Origin: Clostridiales bacterium
GTDB lineage: Bacteria; Bacillota; Sulfobacillia; CADDZV01
DNA: 46,502 nucleotides
Reading direction: 5' to 3'
Assembly (NCBI GenBank): GCA_902812875.1
Contig: CADDZV010000009.1
Span: 1 to 46,502 of the forward strand
This document shows positions 1-46,502 of the stretch, in pieces (within the stretch, counting starts at the first letter, position 1; each line of letters starts with the position of its first letter). The position numbers were made by a program, and so were the translations under genes. A model generated the notes under the pieces. It worked only from the letters and a program-made list of their open reading frames with translations, had not been told where the DNA came from and made no database searches.

Positions 1-176
1 TACCTCTACCCTTCTTTAAAAAGGGCTTCTGCCTACTTGACCGAGCGTCTGATACTCGCTCTTTTACCTTACTCGGCTGCGAGTTGAAACCATCCTCTTC
101 TGCACTGTTCAGTTGTCAAGGACCAGGGATTTAAGGACACAAACCGCACCGATTGCTCGGTGCGATTGTCATCGTG
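1..176 (-). promoter_or_regulatory. Probable rRNA operon leader (16S gene off the left edge)
   Basis: No credible protein is encoded here. On the minus strand the stretch lies just downstream of two good sigma-A promoters and contains CTTGACAACTGAACAG (around 105-120), a string typical of the spacers before 16S or 23S genes in Firmicutes. Small inverted repeats follow: GAGCG/CGCTC at 43-61 and CCCTT/AAGGG at 9-25, which could be processing stems. An rrn operon next to lysS is also the arrangement in Bacillus. The rRNA gene itself is not visible, so this is inference from promoter strength, leader string and synteny. Confidence 0.45.
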
Positions 177-183
177 CTCAACC

Positions 184-212
184 ATGCTAGCGCACGGATT
201 TGACCCTGTCAA
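184..212 (-). promoter_or_regulatory. Sigma-A promoter P2, TTGACA-N17-TAGCAT
   Basis: On the minus strand a perfect -35 TTGACA (207-212) is followed after exactly 17 bases by TAGCAT (184-189). It points left, away from lysS, towards the presumed rRNA operon. It is the downstream member of a tandem pair. Confidence 0.7.
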
Positions 213-270
213 CCACCGCTCGATTGCCTTTATGCGGCTTTTCAATGTTTGGCGTTTGGTGCCGGAACTC

Positions 271-300
271 AATATAGCAGAGCGATTTTTCGCCCGTCAA
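271..300 (-). promoter_or_regulatory. Sigma-A promoter P1, TTGACG-N18-TATATT
   Basis: On the minus strand TTGACG (295-300) is followed after 18 bases by TATATT (271-276), about 85 bases upstream of promoter P2. Tandem strong promoters are usual for rRNA operons in Firmicutes. It lies 40 bases beyond the lysS stop codon, so the downstream unit need not depend on lysS transcription. Confidence 0.6.
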
Positions 301-339
301 GACGGATTTTGTCGACATTTAGGCCGACAATCACATCGC

Positions 340-1854
340 TCAGCGAGGCCTCAGCAGCGGAAACAATATGACGTCTCGAATCGAAGGCTGGTCCGTCAAA
401 AGCATGACCAGTCGGTCGATTCCGATCCCCAGGCCACCGGTCGGACACAATCCGTATTCCAGCGCCTGGATGTAATCCTCATCGAGTTCGTGGGCCTCCT
501 CGTCGCCGGCCCGACGCTTGGCCAACTGGTCAAGAAAACGCTGACGCTGGTCGTCGGCATCGTTGAGCTCGGAAAACGCGTTGGCCAGCTCCCGGCCCGC
601 CACAAAGGCCTCGAACCGGTACACGAGCCGCGGCATGTCCTCCCGCCTACGGGCAAGCGGCGAAATGTCGATCGGATAGTCCTTGATAAAGACAGGCTGG
701 ATGAGGAACGGCTCCACGTACCGGTCCACCAGCTCCTCGATCACATTGCCGACGGTCGCAGGTTTGTCCATTGTCAAGTCGCGGGCGGCGGCCAGTGCCT
801 TTGCTTTGTCATCGCTATCCAGGTCGTAGATGTCGACGCCGGCATGCTCGAGCACGAGATCGCGCAAAGTGACGCGCCGCCAGGGCGGTGCCAGATCGAT
901 GTCATGGCCCTGGTAGTGCACGCGGGTGGTCCCAAGCACTTCGCGGGCCACCGCGGCCACCAGGTCCTCGGTGAGATCCATCATGTCTTCGTAGTCGGCA
1001 TACGCCTGGTAAAGCTCGAGCGACGTAAACTCGGGGTTGTGCTTGGTGGATATCCCCTCGTTGCGGAAAATACGGCCAATTTCATATACGCGCTCAAGGC
1101 CGCCCACCACCAGCCGTTTCAGGTGCAACTCTGTTGCGATGCGGAGGTAAAGGTCCATATCGAGGGCGTTGTGGTGAGTTTTGAACGGACGAGCGGTGGC
1201 GCCACCGGCCAGCGGCAGTAGCACCGGAGTTTCCACTTCGAGAAAGCCCCGGGCGTCGAGGTAACGCCGGATACTCGTAATGATACGACTGCGGGTGATG
1301 AACACTTCCCGGACGGCGGGATTGACCATGAGGTCGACGTACCGCTGGCGGTACCTGGTCTCCACATCCCGCAAGCCGTGCCATTTGTCCGGCAAAGGCC
1401 GCAGGGCCTTGGTGAGAAATTCGAATGATTTCACCTCGACGCTGTCTTCACCACGATGGGTGCGGAAAAGCTGGCCGTGGGCGCCGATGAAGTCGCCCGG
1501 TTCAACCAGTTCCGCGAAGAACTTGTAATTATCCTCACCAACAATGTCCTGCCGGATGTGAAGCTGAATCTTGCCGCTCTGGTCGGCCAAGTCTGCAAAC
1601 GCGGCCTTGCCGTGCAGCCGGATCGCCATCAGCCGTCCGGCGACAGAAACATCGCTGCCCACCAGCTCGTCGAAGCGGGTATGCAGGTCGCTTGCACGGT
1701 GGGACCGCACGAACCGGTGCCCGTACGGATCGACACCGCGACGCCTGATTTCGTCCCGCCGCGCGCGGCGGGCCGCAATGAGCTCGTCCAGGCGCGACTT
1801 GTCCTCCGACGATTCCAGTTGTGGGCCGGGTTCAAGAAGATCGTTGTCCGCCAT
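340..1854 (-). CDS. lysS: Lysyl-tRNA synthetase, class II
   Basis: Charges tRNA-Lys with lysine in the cytoplasm. The 504-residue product has the expected class II layout: an OB-fold anticodon-binding domain (roughly residues 50-150), then the catalytic domain with motif 1 around [20 protein letters not shown], motif 2 around [20 protein letters not shown] and motif 3 [16 protein letters not shown] near the end. Length is normal for bacterial LysS. The start is an ATG 17 bases downstream of the greA stop, so the two genes form one operon. Only a weak Shine-Dalgarno (GAGGA) precedes it. The greA-lysS pair next to a presumed rRNA operon is conserved in Firmicutes. Confidence 0.97.
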
Positions 1855-1871
1855 GGGTTTGTCCTCGTGCG

Positions 1872-2348
1872 CTACCGGGTGATGTTTACAATCTGGTAGT
1901 GCAGTGTGCCTGCAGGTACTTTGACATCTACGATGTCGCCCACCCGGTGCCCCAGCAGAGCACGGCCAACGGGAGATTGGTTCGAAATGCGCCGTTCTAG
2001 CGGATTAGTCTCGGTGGGACCGACGATCGAGTAGGTAATGTCTTCGCCGGTCCCGAGGTCCCGCACCAGCACGGTAGACCCAACGCTGACCTCGAAATTG
2101 TCGATGTTGGCCTCGTCAATCAGGCGGGCATTTCGGAGCAGGTTCTCAAGGGTAAGGATGCGGCCCTCGATGAACGCCTGCTCGTTTTTGGCGTCCTCGT
2201 ATTCGGAGTTCTCGGATATGTCGCCGAACTCCCTGGCCTGTTTGATGCGCTCGGCCACTTCGTGCCGGCGCACCGACTTGAGATACTCGAGCTCTTGTTC
2301 AAGCTTCTGCAGACCTTCCGGAGTCATGATAACTTCTTTGTCGCCCAT
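1872..2348 (-). CDS. greA: Transcription elongation factor GreA
   Basis: GreA enters the RNA polymerase secondary channel and stimulates cleavage of backtracked transcripts. The 158-residue protein has the GreA coiled coil (residues about 5-75, with [20 protein letters not shown] at the tip region) and the C-terminal FKBP-like domain ending in the conserved segment [20 protein letters not shown]. An upstream in-frame ATG would add 16 residues, but the family usually starts with [13 protein letters not shown], and AAGGTG sits just before the chosen ATG, so the shorter form is preferred. It is the first gene of the greA-lysS operon. Its leader of about 250 bases contains an early intrinsic terminator, described separately. 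Confidence 0.95.
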
Positions 2349-2553
2349 GAACACCTTACCCCTTTGCCAAAGGATCTTGAGCAAACCGGCGCCCATACTG
2401 ACGTATCGAGTGCCCTCCTGCCGGCCAGAACACTAAACCATGGTGCAAACCCCCAATAAAATGAACGCCAGGACCTGACCGGCCCTGTACATGACGCAAT
2501 ATATGAGCTTGGCGATCACGATATGCTGGAAATTGCCGGACAGTCCGGCGTAG

Positions 2554-2595
2554 AAAAAACCGGGAAGGAGCAAACCCCGTTCGTACGCTCCTTCC
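2554..2595 (-). terminator. Intrinsic terminator inside the greA leader
   Basis: On the minus strand a perfect 9-bp stem (GGAAGGAGC, 2587-2595 with 2563-2571; 15-base loop) is followed by CGG and six T residues (2554-2559). It starts only a few bases after the predicted greA transcription start, so the promoter would make a short RNA of about 45 bases unless polymerase reads through. It could also end transcripts coming from the gene at 2667-3719. The rest of the leader (2349-2553) holds only a small palindromic hairpin (GCCGGAC around 2535-2550) and no gene that I can support. Confidence 0.75.
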
Positions 2596-2605
2596 TAACC
2601 CCATA

Positions 2606-2634
2606 ATTGTAGTCTTATAAACTTGAACAGTCAA
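2606..2634 (-). promoter_or_regulatory. greA-lysS promoter, TTGACT-N17-TACAAT
   Basis: On the minus strand TTGACT (2629-2634) and TACAAT (2606-2611) are separated by 17 bases. The region is locally A+T-rich against a G+C-rich background. The predicted start is near position 2599, about 250 bases upstream of the greA ATG. Confidence 0.7.
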
Positions 2635-2666
2635 TTACGGGGCTGCAAACGGCGGGGCACGCGCGG

Positions 2667-3719
2667 TCACGTCGCGACCGGCAGGCACACACGACCGCCG
2701 CGCGTAGTGCCGCACGCCGCCGTCACACGGAAATCATAACGCCGCGCCAGCGAGGCCACCACGGCGACCGCCGACACATTCGCAGGCAAACCGCCGTGAC
2801 CCCAGCGACCGCTTGGAGCAAGGGCACGGAGAATCACCTCCGCCATTGCCCCGGTGACTTTCCCGTCGGGGAGGCGAAGGGCGGGTGGCAGGTGAACGCT
2901 TCCCGGTACACTCACCAGCCCACCGCGTATCACCACCGAATCGCCGGGAACCGCCGGCGGAGGCACAGCGGTTGCACGGACCAGGTCGCACACGGTGCCG
3001 GGTACCTCGACACTTTGGCCAATCTGTTGCCAATAGCCGGCGGCCGCAATAAACACAATATGAGGCAGCGGCCGGGCGTTCACGAAATGGTGGGCGATCA
3101 ACGGAGAAAGACCGGTGTGCCGCATTATCTCTGCGGCGAGCCGCTGCATGCCGAACGGTGCTGCCCCGATAAGCCACATGCTTTCCACTTTGGGAGCCAG
3201 TAGGAGGGCAGCCACCCTTCCCGCTGGACGGTCCGCTCCCAGTATCGCCACGGTGGACTGACCAAGTGGCTTCCCCTGCGCGGCCAATAGCCCCTCCACA
3301 GCCTGCAATAAGGCCCACAGCCGCCCGGCCTCTCCCAACGTCACCGGAACTGACAGCTGCCGGGCCAAAACCGTCCATAGCCCGCTGGCCGCAATCCCAC
3401 CCAGAAAACCGATCACGCGGACGTCCTGCGTGCCCAGCATCGCGGCCGCCTTTTTGACCCGCTCGCTGATCACCGGCGGCGGTAGTCTCTCCAGAAGCCT
3501 TGCTGTGAAAGGCAGAGCCACGACATCGCCGGCAAGATCAACGGATGCCGGCACCTGGCGGGAAGGGAGAATATGGACCTGGACTTTCCCGATCGGAAGC
3601 GGCCGCATGTGGGCAGCGGCCGCTTCCACCAGCGAGGCCGGTACGAGGCGCAAGGCCGCATACCGCCTCACGATGTCGTCCGTCGTGTGCGGAGATACCA
3701 CATAGCCGAACTGACCCAC
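2667..3719 (-). CDS. COG5322-like dehydrogenase (acyl-ACP reductase relative), degenerate nucleotide loop
   Basis: A 350-residue protein whose opening (GQFGYVVSPHTTDDIVRRY) and general layout resemble the predicted amino acid dehydrogenase family COG5322, which includes cyanobacterial acyl-ACP reductase. Recognisable pieces are the FLGGIAASG segment near residue 105, the Rossmann beta-strand and loop STVAILGADRPAGRVAALL near residue 155, and the C-terminal GAMAEVILRALA helix. The Rossmann loop lacks the middle glycine of the usual GxxGxxG, and the acyl-carrying cysteine of acyl-ACP reductase appears to be alanine (recalled alignment). Activity may therefore differ or be lost. The GTG start has GAGG seven bases upstream. 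It follows the HTH and quinate-dehydrogenase-like genes on the same strand with a 70-base gap. Confidence 0.55.
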   Translation of the reverse strand: MGQFGYVVSPHTTDDIVRRYAALRLVPASLVEAAAAHMRPLPIGKVQVHILPSRQVPASVDLAGDVVALPFTARLLERLPPPVISERVKKAAAMLGTQDVRVIGFLGGIAASGLWTVLARQLSVPVTLGEAGRLWALLQAVEGLLAAQGKPLGQSTVAILGADRPAGRVAALLLAPKVESMWLIGAAPFGMQRLAAEIMRHTGLSPLIAHHFVNARPLPHIVFIAAAGYWQQIGQSVEVPGTVCDLVRATAVPPPAVPGDSVVIRGGLVSVPGSVHLPPALRLPDGKVTGAMAEVILRALAPSGRWGHGGLPANVSAVAVVASLARRYDFRVTAACGTTRGGRVCLPVAT

Positions 3720-3789
3720 GGCCGATCCTCACCCGTGCACTCTATGGCGGCGGGGGGCCGGCTATGACCGGCAAAGGCTGACCGGGAGC

Positions 3790-4695
3790 TCAGGTAGCCT
3801 GGAGATCAACCACCTGTGGCTGGAAGTTGATCTTGTGCAACAGGTCCAGGTAGTCGGCCGCAGTAAGTTCTTCCGGCCGCCGGCCGGACAGTGCCACCAG
3901 CACACCTTCCATGACGTTGGTGCCGAAGGAGCGACCGTTCAGGTTCGGCGTGGTGGTCACGAGCATGCGTACGCCGCGTGCCCGCATGTCGGCAACGTCG
4001 GCCGCGGTGGTGGTGTTGGTGATGATCACCTTGCCAGGCAGCTTGTCTGGCATGTGGCGGTGGATGTACAGGAAGTCGCCGGCGATGATGTCATTCTCAA
4101 GATAATAACGTACAAACTTTGGCTTTACCTCTTCCTGCTCCTTGCCGGTGGGATAGAGCATGCTGAAAGGCAACTGCACCGCGATCGGAGCCACCACGAA
4201 GGCCAGGGCGTTCAACACCGCGAACGAATGGATGGGAATGGGAATTCCAAGCGAGAACATCATGTCGCCGTAGGTGACCCTTGCTTTGGCCTCGATGAGG
4301 GCTTGCGCCATCCCGAAACGGTCCATGGCCGACACCATAAGCACTTTTTTGCCTGCCAGCGGCAAGGGCCCGCGGTCGAGGAAGCGGATGACCTCGCGCT
4401 CGAGCGTGTCCTTTAGCCCCGAGCCATCGACCATGGGTGTTTTTTGGGCTGCCCGGGCAATCGGTTTGGCGTCCCGGAGCGTGTAGACGCGGTTGCCGGA
4501 TCGGATATGCAGATCGATGCCGCCCATGCCGAAAGCGTCTACTTTCCCGTCGAGCTCTTTGATCAAGGCGATGGCCTTTTGAATATCCCCATCGGTACCC
4601 CGGCGTTCGATGAGGAATTTTTCTCCCAGGATTTCCGTTTCGACGACATGGTCGCGGTTGGACGAGCCGAGGCTGATGCTGATCACTCTCTTCAT
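3790..4695 (-). CDS. Quinate 5-dehydrogenase-like protein (function unproven)
   Basis: A 301-residue protein beginning MKRVISISLGSSNRDH, with the conserved stretches DAFGMGGIDLHI, PMVDGSGLKDTLER, MVSAMDRFGMAQALIEA and PFSMLYPTGKEQEE. As I recall, Firmicute relatives are annotated quinate 5-dehydrogenase, but I know of no experimental support for that name. No classical GxGxxG loop stands out. Its ATG overlaps the stop of the upstream HTH gene in an ATGA arrangement, so the two are almost certainly translated together and work together. The substrate is unknown to me. Confidence 0.6.
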   Translation of the reverse strand: MKRVISISLGSSNRDHVVETEILGEKFLIERRGTDGDIQKAIALIKELDGKVDAFGMGGIDLHIRSGNRVYTLRDAKPIARAAQKTPMVDGSGLKDTLEREVIRFLDRGPLPLAGKKVLMVSAMDRFGMAQALIEAKARVTYGDMMFSLGIPIPIHSFAVLNALAFVVAPIAVQLPFSMLYPTGKEQEEVKPKFVRYYLENDIIAGDFLYIHRHMPDKLPGKVIITNTTTAADVADMRARGVRMLVTTTPNLNGRSFGTNVMEGVLVALSGRRPEELTAADYLDLLHKINFQPQVVDLQAT

Positions 4696-5234
4696 GTCGC
4701 GTCACCTTCTGTTCCCTTGATTCGCCTGATGACTGAGCGGAGAAGATCTATGTCCACAGTGCGGTCGCCAGTGATGGGCGACCGCCCGAGCGGTATGGAA
4801 ATGACCTGGCCGTCGATAAGTCCTTGGGCCAGCTTCACGCGAAACTCCGACCCGATCACGATCACCGTGCGGTGCTGTCGCAAGCGGATCAGGATGTCCA
4901 TGATGTCATTGAAAAGGCCCAACCCGTCTTTTTGCTGCACAAAGGCCCAACGCTCTTCGTCCGTGAACAGAAGGGTATAGTCGACGCCTTCTTCATCTGC
5001 CACCGCCTGGATTTCGGCTTTGTTGGCAACCGGAAATCCAACGATGGCGATTGGCCCGCCCGTACGCACCTCCCCCAGCGCCTCCAGCCGCGATACCAGG
5101 GTGCGATCGATCTTTAGCCGGCTCGCGACATCCGTCTGCGATAACCCTTGCTGGCGCAAGTCGAGCATGCGGTCGACGGCCCGGATGATCTTGTCGCGGC
5201 TGATGAGTTTTTCACCAATCCGGTAGAAGTCCAC
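4692..5234 (-). CDS. Helix-turn-helix transcriptional regulator
   Basis: A 180-residue protein. Residues about 28-52 (LSQTDVASRLKIDRTLVSRL) form a clear helix-turn-helix with the look of an Xre- or MarR-like DNA reader. The remainder is an alpha/beta domain with hydrophobic strands (GPIAIVGFPVAN, RTVIVIGSEFRV) that may bind a ligand or partner. The GTG start is preceded by GGAG at nine bases. It is translationally coupled to the quinate-dehydrogenase-like gene, so that gene product or its substrate is a natural candidate for what it senses. A palindrome just upstream of the start could be its own operator. Confidence 0.75.
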   Translation of the reverse strand: MDFYRIGEKLISRDKIIRAVDRMLDLRQQGLSQTDVASRLKIDRTLVSRLEALGEVRTGGPIAIVGFPVANKAEIQAVADEEGVDYTLLFTDEERWAFVQQKDGLGLFNDIMDILIRLRQHRTVIVIGSEFRVKLAQGLIDGQVISIPLGRSPITGDRTVDIDLLRSVIRRIKGTEGDAT

Positions 5235-5253
5235 GGGATTTCACTCCGTTTGA

Positions 5254-5266
5254 GCACATTTTGTGC
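5254..5266 (-). promoter_or_regulatory. Candidate operator, GCACA-N3-TGTGC
   Basis: A perfect inverted repeat with 5-base arms and a 3-base spacer lies 20-32 bases upstream of the HTH regulator start, just downstream of a TAGAAT sequence that could be a -10 box. Position and symmetry suit autoregulation by the adjacent HTH protein. No convincing -35 was seen. Confidence 0.4.
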
Positions 5267-5272
5267 ACGGAA

Positions 5273-6250
5273 TTATTCTAACACGTGCATGAGGATTTTT
5301 CGCATGTCTTCCTCCGTGGACGCGTGCATCAGCCGCTCCCGGATCGTGGTGGCGTCCCGCAGTCCCCGGATGTACCAGGAGGCGTGTTTTCGCATGTTTA
5401 TAACACCAAGATGCTCGCCATAGAAATCGCACATGAGGCGCAGGTGGGTCAAAGCCATTTCGATGCGCGCACCCGGCGACGGCTCGCCGGGATCTTCACC
5501 GCTGGCAAGGTAGGCCAGCGTCCGGCTGAATATCCAGGGATTGCCCTGGGAGGCACGGCCGATGAGGACGCCGTGGCAGCCCGTGGTCGCAACCATGCGG
5601 GTAACATCCTGGGGAGTCCGGACATCACCGTTGCCGAGCACGGGTATGTCTAAAGCCGATACCGTTTCCGCGATACAGCCCCAGTCGGCCTGGCCAGAGT
5701 AATACTGGCTACGGAAACGCCCGTGCAACATGACGCACGCGGCACCGGCTTCCGCCGCCACCCTGGCGGCCTCCGGCACTGCCACGTGGGCCGGGTCAAA
5801 TCCCCGACGCATCTTGACGGTCACGGGTACCGGCACGGCCGCTACCACCGCCGCCACGATCCGGCCGAGCAAAGGCAGGTTCAATAAAAGGGCCGCTCCT
5901 TCGCCATTTCCGACCGCACGGTGGGCCGGGCAGCCGGCATTGATATCGACGAAGGCGGCCCCCGCCGCCACGGCCACCCGCGCCGCTTCTGCCATCACCG
6001 CCGGTTCATGCCCCAACAGCTGCACCCCCAGCGGGTGATCGCCCGGACCGAAACGCAGAAGCCGGTCTGCCACCCCACGTTCCACGAGGGCGCGGGCGGA
6101 AGCCATTTCCGACACCAGGATACCGGCGCCCATCTGGCGGCAGATGCCGCGGAAAGGAGCGTCGGTGATTCCGGACATGGGGCTCAACCCGATGCGATTT
6201 GGAAAAGTCACGTTGCCAAGACGCCAGGGTTTCGTGAGGTCATCGTTCAT
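5273..6250 (-). CDS. dusB: tRNA-dihydrouridine synthase B
   Basis: Flavin enzyme that reduces uridine to dihydrouridine in tRNA. The 325-residue product has the FMN-binding TIM barrel with SPMSGITDAPFR at the start, the catalytic-cysteine motif INAGCPAHRAVGNGEGAALL, VTVKMRRGFD, and GNGDVRTPQDVTRM followed by GVLIGRASQGNPWIF. The frame stays open a further 62 codons upstream, but that part lies inside the MFS gene and does not resemble DusB. The ATG at 6250, preceded by GGTGAA, gives the usual family start. It overlaps the end of the MFS gene by 11 bases, implying co-translation. Confidence 0.95.
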   Translation of the reverse strand: MNDDLTKPWRLGNVTFPNRIGLSPMSGITDAPFRGICRQMGAGILVSEMASARALVERGVADRLLRFGPGDHPLGVQLLGHEPAVMAEAARVAVAAGAAFVDINAGCPAHRAVGNGEGAALLLNLPLLGRIVAAVVAAVPVPVTVKMRRGFDPAHVAVPEAARVAAEAGAACVMLHGRFRSQYYSGQADWGCIAETVSALDIPVLGNGDVRTPQDVTRMVATTGCHGVLIGRASQGNPWIFSRTLAYLASGEDPGEPSPGARIEMALTHLRLMCDFYGEHLGVINMRKHASWYIRGLRDATTIRERLMHASTEEDMRKILMHVLE

Positions 6251-7550
6251 AACGTTCACCCGGGTAGCAAAGACCGATTGACCGTGTGGAGCGGGACCGC
6301 CCTGGCACTGACCCGGACTGGCCCAAGGCGAAAAGGGCGTAGACCGCGACTGACGCCACGCGCAGCAATCCATCCACCCCGAAGGCAAGGGCATACCCAC
6401 CGAGATCATACAATGCGGAGCCGACGACCGGGGCAATCACGCCGGTGATGGCTACGCCCAAGCCATGGTAGGCGAGGTAGGTGGCCCGCTCACGCGTGGG
6501 CACTACCTCCAGCAGCGTGTTCAGCATCTGCAGGTCGATGCCGGCCGAAGCCACGCCAACGAAGGCATTGAACAGGGTCAGGGGCAAAAGGCCCGGACGG
6601 AGCATGTACGCGAACGGGACCGTCGCCAACCCCAGCACCGCGAGCGTAAGGGCCCAGGCGTTGGTCCAGCGACGCGACAGCCGCGACCACATGTCGTAAC
6701 TGACCGCAGCCATCATGGTGGACGATACCGTGAAGGCTGCCATCCAGGCATTGGTGGCATGAAGGTAGGACACCTGGTACTGCGTGAAAATCGGCCACGG
6801 CACCTGCCAAGCAAAATAGAACAGAATGGAAGCACCGACAAACCGCCGAAAAACCGGCGAGCCGCGAAGGAAATGCCCCCACGACGGGCGTTCCGGCGTT
6901 GGCTTTTGCTGCGGGGAGCCCTGTTCCACGAGCTGCATGAACACCGCCAGCTCCACCACTGCCAAGATGAACCCGCAAAGAAAGATAACCTGGTAGCCCC
7001 GCGGAAATCCTATGAGGTCGATGGCCCGCCCGGCCAAAAGCGTGATGACAGTGGCGGCGACGTTCACGTACCGGCTGCGGCGAGCCAAGGCTCGGCTGCG
7101 GCGTTCTGCCGGCAATATGGTGGCAATGAACGCCTGCCAGGCCACGTTGAAGACGGCCCCGGGCAGGTTCATCAATCCTACCAGACTGACCACCGCCACC
7201 GCCCGCCACCCCGGCGGGGCCCATGGCACCGCCGCCAAAGCCAAAAAGAAGATGCGGTTGGCCGCCAGAGCAATGGCAGCGGCAATTTTCTTTTCCCTTT
7301 GATGCTCGACCCAGCTGGCGCCGGGCAGAAGTACGATAACCGTGGCGAGCGCCGGCAGGGCGTTCAAGAGAGCCACTTCAAACGCGGAGGCGCCAAGCTT
7401 GATGGCATATATACCCAAAAACGGGTTAACAGAGTTGAGGGCGAGGGCAGAGAAAGTACCGTGCCAGACGTTGAAACGTATGTTATGCTCCAGCACCGCC
7501 GGCTCAGTTTTGGCGGCGCTGGGTGCAGAAGGGCTGATCATGGAGAACAT
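6240..7550 (-). CDS. MFS transporter, unknown substrate
   Basis: A 436-residue membrane protein with about twelve hydrophobic segments in the 6+6 pattern of the major facilitator superfamily and a longer polar loop in the middle (around residues 190-215, rich in proline and glutamine). No drug- or sugar-specific signature is clear. The ATG at 7550 lacks a good ribosome binding site. A TATAAT (7549-7554) overlaps the start, so a leaderless transcript or a start at the ATG nine bases downstream is possible. The 3' end overlaps dusB. It is divergent from the UPF0173 gene. Confidence 0.8.
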   Translation of the reverse strand: MFSMISPSAPSAAKTEPAVLEHNIRFNVWHGTFSALALNSVNPFLGIYAIKLGASAFEVALLNALPALATVIVLLPGASWVEHQREKKIAAAIALAANRIFFLALAAVPWAPPGWRAVAVVSLVGLMNLPGAVFNVAWQAFIATILPAERRSRALARRSRYVNVAATVITLLAGRAIDLIGFPRGYQVIFLCGFILAVVELAVFMQLVEQGSPQQKPTPERPSWGHFLRGSPVFRRFVGASILFYFAWQVPWPIFTQYQVSYLHATNAWMAAFTVSSTMMAAVSYDMWSRLSRRWTNAWALTLAVLGLATVPFAYMLRPGLLPLTLFNAFVGVASAGIDLQMLNTLLEVVPTRERATYLAYHGLGVAITGVIAPVVGSALYDLGGYALAFGVDGLLRVASVAVYALFALGQSGSVPGRSRSTRSIGLCYPGERYER

Positions 7551-7634
7551 TATACACCGCCAAACCCACGCGGCAGGAGACTCCGCGAGGCGGCGAATTA
7601 TTCCTTAAGAAAAGATCCCTGGAGGTGAGCTGAC

Positions 7635-8309
7635 ATGGCACAGATCCGTTTTCTCGGACATGCAGCCGTTCTGATCTCCGACAAGCAACACGGCACCAGC
7701 TTGGTTATCGACCCGTTCCTGTCTGGCAACCCGCAAGCACAAGCGAAGCCGAATGACTTCAACGTGAACTACGTCCTCGTGACCCACGCCCACAGTGACC
7801 ATCTGGGTGACGCTTACGACATCGCGAACCGGAACAAGGCCCTGTTCATCTCAACCAACGAAATCGCACAGGAGGCGTCCACCAAGGGCTTGCAGGTCCG
7901 TCCGATGCATATCGGTGGCTCGGCAAAGCTCGATTTCGGCTGGGTGAAGCTCGTGCAAGCAGTCCACGGGTCCGGGATCGCTGGGGGGCTGGCGGCGGGA
8001 TTTCTGCTGTCGTTCTACGGCCATATCATCTACCACGCGGGCGATACTGCCCTGTTCGGCGACATGAAGATGATTGGCGACATGGCTCCGATCGCAGTAG
8101 CCATGCTACCGATTGGCGGCAACTACACCATGGACCAGAACGACGCGGTGAAAGCCGTCGAACTACTGCACCCGGCCACCGTCGTACCGATCCACTACAA
8201 CACCTGGCCACCGATTGCTGCCGACCCGCAGCGGTTCAAGAAGGACGTGGAGTCGTCCACCCAAAGCCGCGTGGTAATACTGGCGCCAGGCGAGTCGTTG
8301 GAGCTGTGA
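7635..8309 (+). CDS. UPF0173 family metal-dependent hydrolase
   Basis: A 224-residue metallo-beta-lactamase-fold protein. The metal-binding signature THAHSDHLGD is at about residue 52, and further conserved metal or active-site positions follow in VHGSG, YHAGDTALFGDM and VVPIHYNTWPPI. Length and motifs match the UPF0173 family of predicted hydrolases, whose natural substrate is not settled. An excellent GGAGGTGA sits seven bases before the ATG. It stands alone on the plus strand between divergent and convergent minus-strand genes. Confidence 0.9.
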   Translation: MAQIRFLGHAAVLISDKQHGTSLVIDPFLSGNPQAQAKPNDFNVNYVLVTHAHSDHLGDAYDIANRNKALFISTNEIAQEASTKGLQVRPMHIGGSAKLDFGWVKLVQAVHGSGIAGGLAAGFLLSFYGHIIYHAGDTALFGDMKMIGDMAPIAVAMLPIGGNYTMDQNDAVKAVELLHPATVVPIHYNTWPPIAADPQRFKKDVESSTQSRVVILAPGESLEL

Positions 8310-8322
8310 CCTCCCGGAGGCT

Positions 8323-8754
8323 TCACGGCCCTTCTTCGTCGTCGTGATCCGCCGTGGAAATGGGGATCGCCGCCTGGTCCAGCACGGCCTCCAGAGCATA
8401 AATCGGGGCCCCGGCACGTACAGCCAGGGCAATGCCGTCGCTGGGCCGGGCGTCCACGTCCTTGGCCCCTTCCGGGGTCTCCAGGCTGATCTGGGCAAAA
8501 AAGGTTTTGTCGCGCAGCACGTCGATCAGCACCATGTTTACTTTGCTATGCAAAAGCTCCAGAATGCTCATCATGAGGTCATGGGTGAGAGGACGCGGCG
8601 GCGTGACGTGCTCGACCGCAGCAGCAATGGAATGAGCCTCCAGGGGACCGACGGCAATCGGCAAGTAGCGTTTCTGCATGTCGTCGCGGAGCAGGAGAAA
8701 CGCCTCGCCACTCTCGGGATCATAGCCAACCCGGGCTAGTTTCAGTTCGACCAT
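8323..8754 (-). CDS. Bifunctional nuclease (BFN/DUF151) domain protein
   Basis: A 143-residue protein matching the BFN/DUF151 domain: KRYLPIAVGPLEAHSIAAA near residue 30, RPLTHDLMMSILE near residue 55, and DARPSDGIALAVRAGAPIYA near residue 103. Members have been reported to have RNase and DNase activity in plants, while bacterial roles are poorly defined. The acidic tail DHDDEEG is typical of bacterial members. It converges with the UPF0173 gene, 13 bases apart, and is divergent from the gene at 8851. Confidence 0.88.
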   Translation of the reverse strand: MVELKLARVGYDPESGEAFLLLRDDMQKRYLPIAVGPLEAHSIAAAVEHVTPPRPLTHDLMMSILELLHSKVNMVLIDVLRDKTFFAQISLETPEGAKDVDARPSDGIALAVRAGAPIYALEAVLDQAAIPISTADHDDEEGP

Positions 8755-8850
8755 ATGCGTGCCCCCCTCGAACCCAGCCTTGGGACGCCGTATATAAAAC
8801 GTTTACGAGACACTGGCCGTGTTATGCGTGTGCACAGGGAGCGAAACAGG

Positions 8851-9285
8851 ATGAACGCAAAAATCACACCGGTTTTGATCCCGCTCGATCTCGACCGCAG
8901 CGGGGATCTGTTCTGCGGCGTGTGTCTGGTCTCACCTGATGATACCGCACTCCGGCGGAGTGCGGCGCTCGTGATGGCGGCGCAAAACGGGACTGCCACG
9001 ATGAAAGTGGTACCGCATACGTTTGTGGGGGATACCGCCGTGCAGGTGCGGGTGCAACGGCACCCGGAAAACGCGGATCTTGTGCTGGTCGAAGTGAGCG
9101 CACGCAAGCCCGGGCATCTTACGTATGAGTTTGTGTTTGCCGGTACGCAATCCACCAGCACCGCTCTACGGTGGTACGAGCTGTGGGAGGCGCGGCAGCA
9201 CTTCATCCTGACCGCCGCCCCCGGCGGGCAGCCGGACTATGACCTCCTGGATCTGATCAAGTACGACCTTCGCTGGCAGGTCTAG
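8851..9285 (+). CDS. Conserved-looking protein of unknown function
   Basis: A 144-residue cytoplasmic protein that I do not recognise. The ATG at 8851 is preceded by GGGAG at nine bases. The frame is open another 32 codons upstream, but those lack a ribosome binding site. It has no signal peptide or membrane segment. The middle (AALVMAAQNGTATMKVVPHT) and the end (DYDLLDLIKYDLRWQV) look like a compact alpha/beta domain. Codon use and G+C resemble the neighbours, which supports a real gene. It converges with coaX, and a 12-base perfect palindrome (9305-9316) overlaps the coaX stop region. Confidence 0.6.
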   Translation: MNAKITPVLIPLDLDRSGDLFCGVCLVSPDDTALRRSAALVMAAQNGTATMKVVPHTFVGDTAVQVRVQRHPENADLVLVEVSARKPGHLTYEFVFAGTQSTSTALRWYELWEARQHFILTAAPGGQPDYDLLDLIKYDLRWQV

Positions 9286-9313
9286 CAACGACGCGGCCGC
9301 ACATTGACCGCGG

Positions 9314-10090
9314 TCAGTTCTCGTGGTTGCGCTCGTATATGAGGCGCAGCCCCTCCAGGGTGAGCATAGGCTCGACAAACTCGATGGTGGCGCTGTCTGG
9401 TGCCACCAGCGATGCCAAGCCGCCGGTCGCGATCACATGGGCCTGGCCGCCGAGCTCCTCCCGCATCCGCCGGCAGATGCCGTCTACCTGTCCAACGAAG
9501 CCGTAAATAATCCCAGCCTGCATGCTCGAGACCGTGTTGCGGCCGATGATGCTCTTGGGCCGTACCAGCTCCACGGGATGGAGCCTGGCTGCCTTTTCCA
9601 CCAGGGCTTCCGCGGAAATCCCGATACCGGGGGCAATGGCGCCGCCGAGGTAGAAGCCTTCGGCAGAAATGGCATCAAACGTGGTGGCCGTACCGAAATC
9701 GACCACGATGCAGGGCCCGCCCCAGCGGGCATATGCCGCCACCGCGTTGGCGATGCGGTCAGCTCCCACCTCGCGGGGATCCTCGTAACGGATGTCAATC
9801 CCCGTACGTATGCCGGGCCCTACCACCAGCGGCTGGCAGGCGAAATACCGCCGCGCGGTTTCTTCCAACACCGGACCCAGGGGCGGCACCACAGAGGAAA
9901 TCGCCACACCGGTTACATCTCGCGGGGAAATGCCTGCCAGCCCAAAAAGACCATACAAATGTAATCCGAGTTCGTCGGCGGTGGCGTCACGGCGAGTCGG
10001 CAGCCGCCAGTGGTTGATCAGCGTACGATGACGATACAGCCCGGCCACGATATTGGTGTTGCCCACGTCAATTGCCAACAGCAATGTCAT
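9314..10090 (-). CDS. coaX: Type III pantothenate kinase
   Basis: Phosphorylates pantothenate, the first step of coenzyme A synthesis. The 258-residue product has the family signatures: DVGNTN near the start (phosphate binding), [12 protein letters not shown] at about residue 105, [11 protein letters not shown] and GGAIAPGI. The ATG at 10090 stands only two bases after GAGGTG, which is tight; the TTG two codons later would have better spacing, so the exact start is uncertain. It lies 39 bases after a probable pantothenate transporter gene, so uptake and activation would be in one operon. Confidence 0.95.
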
Positions 10091-10129
10091 TTCACCTCGA
10101 TTGACCGTCCCACGAACGGCGGTCGCCAA

Positions 10130-10855
10130 TTATGCTCGGCGTCGGGCGGCGACGCGCTGCGCCCCGAACGCCCGCTCCACGGCACGGTAGATCGCCACGG
10201 TGAGGATGACTGCTGCCAGTATCTCTGGCAGACCATGCAGCACACCCACGGCGAAGGCAGCCTGCGGGACCAGATAACCACGCCAGGTCATCAGGCCGAG
10301 CACGCCCACTGTATTGGTCAAGGTACCGGCAATGGCTCCGAGAGCAGGCGCCCCGTTGGCACCAGATAAAAGGTACCAGGACAAAACGGCCACCGCCAGA
10401 CCCACGAGGATCGCCGAGCCCAGCACCGCTCCAGCCGGCCAGGTAGCAGTGGCATGTTTCAGGGGGGCGAAAAAGCCCGCGGCCCGGAAGGCGGTATCCC
10501 CAGCCGCCAGCCCTATGACCGCCGCGACAAGCGACCGTACTACAGGGCCGCTGGCGGCACGGAAGGCGTAATAAGCGACCACGCCGATGAAGATGCGTGG
10601 CACCACCGCCACCAGGGGGTCGGCAAAAGCGGCCGTGCCGGCACGCAGGTAAGAGGTGAGGCCGAAGATGAGCCCGACGAAGGCACCCACAACCGGTCCC
10701 TCGAGAATGCCGCCCAGGATGGCTGGAATGTGCATAGTGGTAGCCGCGCCGGCGGGTGTGGGAACTGGGATAAAACCGATGGGCGTCATGGAAAGTACAA
10801 TGGACAGGGCTCCAAGAATGGCACCTACTACCAACTGACGCACCGCAATACGCAT
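10130..10855 (-). CDS. ECF transporter S component, probably pantothenate
   Basis: A 241-residue membrane protein with about six hydrophobic segments and the S-component look near its start (SIVLSMTPIGFIPVPTPAG followed by a HIPAILGGILEGP segment). S components bind a vitamin and work with a shared energising module (EcfT plus two ATPases), not present in this window. The neighbouring pantothenate kinase gene suggests pantothenate (PanT-like). That is inference from context, since S components diverge too much for sequence alone to decide. A strong GGAGGTG lies eight bases before the ATG. The 150-base leader downstream of a possible -10 box is G+C-rich, and I recognise no riboswitch in it. 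Confidence 0.75.
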   Translation of the reverse strand: MRIAVRQLVVGAILGALSIVLSMTPIGFIPVPTPAGAATTMHIPAILGGILEGPVVGAFVGLIFGLTSYLRAGTAAFADPLVAVVPRIFIGVVAYYAFRAASGPVVRSLVAAVIGLAAGDTAFRAAGFFAPLKHATATWPAGAVLGSAILVGLAVAVLSWYLLSGANGAPALGAIAGTLTNTVGVLGLMTWRGYLVPQAAFAVGVLHGLPEILAAVILTVAIYRAVERAFGAQRVAARRRA

Positions 10856-10991
10856 GCACTTTGCACCTCCGTTCCAGCTCGCCTTGCCGGCGATGCCGGA
10901 CTGCCGGCCGTTCCCCGTCCAAGAACTCGCTGCCTATGGACCCAGCCATCCACCCCGCGACGGTGGTGGTGGCGGCCCTGGTTCCTGGCCT

Positions 10992-11020
10992 TTGGGAAGC
11001 GACCTTTCGACTCATTATAT
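10992..11020. promoter_or_regulatory. Possible divergent promoters for pepF and the ECF transporter gene
   Basis: In the 255-base gap between two divergent genes, the only A+T-rich patch holds TTGGGA-N17-TTATAT on the plus strand (10992-11020) and a TATAAT hexamer on the minus strand (11014-11019). They overlap, so the two genes may share a regulatory site. The minus-strand box has no clear -35. Nothing else is evident in the gap. Confidence 0.35.
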
Positions 11021-11110
11021 ACGTGGCGGCGCGGGTGCGATCCTGCCTTAAACGCGTGCCCTTATTTTGGCTCGCCGCAGCCGGCGCCAAAGGATCGCGA
11101 GGTGAGCAGG

Positions 11111-12943
11111 ATGGCTTCCACATTCAAGCGGCCGCAAGGCCAGCTGCCCGACCGGAGCGAGATACCAGAGCAGTACAAGTGGCGGCTCGAAGATATCTAT
11201 CCCGACCTGCCGGCCTGGGAACAGGATTTTTCTTTGGCGCGGGAAAAGATGCGCGGCATGAGCCAGTATGCCGGACGTCTCGGGGAAGCAGGCGACACGC
11301 TCGCGGCCGCCCTGCAGGCGGCGGATGAACTAGAGGCCGTCCTGGAGCGGCTGTACGCTTACGCCCGCATGCGGCGGGACGAAGACAACGCCAACGCCAC
11401 CTACCAGGCCCTCGCCGACCGTGCCCAAACGCTGTGGTCAGACGCTGCGACCGCCACCGCGTATCTGGTGCCGGAAATCCTCGGCATTCCGCAAGAACGC
11501 CTCACAGGCTTTTTGAAGGAGACGCCGGCCCTTTCGCTGTATCGGTTCGCCTTGGCCAAGATCAGGCGGCAAAAGCCGCACACCCTGAGCCGGGAAGAGG
11601 AGACCCTGCTCGCCCAGAGCCAGCTGATCGCCCAGGGGCCCGAGGATATTTTCACCATGCTGAATGACGCCGATCTGCGCTTCGGCAGCATTAAAAGCGA
11701 AACTGGTGAAGACGTGGAAGTCACCAAAGGCCGATTTATCCACTTCCTGGAAAACCAGGACCGGCGGGTCCGCCGCGACGCCTTCGAAGCCGTGTACGGG
11801 ACCTACCGGTCGTTCCAACACACCTTGGCCGCGACGTTCAATGCCAGCGTCAAAACGGACGTTTTTTACGCCCGTGTCCGCCGCTACGAGTCGGCACGTG
11901 AAATGGCCTTGTATCCGAATAACATTCCCATGAGCGTCTACGACCAGCTGGTCTCGACGGTGAACGAGCATCTGCCGTTGCTGCACAGGTACATGCACAT
12001 CCGTCGCCGGTTGATGGGACTCGACCACCTGCATGCCTACGACCTGTATGTGCCGCTCGTGCCCGATCTGGAAATGGAAATCCCGTACGAGGAGGCCAAG
12101 GATCTCGTCGTGCAAAGTGTGGCCCCCCTGGGCGCATCGTATCAAAAGGCCATATCGGAAGGTCTGGAAAACCACTGGGTGGACGTGTACGAAAACCGGG
12201 GCAAAACGGCCGGTGCTTACTCCTGGGGAGCTTACGGCGTACATCCATATGTTTTGCTGAACTATGTTCCCGGCGTATCCTCACTTTTCACCCTGGCCCA
12301 CGAAATGGGGCACGCGATGCACACCTATTACACGTATGGGCACCAGCCGCACGTATACGCAGACTACGCAACGTTTGTCGCGGAGGTAGCATCCACCTGC
12401 CATGAGGCCCTGCTGGCGGCCCACCTGTCCCGGCGGTGCCCGGAACCAGAGAAACGCCTCTACCTGGTGAACCATCAGCTCGAACAGTTCCGGACCACGC
12501 TTTTCCGTCAGACCACGTTCGCGGAGTTCGAAAAGATCGTGCATGAGCAGGTCGAAAGCGGGCAGCCCCTTACCGCGGAGGCGCTCGGCCAGATATACCA
12601 CGAGCTCAATGTGCGGTACTACGGGCCGGAAATGGAAGTTGAGCCGGAGCTGGACCTCGAATGGGCGCGCATCCCGCATTTCTACAACGCGTTCTACGTT
12701 TACCAGTACGCTACCGGTTTTTCGGCCGCCATGGCGTTGGCCCAGGCCATACAAAACGAGGGCGAGGAGGCCGCCCAGCGGTACCTCGGATTCCTGCAAG
12801 CCGGCGGCTCGGACTACCCCATCGCCATCCTACAACGGGCCGGTGTGGATATGACTACCCCGAACCCGGTTCGCCAGGCGCTGGACGTAATGAATGGACT
12901 CCTGGATGAACTCGAGCAGCTCGCAGAGGCAGCCAAATCCTAG
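11111..12943 (+). CDS. pepF: Oligoendopeptidase F (M3 family)
   Basis: Cytoplasmic zinc peptidase that degrades short peptides. The 610-residue protein has the thermolysin-type signature in LAHEMGHAMHTYYTYG (about residue 395), with the third zinc ligand expected in the FVAEVASTCHEAL helix. The N-terminal segment (RPQGQLPDRSEIPEQYKWRL then EDIYPD) matches PepF openings. The frame extends far upstream, but the ATG at 11111, six bases after GAGGTGA, gives the family start. Its stop shares a CTAG with the stop of the convergent gene at 12940, so the two overlap by four bases. Confidence 0.95.
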   Translation: MASTFKRPQGQLPDRSEIPEQYKWRLEDIYPDLPAWEQDFSLAREKMRGMSQYAGRLGEAGDTLAAALQAADELEAVLERLYAYARMRRDEDNANATYQALADRAQTLWSDAATATAYLVPEILGIPQERLTGFLKETPALSLYRFALAKIRRQKPHTLSREEETLLAQSQLIAQGPEDIFTMLNDADLRFGSIKSETGEDVEVTKGRFIHFLENQDRRVRRDAFEAVYGTYRSFQHTLAATFNASVKTDVFYARVRRYESAREMALYPNNIPMSVYDQLVSTVNEHLPLLHRYMHIRRRLMGLDHLHAYDLYVPLVPDLEMEIPYEEAKDLVVQSVAPLGASYQKAISEGLENHWVDVYENRGKTAGAYSWGAYGVHPYVLLNYVPGVSSLFTLAHEMGHAMHTYYTYGHQPHVYADYATFVAEVASTCHEALLAAHLSRRCPEPEKRLYLVNHQLEQFRTTLFRQTTFAEFEKIVHEQVESGQPLTAEALGQIYHELNVRYYGPEMEVEPELDLEWARIPHFYNAFYVYQYATGFSAAMALAQAIQNEGEEAAQRYLGFLQAGGSDYPIAILQRAGVDMTTPNPVRQALDVMNGLLDELEQLAEAAKS

Positions 12944-13371
12944 CCTGGCCCGGCCGATAGGTCTTCCTGGCGCCACGCCGGCAGCGAAGGCGGTGCCTTC
13001 AGCTGCCGGATGAACTGCAGCGCCCGGTCAAGATCCTGCGTGGAATCAAGACTGAAATAGGCCGAGAAATACACGCGGATGCCGCTATGCTTGAGCCCGA
13101 TCATGGCCACGGGCGTGGTACTGCGTGACCGCACCACGTCCGCAAGGCATGGCAGCGAATCTTCCACGATGATCAGGTCAGGCTCGTCGTAGGCCATCGT
13201 CTCGCACACAGCCAGCCGGCTGTCGGGCCGCACAAACCGGATGCTCACCTCGGGATGGCCACGCAGCATCTGCTCGAGGCCACGGCCCAGGTATTCGTTC
13301 TGGACGTAGGCAATCACCCGGAAAGGGGGCCCGGCCGCGTACCCTCCCGGTGCTTGCTCAGCTGATTTCAT
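12940..13371 (-). CDS. Receiver-like domain protein without the normal phosphorylation site
   Basis: A 143-residue single-domain protein. Residues 17-110 have the alternating strand/helix pattern of a response-regulator receiver: RVIAYVQNEYLGRGLEQML aligns with receiver starts, and PDLIIVEDSLPCL with the phospho-acceptor strand. In that alignment the acceptor Asp is Glu and the acidic pair after strand 1 is lost (VQN). It would then be a pseudo-receiver that cannot be phosphorylated normally. There is no output domain. It is the last gene of the cytochrome operon, three bases after the membrane-protein gene. Family assignment is moderate. Confidence 0.5.
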   Translation of the reverse strand: MKSAEQAPGGYAAGPPFRVIAYVQNEYLGRGLEQMLRGHPEVSIRFVRPDSRLAVCETMAYDEPDLIIVEDSLPCLADVVRSRSTTPVAMIGLKHSGIRVYFSAYFSLDSTQDLDRALQFIRQLKAPPSLPAWRQEDLSAGPG

Positions 13372-13374
13372 AGT

Positions 13375-13866
13375 TCAGAAAACCCCGGCCGCCATCGTCG
13401 CGATTACCGCCAAAAAAACCCCGGTCATGATCAGCTGTACGGTGCGGCCGATCACTGCCACGAGAAGACGAGACCCGCCACCAGGCGTGCCGGCGTGCAA
13501 TTGAATTCCCCGCCCCGGAGCTGAGTGTACCGAAGCCGGCGACTGCTCCTGCTGCATAGACGCCTGCAGGGGCACCGCGGCAGTGTGGGTCCGCCGGGTG
13601 CGGAAAGCCAGGTCAGCCATCGCCCACACGGCCGTCAGCACAGTCAGGATCGACGTCATCGTGCTTACGTGAGACGAACTCGTGCCCGTTGCGTAAAAGT
13701 CCTCACTGTCGAGATACACCCTCGGAAGCCACCCCTTCTGGTCCAACACCCACATCAACCCCGCCAACGCCACGGGCAATAGCCACCGCAGGGCGAGGTC
13801 GCGTGCCCGCGAGTACTGCTTTGCTCGATTGCCAGTCTTGCCATCTTTCGTCCCGGAACCAGGCAT
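13375..13866 (-). CDS. Small membrane protein of unknown function in the cytochrome operon
   Basis: About 163 residues from the ATG at 13866 (GGAGG nine bases upstream; an ATG six bases earlier is possible). It has three hydrophobic stretches: one near the start (ALRWLLPVALAGLMWVLD), one in the middle (MTSILTVLTAVWAMADLAF) and one at the very end (LIMTGVFLAVIATMAAGVF). The loop between the second and third is polar and rich in Gln, Ser and Pro. I recognise no family. It has no heme motif. Its place directly after cytochrome b suggests an accessory or scaffold role in the same membrane complex. Confidence 0.6.
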   Translation of the reverse strand: MPGSGTKDGKTGNRAKQYSRARDLALRWLLPVALAGLMWVLDQKGWLPRVYLDSEDFYATGTSSSHVSTMTSILTVLTAVWAMADLAFRTRRTHTAAVPLQASMQQEQSPASVHSAPGRGIQLHAGTPGGGSRLLVAVIGRTVQLIMTGVFLAVIATMAAGVF

Positions 13867-13921
13867 GGACATCCGCCTCCCTCCACTTGCTGACGCACGC
13901 CGGCCCAAGGACTCTGCCTTC

Positions 13922-14740
13922 TCAAGGCTTCGCCACTGCGTTTATGAACATCGGGACAAAAGTGTCAAGCAAAATGAAGGTAACCAACGTGTACCCGATC
14001 ATCTCCGCGATCAGAAGAAGCCTTTGCCCGGCCGTGGTGGTATGCTGCACTTCCGGAACCGCGATGCCCATTGCCTCCAGCTCCAACGGATGCTCTTCCG
14101 CCATGTGGGCCACTGTGGTCGTTCCGTCAAGCCACACCGTGCTACCAGGGAACACACCGGGGGCAAAATGCACGGCAAAGAAATGACCGAACGCCAAGGA
14201 CAGCAGCGCTACGAAGGCCTCGTTGCTGTGCACTACCCGCAGGGCATCCACGGCCCAGCGCGGCATGTACTGGGACGCAAACCCCGGAAAGAGGATGACA
14301 ATCCCGGACCCGCCCATGACCACAAAACCCCAGAAAACTGCAAAGTACTCGAACTTTTCCAGGTAACTGTAGCGACCGTACCGCGGGCGGTCCGGCCGCA
14401 GCCCCACGAGCCACAAGGCATGGTGCACGGCGTCGCGAACGTCTTTGAGGCCGGGTATCATATCCCAGGTGGGGCCGTGCCGCAGCCAGTAATAGACGAT
14501 GTAACCGATGTGGTAAAGGCCGGCCACCACCATGAGGGCCGCCGCCGCAAGGTGTACGTCTAGCAGATGGTCAAACCCGCCAAACAACCCCGCCATGGTC
14601 CTGCCCCACGTGGTGTAGGCGTACTTGATTGGAAATCCTGTCAGGATGAGCACACCTACACTGACCAAAAGCCCAAGGTGCTGCAGCCTGTGCTGCCAGG
14701 ACCAACGCAAAATGCGGTCTTGCGGCGAAAGCTCAGTCAT
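13922..14740 (-). CDS. Membrane cytochrome b subunit
   Basis: A 272-residue protein with five hydrophobic helices and paired histidines suitable for b-hemes: HRLQH before helix 1, DVHLAA and GLYHIGY in helix 2, and VVHSNEAF plus FGHFFAVHFAPG in helix 4. This pattern fits the cytochrome b/b561-like subunits of formate dehydrogenase, hydrogenase and thiosulfate reductase, which pass electrons between quinone and a partner. Its ATG overlaps the stop of the 19-heme cytochrome (ATGA), so the two are made together and probably form a quinol:cytochrome c oxidoreductase. The frame stays open upstream only because it runs inside that gene. Confidence 0.85.
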   Translation of the reverse strand: MTELSPQDRILRWSWQHRLQHLGLLVSVGVLILTGFPIKYAYTTWGRTMAGLFGGFDHLLDVHLAAAALMVVAGLYHIGYIVYYWLRHGPTWDMIPGLKDVRDAVHHALWLVGLRPDRPRYGRYSYLEKFEYFAVFWGFVVMGGSGIVILFPGFASQYMPRWAVDALRVVHSNEAFVALLSLAFGHFFAVHFAPGVFPGSTVWLDGTTTVAHMAEEHPLELEAMGIAVPEVQHTTTAGQRLLLIAEMIGYTLVTFILLDTFVPMFINAVAKP

Positions 14741-16524
14741 GGTCCCCGAAACCTCCTCCACAGCTCCATAATCACAATGGGACCGTCCTTGATGATGTCG
14801 AAGATGATGAGTCCGACAAAGAATACCCAGACCCAGAAAACCACGCCGATACGGCGGTCCTGCACTACGAAGTGTTCCGGTCCGCTTGCCATGGCGACGG
14901 TGGCGCCGGTATGGCAAGTTCCGCACGTCTTGGCCACGTTGGCACTGCCGACCCGGGAGGCAGGATTGTCCGGGGGCAGAATGTCGTGGACACCGTGGCA
15001 CGTCACGCAGGTTGGCGCCCGCGCCGAACCCAGGTTATAGGCGGTACCGTGGATGTTCACGTCCCACGACTGCCCGATATCGGTGTGGCAATCGAGGCAG
15101 GCGGCGGGCTGTGCCAGGCCGGCCAGGTTCGTAAGTTTCTGGTGCACACCGCCACCTGCGGCCGCGGCGGCTCCCCCGGCACCAGCAGAACTGGTGGCGC
15201 CGCCAGCGATGTGGCAGCCGACGCAGCCCACATCAGCGTGGACGCTAGCGCTGACGCTATTGCCTTCGTCCTGGTGGCAGTCGCCGCACGCGGAGCCGGC
15301 CGCCTGGAGGAGGTCCTGCCCGTTGCCGCCCGTCGCGGTGGGGGTAGTGTGCGGGTCATGGCACGCCGTGCACGCCACGCCCGCCTCGCCGTGTTTGCTG
15401 GTCCGGAAATCGGAGGCCACGTCCTGGTGACAGCTGAGGCACAGGGCATTGCCATTGCTGGCAGCCGTACTGCCGGTGGTCGCCGGCGCCGTGGTGGCAT
15501 GGATGCTGTGGCAGTCTAGACAACTGAGATTGCCTTGCCCATGGGCACTGGTTTTGAGGTTATGAGCGACGTCAGCGTGGCAGCTCTCGCATGTTTTGGA
15601 AAGATCGGCTTTTATGGCCGTCGGGTTCGCGACCGCGTGGGTGCCGTGACAATCTGTACAAGTGATCCCGGAGCCCGCCGCCTGCGCGTGGGCCCCTGCA
15701 AGGTAGCTGGCGCTCTCTTCTTGGTGACAGCTCTCGCAGCTGGCCGCCGCCACCTGCTGGAAGCGGCCGGCATTAGCCTGGTCGTGATAACCAGTGTGGC
15801 AGTCTGTGCAAAGACCCGGCAGGGTGCTATGCACGCTGGCCGCCACCGTGCCCGCCACCGTGGCATGGCAAGTCGTGCACTGGGTCAGCGTGTACTGCAG
15901 GTCGGAGGGAGCAAGCGCCCCCTCCGGTGCGGACCGGGCAGTGTGCGGATCATGGCAGTCCGTACAAGTGGCAGCCGGTTTACCGCTACCGGAGGGGGCG
16001 TGGTTATCGTGGATGTAGGTCCGGTACTCCTTTTGATGGCAGCTTTCGCACGCGGTGGTCTGTGCGGTCCGGTCGGGGGTCTGGATGCTGTGGGAGCCGT
16101 GGCAGCTCACGCAGCTCAGCTTGGCCTGCGCGGCAGTAGAGTGGACGCTATCCTGAAACGACGAATAGATACCCTGATGGCAGGTGGTGCAGGTGTTGTC
16201 GCCCATCGCCATGGACCCGTCCGGCAGTTGACGGTGGCAATCCGTGCAGCCCACCGTCCGGTGTACGCTGGCGTAGAGAACGGTCGCCTCGCCCTGGTGG
16301 CAGCTTTCACAACTCGCACCGCTGGAAGCCACGTGCAGCCCGTGGCCAGCCACTGACGCCGGGCTGATCAGGTCGTGTGAAACGGCGTCCTGGGATGAAT
16401 CCCCCTGGGCGGCCTCGGCAGCCGGAGAAAGATGCACGATGGCATAGCCCGCAAAGCCCGCCAGCAGGCTCAGGGCCAAAACCCATGCCAGCCAGTTTCC
16501 AAAACGGCCTGCGTGCCTGGTCAA
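14737..16524 (-). CDS. Membrane-anchored 19-heme c-type cytochrome
   Basis: A 595-residue protein with 19 CXXCH heme-attachment motifs counted from about residue 72 to 538, spaced 15-40 residues apart, with extra histidines near many motifs for bis-His ligation. Residues about 11-31 form an N-terminal signal or anchor segment, and a second hydrophobic helix (residues about 559-579, VVFWVWVFFVGLIIFDII) ends the protein. The heme domain should lie outside the membrane. No catalytic domain is recognised, so it looks like an electron conduit. The start is TTG with GGAGGG seven bases upstream. It is coupled to cytochrome b downstream and to a small zinc-ribbon gene three bases upstream. Confidence 0.92.
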   Translation of the reverse strand: MTRHAGRFGNWLAWVLALSLLAGFAGYAIVHLSPAAEAAQGDSSQDAVSHDLISPASVAGHGLHVASSGASCESCHQGEATVLYASVHRTVGCTDCHRQLPDGSMAMGDNTCTTCHQGIYSSFQDSVHSTAAQAKLSCVSCHGSHSIQTPDRTAQTTACESCHQKEYRTYIHDNHAPSGSGKPAATCTDCHDPHTARSAPEGALAPSDLQYTLTQCTTCHATVAGTVAASVHSTLPGLCTDCHTGYHDQANAGRFQQVAAASCESCHQEESASYLAGAHAQAAGSGITCTDCHGTHAVANPTAIKADLSKTCESCHADVAHNLKTSAHGQGNLSCLDCHSIHATTAPATTGSTAASNGNALCLSCHQDVASDFRTSKHGEAGVACTACHDPHTTPTATGGNGQDLLQAAGSACGDCHQDEGNSVSASVHADVGCVGCHIAGGATSSAGAGGAAAAAGGGVHQKLTNLAGLAQPAACLDCHTDIGQSWDVNIHGTAYNLGSARAPTCVTCHGVHDILPPDNPASRVGSANVAKTCGTCHTGATVAMASGPEHFVVQDRRIGVVFWVWVFFVGLIIFDIIKDGPIVIMELWRRFRGP

Positions 16525-16527
16525 CGA

Positions 16528-16812
16528 TCATCCCTCCCTGCCCCGTGCCGGATTCGCGACCCGCTCAGGCCGGCCGGTCAGGGCGACGGGCATATCCGTC
16601 TCAAGCGAATCCGCAAACTCGAGGGTGGAGATCGCCTCCACCCGCAGGATGGCGTACCGTTTGCAGTGACGGCACCGGATGGCGATGACCTTGGGACCGG
16701 GGCCCAGCCCCATTTCGGACAACTCCCCGCCAGAACGCGGGCGGCGGGGTGCTCCGGTATCATCCCGGATCTCCGCCAGGATTTTCCCGCAACGGCACCG
16801 CAGATAGGGCAT
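16528..16812 (-). CDS. Com-like zinc-ribbon protein 1
   Basis: A 94-residue soluble protein starting at the ATG at 16812 after AGGAGGGAG. Its cysteine pairs RCRCGKILAEI and IRCRHCKRYAIL form a small four-cysteine metal site like that of the Com family (phage Mu Com regulates translation by binding RNA). About 30 residues rich in Gly, Pro and Arg separate the pairs. A paralogue with the same core lies at 20528-20758. It comes directly before the 19-heme cytochrome gene and after a terminator/antiterminator switch. Regulation or heme/metal handling for the cytochrome genes is plausible but unproven. Confidence 0.7.
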   Translation of the reverse strand: MPYLRCRCGKILAEIRDDTGAPRRPRSGGELSEMGLGPGPKVIAIRCRHCKRYAILRVEAISTLEFADSLETDMPVALTGRPERVANPARGREG

Positions 16813-16831
16813 CCTGGGCTCCCTCCTGTGC

Positions 16832-16867
16832 AAAAACACAAAGGCTGGCCTCAAGCGAAGCCAGCCT
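16832..16867 (-). terminator. Intrinsic terminator before the 19-heme cytochrome operon segment
   Basis: On the minus strand AGGCTGGC (16860-16867) pairs perfectly with GCCAGCCT (16842-16849) over a 10-base loop, followed by TTGTGTTTTT. It ends about 20 bases before the Com-like gene start and would cut off that gene and the cytochromes. Its 5' arm is also part of an alternative upstream stem, so it can be switched. Confidence 0.75.
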
Positions 16868-16896
16868 CTGGACTATGGTCTTGTGCCTCCAGGCTG
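16862..16896 (-). promoter_or_regulatory. Antiterminator stem of a putative RNA switch
   Basis: On the minus strand CAGCC-TGGA (16896-16888) pairs with TCCA-GA-GGCTG (16872-16862), a 9-bp stem with a 2-base bulge and 15-base loop. Bases 16862-16867 belong to both this stem and the terminator, so the two folds exclude each other. Up to 120 further bases upstream (16897-17017) could form a sensing domain. I could not match it to a known riboswitch class; a partial likeness to the c-di-GMP-I core was rejected. No -10/-35 pair was found in the gap. Confidence 0.6.
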
Positions 16897-17017
16897 ATCT
16901 ATGAGTTGCGTTTCCGCTTACATGCTAATGCCGATCCACCCCGGCGGCATTCGGTCCGCCATGTATTTGACGCGCGGGCATTCGCCCGAATTCGGCTGGC
17001 GCCTAATACCTCCGTGA

Positions 17018-18034
17018 TCATGTGCGAACCCTACCTTCCGATTTCTCGTACCCGAGGTTCCGGAGGGCCTGATCGACATGCCCGAGCATGGTACGCAGCT
17101 CTTCATCCGAGATCCCCGCGACTGGGGTGTCAGCGTGAAGCTCATTCGCCGTGTCGGCATCCACCAGGCCGTGCATCAGGGCGTCCACCTGCCAGAAAAA
17201 CAGGCGCGCCCACTTTTCCCGGTCGAGCGACCCTTCCCGGTCTGGCTGTGCACTGGCCTGCAGGTGCCTCCAGATGGCCGCCAAAGCCAGGGCCACGAGC
17301 AAAAGACCGAAGCCGACGGTGACCACAAGCCAGATCCCCTGGATTGCGGTACCCGGAACCATCGCTACCGAGCTCCCCTGGGTAGGAGTGGATGAAGCGG
17401 GCGCGGACCCCGACCCGCTGGCAGTGCCACTGGCGCCGCTACTGCCCTGGAACGTCAGGGTGGCATCGAAGACACTACCTGCTGGCAGATCCTGGGCCCA
17501 GAACTGGGACATCTGTTGGTTGTCGATGGTGGCGTCGCCCCCTTGCACCAGGGCGCTGCCGCTCACCGTTGTGGTACCGAAGTCCTTCGGAAACAGCACG
17601 AAGAGCAGCGTGACTGGAATGTCTACTGACTTATGTATGCGTATGGCGTTGCCGTTACCCCCCGCCGGCAAACCATATTCGAGCACCATCGTCGTCTGAC
17701 CGGCAGGCAGACCGGGTGAGTAGTCGAAGCCATCTTTGCCTAAGACCGCTTTGCTCTGGTCGACGCCGGAGGCAAACTGCAGCCCGGTGAACCCCTCTGG
17801 CAGGGACACATGCACCGGGGCCACGGCTGCGCCGGAGTTGTCGAAACTGATCACGTCAGTGATGAACCAGCTTCCCTGACCCGGCATGATAATGATATGC
17901 TCCACGGCTACCTGGACACCGGGCGGGGTCTGCGACGCCGCCAGGGCACCGCCGGCCGAAAGGACCACGGCGCAAAGCACGGCCGCGGCGAATCGTACCC
18001 AGCGGAAAAAGCGATGGCTGTTGGCATGGTTCAT
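17018..18034 (-). CDS. Secreted, membrane-anchored protein of unknown function
   Basis: A 338-residue protein with a signal peptide (residues about 11-32, ending GGALAASQ), an extracytoplasmic beta-rich domain of some 200 residues (HIIIMPGQGSWFITDVISFD, VHVSLPEGFTGLQFASGVD), a Ser/Gly-rich linker near residue 220, a membrane helix (WLVVTVGFGLLLVALALAAI) and a cytoplasmic tail of about 75 residues. It has no heme motif. The ATG at 18034 has AAGGAGC seven bases upstream. It sits between the CcmI-like gene and the RNA switch of the cytochrome genes, so a role in cytochrome assembly or in sensing at the membrane is possible. I do not recognise the family. Confidence 0.65.
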   Translation of the reverse strand: MNHANSHRFFRWVRFAAAVLCAVVLSAGGALAASQTPPGVQVAVEHIIIMPGQGSWFITDVISFDNSGAAVAPVHVSLPEGFTGLQFASGVDQSKAVLGKDGFDYSPGLPAGQTTMVLEYGLPAGGNGNAIRIHKSVDIPVTLLFVLFPKDFGTTTVSGSALVQGGDATIDNQQMSQFWAQDLPAGSVFDATLTFQGSSGASGTASGSGSAPASSTPTQGSSVAMVPGTAIQGIWLVVTVGFGLLLVALALAAIWRHLQASAQPDREGSLDREKWARLFFWQVDALMHGLVDADTANELHADTPVAGISDEELRTMLGHVDQALRNLGYEKSEGRVRT

Positions 18035-18056
18035 GGTCTTTGCTCCTTTCCCGCCC

Positions 18057-18482
18057 TCAGGCCGGCCACTTGTGACCGCAGCGGTGGCAGAAAGCCTGGT
18101 CTGGGGACAGCCGGGCAGCGCCACAGTACGGACAGAACTCGACTTCCGGGCTGGCGACGGCGGTTTTGGGCGTCGGTTCTTTTGCGGTTACACGGGCACG
18201 CTTCACGGGCCGGTACCCCGCCACCAGGACGGCCGCCTGGTCAATGAGCTCCAGCCGCAGGCGTTGGTAATCAGAAAGCGCGATCTTTCCAGCCCCATAG
18301 TCCTCCTCGAGCTCCCCGAGCTCCGCCTCGATGCGGGCAAGCCCGCTCACGAGGCCAGCTTGTGCCTGCCGGTGGCCGCCCTCCCCTGCCTCCTCCGGAG
18401 CCGGACGCGCGAGCGGCCAGAGCACAAACACCGCCGCCACCAGCCCAAGAACCAGTATCCAGACCCCCAGGTGGTAGCCCAT
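18057..18482 (-). CDS. CcmI-like protein with C-terminal zinc ribbon
   Basis: A 141-residue protein. Residues 5-24 form one membrane helix (GVWILVLGLVAAVFVLWPLA). The middle segment ELEEDYGAGKIALSDYQRLR matches the coiled motif seen in CcmI-type cytochrome c maturation proteins. The C-terminus has two cysteine pairs (FCPYCGAARLSPDQAFCHRC), a zinc ribbon facing the cytoplasm or, depending on topology, the outside. Its ATG overlaps the ccmF stop by one base (TGATG), so it is translated with ccmF, which supports a role in heme attachment. Confidence 0.72.
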   Translation of the reverse strand: MGYHLGVWILVLGLVAAVFVLWPLARPAPEEAGEGGHRQAQAGLVSGLARIEAELGELEEDYGAGKIALSDYQRLRLELIDQAAVLVAGYRPVKRARVTAKEPTPKTAVASPEVEFCPYCGAARLSPDQAFCHRCGHKWPA

Positions 18483-20485
18483 CAGCCGCTCACCCCCGTT
18501 GCCGTGGCGCCACGGGCCAGCACGCGCGCCGGCACCGGTACCGCCACCCTGCTGGCGCCTGGCCAAGCCGCGAGGAGCCCGCCGGCCAGAAGCACATACA
18601 TGCCGATCCAGAGCCACGCCACCAGCGGGTTGACGTACACGGTAAACCCGCCACTTTGCCCGTTCTGTGTCCAGCCGTCCAACACTACGTACACGTCACC
18701 CGCGAGTGATCCCCGGATGGCCACTTCGCTTGTCGTCTGGTCACCAGGGAAGTACATTCTGGCGGGGTAAAGATGACCCAGGTCGCGCCCGCCACGCGAA
18801 ACGGTCACATCCGCAAACACCCGGGCCACCGGACCATAGTCTTGTTCATGTAGGCCCTGGTAGGCGATGGTGTAGTCACCGACGGTGATCTGGCCGCCTA
18901 CCGGAACCACGGTACCCTTCTGCACCACCTGGAACCCCACCGCCCCCACGATCCCAATGATCATGAGGAGGATGCCGGCATGTACCAGGTACCCGCCAAA
19001 GCGGCGGCGGTCTTTGGCCACTACCCGGGAAAGGGCCAGCGGCCAAGCCTCCCCGGTGGCGTGCGCCCGGGCAGCCGTGCTCACCACGAGCTCACGGATG
19101 AGGGTGCCAATTCCGGCCAGCACTGCCCCGCCGGCCAGCCCCACCGTCCAGTGCGCCCATCCGGCCAGGAAGGCCGTCGCAACAAACCCGGCGATCCCCG
19201 CGATGGCCGGCCACAGCCACGCCCGCAGGAAAGTGCGCCAGCGGAACGAACGCCACGCCAGTACCGGACAGATGCCTATCAGGATTGCCAAGAGAAGCCC
19301 CAGCGGGGCGCTGATCTCCTGGTAATAGGTCTGGCTGACCGCCACGTCACCCCGCCCCGCGAGCCGGGCGAAAAGGGGCATCAACGTACCGATCAGAACG
19401 GCCAACGCCAGAGCCACAAACACCAGGTTACTGAGGACAAACCCGCCCTCTTTCGAAAGCAAAGAGCCCATTTCGGTTTTGTCCTTCAGCTTTGGCCACC
19501 GCCATGCAATGAGGCCGACGGCGGTAACCGCGACCAACACCATAAAAATCGCGATGGGGTAAATCTGCTCTTTGTTGATCATGCTGTGCACCGAGTTAAT
19601 TACGCCGGTGCGGGTGAGCCAAGTGCCCAGTATGGTAAGAAGGAAGGTCGCCGTGATGAGGATCGGCGACCACGCACGCAGCATGCTCCGTTTATCCTGG
19701 ACGATGGCGTTGTGGAGGTAGGCCGTCATGAAAAGCCAGGGCACCAAGGCCGCGTTCTCGACCGGATCCCACCCCCAGAAGCCGCCCCAGTTCAGTTCCT
19801 GGTACGCCCACAACGCACCAAGGAGCATCCCCGCACTGAGGAAAAACCATGCCCAGACCGACCAGCCGCGGGCGGCCCTTACCCAGTCGTCGCCAGACTG
19901 CCCCTTGACCAGGGCTGCCACGGCGTACGCAAACGGTACCGTCACGCCGACATAACCAAGGTACTGAAACAGCGGGTGCCAAATCATGGCGGCGTTGAGG
20001 AGTAGCGGGTTGATCCCCGCCCCCTCGCTCGCGCCGGCCGGAGCCAGAGCAAACGGGTTGGCGCTAAAGAGCACAAGCCCAGTGAAAAAAGCAGCCGTCA
20101 AGGACATGACTGCCAACACCAGGTCATGAAAGCCCTCGCCGAGCGTACGCGGCCCGGCGGCCACCAGCGCCGCGTAGAATGCCAAAAGCCAGGCCCACAA
20201 AAGCAACGAGCCTTCGTTGCCCGCCCACACCGCAGAGATACGGTACAACAAAGGCTGGTAGGTTGCACTGTGGGCAAAAACGTAAGCCACCGAGAAGTCG
20301 TTGCGGATAAACAGTACGACCAGTGACAGCAGCGCCAGCGTCAGGCTGGCAGCTAGCGCCCACACCGCCCGCCGGGAGCTCTGCCGGTACTGCCCGCCTT
20401 CCCGGAAGGCCAGAATACCAGCAACCGTAGCGTACAGGGCTAGCAAAAACCCGACTACCAGAGCTGCATCTCCTAGCGCCGCCAT
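18482..20485 (-). CDS. ccmF: Cytochrome c maturation heme lyase CcmF
   Basis: Attaches heme to apocytochrome c outside the membrane. The 667-residue polytopic protein carries the tryptophan-rich heme-handling motif WGGFWGWDPVENAALVPW (near residue 230) and conserved external segments such as WAGNEGSLLLWAW (near residue 90). The C-terminal extracytoplasmic domain before the last helix is typical of CcmF/NrfE. The start ATG follows GGAAGG. CcmA, B, C, D, E, G and H are not in the window, so the rest of the system must lie elsewhere or be reduced. Location among cytochromes with 19 and 9 hemes fits a high need for heme attachment. Confidence 0.93.
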   Translation of the reverse strand: MAALGDAALVVGFLLALYATVAGILAFREGGQYRQSSRRAVWALAASLTLALLSLVVLFIRNDFSVAYVFAHSATYQPLLYRISAVWAGNEGSLLLWAWLLAFYAALVAAGPRTLGEGFHDLVLAVMSLTAAFFTGLVLFSANPFALAPAGASEGAGINPLLLNAAMIWHPLFQYLGYVGVTVPFAYAVAALVKGQSGDDWVRAARGWSVWAWFFLSAGMLLGALWAYQELNWGGFWGWDPVENAALVPWLFMTAYLHNAIVQDKRSMLRAWSPILITATFLLTILGTWLTRTGVINSVHSMINKEQIYPIAIFMVLVAVTAVGLIAWRWPKLKDKTEMGSLLSKEGGFVLSNLVFVALALAVLIGTLMPLFARLAGRGDVAVSQTYYQEISAPLGLLLAILIGICPVLAWRSFRWRTFLRAWLWPAIAGIAGFVATAFLAGWAHWTVGLAGGAVLAGIGTLIRELVVSTAARAHATGEAWPLALSRVVAKDRRRFGGYLVHAGILLMIIGIVGAVGFQVVQKGTVVPVGGQITVGDYTIAYQGLHEQDYGPVARVFADVTVSRGGRDLGHLYPARMYFPGDQTTSEVAIRGSLAGDVYVVLDGWTQNGQSGGFTVYVNPLVAWLWIGMYVLLAGGLLAAWPGASRVAVPVPARVLARGATATGVSG

Positions 20486-20527
20486 GGCCTCAACCTTCCT
20501 TTCCGGGCTTGGACTGGGCCACAGGCA

Positions 20528-20758
20528 TCAGTCTGCCGATACCGACCGCCCGGCGAGGGAGGGCGGCTCTGGAAGTTGTTCGCGGCTTGACTGGTTATCT
20601 GCCGGTGCCGCGTCGCAAGACGCCGCCTGTTCGGGCAGTACTTGGGTTCCGTCCAGGTTGATAGCAATAAACCGCTTGCAATGCCGGCATTTAATGATGA
20701 TGGTGTGCCCCTGCCTTTTTGCCAATAGTTTCCCGCAAACGCAGCGAATGTCGTCCAC
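20528..20758 (-). CDS. Com-like zinc-ribbon protein 2
   Basis: A 76-residue protein from a GTG at 20758 with GGAGGG six bases upstream. Its core DIRCVCGKLLAKR then IIIKCRHCKRFIAIN has the same C-x-C and C-x-x-C pairs as the protein at 16528-16812, without the 30-residue insert. The tail is polar and probably disordered. It is the first gene of the ccmF-cytochrome operon and lies 57 bases downstream of a CRP/FNR-type palindrome. A regulatory or RNA-binding role is suggested by the Com resemblance only. Confidence 0.65.
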   Translation of the reverse strand: MDDIRCVCGKLLAKRQGHTIIIKCRHCKRFIAINLDGTQVLPEQAASCDAAPADNQSSREQLPEPPSLAGRSVSAD

Positions 20759-20814
20759 AACCGTCCCTCCCCCACGGGAGGTGGGCTCGGGCCTAGCGTG
20801 GCTCGTGCCACCTC

Positions 20815-20832
20815 TTGTGAAATTGATCACAA
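20815..20832 (-). promoter_or_regulatory. CRP/FNR-family palindrome, TTGTGA-N6-TCACAA
   Basis: A perfect inverted repeat with 6-base arms and a 6-base spacer, the exact form of a CRP-type site. It lies 57-74 bases upstream of the first gene of the ccmF-cytochrome operon. No good -10/-35 pair was seen around it, which would suit an activator-dependent promoter. Which regulator binds (CRP, FNR-like, CooA-like or other) cannot be told from the site. Confidence 0.6.
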
Positions 20833-20873
20833 ACTCTGCGAAATAAACGGTTCCTGGCGTTAAGACCGGGCAC

Positions 20874-20904
20874 CCCTGGGCCGGCTATCCGAGCCGGCCC
20901 AGGG
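20874..20904 (-). terminator. Strong 13-bp hairpin after the SLH cytochrome gene
   Basis: CCCTGGGCCGGCT (20874-20886) pairs perfectly with AGCCGGCCCAGGG (20892-20904) over a 5-base loop, starting 14 bases beyond the stop of the SLH cytochrome. No T-tract follows on either strand, so it may act as a weak terminator or protect the 3' end of the message. Confidence 0.5.
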
Positions 20905-20917
20905 CACCGGCATAAAG

Positions 20918-22801
20918 CTACTTGACAGAGGCCAGGAACTGTTGCAGGTTGTCCTCCGCCACCTGCAAGGTCTTCATCGCGTAGTCGAAGTTGTGGGCAC
21001 CCATGCTGCCGTCCGCTTGCACGCAGCTGATGTCCGTAACCGCGGTCAGCACCTTCTGCGTGAGGGTCGCCGGCAGTCCGGGGTTGTTCTTCATGATGGC
21101 CTGGGCCTGGGCCAGCAACGCGTTCGCTTTGTCCAGCTCTGCCTTGGTGGTAGCCTGCCAGGCATCGATATAAGCCTGACGGGCCGCCCGGGTGGAATCC
21201 TTGTGGCAGGTGGTGCACGAATCGTTCGGCACACCAGGAGTGCCAGCGTCCTTCGGCATCACGATCTGGAAGGTGTGGTTCGTCCCGGCCGCATGCCCCG
21301 TACCAGTGACGACAGCATGGCAATCCACGCACGTGACCCCGGCCTTGGCATGGAACGATGCATCAGGCTGCACCCCAGGCGCCCCCACCCCGGCGAACAT
21401 TTCGGCCGAGTCGTGGTGCACCGTGGAACCAGGCGTGAACGCGACACCCTTGAGCGAACCGTTGTGGCAAGAAGCACAGAGCTGATCAGGAGGCAGCCGC
21501 AGCTGGGCACCTTCCGGCCCGTATCCGGCGGAGTGCACGGTATGGCAGGCGTCGCAGGTCAGGCTCGTCGTGACGCTTGCCAGCGTGGGCTTCGCACCGT
21601 CCGGAGCCAGGATGTACTCAGTGGAATGGCACGCCAAGCAGCTGGACTGGGCATGACCGCTGGACTTCAGGCTCGGCAGGGCCTCGGCGTGGGCGCTCTT
21701 TTCCCACGTCGTGTACTGGCCGCGGTCAGCATGGCACTTGGCGCACGTGTTGGCCGAGTAGTCCAGCGTGATCTTGCTCGTATCACCGTGGCCCAGGATG
21801 TGGTCCTTGCCAGGTCCGTGGCAGGTCTCGCATGTGATGCTTACCTCGGCGTAATGCTTGGTCGTAGCATCATACCCGGTGGTGTGGCATTGCGCGCACG
21901 AAACCTCCCAGGGGGTCGCCGTCTGCCACTTCTGCGGATCGCCAGTCTGGGTCCACTTCTTGTTGACGGTGTCCCAGCTGTAAGGCAGGTAGACATGCGT
22001 GCCGTTCGGGAGCTCGTACAAGAACCGCTGCTGGGTGGTGTTGGCTACCGTGTAGTGGGCGTTACGGTAATAGTTCACCAGCGACTGGTCAGGCAGCGTG
22101 GAAAAGTCCGCCTGCACTACACCAGGCTGCCGCGCGTCCAGGATCATGTTGGCGTGCGCGGTGTCCTTCCACCCCTCGTACTTGTCGAGGTGGCACCCCA
22201 GGCAGGCCTGCGAACCCACGTAGGCACCGACCTGGAAGTGGGCCCCCTCCTCTGGGCCCATGCCCAGAGCCGTCAACAGAATGTAAGTAGCCTCGCCACG
22301 CGTGACAATGCCTTGGGGATTGATGACCTTAAGCTGTGTGGATGTGCTCGGCAGGATGTTTTTCTCCAGGGCCAGGGCTACCGCGGCCTGGTCCGCTGGA
22401 CTGACCGCCGCCCCGTCCGACCATCCCGCCAGGATGCTTTGGATCCCCTGGGGCTGCAGGGCCGCGAGTTCGCCCGGCCACAAGGCGTTCGCGATCAGGT
22501 TGCAGGCCATCTCGCGCGTCAGGGTGCTAGACGATGCGGAAACCGTCACCGGGTGGCCGCTATTGGCCATCATGACGGCAAAATCTTGCTGCAGAATGGG
22601 ATCGTCGGGATGGAAAAGGCCGTCCGCGCTGGGCTTGATGATCCCCGCCGTCGCGGCGGCGTAGATGTAACCCTCGTAACTGTTTCCGGCCACATCGGTG
22701 AACGGAGCAAGGGCATACACCGTCAGGGTGCCCATGAGGATTACGCCTGCTGCCAATACCACCCCGATTGCCCATCTGCGGCCCCGCAGGTTGGTAGACA
22801 T
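20918..22801 (-). CDS. SLH-domain nonaheme c-type cytochrome
   Basis: A 627-residue exported protein. Residues 10-31 are a signal peptide. Residues about 33-180 hold SLH repeats (FTDVAGNSYEGYIYAAATAG, ADGLFHPDDPILQQDFAVMM, then GIVTRGEATYILLTALG) that bind secondary cell-wall polymer. Nine CXXCH motifs follow from residue 200 to 533, and a C-terminal helical tail includes MGAHNFDYAMKTL, whose His could be a distal heme ligand. The fusion places the hemes in or on the S-layer. It resembles the class of terminal cytochromes seen in Gram-positive metal reducers, but the electron acceptor is unknown. AGGAGG precedes the ATG. It sits at the head of the cytochrome locus with its own long leader. 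Confidence 0.92.
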   Translation of the reverse strand: MSTNLRGRRWAIGVVLAAGVILMGTLTVYALAPFTDVAGNSYEGYIYAAATAGIIKPSADGLFHPDDPILQQDFAVMMANSGHPVTVSASSSTLTREMACNLIANALWPGELAALQPQGIQSILAGWSDGAAVSPADQAAVALALEKNILPSTSTQLKVINPQGIVTRGEATYILLTALGMGPEEGAHFQVGAYVGSQACLGCHLDKYEGWKDTAHANMILDARQPGVVQADFSTLPDQSLVNYYRNAHYTVANTTQQRFLYELPNGTHVYLPYSWDTVNKKWTQTGDPQKWQTATPWEVSCAQCHTTGYDATTKHYAEVSITCETCHGPGKDHILGHGDTSKITLDYSANTCAKCHADRGQYTTWEKSAHAEALPSLKSSGHAQSSCLACHSTEYILAPDGAKPTLASVTTSLTCDACHTVHSAGYGPEGAQLRLPPDQLCASCHNGSLKGVAFTPGSTVHHDSAEMFAGVGAPGVQPDASFHAKAGVTCVDCHAVVTGTGHAAGTNHTFQIVMPKDAGTPGVPNDSCTTCHKDSTRAARQAYIDAWQATTKAELDKANALLAQAQAIMKNNPGLPATLTQKVLTAVTDISCVQADGSMGAHNFDYAMKTLQVAEDNLQQFLASVK

Positions 22802-22882
22802 TGAACACCGCCTCCTTCGTACTGAGATAGAGGCCCGGCGTTACACAGGACGCACCTCCGTGCGTAGCGCTCGGGAGGCCGA

Positions 22883-22912
22883 CTTTTCCCCCTCCGACCC
22901 CAGGGGGAAAAG
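22883..22912 (-). promoter_or_regulatory. Large hairpin in the SLH cytochrome leader
   Basis: CTTTTCCCCCT (22883-22893) and AGGGGGAAAAG (22902-22912) form a perfect 11-bp stem with an 8-base loop, 80-110 bases upstream of the cytochrome ATG. No T-tract follows on the minus strand, so it is not a standard terminator. The whole 331-base gap (22802-23132) holds no gene that I can support. It contains this hairpin, a second imperfect one (GCGC-G-ACAA/TTGT-A-GCGC around 22980-23005) and a possible -10 box. Confidence 0.5.
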
Positions 22913-23022
22913 CACGCCGGGGCTCTTCAACCAGCGCTCCGGCCTCCGCCTCCACGGGTACGCGACCACGGGCACATGCGCTACAACGCTATTTGTCGCG
23001 CGTTTGCGGCTACTCCAGCGTC

Positions 23023-23028
23023 AGTATA
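23023..23028 (-). promoter_or_regulatory. Possible -10 box TATACT for the SLH cytochrome gene
   Basis: TATACT on the minus strand in an otherwise G+C-rich gap. No matching -35 stands 16-18 bases upstream, so the promoter might need an activator. It would give a leader of about 215 bases. Confidence 0.35.
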
Positions 23029-23132
23029 GCCTCACCCCTGTTTGGAGCCATTACGTCGGAAATCGTATTCTCAAGACCACCCTAAACACATAACGGAGTA
23101 GGGTGAAAGCCCTGCTGGCATGGGTATGTTCC

Positions 23133-24107
23133 CTATACCGATGTGTGGAGGTCAAACCAGGATGGTATGCCGAGCGCCCCGCGGGCGCTGCGGACGGCAT
23201 CGATGACTGCCTGTGCCAGTGCCTCGGCCGCTGCCGTCCCGATCACACTCACGTCGCCGGGCACTTGGCCTGTGCTGAGACAAAATACGGTATCGCCGTC
23301 CCACATCGTGTGCACAGGCCTAATGGTGCGGGCCAGCCCGTCGTGTGCCATCTGGGCAATTTTGTTGGCCTGGGCTTTCGTAAGGGCAGCATTGGTAGCC
23401 ACCACTGCGATCGTAGTGTTCTGACCAGCAGCCGGCGGCTGGTGCTCCCCATGGAATGCGGCACCGGTGAGAATGGCGACCGAATCGGCTAGCCTGGTGC
23501 CGCCCGGTGCTCGGGTGCCGGCCAGGATCTGTCCATTCGCGGGATCGATCACATCGCCCAAGGCGTTCACGGCCACTACCGCACCCACCACGGCTTCCCC
23601 CACCCGGAGAGAAGCGGTGCCAAGCCCGCTCTTCATCGCCTGCGCCGGCCCGAGCACCTTGCCGACGGTGGCGCCGGTACCGGCCCCGACGTTGCCCCGG
23701 GGGAAACCTCCTGCCGTGGCAAAGACACAAGCCTGGTAGCCGGCCGCGGGCCCAGGGTAGGCAAAAGGCCCGAATGAAAGGTCGAACAGCACCGCCGCCG
23801 GCACAATTGGTACCTTGATGCCGCCGGCATCGAATCCGTAGCCGTGTTCCGCCAGCCAGTCGGAAACACCACATGCAGCAGCAAGCCCGTAAGCGCTCCC
23901 GCCGACCAGAACCACTGCCTGCACCTTGTCCACTAGGTTTTCAGGGCGCAGAAGGTCGGTCTCGCGTGTGCCAGGCGCAGATCCCCGCACATCCACGCCG
24001 CCGACCGCCCCCGCCGGCGTGAGGACAACCGTGCAGCCTGTATAACGTTCTTCGTCCGTGTAATGCCCGATCAGCACACCCGGTACATCTGTGATGGTCC
24101 CCGACAC
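23133..24107 (-). CDS. P1 family peptidase (DmpA-type aminopeptidase)
   Basis: A 324-residue Ntn-type hydrolase of the DmpA/L-aminopeptidase family, which matures by self-cleavage. Family marks are DVPGVLIGHYTDEERYTGCT at the start, VVLVGGSAYGLAAACGV, FPRGNVGAGTGATVGK, and the cleavage-site region QNTTIAVVATNAAL (about residue 235), where threonine would be the N-terminal nucleophile. The GTG at 24107 has GGAGGT seven bases upstream; a GTG three codons earlier overlaps that site and is less likely. It may be the last gene of the hut/C1 operon, 63 bases after birA. Confidence 0.88.
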   Translation of the reverse strand: MSGTITDVPGVLIGHYTDEERYTGCTVVLTPAGAVGGVDVRGSAPGTRETDLLRPENLVDKVQAVVLVGGSAYGLAAACGVSDWLAEHGYGFDAGGIKVPIVPAAVLFDLSFGPFAYPGPAAGYQACVFATAGGFPRGNVGAGTGATVGKVLGPAQAMKSGLGTASLRVGEAVVGAVVAVNALGDVIDPANGQILAGTRAPGGTRLADSVAILTGAAFHGEHQPPAAGQNTTIAVVATNAALTKAQANKIAQMAHDGLARTIRPVHTMWDGDTVFCLSTGQVPGDVSVIGTAAAEALAQAVIDAVRSARGALGIPSWFDLHTSV

Positions 24108-24170
24108 GCCGCCCACCTCCCACCTGTCGGCCCTCCGCGCCGGTGACGAACAGAAACCCCGCAGGCGGGC

Positions 24171-24998
24171 TCAGACCGGTCGCAGCATGGTGATCTCGCC
24201 CGCCCACAGACGTTGCGTGCGGGCCACGCCTTCTTCCTCGACCTCCAAAATCAGGGCCCCGTGGTCGTCGATATCGACGGCAACGCCTTCCAGGACATCC
24301 TGGTCGACCGCCACCCGCACCCGCTGCCCGAGGGTGACACTGTACCGCCGCCAGTCATCAAGGATGCTACTGAGCGCCCCGCCCAGAAACGCACCGTAAA
24401 GTGCCTCAAGATGCTGCAGCAAAGCCACCGCAATGGCGGCACGGTCCACCGGGTGGCCTGTGGCTAGTAATAAAGAAGTGGCTTTGTTTTTTAGCTCCGC
24501 GGGGAATTCCGTTTGGTTCGCATTGATGCCGATGCCGATGATGACCTGACCGCCACTTGTGTTTTCGGTGAGAATGCCACCGACCTTTGCTCCTTCATAC
24601 AAAAGGTCGTTCGGCCATTTCAATCCGAGACGCACGCCGGTGGTCGCCTCCACCGCTTCCACTACCGCCACGCCGGCCACGAGGGTGAGCCGTGCCACCT
24701 CCAGGGCGTCACCCGGCGGGCGGAGGAGAACAGAAAGGAATATCCCCTCGCCGCGTGGCGAATGCCACACGCGCCCTTTGCGGCCCCGGCCCGAAGTCTG
24801 TTCTTCGGCCAGTACCACCGTCCCCTCGGGCCAGCCGGCCGCTGCCAAGGCACGGGCCTGCTCGTTCGTGGAACCGATACTGGCGTGGTAGTCGAGCACC
24901 CGTCCGAGCACCCCATAACGAAGGCCGTGTTGCCGGAGGCTGCGCGGCGAGATATCTTGCGACAGCAACGGCGCGCCTACAGATGCTGGTGGCTCCAT
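24171..24998 (-). CDS. birA: Biotin--[acetyl-CoA-carboxylase] ligase, no DNA-binding domain
   Basis: Activates biotin and attaches it to carboxylase carrier domains. The 275-residue protein has the catalytic motifs STNEQARALA, EEQTSGRGRKGRVWHSPRG (adenylate loop), LKWPNDLL and GGILTE, and a C-terminal SH3-like domain (GQRVRVAVDQDVLEGVAVDI). The N-terminal winged helix of regulatory BirA is absent, so it should not repress biotin genes. The start lies four bases after the TPR gene stop with its ribosome site inside that gene, so translation is coupled. The longer open frame upstream overlaps the TPR gene and is not BirA-like. Confidence 0.93.
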   Translation of the reverse strand: MEPPASVGAPLLSQDISPRSLRQHGLRYGVLGRVLDYHASIGSTNEQARALAAAGWPEGTVVLAEEQTSGRGRKGRVWHSPRGEGIFLSVLLRPPGDALEVARLTLVAGVAVVEAVEATTGVRLGLKWPNDLLYEGAKVGGILTENTSGGQVIIGIGINANQTEFPAELKNKATSLLLATGHPVDRAAIAVALLQHLEALYGAFLGGALSSILDDWRRYSVTLGQRVRVAVDQDVLEGVAVDIDDHGALILEVEEEGVARTQRLWAGEITMLRPV

Positions 24999-25002
24999 CA
25001 CC

Positions 25003-25848
25003 TCATGTGTGCACCTCCGGAGAAAAACCGAGGTTCCGCCACAGCGAAATAGCCTCTTCGCGGTGCGTGCGGGCCGCCTGGTGGTCGCCAAGCGCGTCCT
25101 CCAGCCTGGCCATGAGGCTAAAAACGTAGGCGACCTGGTAGGTGAGTTCCCCGCCCTCATGCCGAGAGTAGAAATCCAAGGCCTCCTGCAGGAAATCCCG
25201 CGCCCCGTCAAGGTTTTTGCCCATGCGGATATAGGTCTCCGCAAGCCCCAAGCGTGCCAGCACCTGGCCGTCCCGGTCGTCCTGGGTGGCCAGCTCATCT
25301 GCCTTGCCGTACAGGCCGGCGGCCACCTGCAGGTGTTCGTCCTGCCGCTCGCGGTCGGCATCCGCCAGCATGAGGCAGAGGTCACCGAGGTAGGTCGACC
25401 CTGCTACCATGGCGCTGCGAAGATCAAGTTCGCTCGCGCGGCGCAGGGCTTCCTCGCCGGCCTTCAGCCCCTCGTACACGTGCGCGAGACTGTGGGCAGG
25501 GTCCACGGTCGCCAGGTCGCGGTACAGAGCTGGCAGGCTCACCATGGCCTCGGCCGCTGCACGAGACCGTCCAGTCGCGTCGAGAAGCTCCACCTGTTGC
25601 CGGACGTAGTCGACCGCCTGGGCGATGGCCTCCGGCCCCGCTTCGGTGCGAAGCACGCTTGCCCATAAGCCATACACGCTGGCCAGCGCCTCGTCGTCCC
25701 CGGCCTCGCGGGCGGCCTTCTCGGCCGCCGCGAGTTCTTCCCGGGCCATGGCCAAAAAGGCTTTGCCGTGGGTGAATGCCATCTGGTAGTACACGGCCGC
25801 CTGTGCTAAGGCCCGGCGCTGTGCCGGGATCTCCTCAGAAGAGGCCAT
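25003..25848 (-). CDS. TPR-repeat protein
   Basis: A 281-residue, all-helical soluble protein. Helical pairs recur about every 34-44 residues (for example [74 protein letters not shown]), the pattern of tetratricopeptide repeats used for protein binding. It has no enzyme motif. It starts inside the end of fhs (14-base overlap) and ends four bases before birA, so it belongs to the hut/C1 operon. The partner is unknown. Confidence 0.8.
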
Positions 25849-27505
25849 GAATCTTGCCGTCCCGGTCGATGTCGATTTTCTCTGCCGCCGGTTCCTTGGG
25901 CAGGCCCGGCATGGTCATGATCTCACCAGTGATGGGCACCACGTAGCCGGCACCAGCTGACACCCTCACCTCACGGACCGTGATCCGGAACCCGCGCGGC
26001 CGCCCCAAGAGCTTGGCGTCGTCCGAAAGTGAATACTGCGTTTTCGCCATGCAGATCGGCATGGTATCCGCACCAACCTTCTTGGCCCGGCGGATATCAC
26101 GCTCGGCATCGCGGGTGTAATCAACGCCGTCCGCGCCATAGATCTCGCGGGCAATCGTCTCGATTTTCTCTTTGATCGGCCGGGCTGGATCGTAAAGGAA
26201 CTTAATGTTTGCCGGCTTGGTCTTGATGGTGTCGAGCACCAGTTTCGCCAGGTCGACGCCACCCTCGCCGCCGCGTGCAAACACGTCGGACAAAGCCGCC
26301 GGCGTACCGCGGGCCTGCAAAAGCTCGAACAAGGCACCAAGTTCCGCGTCGGTGTCCTGCCCGAACCGGTTCACCGCTACCACCACGGGTGCCCCGTAGC
26401 GTTCCATGTTCTCAACCTGCTTTTCCAGGTTGGCAAAGCCGCGGCGTACCGCCTCCACATTTTCCTCGCCGAGGGCTTCTTTTTCGACCCCGCCGTGCAT
26501 CTTCAGGGCACGTACCGTTGCCACCACTACCACGGCGTCAGGGGTGAAGCCACCGGCCCGGCAGGTAATGTCGAAGAATTTCTCGCCGCCGAGATCGGCA
26601 CCAAAGCCTGCCTCGGTCACGACGTAGTCCGCCAGCTTAAGGGCCAGGCGGGTGGCGATAATGCTGTTGCAGCCATGAGCGATGTTACCGAACGGTCCGC
26701 CGTGTACGAACGCCGGCGTGTTCTCGAGCGTCTGCACCAAGTTCGGCTTGATGGCATCTTTCAAAAGGGCAGCCATGGCCCCGGCCGCCTTGAGGTCGCG
26801 GGCATAAACCGGCTTGTCGTCATATGTGTAGCCGATCACTATGCGCCCGATACGTTCCTTGAGGTCCTCCAGGTCGGAAGCCAGGGTGAGAATCGCCATG
26901 ATCTCGGAAGCCGCCGTGATGACAAAGCCGTCCTCCCGCGGCACGCCCTGCGACTTGCCGCCCAGGCCGATGATGATCTGCCGCAGGGCACGCTCATTCA
27001 TGTCCATGGCCCGCTTCCAGGTGATGCTGCGCGGATCGATGTTCAGTGCATTGCCTTGTTGCAGGTGGTTGTCAATCATGGCAGCCAGCAGGTTGTGGGC
27101 GGCAGTCACGGCGTGAATATCGCCGGTGAAATGAAGATTGATGTCCTCCATCGGCACGACCTGGGCGTAACCACCGCCGGCCGCACCGCCCTTGATGCCC
27201 ATCACGGGTCCGAGAGAGGGCTCCCGGATGCAGATGGCCCCCTTGACCCCGAGGCGGCCGAGGGCCTGGCCCAGACCGACAGTGGTGGTTGTCTTGCCCT
27301 CGCCAGCCGGGGTGGGCGTGATCGCGGTCACCAGGATGAGCTTGCCGGATGGGCGGTCCTTGATCTGGTCCCACAGTGCCAGGTCAACCTTGGCCTTGTA
27401 CTTGCCGTAGGGCTCAAGATACTCGTCCGGGATGCCGAGCTTGGCTGCGATCTCCCCAATGGGGGCCATGGTAGCACTCTGGGCAATTTCGATATCGGGC
27501 TTCAA
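25835..27505 (-). CDS. fhs: Formate--tetrahydrofolate ligase
   Basis: Joins formate to THF with ATP, or runs backwards to make ATP from 10-formyl-THF. The 556-residue protein has the ATP loop [20 protein letters not shown] (residue about 62), [20 protein letters not shown], and the conserved [17 protein letters not shown]. Length is normal. The start is TTG with GAGGTG five bases upstream. It sits after fchA in the histidine/C1 cluster. In that setting the reverse reaction, recovering ATP from the formimino carbon of histidine, is likely. Wood-Ljungdahl use is possible, but no other genes of that pathway are here. Confidence 0.96.
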
Positions 27506-27559
27506 GATATCACCTCGTACCTCTGAAGCAAGATTTTGTGGATTTCTACTTTCCAGTTT

Positions 27560-28192
27560 TTACTCCGTTGCCCCGTCCTTGATCCTGAGAACTTCAAATT
27601 CATGGCGCAGGGCGTTCACCGCGTCCGCCTTTTCGCCCGCAAACTGGTGGTCCTTGATGAGCAGTATATTGATGCTCGCATTTGCCAGACCACCCTCGAA
27701 CGCCGTGGCCCCGAGTGTGAAGGCCACCGCGGCATCGCTGGCAGCGTTCTTGTTGCCCTTGGCCTTCACCTCTGTAGCCAGGCGCATCACTTCCATGGCC
27801 ATGGTGGCCGTGCGGAGCGGTACAGTGGTTGCCTGCTTGAGGGCCTCCTCCAGTATCTGGCGGCGCGTGGCCTCCTGTTCGGGCGTGTCCTTGGGCAGTT
27901 TCATGGCCGCGATCACTTGCTCGTAGGCGGCCGCGTCGGCCTGGGCCTGCGCCATGAACTGCGGGCGGAGACGGTCCGCCTGCGCGAGCACCGCCTGCAG
28001 GTCGTTCTCATACTGCGCGTATTTTTTCCTGCCGATGGTGAGCCGGCACACCATCGACACCAGGGCTGCCCCCATGGCACCGGCCACTGCCGAGGCTGCC
28101 CCGCCCCCCGGGGTCGCATTGCCAGACGCCAGTTCGTCAAGGAACTGTGCTAGCGACATGCTAGCGTAGTCGTGCAGGTTCGCTTCATCCAA
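27560..28192 (-). CDS. fchA: Cyclodeaminase/cyclohydrolase (formimino- or methenyl-THF)
   Basis: A 210-residue protein of the FTCD_C family. ATPGGGAASAVAGAMGAALVSM (a long conserved block split here by convention) lies near residue 27, and GLANASINILLI near the end. Paired with FtcD it should release ammonia from 5-formimino-THF to give 5,10-methenyl-THF, and it may also open methenyl-THF to formyl-THF. The TTG start overlaps the hutI stop by eight bases and has GGAG nine bases upstream. The separate fchA and ftcD genes correspond to the fused mammalian FTCD enzyme. Confidence 0.9.
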   Translation of the reverse strand: MDEANLHDYASMSLAQFLDELASGNATPGGGAASAVAGAMGAALVSMVCRLTIGRKKYAQYENDLQAVLAQADRLRPQFMAQAQADAAAYEQVIAAMKLPKDTPEQEATRRQILEEALKQATTVPLRTATMAMEVMRLATEVKAKGNKNAASDAAVAFTLGATAFEGGLANASINILLIKDHQFAGEKADAVNALRHEFEVLRIKDGATE

Positions 28193-29459
28193 TCAGCATC
28201 ACTCCTTCTCTGGCCACCAGCCGGCCGCGGATATAGACCTCACGGGCCAAATTGGATCCGTAGTGATACGAAAGGTAACGATAATCCGCCGCGTCCCAGA
28301 CGACAAAATCCGCCGGGCGCCCGGCCGCCAGCACGCCTCCCACCTCTCCGCGACCGGCTGCCCACGCCGCGTTCACGGTGGCGGCCGTGAGCACCTGCTC
28401 GGGGCTCAATCCCAGGGTGCGGGCCGCCAGCGGCACGACGGCCTGCAAGGATTCGGTGGGACTCGTGCCGGGATTGCCGTCCGTAGCCAGGGCGACCGGC
28501 ACGCCAGCCGCAATGAGTTCGCGGGCCGGGGCAAAGCGGGAACCAAGCGTGAGGGAAGTCCCAGGCAAAAGGACGGCCACCACCCCTGCCCGGGCCAGGG
28601 CGGCCATGCCCTCCGGCGAAACCATGATCAGGTGATCCGCACTGGTGGCACCCAGTTCCGCCGCCAGTTCGGCCCCGCCCATCGCTGCGATCTCGTCGGC
28701 ATGCACCTTCAGTCCAAGACCGGCCGCGCGGGCGTGGGTCAGGATCTGGCGGCTCTGATCAAGATCGAACACGCCTTCTTCGCAAAACACGTCGCAAAAC
28801 TCGGCCAAATGCGCACCCGCGACGGCCGGAATCATCTCGTCAATGACAAGCTGCACGTAGTCATTCGCACGTCCCTGGAATTCCGGCGGAACGGCATGCG
28901 CACCCAGAAACGTGGCTACCACCCTGATCGGGTGTTCGCCCGCCGCCCGCCGGATGACCCGCAGCATTCGTAGCTCATCCACCGTGGAAAGCCCGTAACC
29001 AGATTTCACCTCGATGCCGGTGGTTCCGCTCGCCAAGGCCTGGGAAAACCGTTTGTGCAGCAGAGACACCAACATTTCGTCCGAGGCGGCCCGCGTCGCA
29101 CGAACGGTGCTGAGAATGCCGCCGCCGGAGGCCAAAATCTCAAGATAACCGCGCCCAGCCAGCCGCCACGCGAACTCTTCCTCGCGGGAGCCGGCATAAC
29201 AAAGGTGGGTATGGGGATCCCACAAGCCCGGGGTTACCACCCGCCCACCCGCGTCGACCGTGCGGGTGTCCTGGTCAGCCAGGGCTTGCACATCTTTCTC
29301 CGGTCCCACCGCGACGATCTTCCCGCCCGCGACCGCCATGGCCGCATGCCGCAAAAGGCCCACGTCGTCCATTTCGGCACCACGGCGCGGCCGGTCTGGC
29401 CCCTGCATCGTGCACAGCTGACCGATGTTGTAGACAAGAAGGTCGGCTCTGGTTTCCAT
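28185..29459 (-). CDS. hutI: Imidazolonepropionase
   Basis: Third step of histidine breakdown: opens imidazolonepropionate to formiminoglutamate. The amidohydrolase fold shows PGLWDPHTHLCYAGSREEEF (metal site near residue 85), GTTGIEVKSGYGLST, LGAHAVPPEF, KVHADEI and ATDGNPGTSPTES. The start is uncertain: METRADLLVYNIGQL at 29459 matches family openings, while in-frame ATG at 29465 and TTG at 29477 lie slightly upstream and no candidate has a strong ribosome site. It follows ftcD at once and overlaps fchA, so it is in the middle of the operon. Confidence 0.95.
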   Translation of the reverse strand: METRADLLVYNIGQLCTMQGPDRPRRGAEMDDVGLLRHAAMAVAGGKIVAVGPEKDVQALADQDTRTVDAGGRVVTPGLWDPHTHLCYAGSREEEFAWRLAGRGYLEILASGGGILSTVRATRAASDEMLVSLLHKRFSQALASGTTGIEVKSGYGLSTVDELRMLRVIRRAAGEHPIRVVATFLGAHAVPPEFQGRANDYVQLVIDEMIPAVAGAHLAEFCDVFCEEGVFDLDQSRQILTHARAAGLGLKVHADEIAAMGGAELAAELGATSADHLIMVSPEGMAALARAGVVAVLLPGTSLTLGSRFAPARELIAAGVPVALATDGNPGTSPTESLQAVVPLAARTLGLSPEQVLTAATVNAAWAAGRGEVGGVLAAGRPADFVVWDAADYRYLSYHYGSNLAREVYIRGRLVAREGVMLIG

Positions 29460-29473
29460 GTGCATACCCGCGG

Positions 29474-30430
29474 TCAACCGGCGTTTTTGCCGTCGCGATC
29501 GGAAACGGCCGCCGATTTCACCCCGCCCGGCTTCTGTGCCTTTGCAAGACGGGCTTCGAGCACCTGGTCATCCTTGAATCCGGCCAAACCCAGGTAGTAC
29601 CGCACCGTATCCACCAGGGCCCGCTCCGGCACCAGCCCCACAATCTCGCTGTCGAGGATGCCAACTCCGAAACGGCGGGCTTCCACGCGTACAAGCTCAT
29701 AAGCCCGGTAGATCGGCGTGGCATCGAGGTCGACGAGGTTCATGGACACCTGCACACAACCGCGTTCCGTGATTTCGAACCCCAGTGCCTTCACACCGAC
29801 CAGCCCACCGCTCGATCCCCGCACCGCCTTGGCAATAGCCTTCGCCACTTTTACATCCTTGGTGTCGAGGTAAACGTTGAAAGCCACGAGCGGTTTCCGC
29901 ACCCCTACCACGGTCGCTCCTGCAGAGGGATGAGGCGACGCGGGTCCAAAGTCGGGTGCCCAGGCGGGATCAGCCATCTTGGCCGGCAAGCCTTCGAACT
30001 CGCCGCGGCGGATGTCCGCCAGGTTGCGGCGAGCCGGGGTGGTCGCCGCGTCCTCGTAGAGGTAGACCGGTATGCCAAGTTCCCGGGCGATGCGCTCCCC
30101 GAGGGCCCTCGCCAGCTCTACGCTTTTTTCTACCGTGATTCCTTCGATGGGTACAAGCGGTACGACGTCGGTCGCACCAATACGCGGGTGTTCCCCTTGG
30201 TGATGCCGCAGGTCAATCAGTCGCGCTGCTTCGGCGGTAGCGGCGAAGGCCGCCTCCAGAACCGCCTCCGGCTCACCGGCGATGGTAAACACGCTCCGAT
30301 TGTGGTCCTTGTCCGCTTCCTGGTCAAGCAAATATACCCCCGGAACCCGCGTGAGGGCTTTGGCCAATGCCTCCAGTACCTCCGGCCGGCGCCCCTCACT
30401 GAAATTCGGAATACTCTCCAGTATCGCCAA
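29474..30430 (-). CDS. ftcD: Glutamate formimidoyltransferase
   Basis: Moves the formimino group from N-formiminoglutamate to THF, yielding glutamate. The 318-residue product has ESIPNFSEGRRPEVLEAL at the start, DHNRSVFTIAG, HPRIGATDVVPLVPI, YLYEDAATTPAR, and the C-terminal subdomain from VRGSSGGLVGVKALG to RRFGVGILDSEIVGLVPE. The TTG at 30430, eight bases after GGGGGG, gives the usual MxILESIPNFSEG opening; a GTG five codons earlier is also in frame. It follows the propeller gene by 18 bases. Confidence 0.95.
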   Translation of the reverse strand: MAILESIPNFSEGRRPEVLEALAKALTRVPGVYLLDQEADKDHNRSVFTIAGEPEAVLEAAFAATAEAARLIDLRHHQGEHPRIGATDVVPLVPIEGITVEKSVELARALGERIARELGIPVYLYEDAATTPARRNLADIRRGEFEGLPAKMADPAWAPDFGPASPHPSAGATVVGVRKPLVAFNVYLDTKDVKVAKAIAKAVRGSSGGLVGVKALGFEITERGCVQVSMNLVDLDATPIYRAYELVRVEARRFGVGILDSEIVGLVPERALVDTVRYYLGLAGFKDDQVLEARLAKAQKPGGVKSAAVSDRDGKNAG

Positions 30431-30448
30431 AACGCTTCCCCCCACATG

Positions 30449-31522
30449 TCATCGCGGCCATTGGCGGCCGCGAAGGTGCAAACGCCACTTTGTCTCGCTA
30501 CGCAAAAGCACGATCTGCCAGCCGCTTTCGTTCCCTGTGAGCACGGCCACCGTACTCCCGCGGGGATCCGCTTGTGCCGCCCACACCTGTTCGCCGGGGC
30601 GAGCCACCACCGCGTCCCAGACCCGGCGGCCTGCCGCCGTAATCTTGGACACCTGGTAGACCGGGCCTTGGTTCCACGTCAGAGTATATACCCCGCCTGG
30701 CCATCCCCCTACAATCCGAAAACCGCGTACTGCCTCCGGAAAGTTGACAGTAAACGACCCGGTGAGGCTTTGGCCTGACAGGGCAAAAACGGTGCGCCCG
30801 AAACCTTCGCCGCTTCTGGTTTCCACGTAAAGCGTGCCGGCCTGCCAAGCCCATGAGCCCACCGCACCTGGTCCGAGGCCCGGCGGCGTCCGCGTGCTGT
30901 CACCGCGCGCAGGCTGGTAGACCGAAAAAAGCGTCTGTCCGGGCGCGCCGTCGGCGAGCAGGACACAGGCACGATAGCTGCCAGCGCGGCCAAGCACCAC
31001 GATGTCTGCCACCGCTTTTCCGTCTGCCGTCACGCCTAGCCCCTCGAGCTGGAGCCGCTCTATCTTGCCGACGTCAGGCAAACCTGGCAGGCTCGCCGGG
31101 TTCAAAGTCGCCACCGCTTCGTTCTTCCCGTCGCGGTAGACATAGACCACGCCCCCCGTGGTCGCTCCCCACAGGGTGCCATCGCTACCCGCTGCCAAAA
31201 AGGTGGGTGCCTCGCCCGCGGCACCTTTCCACATGATCTCCCAGGTGCCCGACCGCCAGCACTGCACCCGCGCGTTTTGCCTGTCCGCCACGCAGATGCT
31301 GCCGTCGGGGAAAACGGCCAGCCCACCCGGTCCCGCGAGGCCGCCGTTGCGAGCCTTGGCCAACCCAAGCTGGCCGGGGGCACTACCCCAGCCGGCATAC
31401 ACGGCAATGGTCGCCACTGCCTTTTCCGTGCGCTCCAGGCGGAGGCTCAGGACCAGGACCGCCATGACCACCACCAGCCCAAGCCCCACGAGCGCCATCC
31501 GCCGGTTCATAAACAGGTACAC
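30449..31522 (-). CDS. Membrane-anchored beta-propeller (NHL-like) protein
   Basis: A 357-residue protein with one N-terminal membrane helix (residues about 9-26, ALVGLGLVVVMAVLVLSL) and an external domain with propeller-type repeats: GPGGLAVFPDGSICVADRQN is a clear NHL motif, and weaker strands follow to the end. It has no catalytic residues that I can name. It is the first gene after the 31564 promoter and lies between hutH and ftcD, an unexpected place for such a protein. The start is GTG at 31522 or ATG at 31510. It could bind a ligand or carbohydrate outside the cell, or be unrelated to histidine use. Confidence 0.7.
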   Translation of the reverse strand: MYLFMNRRMALVGLGLVVVMAVLVLSLRLERTEKAVATIAVYAGWGSAPGQLGLAKARNGGLAGPGGLAVFPDGSICVADRQNARVQCWRSGTWEIMWKGAAGEAPTFLAAGSDGTLWGATTGGVVYVYRDGKNEAVATLNPASLPGLPDVGKIERLQLEGLGVTADGKAVADIVVLGRAGSYRACVLLADGAPGQTLFSVYQPARGDSTRTPPGLGPGAVGSWAWQAGTLYVETRSGEGFGRTVFALSGQSLTGSFTVNFPEAVRGFRIVGGWPGGVYTLTWNQGPVYQVSKITAAGRRVWDAVVARPGEQVWAAQADPRGSTVAVLTGNESGWQIVLLRSETKWRLHLRGRQWPR

Positions 31523-31528
31523 CCACGA

Positions 31529-31559
31529 CCACCCACGGTTATCCCTACGGTGTGGGTGG
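31529..31559 (-). repeat. Inverted repeat at the start of the propeller-hut transcript
   Basis: CCACCCAC (31529-31536) and GTGGGTGG (31552-31559) form an 8-bp inverted repeat with a 15-base spacer. It begins at the predicted transcription start of the promoter just upstream, so it could be an operator or a 5' hairpin on the mRNA. Confidence 0.45.
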
Positions 31560-31563
31560 GCTA

Positions 31564-31591
31564 TTTATACAGGCAGAAGCCAAGCTGAAAA
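31564..31591 (-). promoter_or_regulatory. Promoter TTTTCA-N16-TATAAA for the propeller-ftcD-hutI-fchA-fhs operon
   Basis: On the minus strand TTTTCA (31586-31591) and TATAAA (31564-31569) are 16 bases apart in the 80-base gap after hutH. It would let the genes down to birA be expressed separately from hutH. Confidence 0.5.
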
Positions 31592-31602
31592 CACCGCCAA
31601 GG

Positions 31603-33210
31603 CTAGTCCAGTGCTTCCCAGCCGGCATCGTCCATAAGCACCCGCTGGGCGACCTCGAAGTCGGGTGCCAGGATCCGGTCTTCGGCCATGAACGGGACCT
31701 TCGCCCTTACTGCCAAGTAGGCCCGCCGTGTCCCCGCCCCAAGATGCGAGGCCACCGCTTCCGGATCCGGCGCCTGCCGCCATTCCTGGCCGCGGAGCTT
31801 TGCCACCCGCAGGTCGGCGGCCTGGGCGGCCACGCACAGCTCGATGGCGAGCACCGCGGCAGTGTTTTCCACCACTTTTCTGGCCTTGCGAGCAGCAATC
31901 GTGCCCATACTGACGTGATCCTCTTGCCCGGCGGACGACGGGATGCTGTCCACACTGGCGGGGTGCGAAAGCACGCGGTTTTCCGCGACGAGGGACGCTG
32001 CCGTGTACTGGGCCAGCATGAATCCGGAATTGAGCCCGCCATCCACCGCCAGGAACGCCGGAAGCCCGCCGCTATACTGCGGGTTGACCAGACGTTCGAT
32101 CCGCCGTTCCGCCATTGCGGCAAGATCGGTCATCACGATGGCCAGCAGGTCCATCACCTGGGCAATCGGCTGCCCATGGAAGTTTCCGCCCGAAATGATC
32201 TCGTCGGGATCGTTGAACACAAGCGGGTTGTCGGTCACCGCGTTGATCTCCCGGGCCAGCATCGACTCGATGTATGACAGAGCGTCATACGCGGCACCGT
32301 GCACCTGGGGAAGACAACGAAGCGAATAAGCATCCTGCACGCGGAGCTCCCCTGGACCGGTTACGAGCCGGCTTTCACGTACCGTCTCGCGCAGGGCACG
32401 GGCCGCCCATAACTGCCCCGGATGGGGCCGCAACGCCGCGATGCGTTCGTCAAAAGCAGCCGGGATGCCCTGCAGTGCTTCAAAACTCAACCCCGCCACC
32501 AGGTTCGCTCGCTGCAGAAGCCGCATGGCGTCGTACCACGCCAACACACCCAGTGCAGTCATGACTTGGGTACCATTGATGAGGGCCAAACCTTCCTTGG
32601 CTTCCAGCCTGAGGGGCGCCAGGCCGGCCGCCCGCAAGGCTTCGCGGCCCGGCATTACCCGGCCGCCAAACTCGGCCTCCCCCTCGCCGGTAAGCACGAG
32701 GGCCATGTGGGCCAGCGGGGCCAAATCCCCGCTCGCTCCGAGGGAGCCCTGCTCCGGCATGAGAGGATGCACCCCGGCATTCAGAAGCTCGCACAGCCGC
32801 TCGACAACCACTGGCCGCACGCCCGAGTAACCCCGCCCGAGCGAGTTCGCCCGCAATAACATGGCGGCCCTGGTGACCTCGCGGGGGAGCACCGCTCCGA
32901 CGCCAGCGGCGTGGCTTTGCAACAGTTTCTGCTGCAACTCCTGTCGATGGCCGGCGGGAATAAAAACCTCTGCAAAACGCCCGAACCCAGTGGTGATGCC
33001 ATAAATGGGAACTTCGCTGGTAATGAGCCTTTCCACGGCGGCGCGGTTTTTTGTAAGCTTTTCTCTTAATTCAGCGTCCAGCACCACGCGGCCAAAACCC
33101 CGCACTACCTGGACGACATCCGCAATACTCAGTCCTTTCTCACCTATGACGGTCGGCACACTAGAACCGGCGGCACGCGTCCCGGAACCGCCGGCCGCGT
33201 TCACTGCCAA
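31603..33210 (-). CDS. hutH: Histidine ammonia-lyase
   Basis: Removes ammonia from histidine to give urocanate. The 535-residue protein has the tripeptide ASG in GSLGASGDLAPLAHMALVL (residue about 165), which forms the MIO electrophile, with YGITTGFGRFAEV, QDAYSLRCLPQVHGA and SGGNFHGQP. The first 20 residues are a Gly/Ala-rich extension. The start is TTG with GGAGG eight bases upstream. It lies upstream of the other hut genes but is separated from them by the propeller gene and a promoter. Urocanase, the next enzyme, is not in the window. Confidence 0.96.
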   Translation of the reverse strand: MAVNAAGGSGTRAAGSSVPTVIGEKGLSIADVVQVVRGFGRVVLDAELREKLTKNRAAVERLITSEVPIYGITTGFGRFAEVFIPAGHRQELQQKLLQSHAAGVGAVLPREVTRAAMLLRANSLGRGYSGVRPVVVERLCELLNAGVHPLMPEQGSLGASGDLAPLAHMALVLTGEGEAEFGGRVMPGREALRAAGLAPLRLEAKEGLALINGTQVMTALGVLAWYDAMRLLQRANLVAGLSFEALQGIPAAFDERIAALRPHPGQLWAARALRETVRESRLVTGPGELRVQDAYSLRCLPQVHGAAYDALSYIESMLAREINAVTDNPLVFNDPDEIISGGNFHGQPIAQVMDLLAIVMTDLAAMAERRIERLVNPQYSGGLPAFLAVDGGLNSGFMLAQYTAASLVAENRVLSHPASVDSIPSSAGQEDHVSMGTIAARKARKVVENTAAVLAIELCVAAQAADLRVAKLRGQEWRQAPDPEAVASHLGAGTRRAYLAVRAKVPFMAEDRILAPDFEVAQRVLMDDAGWEALD

Positions 33211-33286
33211 TGTTACCCCCTCCCGGCTTCAAACCTGTCGGTAATTCGCCAGGAGAAAACCCTTAACCTCCCACCACCATGCCCTG

Positions 33287-33874
33287 CTACTTTTGGGTCC
33301 CCGGCGGCGAACTCTTTTTTTGTGCCGCTTGTTTGGGGGTGACGCCGAACCCTCCCACATCGCCGCTCAATACGGCCTCAAGCTTGTACGCCAGCTCCTG
33401 GGTTTCCGTAATCACCTGCCGCAGCTTTGTCAGGTTTGCTTCCATTTCCTTGCTGAGTTGGGCTTGCACCTGGGCTTTGAAAACCCCCAGGTTTATCCCC
33501 GACAAGGCCAACCCGCTGCCGCCCCCCGGACCGGCGCCCTCGTCCTTGGTCGCTGTCTGCCCCTGGCCCGCCGGCCCCTGGGCGGAGCCGCCGTTGTCCT
33601 GCGATTGCATGGCTTTGTCGCCCTGGCTTGCACTGGCTTGTGCGGGCGCCGCCCCACCCGTCGCACCGGCAGCGTTTGTTTGTCCGGACTTGGCATTTTT
33701 GTCCTTCTCGCCGGACGGCTCTTGGCGCGCCGCCAAAAGTTCCTGGCGCAGTGCCTCACGCAACGCAGTCAGGATTTCCTCTTTTTGTTTTTCCAGTTGT
33801 GCCTGGACTTCGTGCATGATGTCGTCCTTGATGTCTTGCACCGATAATACGCGACTGCGAATCTGTCTTGGCAT
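33287..33874 (-). CDS. Coiled-coil, low-complexity protein of unknown function
   Basis: About 195 residues from the ATG at 33874 (GGGGGTG nine bases upstream; a GTG four codons earlier is possible). Residues 10-55 are a charged amphipathic helix (EVQAQLEKQKEEILTALREA), the middle 80 are Gly/Ala/Gln/Ser-rich and probably disordered, and the C-terminal helix (QVQAQLSKEMEANLTKLRQV) echoes the first. It has no signal peptide or known domain. It lies between hutH and an MFS gene on the same strand. Composition alone makes family assignment unsafe. Confidence 0.55.
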   Translation of the reverse strand: MPRQIRSRVLSVQDIKDDIMHEVQAQLEKQKEEILTALREALRQELLAARQEPSGEKDKNAKSGQTNAAGATGGAAPAQASASQGDKAMQSQDNGGSAQGPAGQGQTATKDEGAGPGGGSGLALSGINLGVFKAQVQAQLSKEMEANLTKLRQVITETQELAYKLEAVLSGDVGGFGVTPKQAAQKKSSPPGTQK

Positions 33875-33972
33875 GCCCACTGCCACCCCCGGCGCTAGTT
33901 TGGCTGGCGCACAGGCAGATCATGATGGTGCGGGAGCCCCTCGACGGAAAAGAACGTTGGCAGGATGTTGAT

Positions 33973-35256
33973 TCACATAGCCACGGTGGCATCCTGGGAC
34001 GGGACCCGGCTCGCTTTTGCCCGCAGGGCGGGCACCCACCAAGTCACCGCTCCCGCCAGCACCGCCAGTATGGCCATGGTCCAGATCGCGGTTTTGACGC
34101 CCAACACCTGGGCAAACTGGCCGGCCCCCACCATGGTGAGCACCAAGGCACCGTTCATGACCATGTAGCGAACAGCCAATACGCGGCCGCGCACTTCGAG
34201 CGGAGTAGCCTCTTGGACCCAAGTGGTCATAGGGATGAAAAAGAGCATGTTGAAAAAGCCAAGCAATGCGAACACCAGGGTATCAACACTCAGGTCGGGG
34301 GAAAACGCTGTCACCCCCATTCCCACACCGCAGCCCATGAACCCGGTCCCGATCAACCACAGACGGGGCCACCTTTGTCCGTAGCGGCCAAGCCACAGTC
34401 CGCCCAGGAATGAGCCGAGTCCCATGGCCGTGGAAAAGAGTCCAAAAACCTTGCCGGCATCCACCGGCGACATGCCCAGTATGGCGGTGGCAATTACCAC
34501 ACCCACGGCGTCGAAGCCGCCAATCGCCAGGATGCCCAGCAGCAAAACGATTAAAAGCCAGAGTACGACCTTGTTTTCACGATGGTAGACGATCCCCACC
34601 CGCACGTCCTGCCAGAAACCCGCCAGGGACCCCTCGCTTTCCCCGGCCGCCCGGTACGATCCCGACAACCGCCAGGCAGCCCAGGCCGAATACAGGTAGC
34701 TGAAGAAATCCACCACAAAGGCCACCCGGAAGCCTACCAGGGCCACAAGCAGCCCGCCAATGCCGTATCCGGCAAACGAGGCGATTGAATTGACCGTGCT
34801 CATGAGGGAGTTGGCTACCAGAAGCTCCTCGGGAGCCACGGTTTCGGGCAAGGCCGCGTTGCGGGCCGGTTCGAAAAAAGTGCTGACGGTGGCTACCAGG
34901 AAGGTTACGATGTACACGGTCCAGACCGTGTGGACCGTGGTCAAGCTCAGGATGAGCCCGGCCCGGATAAGGTCGGAAACCATCATGGTTATCCTTTTGT
35001 CCCAGCGGTCCACAAATACACCGGCTCCCCACCCGAACAAAAACGAGGGCAGCCGCCCCAGCATCAGAACGATGGCCATCTGCAAAGGCTGCCCGCCCGT
35101 GAGTACAAGGGCCAAAGCCCCCAGGGCAACGTAGGTGATCTGGTCGCCGGTAAAGGAAACGCCATAGGCGGACCACAACAGGAAAAAATCGCGCCGACGT
35201 AAAACCTGACCAAAGGTCACATGACGGCTATTGGTGGGGGAAGACGCCTCAGACAT
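33973..35256 (-). CDS. MFS transporter, efflux type
   Basis: A 427-residue protein with about twelve membrane segments. The opening RRDFFLLWSAYGVSFTGDQI, the loop GVFVDRWDKRITMMVSDLIR after helix 2-3, and FFEPARNAALPETVAPEELL are typical of the MFS_3 group that includes macrolide exporters. The substrate is unknown. A strong GGAGG precedes the ATG. It is divergent from the ECF sigma gene across a 247-base gap. Whether it belongs with hutH downstream cannot be said. Confidence 0.85.
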   Translation of the reverse strand: MSEASSPTNSRHVTFGQVLRRRDFFLLWSAYGVSFTGDQITYVALGALALVLTGGQPLQMAIVLMLGRLPSFLFGWGAGVFVDRWDKRITMMVSDLIRAGLILSLTTVHTVWTVYIVTFLVATVSTFFEPARNAALPETVAPEELLVANSLMSTVNSIASFAGYGIGGLLVALVGFRVAFVVDFFSYLYSAWAAWRLSGSYRAAGESEGSLAGFWQDVRVGIVYHRENKVVLWLLIVLLLGILAIGGFDAVGVVIATAILGMSPVDAGKVFGLFSTAMGLGSFLGGLWLGRYGQRWPRLWLIGTGFMGCGVGMGVTAFSPDLSVDTLVFALLGFFNMLFFIPMTTWVQEATPLEVRGRVLAVRYMVMNGALVLTMVGAGQFAQVLGVKTAIWTMAILAVLAGAVTWWVPALRAKASRVPSQDATVAM

Positions 35257-35503
35257 GGGCTTTTCCTCCTCGCTCTTCGCACCGCAAAAGAAATGGTTTC
35301 ATGATGGGTGAAAGCATAATTCGGCCAGAAAATCACTGGTTCCTGCTCCCGTATTTGTTAAAAGCATCGACATATTTCGACTGGCGGGCGGGTGAACCTT
35401 TCCGCCACGCGGCGGCACTCACATATGGAACGCCCATGCTGGGTCAGCGGGACCAAAACCTCGGCCGGCCGCAAGACCGGCAAACGGAAGGAGACCGATA
35501 CGG

Positions 35504-36127
35504 GTGCCGGCGCGCGGCCATCCGGCGGATCATTACCAGCCTGAAAAGGATTTGCTCGCGGCTACCAGCCGCGGCGACCACACCGCCTTTGGGCAGCTTT
35601 ACGATTTGTACGCCGCGCACATCTACCGGTACGCCCTTCTCAGCCTGGGCGACCGCCAACTGGCGGAAGACGCCGTCCAGGACACGATGCTGGCGGTTTG
35701 GCGGTCGGCCGCCTCGTACTCGGGCGCTGCCCCGGTGTCAACGTGGATATTCGGGATCACCCACCACGTGGTGGCAGCCATAATGCGCCGGGCAAAAGGA
35801 ACCGGACCAGCTGGGCTTATGACCGACCCGGGCAGCCAGGACGATGCCCCCGCTCCCGAGGCGACCAGAATGGATGTGTTGGCGGCACTGCTCACCCTTC
35901 CCGTCCGGTACCGGCAAGCTATATTCCTCGTCTACTACCTCGACCTGGACCAGGAAACGGCCGCCCGGGTACTGGGGGTGCCAACCGGCACCCTGAAAAG
36001 CCGCCTACACAATGCCCGGCAGCGTCTGGCCAGCGTGCTGTCGTCGTACCGCACAGCGGCCGCCACCGGTCCCCGCCCGCACACGATCGCTGCGCCGCTT
36101 GGGCGTTCGCCAAAGGAGGTGGGGTAA
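35504..36127 (+). CDS. ECF-type RNA polymerase sigma factor
   Basis: A 207-residue sigma-70 family protein with only regions 2 and 4. Region 2 covers DHTAFGQLYDLYAAHIYRYA and LAEDAVQDTMLAVWR (residues 26-70). Region 4 covers LPVRYRQAIFLVYYLDLDQE then AARVLGVPTGTLKSRLHNAR (residues 130-172). It should direct polymerase to a small regulon in response to a signal, usually held off by an anti-sigma factor. The GTG start has GGAG ten bases upstream. The next gene begins at the base after its stop. The 247-base gap upstream holds TGAACC near 35391, which could be part of an ECF-type -35 box, but no clear -10. Confidence 0.9.
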   Translation: MPARGHPADHYQPEKDLLAATSRGDHTAFGQLYDLYAAHIYRYALLSLGDRQLAEDAVQDTMLAVWRSAASYSGAAPVSTWIFGITHHVVAAIMRRAKGTGPAGLMTDPGSQDDAPAPEATRMDVLAALLTLPVRYRQAIFLVYYLDLDQETAARVLGVPTGTLKSRLHNARQRLASVLSSYRTAAATGPRPHTIAAPLGRSPKEVG

Positions 36128-36559
36128 GTGCTTCCAATACGGCGACCGCAACGAAAAGTGTTTTTGCGTGACCGGCCGCGGCCTGCCGCCATGCGGAGGT
36201 ACGTTCGCGAGGCCATCGACCAACTGGAACCGGACGAGGCGACCTTAGACCGCATGTGGCAGGCGGTGGTGACGCAGGTGGAAGCCGCCCGGGGCAACGT
36301 CCCCCGCCGGCGGGCGTCCTTGCACACCGGCAGCATCCTCGCCGCACTCACCATCGCGGCCTTGAGGCCTGTCCTGTTTCCCATCGTGGCCTTGCGGACA
36401 CTGGTCGGTCACCTGCGGTCCGCCCGGCAGGCCCTTTCGGGCGGAAAGCCGGCGGCGCGCCTGGAGCAATGGCTAGTGCATGCGGCAACGCAGCCGGTGA
36501 TTGGCGGCGTACGGCTGGCAATGGCCTGGGCAGCGGGACACCCGCGCCGGCAGGCCTGA
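36128..36559 (+). CDS. Putative anti-sigma factor
   Basis: A 143-residue protein. Residues about 20-55 (MRRYVREAIDQLEPDEATL onward) are a charged helical segment that could bind the sigma factor. A moderately hydrophobic stretch follows (ILAALTIAALRPVLFPIVAL). The start GTG directly follows the sigma stop (TAAGTG) with GGAGGTG upstream, the classic arrangement for a sigma/anti-sigma pair. It lacks the HxxxCxxC zinc motif of ZAS-type anti-sigma proteins. The assignment rests on context. Confidence 0.5.
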   Translation: MLPIRRPQRKVFLRDRPRPAAMRRYVREAIDQLEPDEATLDRMWQAVVTQVEAARGNVPRRRASLHTGSILAALTIAALRPVLFPIVALRTLVGHLRSARQALSGGKPAARLEQWLVHAATQPVIGGVRLAMAWAAGHPRRQA

Positions 36560-36597
36560 CGGTGGCAACCCCAATTTGGCAGGAGGAGGCAACGACC

Positions 36598-36927
36598 ATG
36601 TCGGACGACAGTGATATCCGGGAACTCGAGGCCGTCGCGGAAACTTTACCGAAGATCATGGACGCGATAGTGCCCAAAATCGGACAGCTCATCCGCGACC
36701 TGCTCCGCGGGCTTTACTCCGAGGTCATCGGCCGCGAGCTCGGGGGCTCCGTGGCCGCATTCTACCGGAGCCTGGTGGATGCGGGAGTACCGCAGCAGAT
36801 GGCAGAATCGATGACGGAGGAGTTCATGCACGCCCAGAAAAACCTGATTGCGGACGCGATCAGGGCGATACAGGAGCAAACGCAAGGGCCCGCGTTCGTC
36901 CACCATGACACGCATCGTAACGACTAG
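36598..36927 (+). CDS. Small protein of unknown function, shares a motif with the next gene
   Basis: A 109-residue, mostly helical soluble protein from an ATG after AGGAGGAGG. Residues about 57-78 (YRSLVDAGVPQQMAESM and on) match a segment of the following protein (YRAMVAKGVPSGLARRL). The N-terminal half is amphipathic (PKIMDAIVPKIGQLIRDLL) and could associate with a membrane. It has no known domain. It belongs to the sigma-factor operon. Confidence 0.65.
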   Translation: MSDDSDIRELEAVAETLPKIMDAIVPKIGQLIRDLLRGLYSEVIGRELGGSVAAFYRSLVDAGVPQQMAESMTEEFMHAQKNLIADAIRAIQEQTQGPAFVHHDTHRND

Positions 36928-37213
36928 GCCGGGAACAAAGCCGCACCGCACGCGCGGGCATGCCTTGCTGATCCTTGTTTGGCAGGGGCTACGGGCATTG
37001 GCGGTGCTCGTAGCCCTTCTGGCCAGTAGCGGGCTTTGGCTCGTAACCGCCGGTATTTGGCAACACTGGCGGGCCAGAAAGGCGTGCTACCGGGCCATGG
37101 TGGCCAAAGGCGTACCGTCGGGACTGGCCCGCCGCTTGGCAAAAGAATTGCCGGGACTGAAGACCGTGCTGCGTCCCTTCTGGAGCCGGCTAAAACACGA
37201 AAAACGCAGCTAG
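36905..37213 (+). CDS. Small membrane protein sharing the YR-x3-V-x2-GVP motif
   Basis: A 102-residue protein with one strong membrane helix (residues about 27-47, LRALAVLVALLASSGLWLVT). After it comes the motif CYRAMVAKGVPSGLARRLAK, similar to the protein encoded just upstream, and a basic tail. Its ATG lies 23 bases inside the end of the upstream gene and lacks a clear ribosome site, so it relies on coupling. The shared motif suggests the two proteins bind the same partner or each other, one soluble and one in the membrane. Confidence 0.65.
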   Translation: MTRIVTTRPGTKPHRTRGHALLILVWQGLRALAVLVALLASSGLWLVTAGIWQHWRARKACYRAMVAKGVPSGLARRLAKELPGLKTVLRPFWSRLKHEKRS

Positions 37214-37230
37214 ACGCCGCGATCGCCATT

Positions 37231-37449
37231 TCAATTGGACTTTGTACCATGCCCGCCTTGTTGGGCGCGTTCCAAAATCCTGGCCACGGCGTCGTGATAG
37301 GCGTCGGGGTCCATTTCGGGACCCCGGCTCAGAAGGTCCAGCATCGCATCCACCTGGTCCTGGTCCAGCCGGCCCTCGTGCGACAGCTCCAGCAGGTACG
37401 ACGTGATGCGGTACTGCAAGCGGGCAACTATCCTGGCGAGCCTCTCCAT
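37231..37449 (-). CDS. Small helical protein after the DnaB-type helicase gene
   Basis: A 72-residue charged, all-helical protein (RLARIVARLQYRITSYLLEL, LDQDQVDAMLDLLSRG). It starts seven bases after the helicase gene stop and converges with the sigma operon. I do not recognise it. Its place in the helicase/DnaD-like operon hints at a replication accessory, with no direct support. Confidence 0.55.
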   Translation of the reverse strand: MERLARIVARLQYRITSYLLELSHEGRLDQDQVDAMLDLLSRGPEMDPDAYHDAVARILERAQQGGHGTKSN

Positions 37450-37455
37450 GCTGGG

Positions 37456-38853
37456 TCACGCCCCGGGCGCGGCCCGCCGCAGTCCCTGGAGTTCGCGGAT
37501 GGTCAGCGTACTCTTGTGGAACTGGACCGGGATCTTGAAATTCGCTTCTCCCGAACGGTTTTTGTCCACCCAGATCCAATAGTTGGCCTTGCCGTACAGG
37601 CCTTCTTTTTCCAGTTCCTTCAGTTGCGTTTTATCGTCGTAGTCGATGGGGTAGATCTTGAGAAGCACATCGGCTTCGTTTTTTATGCGTTTAGAACCAG
37701 CCAAGTCGCCCATGTCGTTCAGCTGGGCAAGCACCAGCACGGCGATCTTGAGCTGCTGGGCCACCCTTTTGAGTCCCTTGGCGATTTGTTCCAGTATCTG
37801 GTATTCCTGCTGGTAGCGCCGGTCACCGGGCTCCTCCAGGCGTCCGATGTAGTCCACCACCAGCAGCTCGAGGTTAAACTGCAGCTTGTATTTGCGGGCC
37901 AGACTTGCGATCTTGGCCAGGTTCAGGTCCACCATGGCATCCGACATGTATAGTTTTCCCTGGTAAAGCAGGTTGGCAGCCGCGGCGATACGTTCCCAGG
38001 CCTCCTCCGCCGGCATGCCGGCCAAGTCCAGCGTGCCCGTCCGGATGGCATTCAGGTCAACCCCGGAAAGCATGGCGAGGGCGCGGTCACCCATCTGCTC
38101 CTCGCTCATCTCGGTATTGCAATAAAGCACCGTCCGCCGTTGGTCCAGGGCAATCCGCTTCACCAGGTTCATGGCAAAGGTGGTTTTGCCCTGGCCGGTC
38201 TCGGCCGAGACCACCACGAGGTCCCCAGGCTGGAGCCCGGCCGTCGCTTCGTTTAGGCGTGTGAACCCGGTGTCAAGTCCCTGTACGATGCTCGGGTGCT
38301 GCATCCGCTCCCACACCCGCTGGTGGGCGCGCTGTGCGAACTCCTCCGGGCTGAATATCTTTTTTACTTCCTCCTCCGCCCCCAGCCCGAGGATGCCCTG
38401 CTCCGCCAGGGCCAGGATGTCCTTCGCCGTCAACGTCGGGTCACCCAAAGCAGCGTAAAGCTGGTCCAGGATCCGCCGCAGCTGCCGCAGTTTGCTCTTT
38501 TCCTTGACCTGTTCTATCCAGTAGGTGACACTGGTAGTAGGCACGTACGAGTCAGCCAAAAGCTCAAGATAAGAAGCCTCCTCGACCCCCAGCGTGATCC
38601 CCCGCTTTTGGAGTTCACGCATGACCTCGATAATGCCCACTTTTTGGCCTTCGACGAAACGAGCCGTAGCGATTTCGAAGACCTGCCGGTGCAGCAAATG
38701 CGAAAAGTCTTCCGGCACCAACGATCCCTGCGCCTCTGCCAAGGCCTCCTCGCTCTGGAGGGCGCACGCCAGCAGCCGGCGTTCAGCCTCCAGATCCTCC
38801 AGCAATACTTCACCATCCGTTGGCCTTTGTGGCGACGGCACGACACCAGCCAT
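37456..38853 (-). CDS. DnaB-type replicative helicase
   Basis: A 465-residue RecA-fold hexameric helicase. The N-terminal DnaB domain (EDLEAERRLLACALQSEEAL) binds primase. The C-terminal domain has Walker A SAETGQGKTTFAMNLVKR (residue about 218), the Walker B region LELLVVDYIGRLEEPG, and the AQLNDMG segment. Conservation is looser than in standard DnaB (for example VDYIGRLEEPGDRR rather than IDYLQLM), so a second dnaB elsewhere in the genome is possible. It follows a DnaD-like gene by 27 bases, matching the primosome logic of Firmicutes, where DnaD helps load the helicase. Confidence 0.88.
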   Translation of the reverse strand: MAGVVPSPQRPTDGEVLLEDLEAERRLLACALQSEEALAEAQGSLVPEDFSHLLHRQVFEIATARFVEGQKVGIIEVMRELQKRGITLGVEEASYLELLADSYVPTTSVTYWIEQVKEKSKLRQLRRILDQLYAALGDPTLTAKDILALAEQGILGLGAEEEVKKIFSPEEFAQRAHQRVWERMQHPSIVQGLDTGFTRLNEATAGLQPGDLVVVSAETGQGKTTFAMNLVKRIALDQRRTVLYCNTEMSEEQMGDRALAMLSGVDLNAIRTGTLDLAGMPAEEAWERIAAAANLLYQGKLYMSDAMVDLNLAKIASLARKYKLQFNLELLVVDYIGRLEEPGDRRYQQEYQILEQIAKGLKRVAQQLKIAVLVLAQLNDMGDLAGSKRIKNEADVLLKIYPIDYDDKTQLKELEKEGLYGKANYWIWVDKNRSGEANFKIPVQFHKSTLTIRELQGLRRAAPGA

Positions 38854-38880
38854 CCGGGACCCTCCCCCACAAACCCAGGG

Positions 38881-39912
38881 CTAGTATTTGGTAGGGATTT
38901 TGGACAAGTCGACGCCTTTCGAGCGACGGGCGGTACCGCTTTCCTTGCCGGCAGCGATCTCTGCCATCGCCTTTTCGGCGTCTTCGACCGTGCGGACGCC
39001 TTCCTGATACCACCGCTGCAACACGCGGTCGATGTAAGCGAAATTGGGGCGGTTGGTATTCACGACCGTGGAGCAGGCCTTCATGATGACCTCGTCGGAA
39101 AATCCCCATTCCTGGCTCCACTTCTGCAAAAGCTCCTGCTCGGGCACCGTCAGAAGACGGTCGAGGCTCAAATAGCGGATGATCTTTCCATAACGGTTCA
39201 TGACCTGCTGGTGCTCGCGCAGGACCCGATCGACATCGTCCATGGTGCGGACACCCCGGTCGTACCACGACCGGGCGATGGTCTCGACGTAGCTGAGATG
39301 TTTTTTCTCGCGTTTCACGTAGGCCTCTTCCAACAGGGCGACGATCACCGGCAACGGTAGCTCGTATTCTTCATGCCACCGCCGGTACGCCTCGATTTCC
39401 GATATCGTAAGCGGCCGGCCGAGTAACTTCTCGGCATACCGGTAGACCTTTTCGAGGTGGTCGACCGCCGGTGCCACCACGGTGGACCGCGGCCGCCGGC
39501 TGGAGCGACTCCACATGGTGGCAATGGCAGCCAAAAGCGGCCCCAGATCGACGGCCGCTGCGGTGTCGTTAACCAATCGCGCTACTCCCTGCCTGTCCAG
39601 GCTTTCCACCACGAGGAGGGTCTCCTGATCGTACCCGCCCGCTTCGGGTGCGGTCAGGGGTACGACCCATTCCTGTCCTGGCGTCGCCGCTGCCCGTGAG
39701 ACCAGATCGGCCAAGACGGCGATCTGCACGCTGTCCAGTCCCGCCTGGGCGGCGATGGTGCCCAGGCGCGCGAGGATAAAGCCGGCCAGGGCAGCCTTGC
39801 CGCCCACGAGCCACTCGATGAAGTCCCAAGTCGTCGCGGTTACAGGCCCGGTTTCGTGGGAGTCTTCCGGTTCGCGGTCAAGAGGGGTGGTCATGGACGT
39901 CCATTTCGGCAC
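38881..39912 (-). CDS. DnaD-like primosome protein with two C-terminal-type domains
   Basis: A 343-residue protein. The N-terminal 130 residues look like the winged-helix DnaD N domain (WDFIEWLVGGKAALAGFILA). Two copies of the DnaD/DnaB_2 C-terminal domain follow: one at about 163-240 (LLGRPLTISEIEAYRRWHEE ... RSWYDRGVRTMDDVDRV), the other at about 250-320 (LLTVPEQELLQKWSQEWGFS ... QRWYQEGVRTVEDAEKAM). This layout is seen in replication-restart proteins. The start is GTG at 39912 or ATG at 39894. It overlaps the end of cca and precedes the helicase gene. Confidence 0.85.
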   Translation of the reverse strand: MPKWTSMTTPLDREPEDSHETGPVTATTWDFIEWLVGGKAALAGFILARLGTIAAQAGLDSVQIAVLADLVSRAAATPGQEWVVPLTAPEAGGYDQETLLVVESLDRQGVARLVNDTAAAVDLGPLLAAIATMWSRSSRRPRSTVVAPAVDHLEKVYRYAEKLLGRPLTISEIEAYRRWHEEYELPLPVIVALLEEAYVKREKKHLSYVETIARSWYDRGVRTMDDVDRVLREHQQVMNRYGKIIRYLSLDRLLTVPEQELLQKWSQEWGFSDEVIMKACSTVVNTNRPNFAYIDRVLQRWYQEGVRTVEDAEKAMAEIAAGKESGTARRSKGVDLSKIPTKY

Positions 39913-41335
39913 TTACCCGATCGTTTCCTGCCGTATTGGCAACTGATGCCAGCTCCGATTTGAGCGCCACGATCCGGGGCAGGAGATATTCGCGCGTGTT
40001 GTGGTGCGGGTTTTCCAGCACATCATCGAACAGGGCACGCAGGATCCTGCCCACGGTTGGCCCCGGACCAATGCCGGCCACTGCCATGACATCGTGGCCG
40101 TCGACGGCTAGGTCCTTGAGGCTGAAGGCCGCCTCTTCCGCCAGCACTGCCTGTATGCGGTCTAACAGGAGCTCGGTGCCGCTCGAAAGCTCTCCTTCCT
40201 TTTTCCCGGAGGCAATCCGGTCCGCCCGGCGCAGCGTGATAAGGTCCGGCATGTTCTCAAGCCCCACCCGCCTGATCAAGCGCCGGATGGCGGCATCGGT
40301 CATGTCGTTCTGGTAATGCAACGCCATGTGATTCCGGACGAGGTGGGTCACTTTTTCCACGGTCTTCTGGTCGAACCGCAGCCGGTGCAGGATGTTCTCC
40401 GCCATGCTCGCGCCCACATACTCGTGGTTGAAAAAATGCCTCTCCCCATCAACTATTGACGCCGTACGCGGCTTGCCGACGTCGTGGAGAAGGCCTGCCC
40501 ACCGCAAGTGCAACACCGGCGGCATCTCTTCCAGGGCGATCAGGCTGTGCTCCCAGACGGGATAGGCGTGGTGCTCGTTCTGGGGGAAACCGTAACCCTC
40601 GAGAAGCTCAGGTATGACATATTTCAAGAGTCCCGTCTCGCGCATGAGTTCCATGGCAAACCCAGGTTTAGGCGATACCAGTGCCCGGGCGACCTCTTCG
40701 CCGATCCGTTCCGCGGACACATTGCGGATGAGGCTCGCCTTGGCCTTGATGGCCTCATAGGTCTTTTCATCCATGTCGAAGACGAGTTCCGCCGCCAGAC
40801 GGATAGCCCGCAGCATACGGAGGGGATCCTCGTCGAACCGTGCCAGGGGATCGCCGACTGCCCGCACCAGGCGGCGTTTCAGATCGTCGACACCGCGGTA
40901 CGGATCGACGATACGGCCGCCGGGGTGCAAGGCAATGGCGTTGATCGTCAGGTCCCGCCGCCCGAGATCGTCCTCGAGCCGGCGCACGAACCGCACCACG
41001 TCGGGATGCCGGCGGTCGGTGTACCGGCCTTCGACGCGGTAGGTGGTCACTTCGACGGGCATGCCGCGCATGATCACCGTCACGGTGCCGTGTTTCACGC
41101 CCGTGGGTCGCACGTCTGGAAATACACTCATCACCGCGGCCGGAGGGGCATCGGTGGCCACGTCCCAATCGTGCGGCGTGCGCCCCAAGACGAGATCACG
41201 CACGCAGCCGCCCACCACGTAAGCCTCATGGCCATGGGAGGACAGGGTGCGGGCAATCTCCCGCACCGGCCCCGGAATCATGAACCTGGCCCCAAGCCGC
41301 ACCAGGTATAACCGCAGCGTAACCGGTAGTTTCAT
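39878..41335 (-). CDS. cca: CCA tRNA nucleotidyltransferase with HD domain
   Basis: Adds or repairs the 3' CCA of tRNAs. The 485-residue protein has the class II head motif YVVGGCVRDLVLGRTPHDWDVA, the RRDLTINAIAL and FDEDPLRMLRAIRLAAEL segments, and an HD phosphohydrolase-type domain (WAGLLHDVGKP ... HFFNHEYVGA). The start is the ATG at 41335, or the ATG at 41281 (MIPGPVREIAR), which is closer to usual openings. It lies 72 bases after ftsH beyond a terminator, so it may depend on read-through or an unseen promoter. It overlaps the DnaD-like gene. Confidence 0.95.
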   Translation of the reverse strand: MKLPVTLRLYLVRLGARFMIPGPVREIARTLSSHGHEAYVVGGCVRDLVLGRTPHDWDVATDAPPAAVMSVFPDVRPTGVKHGTVTVIMRGMPVEVTTYRVEGRYTDRRHPDVVRFVRRLEDDLGRRDLTINAIALHPGGRIVDPYRGVDDLKRRLVRAVGDPLARFDEDPLRMLRAIRLAAELVFDMDEKTYEAIKAKASLIRNVSAERIGEEVARALVSPKPGFAMELMRETGLLKYVIPELLEGYGFPQNEHHAYPVWEHSLIALEEMPPVLHLRWAGLLHDVGKPRTASIVDGERHFFNHEYVGASMAENILHRLRFDQKTVEKVTHLVRNHMALHYQNDMTDAAIRRLIRRVGLENMPDLITLRRADRIASGKKEGELSSGTELLLDRIQAVLAEEAAFSLKDLAVDGHDVMAVAGIGPGPTVGRILRALFDDVLENPHHNTREYLLPRIVALKSELASVANTAGNDRVSAEMDVHDHPS

Positions 41336-41354
41336 CCACCATCACACCAGAGTC

Positions 41355-41389
41355 AAAAATAGGACCGCGAGCGCCTCGCCCGCGGCCCT
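41355..41389 (-). terminator. Intrinsic terminator after ftsH
   Basis: On the minus strand AGGGCCGCGGGCG (41377-41389) pairs with CGCTCGCGGTCCT (41361-41373) through a 3-base loop with two G-U pairs, followed by ATTTTT. It should end most ftsH transcripts before cca. Confidence 0.8.
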
Positions 41390-41407
41390 GGTCTTTTCCC
41401 CGCCCCG

Positions 41408-43309
41408 TCAGGCACCCGCTCCCACCAGCCCGGGTTTTTCCTGCGGCGGCAGGGACTTCTGGGCCGCCTTGGGCCCCGTCCCGGGCTGCCCTACGAGGGG
41501 AGGCTCCGGTGCCTTGGCCCCCGCCAAGTCCGCGAGCAGGTTCTGGAGCTCTTCCCCTTCCAGCGTCTCTTTCTCCAGAAGCGTCGTGGCCAGCTTTTCC
41601 AGCTGGTCGCGATGCTCCGAGACGATGGCTTTGGCCCGCTCGTAGCAACTTGACACCACGTTGCTGACCTCGTGGTCGATCCGGGCCGCCACTTCCTCAC
41701 TGTAATCGCGTTCGCGAGCGATGTCCCGGCCCAGGAATACAAGCTCCTGCTTGCGGCCGTAGGTCAGCGGCCCGAGCTCGTCGCTCATGCCATACTCCAT
41801 GATCATGCGGCGGGCCATTTTGGTGGACTTTTCGAGGTCGTCTTCCGCACCAGTGCTGATTTCGTGGAAGATGATCTCCTCTGCCGCCCGTCCAGCGAGC
41901 GCCGTCGTGATCATGTCCATGATTTCGGCTTTCGTGACGAGATAGCGGTCGCCGGCTGGTAGCTGCAGCATGTACCCCAGGGCCGCTCCCCGCGAAATGA
42001 TGGAGACCTTATGCACCGGGTCCGCATGTGGCAGCAGGTGAGCGGCCAGGGTGTGCGCCGACTCGTGCCAAGCCACAATGGTACGCTCGCGTTCCGAAAG
42101 AATACGCGACTTGCGTTCGGGGCCGCCGATCACCCGGTCGATGGCCTCCTCGAGCTCGGCCATGCCGATGCGCTTTTTCCGCTGCCGGGCCGCCAGCAGG
42201 GCAGCCTCGTTCATCAGGTTGGCCAGGTCGGCACCGGTGAATCCAGGCGTGCGCCTTGCCAGCACGCTGAGGTCCACGTCTTTGTCAAGCGGCTTGCCGC
42301 GGGCGTGCACCTTGAGGATGGCCTCCCGGCCGCGCACATCCGGCCTGTCAATGACGATCTGGCGATCGAACCGCCCCGGCCGCAAAAGAGCAGGATCCAG
42401 TACGTCCGGCCGGTTCGTGGCCGCCATCACAATAATACCCTCATTGATGCCGAACCCATCCATCTCCACCAGGAGCTGGTTGAGGGTCTGCTCGCGTTCA
42501 TCGTGGCCGCCGCCGTAACCGGCACCACGCTGGCGACCCACGGCGTCGATCTCGTCGATAAAGACGATGCAGGGGCTATTTTTCTTCGCCTGGTCAAACA
42601 GGTCCCGGACACGCGAGGCACCTACACCCACAAACATCTCCACGAAGTTGGAGCCGCTCTCGGAGAAGAACGGCACCCCGGCCTCGCCAGCCACCGCCCG
42701 TGCCACCAGCGTCTTGCCGGTACCGGGTGGCCCCATGAGCAGCACGCCTTTCGGTATGCGCGCACCGAGTTCCATGTACTTCTTGGGATGCTTCAGGAAA
42801 TCAACGATTTCTTGCAGCTCCTGCAGCACTTCATCAATGCCGGCGACATCCTGGAAAGTCACCTGCTGCCGGTCGTTGGTCACCAGGCGCGCCCGGCTGC
42901 GCCCGAACTGCATTACCCGGCTTCCGCCGCCCTGGGTCTGCTGCATGATAAAGAACAGAGCCGCAATGATGATGATGGTCGGGATCAAGCTGCTGAGCAG
43001 AGTCGGCCAAATGGACTCCCGCGGCGGGTCGTACCGCCACGGTATATTTTTCTGGGTAAGCATGTTCCCGGCGGTACTCGCATCAGGGAAATAGGCAAAT
43101 ACCTGGGAACCGTCTGTCAAGGTAAGCGTGACCTTGTTGCTGCTCACCACGGCATTTTTTACTTTGCCTTGGTCGACCAGGCTGTACACCTGGCTGGCTT
43201 CCACTTCCTGTACCGGCGAGGTGCGCGAGCCCAGCAGCTGGGCGAAAGCGATGGCGGCGAACAGGAGCAACAGGTAAAACGCTATACTCCTGATGTATCT
43301 GGTATTCAC
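41408..43309 (-). CDS. ftsH: ATP-dependent zinc metalloprotease FtsH
   Basis: Membrane AAA+ protease that removes damaged or regulatory membrane proteins. The 633-residue chain has a membrane helix at 9-27, an external domain, a second helix near 105-123 ([15 protein letters not shown]), Walker A GPPGTGKT (residue about 194), Walker [11 protein letters not shown], the SRH region [20 protein letters not shown] and the zinc site HESAH (residue about 418; HExxH kept although the usual form is HEAGH). The third ligand is expected in [14 protein letters not shown]. The GTG start follows AGGAGG. It sits downstream of tilS, as in Bacillus, but hprT is missing between them. Confidence 0.97.
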
Positions 43310-43356
43310 GTGTTACCCTCCTTTCTCCCGGACTGCTGTGCGCCATAAATCAACCT

Positions 43357-43362
43357 ATTGTA
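43357..43362 (-). promoter_or_regulatory. ftsH promoter with extended -10, TGATACAAT
   Basis: On the minus strand TACAAT is preceded by TG plus one base, the extended -10 form. The best -35 at 17 bases is only TCGAGG. It gives a leader of about 40 bases before ftsH. The rest of the 174-base gap shows nothing firm apart from a TATAAT-like string at 43471-43476 without a -35. Confidence 0.5.
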
Positions 43363-43483
43363 TCATGAAGCCGGTACGTCCTCGACCCAGACATTGCCAG
43401 TCCTGGTCGCTGGCACTAACAGATATCTTGCCGGTCCGCGTTGATTCTCGCGCTAAAAGCTACGCCGCTCATTATATCGTTTC

Positions 43484-44968
43484 CTACACGCCCGGCGCCG
43501 CTTCCGCCCAGATGACCATGATGCGCCTTGTGCCTTCTGTCACCTTATATGCATCGTCGGGACGAAAACCCACGACACCCAAGATCGCCCCGGAAGAAAC
43601 CACCACCGGGATCAGGCTCCGCTCAGACGCTGGCACGCCCGCAGCGATGAAGAAATCCTTCAGTTTTTTTGCACCCGGCGCGCCGAGGGGCCGGAAGCGA
43701 TCGCCCGGTTTCCGGGAACGAATCGACACGGGCCCTGGGACACGATCAGCGTCCAGCACGAGCACCGGCCCAGCGTAAGCCCGGGCGAGCTGACGGGGAT
43801 CTCCCCCCGCCCACGGTCTTTCTTCCACGTGGAACACCTTGCCCCACTCCGGCGCCGCGGTCACCCCCGGCACCACCAGTGACACCTCTGGCAGCGCTGC
43901 GACTCCCGTGCCCTGCCGCCACAACCGGATTTCGGCTTTGTCGCGTTCCGCCAGGATCGCCCCGGTCAGGCTCAGGCGCTTCGCTTGTTGGCCTTGCAAG
44001 AGCTCCTCCAGTCGGCTGACCGCCGCGAACCCAAATGCCACGCCCAGCTCGCGGCCGGCATGCCGCCACAGCCGGCGACGAATGGCCTGCGGCACCGTTA
44101 ACATCGCTGCCACCGGGAATATTATCGCTTTGCGGCCGTTCGATACCTGAACGATGTGTAAGTCGCAAAGTTTTTGCCAGGTTTCGCCAGTTTCGTTTTC
44201 CAGCCAGGCGTTTTCGACCCGCGCCTGCTCGGCCAGGTTGCCCAGCAGTACGCGGATACGCGGGTTCAGCTCTTTTTCGAGAAACGGCAACACCCGGTGC
44301 CGGATACGATTTCTGAGAAAACGTTCGTCCCGGTTGGAGAGATCTTCCCGCCACTGCAAGCCCTGCTCGTCCAGGTAAACCAGGATCTCGCGGCGAGATA
44401 CAAATAGTAGCGGCCGGATTACCCAAACGCTGCTTGCATCCGGCCCGCCGGTGCCGTCTGCGCCAGCACGTGCGCCTGGCCAGGGACGGTCACCGACCAG
44501 CTCCGCCACCGGTGCCATGCCGCCCAGGCCCTGCAAGCCGGTGCCCCGCGCGAGCCGCATCAACACCGTCTCCGCCTGGTCGTCGCTCGTATGGGCCAAG
44601 GCCACCGCACTGGCAGCAGCTTTTTTCGCTACCTCCCGCAGAAACCGGTGCCGGGCCGCCCGCAGCACTGCCTCCAGCGAGGCACCGCGGGCACGGTGCG
44701 AAGCCCGTCCCCCGTGAAAAGGTAGGCCCCAGCTGGCACACAGCGACTGCACAAATGCCAAGTCAGCGTCCGCGTCCTCGCCCCTGATGCCATGATGGAA
44801 GTGGGCAACCTGCAGCCGAAAACCGAGCTCGTCCTGCAGCTGCCACAGAATGTGCATCATGGCCACGGAGTCGGGACCGCCAGAGACACCAGCCACCACC
44901 ACCGCCCCGGGGCGGATCATGTCATAGGCACGTATGGTGTCTTTTACCCGACCGACCAGATCCGACAC
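43484..44968 (-). CDS. tilS: tRNA(Ile)-lysidine synthase
   Basis: Converts cytidine-34 of the CAU-anticodon isoleucine tRNA to lysidine, using ATP and lysine. The 494-residue protein has the N-type ATP pyrophosphatase loop VAGVSGGPDSVAMMHIL (residue about 26), HFHHGIRGEDADADLAFV, AHTSDDQAETVLMRLARGTG, and the C-terminal tRNA-binding domain with IRSRKPGDRFRPLGAPGAKK. The GTG start has GGAGGAGG upstream. It has its own promoter just after a terminator. Confidence 0.95.
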   Translation of the reverse strand: MSDLVGRVKDTIRAYDMIRPGAVVVAGVSGGPDSVAMMHILWQLQDELGFRLQVAHFHHGIRGEDADADLAFVQSLCASWGLPFHGGRASHRARGASLEAVLRAARHRFLREVAKKAAASAVALAHTSDDQAETVLMRLARGTGLQGLGGMAPVAELVGDRPWPGARAGADGTGGPDASSVWVIRPLLFVSRREILVYLDEQGLQWREDLSNRDERFLRNRIRHRVLPFLEKELNPRIRVLLGNLAEQARVENAWLENETGETWQKLCDLHIVQVSNGRKAIIFPVAAMLTVPQAIRRRLWRHAGRELGVAFGFAAVSRLEELLQGQQAKRLSLTGAILAERDKAEIRLWRQGTGVAALPEVSLVVPGVTAAPEWGKVFHVEERPWAGGDPRQLARAYAGPVLVLDADRVPGPVSIRSRKPGDRFRPLGAPGAKKLKDFFIAAGVPASERSLIPVVVSSGAILGVVGFRPDDAYKVTEGTRRIMVIWAEAAPGV

Positions 44969-45007
44969 CGGACGGCCTCCTCCTCTAGAGACGATTCCGG
45001 CCAGCCC

Positions 45008-45035
45008 ATTATAACTTTATCCCAGGTGCTGACAG
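45008..45035 (-). promoter_or_regulatory. tilS promoter, CTGTCA-N16-TATAAT
   Basis: On the minus strand a perfect TATAAT (45008-45013) lies 16 bases after CTGTCA (45030-45035). The -35 touches the T-tract of the upstream terminator. The predicted start is about 35 bases before the tilS GTG. Confidence 0.6.
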
Positions 45036-45070
45036 AAAAAAGGGGGAGCATGACGTCGATCATGCTCCCC
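45036..45070 (-). terminator. Intrinsic terminator after spoIIE
   Basis: On the minus strand GGGGAGCATGA (45060-45070) pairs perfectly with TCATGCTCCCC (45043-45053) over a 6-base loop, followed by a T-rich tract (45036-45041). It is a textbook Rho-independent terminator. Confidence 0.9.
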
Positions 45071-45129
45071 AAAAGGGGTTAGGGGAGGTCACTGCCGGAG
45101 CCCGGAAATAGACCCCGGCAAGGGTCACG

Positions 45130-46502
45130 TCACTTTTCAGCCGCCTTTTCCACCCGCCCGACGAGCACGGTAATGTCGTCCCTGCCGCCATTGCGCTCCC
45201 GGCCGATGGCCACCAAAAGCTCTGCCAGCGCCTGCGGATCTTGGCCGGCCGCCCGGGAAAGAATGGTCTTGACCCAAGCGTCCTTCTGTTCGTCGCCGTT
45301 CCACAAGCCGTCGGACGCCATGACGAGCACGTCCCCGGGGGAGATCCGCAGCGTCTTTACCGAAGCTTCCAGGTTCGACACCACCCCGAGGGGCAGCCCG
45401 GCACCAGCCATCAACTCCACCTTCCCGTCCCGCACAAGATAGGTGGGAGGAGCAGCAATTTTCGCACATTCCGCAAGGCCTGTGTACGTGTCGATCAGGA
45501 TCAAGTCGAGAGTGGCAAACGTGTCGCCCCCGGCTTCACCAAGGATGAGAAGGTTGTTGACAGCCTGCAGGCTCGCCTTGACATCCAACCCGGCCGCCAA
45601 AAGCCGCTGTGCAAGAGTAACGGCTGCCCTGCTTTCCCTGGCGGCCGCCGGGCCGATACCCATGCCGTCGCTGACCACTATCAGGGCCCTTCCTGGATCC
45701 AACTCGCCACAAACAAAGCTGTCCCCGGGAGTATGGCCGTCTGCTGCCACCTGGCAGGCACCGTACTGCAGCTGCCATCGCGGCGCCGGACTGAACGCAA
45801 ATTCACAGTCGCGATTGACGCCAGGTAGCGTACACCGCCGCGAGGTCAACTGAAGCCCGACGCCGATCCTGGCCTCCAACGCTGGCAATACCACCCGCCG
45901 GCAAAGGGCGTAATCCTTACACCCGCGGCCGCGCACCTGCACCACCCACGAAGGCCGGCTGTTGCCATCTAGGCTCACGTCCCCAGGTGCGATGCCGAAA
46001 TCGGCCAGGACGGCACGCGACTGGTCCAGGACTTTTTTCTTGAGCTCCTTGTGCCTTTGCACCGAGCCCTGCATGCTTTCAAGCACCGCCGCCAGACCTT
46101 TCATCTGGCCGAGCACCATCCGCCGCGTGGCGAACGCCGTACTCGCAAGGGCATGCCCGTCGTCCTTGAAAAAGGTTTCCTCGAAGGCGGCGGCCAGCTC
46201 CGAAAACGTGTGCCCGAAGTCACCGAGGCGAAGAGTGGCTCTATCCCAAACGCCGGTGTCCTCTCGGGAGGGCTGCGCCCCGTCGCGGGAGCCGCCCGAC
46301 CGGCGTCTGGCTCCCCAGTGCCACATGGCCACGCCGAGGTAACCCGCCGCTCCCGCCGTCACGGCGTCGAGCGGGAACTCGCCGGCTGAAAAAGTGAAAA
46401 GCACCACGATCTCAGCCAGCACGTAACCAAAACCGCCCGACCACCAGCCGAGCTCCTGCAAAAAGCCCGCCGCCACTCCCGCCGCCGCCTGTGCGATCGC
46501 CC
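45130..46502 (-). CDS. spoIIE: Stage II sporulation protein E, C-terminal part (runs off the right edge)
   Basis: Serine phosphatase that dephosphorylates SpoIIAA to activate sigma-F in the forespore. The visible 457 codons are open to the window edge, so the start and most of the membrane domain lie outside. Seen here are the last hydrophobic segments (YVLAEIVVLFTFSAGEFPLD, VTAGAAGYLGVAMWHW), the central coiled region, and the PP2C-type phosphatase domain with LIVVSDGMGIGPAAARESRA, VMASDGLWNGDE and GGRDDITVLVGRV, whose aspartates bind metal. Presence of this gene marks the host as a spore former or descendant of one. Confidence 0.93.
   Translation of the reverse strand, partial: AIAQAAAGVAAGFLQELGWWSGGFGYVLAEIVVLFTFSAGEFPLDAVTAGAAGYLGVAMWHWGARRRSGGSRDGAQPSREDTGVWDRATLRLGDFGHTFSELAAAFEETFFKDDGHALASTAFATRRMVLGQMKGLAAVLESMQGSVQRHKELKKKVLDQSRAVLADFGIAPGDVSLDGNSRPSWVVQVRGRGCKDYALCRRVVLPALEARIGVGLQLTSRRCTLPGVNRDCEFAFSPAPRWQLQYGACQVAADGHTPGDSFVCGELDPGRALIVVSDGMGIGPAAARESRAAVTLAQRLLAAGLDVKASLQAVNNLLILGEAGGDTFATLDLILIDTYTGLAECAKIAAPPTYLVRDGKVELMAGAGLPLGVVSNLEASVKTLRISPGDVLVMASDGLWNGDEQKDAWVKTILSRAAGQDPQALAELLVAIGRERNGGRDDITVLVGRVEKAAEK

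Follow-up and report, generated by a model that had tools for sequence, protein, structure and literature searches.

The window, that is, the whole 46,502-nucleotide stretch of DNA that was analysed, carries on its minus strand a complete gene for a single secreted protein (hereafter the window protein), in which a signal peptide is followed by a region of S-layer homology (SLH) repeats and by an OcwA-type nonaheme cytochrome c core (Table 1). The coordinates given in the preliminary description were correct and the strand is minus; the frame crossing the same interval on the plus strand was discarded as an artefact. The gene starts with an ATG at 22801, immediately 5' of which lies AAGGAGG. 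A signal peptide had been proposed and a hydrophobic sequence was indeed located at the N-terminus, beyond which no further membrane segment was found in a hydrophobicity scan. The nine CXXCH motifs previously placed between residues 200 and 533 were all recovered, with starts at residues 200, 302, 324, 353, 388, 416, 442, 491 and 529, and no CXXCK motif was present among or beside them. Across 20,000 shuffled versions of the protein, such motifs averaged 0.03 and never exceeded two, versus nine in the real sequence. When the whole protein was searched against Pfam, SLH was over its cut-off (E=4.8e-12, 46 bits) and several multiheme families were matched too; this SLH search had been set beforehand as a test of the domain assignment, and its outcome was positive.

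Table 1 Features of the SLH-nonaheme gene, its product and the genes downstream (coordinates in the window)
Feature	Position	Strand	Residues	Evidence or remark
Complete gene: signal peptide, SLH region and OcwA-type nonaheme cytochrome c	20918..22801	-	627 aa (stop included)	
Signal peptide	22712..22801	-	1 to about 30	Hydrophobic stretch about 9-34; no lipobox Cys in the translation
SLH repeat 1	22577..22705	-	33-75	Pfam PF00395, 41 bits; only repeat over cut-off when scanned apart
SLH repeat 2, C-terminal half only (TLTREMACNLIANAL...)	22457..22531	-	about 91-115	No Pfam match alone; aligns to second half of SLH model
SLH repeat 3, degenerate, VTRGE at end	22277..22423	-	about 127-175	Pfam 15 bits, E=0.02, sub-threshold
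OcwA-type nonaheme core	20921..22243	-	187-627	6i5b, E=6e-64; nine-heme alignment
His-His pair, counterpart of OcwA HH380/381 over open heme 5	21413..21418	-	462-463	Alignment
C-terminal helical bundle with conserved distal-ligand His603 (GAHN)	20924..21190	-		Alignment; the one better-scoring part of the AlphaFold model is helical
13-bp GC hairpin directly 3' of stop codon	20865..20910	-		Fold -41.3 kcal/mol, z -3.9; no U tract
CcmF/NrfE-type heme lyase	18482..20485	-		PF16327, PF01578; kept beside cytochrome gene in L033 and L037
Small membrane protein, zinc ribbon, CcmI-like position	18057..18494	-		Kept in L033
Secreted/membrane protein of no recognised family	17018..18034	-		Kept in L033
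19-heme cytochrome, signal sequence and C-terminal membrane helix	14737..16524	-		Best NCBIfam score below cut-off; fits no curated family
Cytochrome b561-type (Ni_hydr_CYTB) membrane protein	13922..14737	-		PF01292; five hydrophobic segments; start approximate

Downstream on the same strand, the gene order is a small zinc-finger-like protein, CcmF, the zinc-ribbon membrane protein, the unassigned secreted/membrane protein, a second zinc-finger-like protein, the 19-heme cytochrome and cytochrome b561. The hairpin behind the cytochrome gene may attenuate transcription into these genes. The same gene set in the same order (SLH-nonaheme, CcmF, CcmI-like protein, membrane protein, zinc finger, multiheme cytochrome, cytochrome b), with an inserted 8-heme protein, was found at locus L033 of genome G001, which belongs to a different family of the same class and holds the nearest relative of the window protein (L007, 43% identity); the cytochrome b561 has a relative there at 63% identity. 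A variant module, at L037, combines an SLH-decaheme with a 7-heme membrane cytochrome, cytochrome b and CcmF, and the open reading frame between cytochrome b and CcmF is CcmE-like by eye, while at L034 an unfused nonaheme lies beside other multihemes and cytochrome b. Mainly because of this conserved linkage, the window protein was interpreted as the outermost member of a chain driven by quinol, in which the cytochrome b561-type protein is the likely quinol oxidase and the 19-heme cytochrome the likely inner electron donor.

The two small zinc-finger-like proteins of the operon (20528-20764 and 16528-16815, minus strand; CXC...CXXC) are mutually related and are also found twice in the operon of G001; no Pfam or NCBIfam match was obtained for the one scanned against each library. 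The 5' leader of the cytochrome gene (22802-22948, minus strand) is GC-rich and contains a long hairpin (CTTTTCCCCC...GGGGGAAAAG) with z -2.9 versus shuffles. It has no Rfam match, only sub-threshold chance matches being obtained upstream of the gene, and across the window neither a riboswitch nor another RNA was found by Rfam, nor any tRNA.

Heme core and SLH region

Among solved structures, the best match was 6i5b (OcwA, a nonaheme surface reductase from Thermincola potens), with both halves of the core aligned, and the second was 6qvm (OmhA of Carboxydothermus; E=2e-20) (phmmer; structures identified in PMC12203936). In an alignment of sixteen cores, hemes 1-9 of the window protein are in one-to-one register with those of OcwA. 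Since the AlphaFold modelling of the window protein and one relative failed (pLDDT 41, pTM 0.25), heme coordination was read from this alignment. It has been reported that in OcwA hemes 1, 3, 4, 6, 7 and 8 are bis-His, heme 9 is His-Met, and hemes 2 and 5 are open, each under a His-His pair (PMC6703420). The histidines outside CXXCH that are invariant in the aligned core relatives are His216, 334, 371, 423, 509 and 603; they match the six bis-His hemes of OcwA in number, an agreement of counts that does not assign a histidine to a heme. His603 is the residue of the MGAHN motif suggested earlier as a possible distal ligand, and its invariance, which extends to OcwA, is in keeping with that role. 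The heme-5 His-His pair of OcwA is retained, and apart from it hemes 2 and 5 of the window protein have no conserved distal histidine of their own, which argues against all nine hemes being bis-His. The window protein thus resembles OcwA in its heme register, invariant distal histidines, heme-5 pocket, C-terminal helices and the absence of CXXCK. It differs in lacking both HH281/282, which form the pocket over heme 2 in OcwA, and a loop some 60 residues long; the SLH-decahemes and L007 lack them too. A further difference is that no SLH or other wall module occurs in the deposited OcwA sequence or in the relatives L052 and L054. In L007, the heme 7 motif has CX3CH spacing (CTSPCH) in place of CX2CH, and Arg-Arg takes the place of the heme-5 His-His pocket.

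The C-terminal half of the window protein also matches cytochrome c552/NrfA (PF02335) and the structure of an octaheme nitrite reductase. Identity with the NrfA pentaheme nitrite reductase was rejected: the protein has nine CXXCH motifs, PF02335 covers its C-terminal part only, and the NCBIfam NrfA scores were far below cut-off.

SLH repeats had been described over residues 33-180. The outline was right, but only about two and a half degenerate repeats are present, namely one full, one half and one weak, instead of three complete ones. In SpaA, successive repeats contribute Gly29, Trp13 and Arg43 to a groove that needs all three to bind the wall sugar, and anchoring in cells depends on the glycine (PMC6081394). 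With positions assigned by alignment to our own SLH model, repeat 1 of the window protein has Pro57 at the Gly29 position and Gln at the Arg43 position, repeat 2 is without its first half, and repeat 3 is without the glycine. Gly29 is therefore missing from every repeat and no groove has all three residues; tyrosine, a conservative change, stands in place of Trp13, and the arginines of the TRE and TRGE motifs are kept. In contrast, L007 has one complete site (glycine of repeat 3, tryptophan of repeat 1 and arginine of repeat 2), and several other SLH proteins in the window's genome retain glycine and arginine. Canonical wall-polymer binding is not predicted for the SLH region from these residues, and the wall-binding part of the protein looks partly worn out. 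The missing glycine makes wall binding less likely, though still possible, because SpaA with the G109A change still bound at 226 nM, a roughly ninefold loss of affinity (PMC6081394).

Distribution of the fusion and related proteins

An OcwA-type core was matched at 1e-20 in 16 of the 154 genomes of the class, and 12 of these 16 carry an SLH-fused copy by the SLH model, a count that includes a cut-off copy in G028. A sample of 398 genomes from across the phylum gave 26 further genomes with a match; no SLH was found in the loci examined from those 26, some of which have Cu_amine_oxidN1. Only two relatives were obtained in a search of genome contigs, and a scan of viral contigs added none.

A tree was calculated for 32 cores, with SLH labels fixed before it was seen. 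The window protein and L007 group together (98/95) beside unfused nonahemes, in the part of the tree that contains OcwA (99/95) and across from the SLH-decahemes; the OmhA rows form a separate branch (100/100). The starred branches require at least two changes for SLH. A single old SLH-OcwA family, to which the tree is also opposed, was rejected when all SLH rows were held together (AU test, p=1.8e-64). SLH has therefore been joined to OcwA-type cores at least twice, and the window protein represents an evolutionarily separate case. The alternative of an ancient SLH tag with many later losses, for which change counts formally leave room since they are blind to gain versus loss, needs more steps.

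The SLH-decahemes of the same class (L009-L011, L013-L017 and L040) likewise have SLH repeats directly before an OcwA-type core, but they possess three full repeats and an extra N-terminal CXXCH beside a DSDGDG-type repeat, and by the tree and the AU test they represent a separate fusion. In L051, L059 and L067 the N-terminal module on the same kind of core is a different one, Cu_amine_oxidN1 (PF07833), in place of SLH. OmhA, the 11-heme Fe(III) reductase of Carboxydothermus ferrireducens, has an SLH-like region before an OcwA-related core in one polypeptide; it has been published as modular, and the title of its description (Tikhonova et al. 2023; reference 49 in PMC12203936) names insertion into the S-layer. 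To the extent of that title, OmhA is a published precedent, and a single-polypeptide, wall-inserted multiheme reductase is not new. OmhA differs in having eleven hemes, two of them N-terminal, and a core on a separate long branch; no Pfam SLH match was found in its wall region. The window protein was accordingly not assigned to the OmhA type, having nine hemes, not eleven, and standing on another branch of the tree. In ANME archaea an S-layer domain is also fused to multiheme cytochromes (PMC9012536), and a CcmF2 gene lies beside MHC-B. This is an analogy only, as the archaeal S-layer domain is unrelated to SLH and those proteins have 20-80 hemes and a C-terminal membrane helix.

In the limited literature consulted, no description was found of an OcwA-type nonaheme with a recognisable SLH region, or of a repeated origin of such a fusion; what is new here is that the joining occurred at least twice and in 12 of the 154 genomes. 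Very few proteins so far show how bacteria that lack an outer membrane keep a terminal cytochrome on the outside of their thick wall. The window protein and its relatives form a natural comparison set, in which one nine-heme core occurs with SLH, with a copper-amine-oxidase-N-like module or bare; of the SLH pair, the window protein and L007, only L007 has its wall-sugar site complete. Whether extracellular electron transfer requires a wall tag thereby becomes testable, through exchange or deletion of the tag while the core stays the same. We put forward tentatively, as an idea with somewhat less than even chances, that this phylum has repeatedly and independently put possibly wall-binding N-terminal modules on one OcwA-type core (SLH on two or more occasions, a Cu_amine_oxidN1-like module likewise, and the type found in OmhA once), so that a removable tag may be a general monoderm way to place a terminal reductase, and that the tag of the window protein has shifted from sugar binding to another hold on the surface.

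Host envelope and proposed electron route

CsaB, taken as the marker of a pyruvylated wall polymer, is encoded in the window's genome (TIGR03609, 262 bits versus a curated cut-off of 213), together with other SLH proteins. No Omp85 was detected in this genome, which is 96% complete, and the same search was positive in diderm controls; the bacterium is probably monoderm. UbiA prenyltransferases are present, and the futalosine menaquinone marker PF02621 was not found in the genome.

The window protein is quite probably an OcwA-type terminal multiheme cytochrome that is secreted and associated with the wall, and that is fed by a quinol-to-surface route in a probably monoderm host. OcwA and OmhA, its two best structure matches, have both been reported as cell-surface terminal reductases (PMC6703420; PMC12203936). 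Quinol would be oxidised by the cytochrome b561, from which electrons would pass to the membrane-tethered 19-heme cytochrome and then across the wall to the SLH-nonaheme protein, which its SLH region would hold, probably weakly, in the S-layer or wall zone. Exposed hemes may be the exit for electrons, most plausibly heme 5 with the His-His pocket above it; outside, an electrode, another cell, a shuttle or an Fe(III) mineral, for example, could accept them. The earlier proposal that one polypeptide is both wall anchor and electron terminal stands insofar as SLH sequence and nonaheme core share one chain, CsaB is present, Omp85 is undetected and the operon holds a plausible inner donor. Its corollary, that the protein can do without a separate anchoring partner, is unsupported, because all three grooves are incomplete.

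The strength of anchoring bears on a reading in which the SLH region is a vestige that does not bind the wall, and the cytochrome is loosely held or released. The incomplete grooves are what such a vestige would show, the more so as a complete site survives in L007 and the glycine in other SLH proteins encoded by the genome, and OmhA, which has no Pfam SLH match, was found at the cell surface and shears off easily (PMC7829351). Yet a recognisable SLH region is left: repeat 1 reaches 41 bits, the conservative tyrosine and the TRE/TRGE arginines remain, and SpaA G109A still binds. We consider a vestige doubtful, though worth keeping in mind. The diderm reading, with the SLH region tethering a periplasmic cytochrome beneath an outer membrane, draws on the occurrence of SLH proteins in diderm Firmicutes; against the Omp85 search and its positive controls, it is highly improbable.

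The terminal role itself is questioned by the view that the protein is a respiratory or detoxifying reductase in the wall zone, with nitrite, hydroxylamine, sulfite or some other oxyanion as its small, soluble substrate. This would accord with the PF02335 and octaheme nitrite reductase matches of the C-terminal half, with the nitrite and hydroxylamine reduction by OcwA and its structural closeness to NrfA and MccA (PMC6703420), and with the scoring of the neighbouring lyase in the CcmF/NrfE family. However, OcwA is the top match by a wide margin, nine CXXCH are present with no CXXCK, the CcmF/NrfE models cannot tell the two roles apart, and a 19-heme membrane cytochrome with a wall tag suits long-distance transfer better than a membrane-proximal reductase. 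A small-substrate reductase is thus unlikely, and extracellular electron transfer is the preferred reading.

Two further observations concern other loci. At 1227-3374 of L082 (G000, contig C2, outside the window), a 715-aa protein is a fused quinol-cytochrome module: its 7-heme region, which has weak similarity to octaheme tetrathionate reductase, is linked to a cytochrome b of the formate-dehydrogenase-gamma type. Within the window, at 25835-33210 on the minus strand, genes of the histidine-degradation kind (HutI, glutamate formimidoyltransferase, cyclodeaminase and an aromatic amino acid lyase) lie beside formate-tetrahydrofolate ligase, which suggests that histidine feeds the folate pool.
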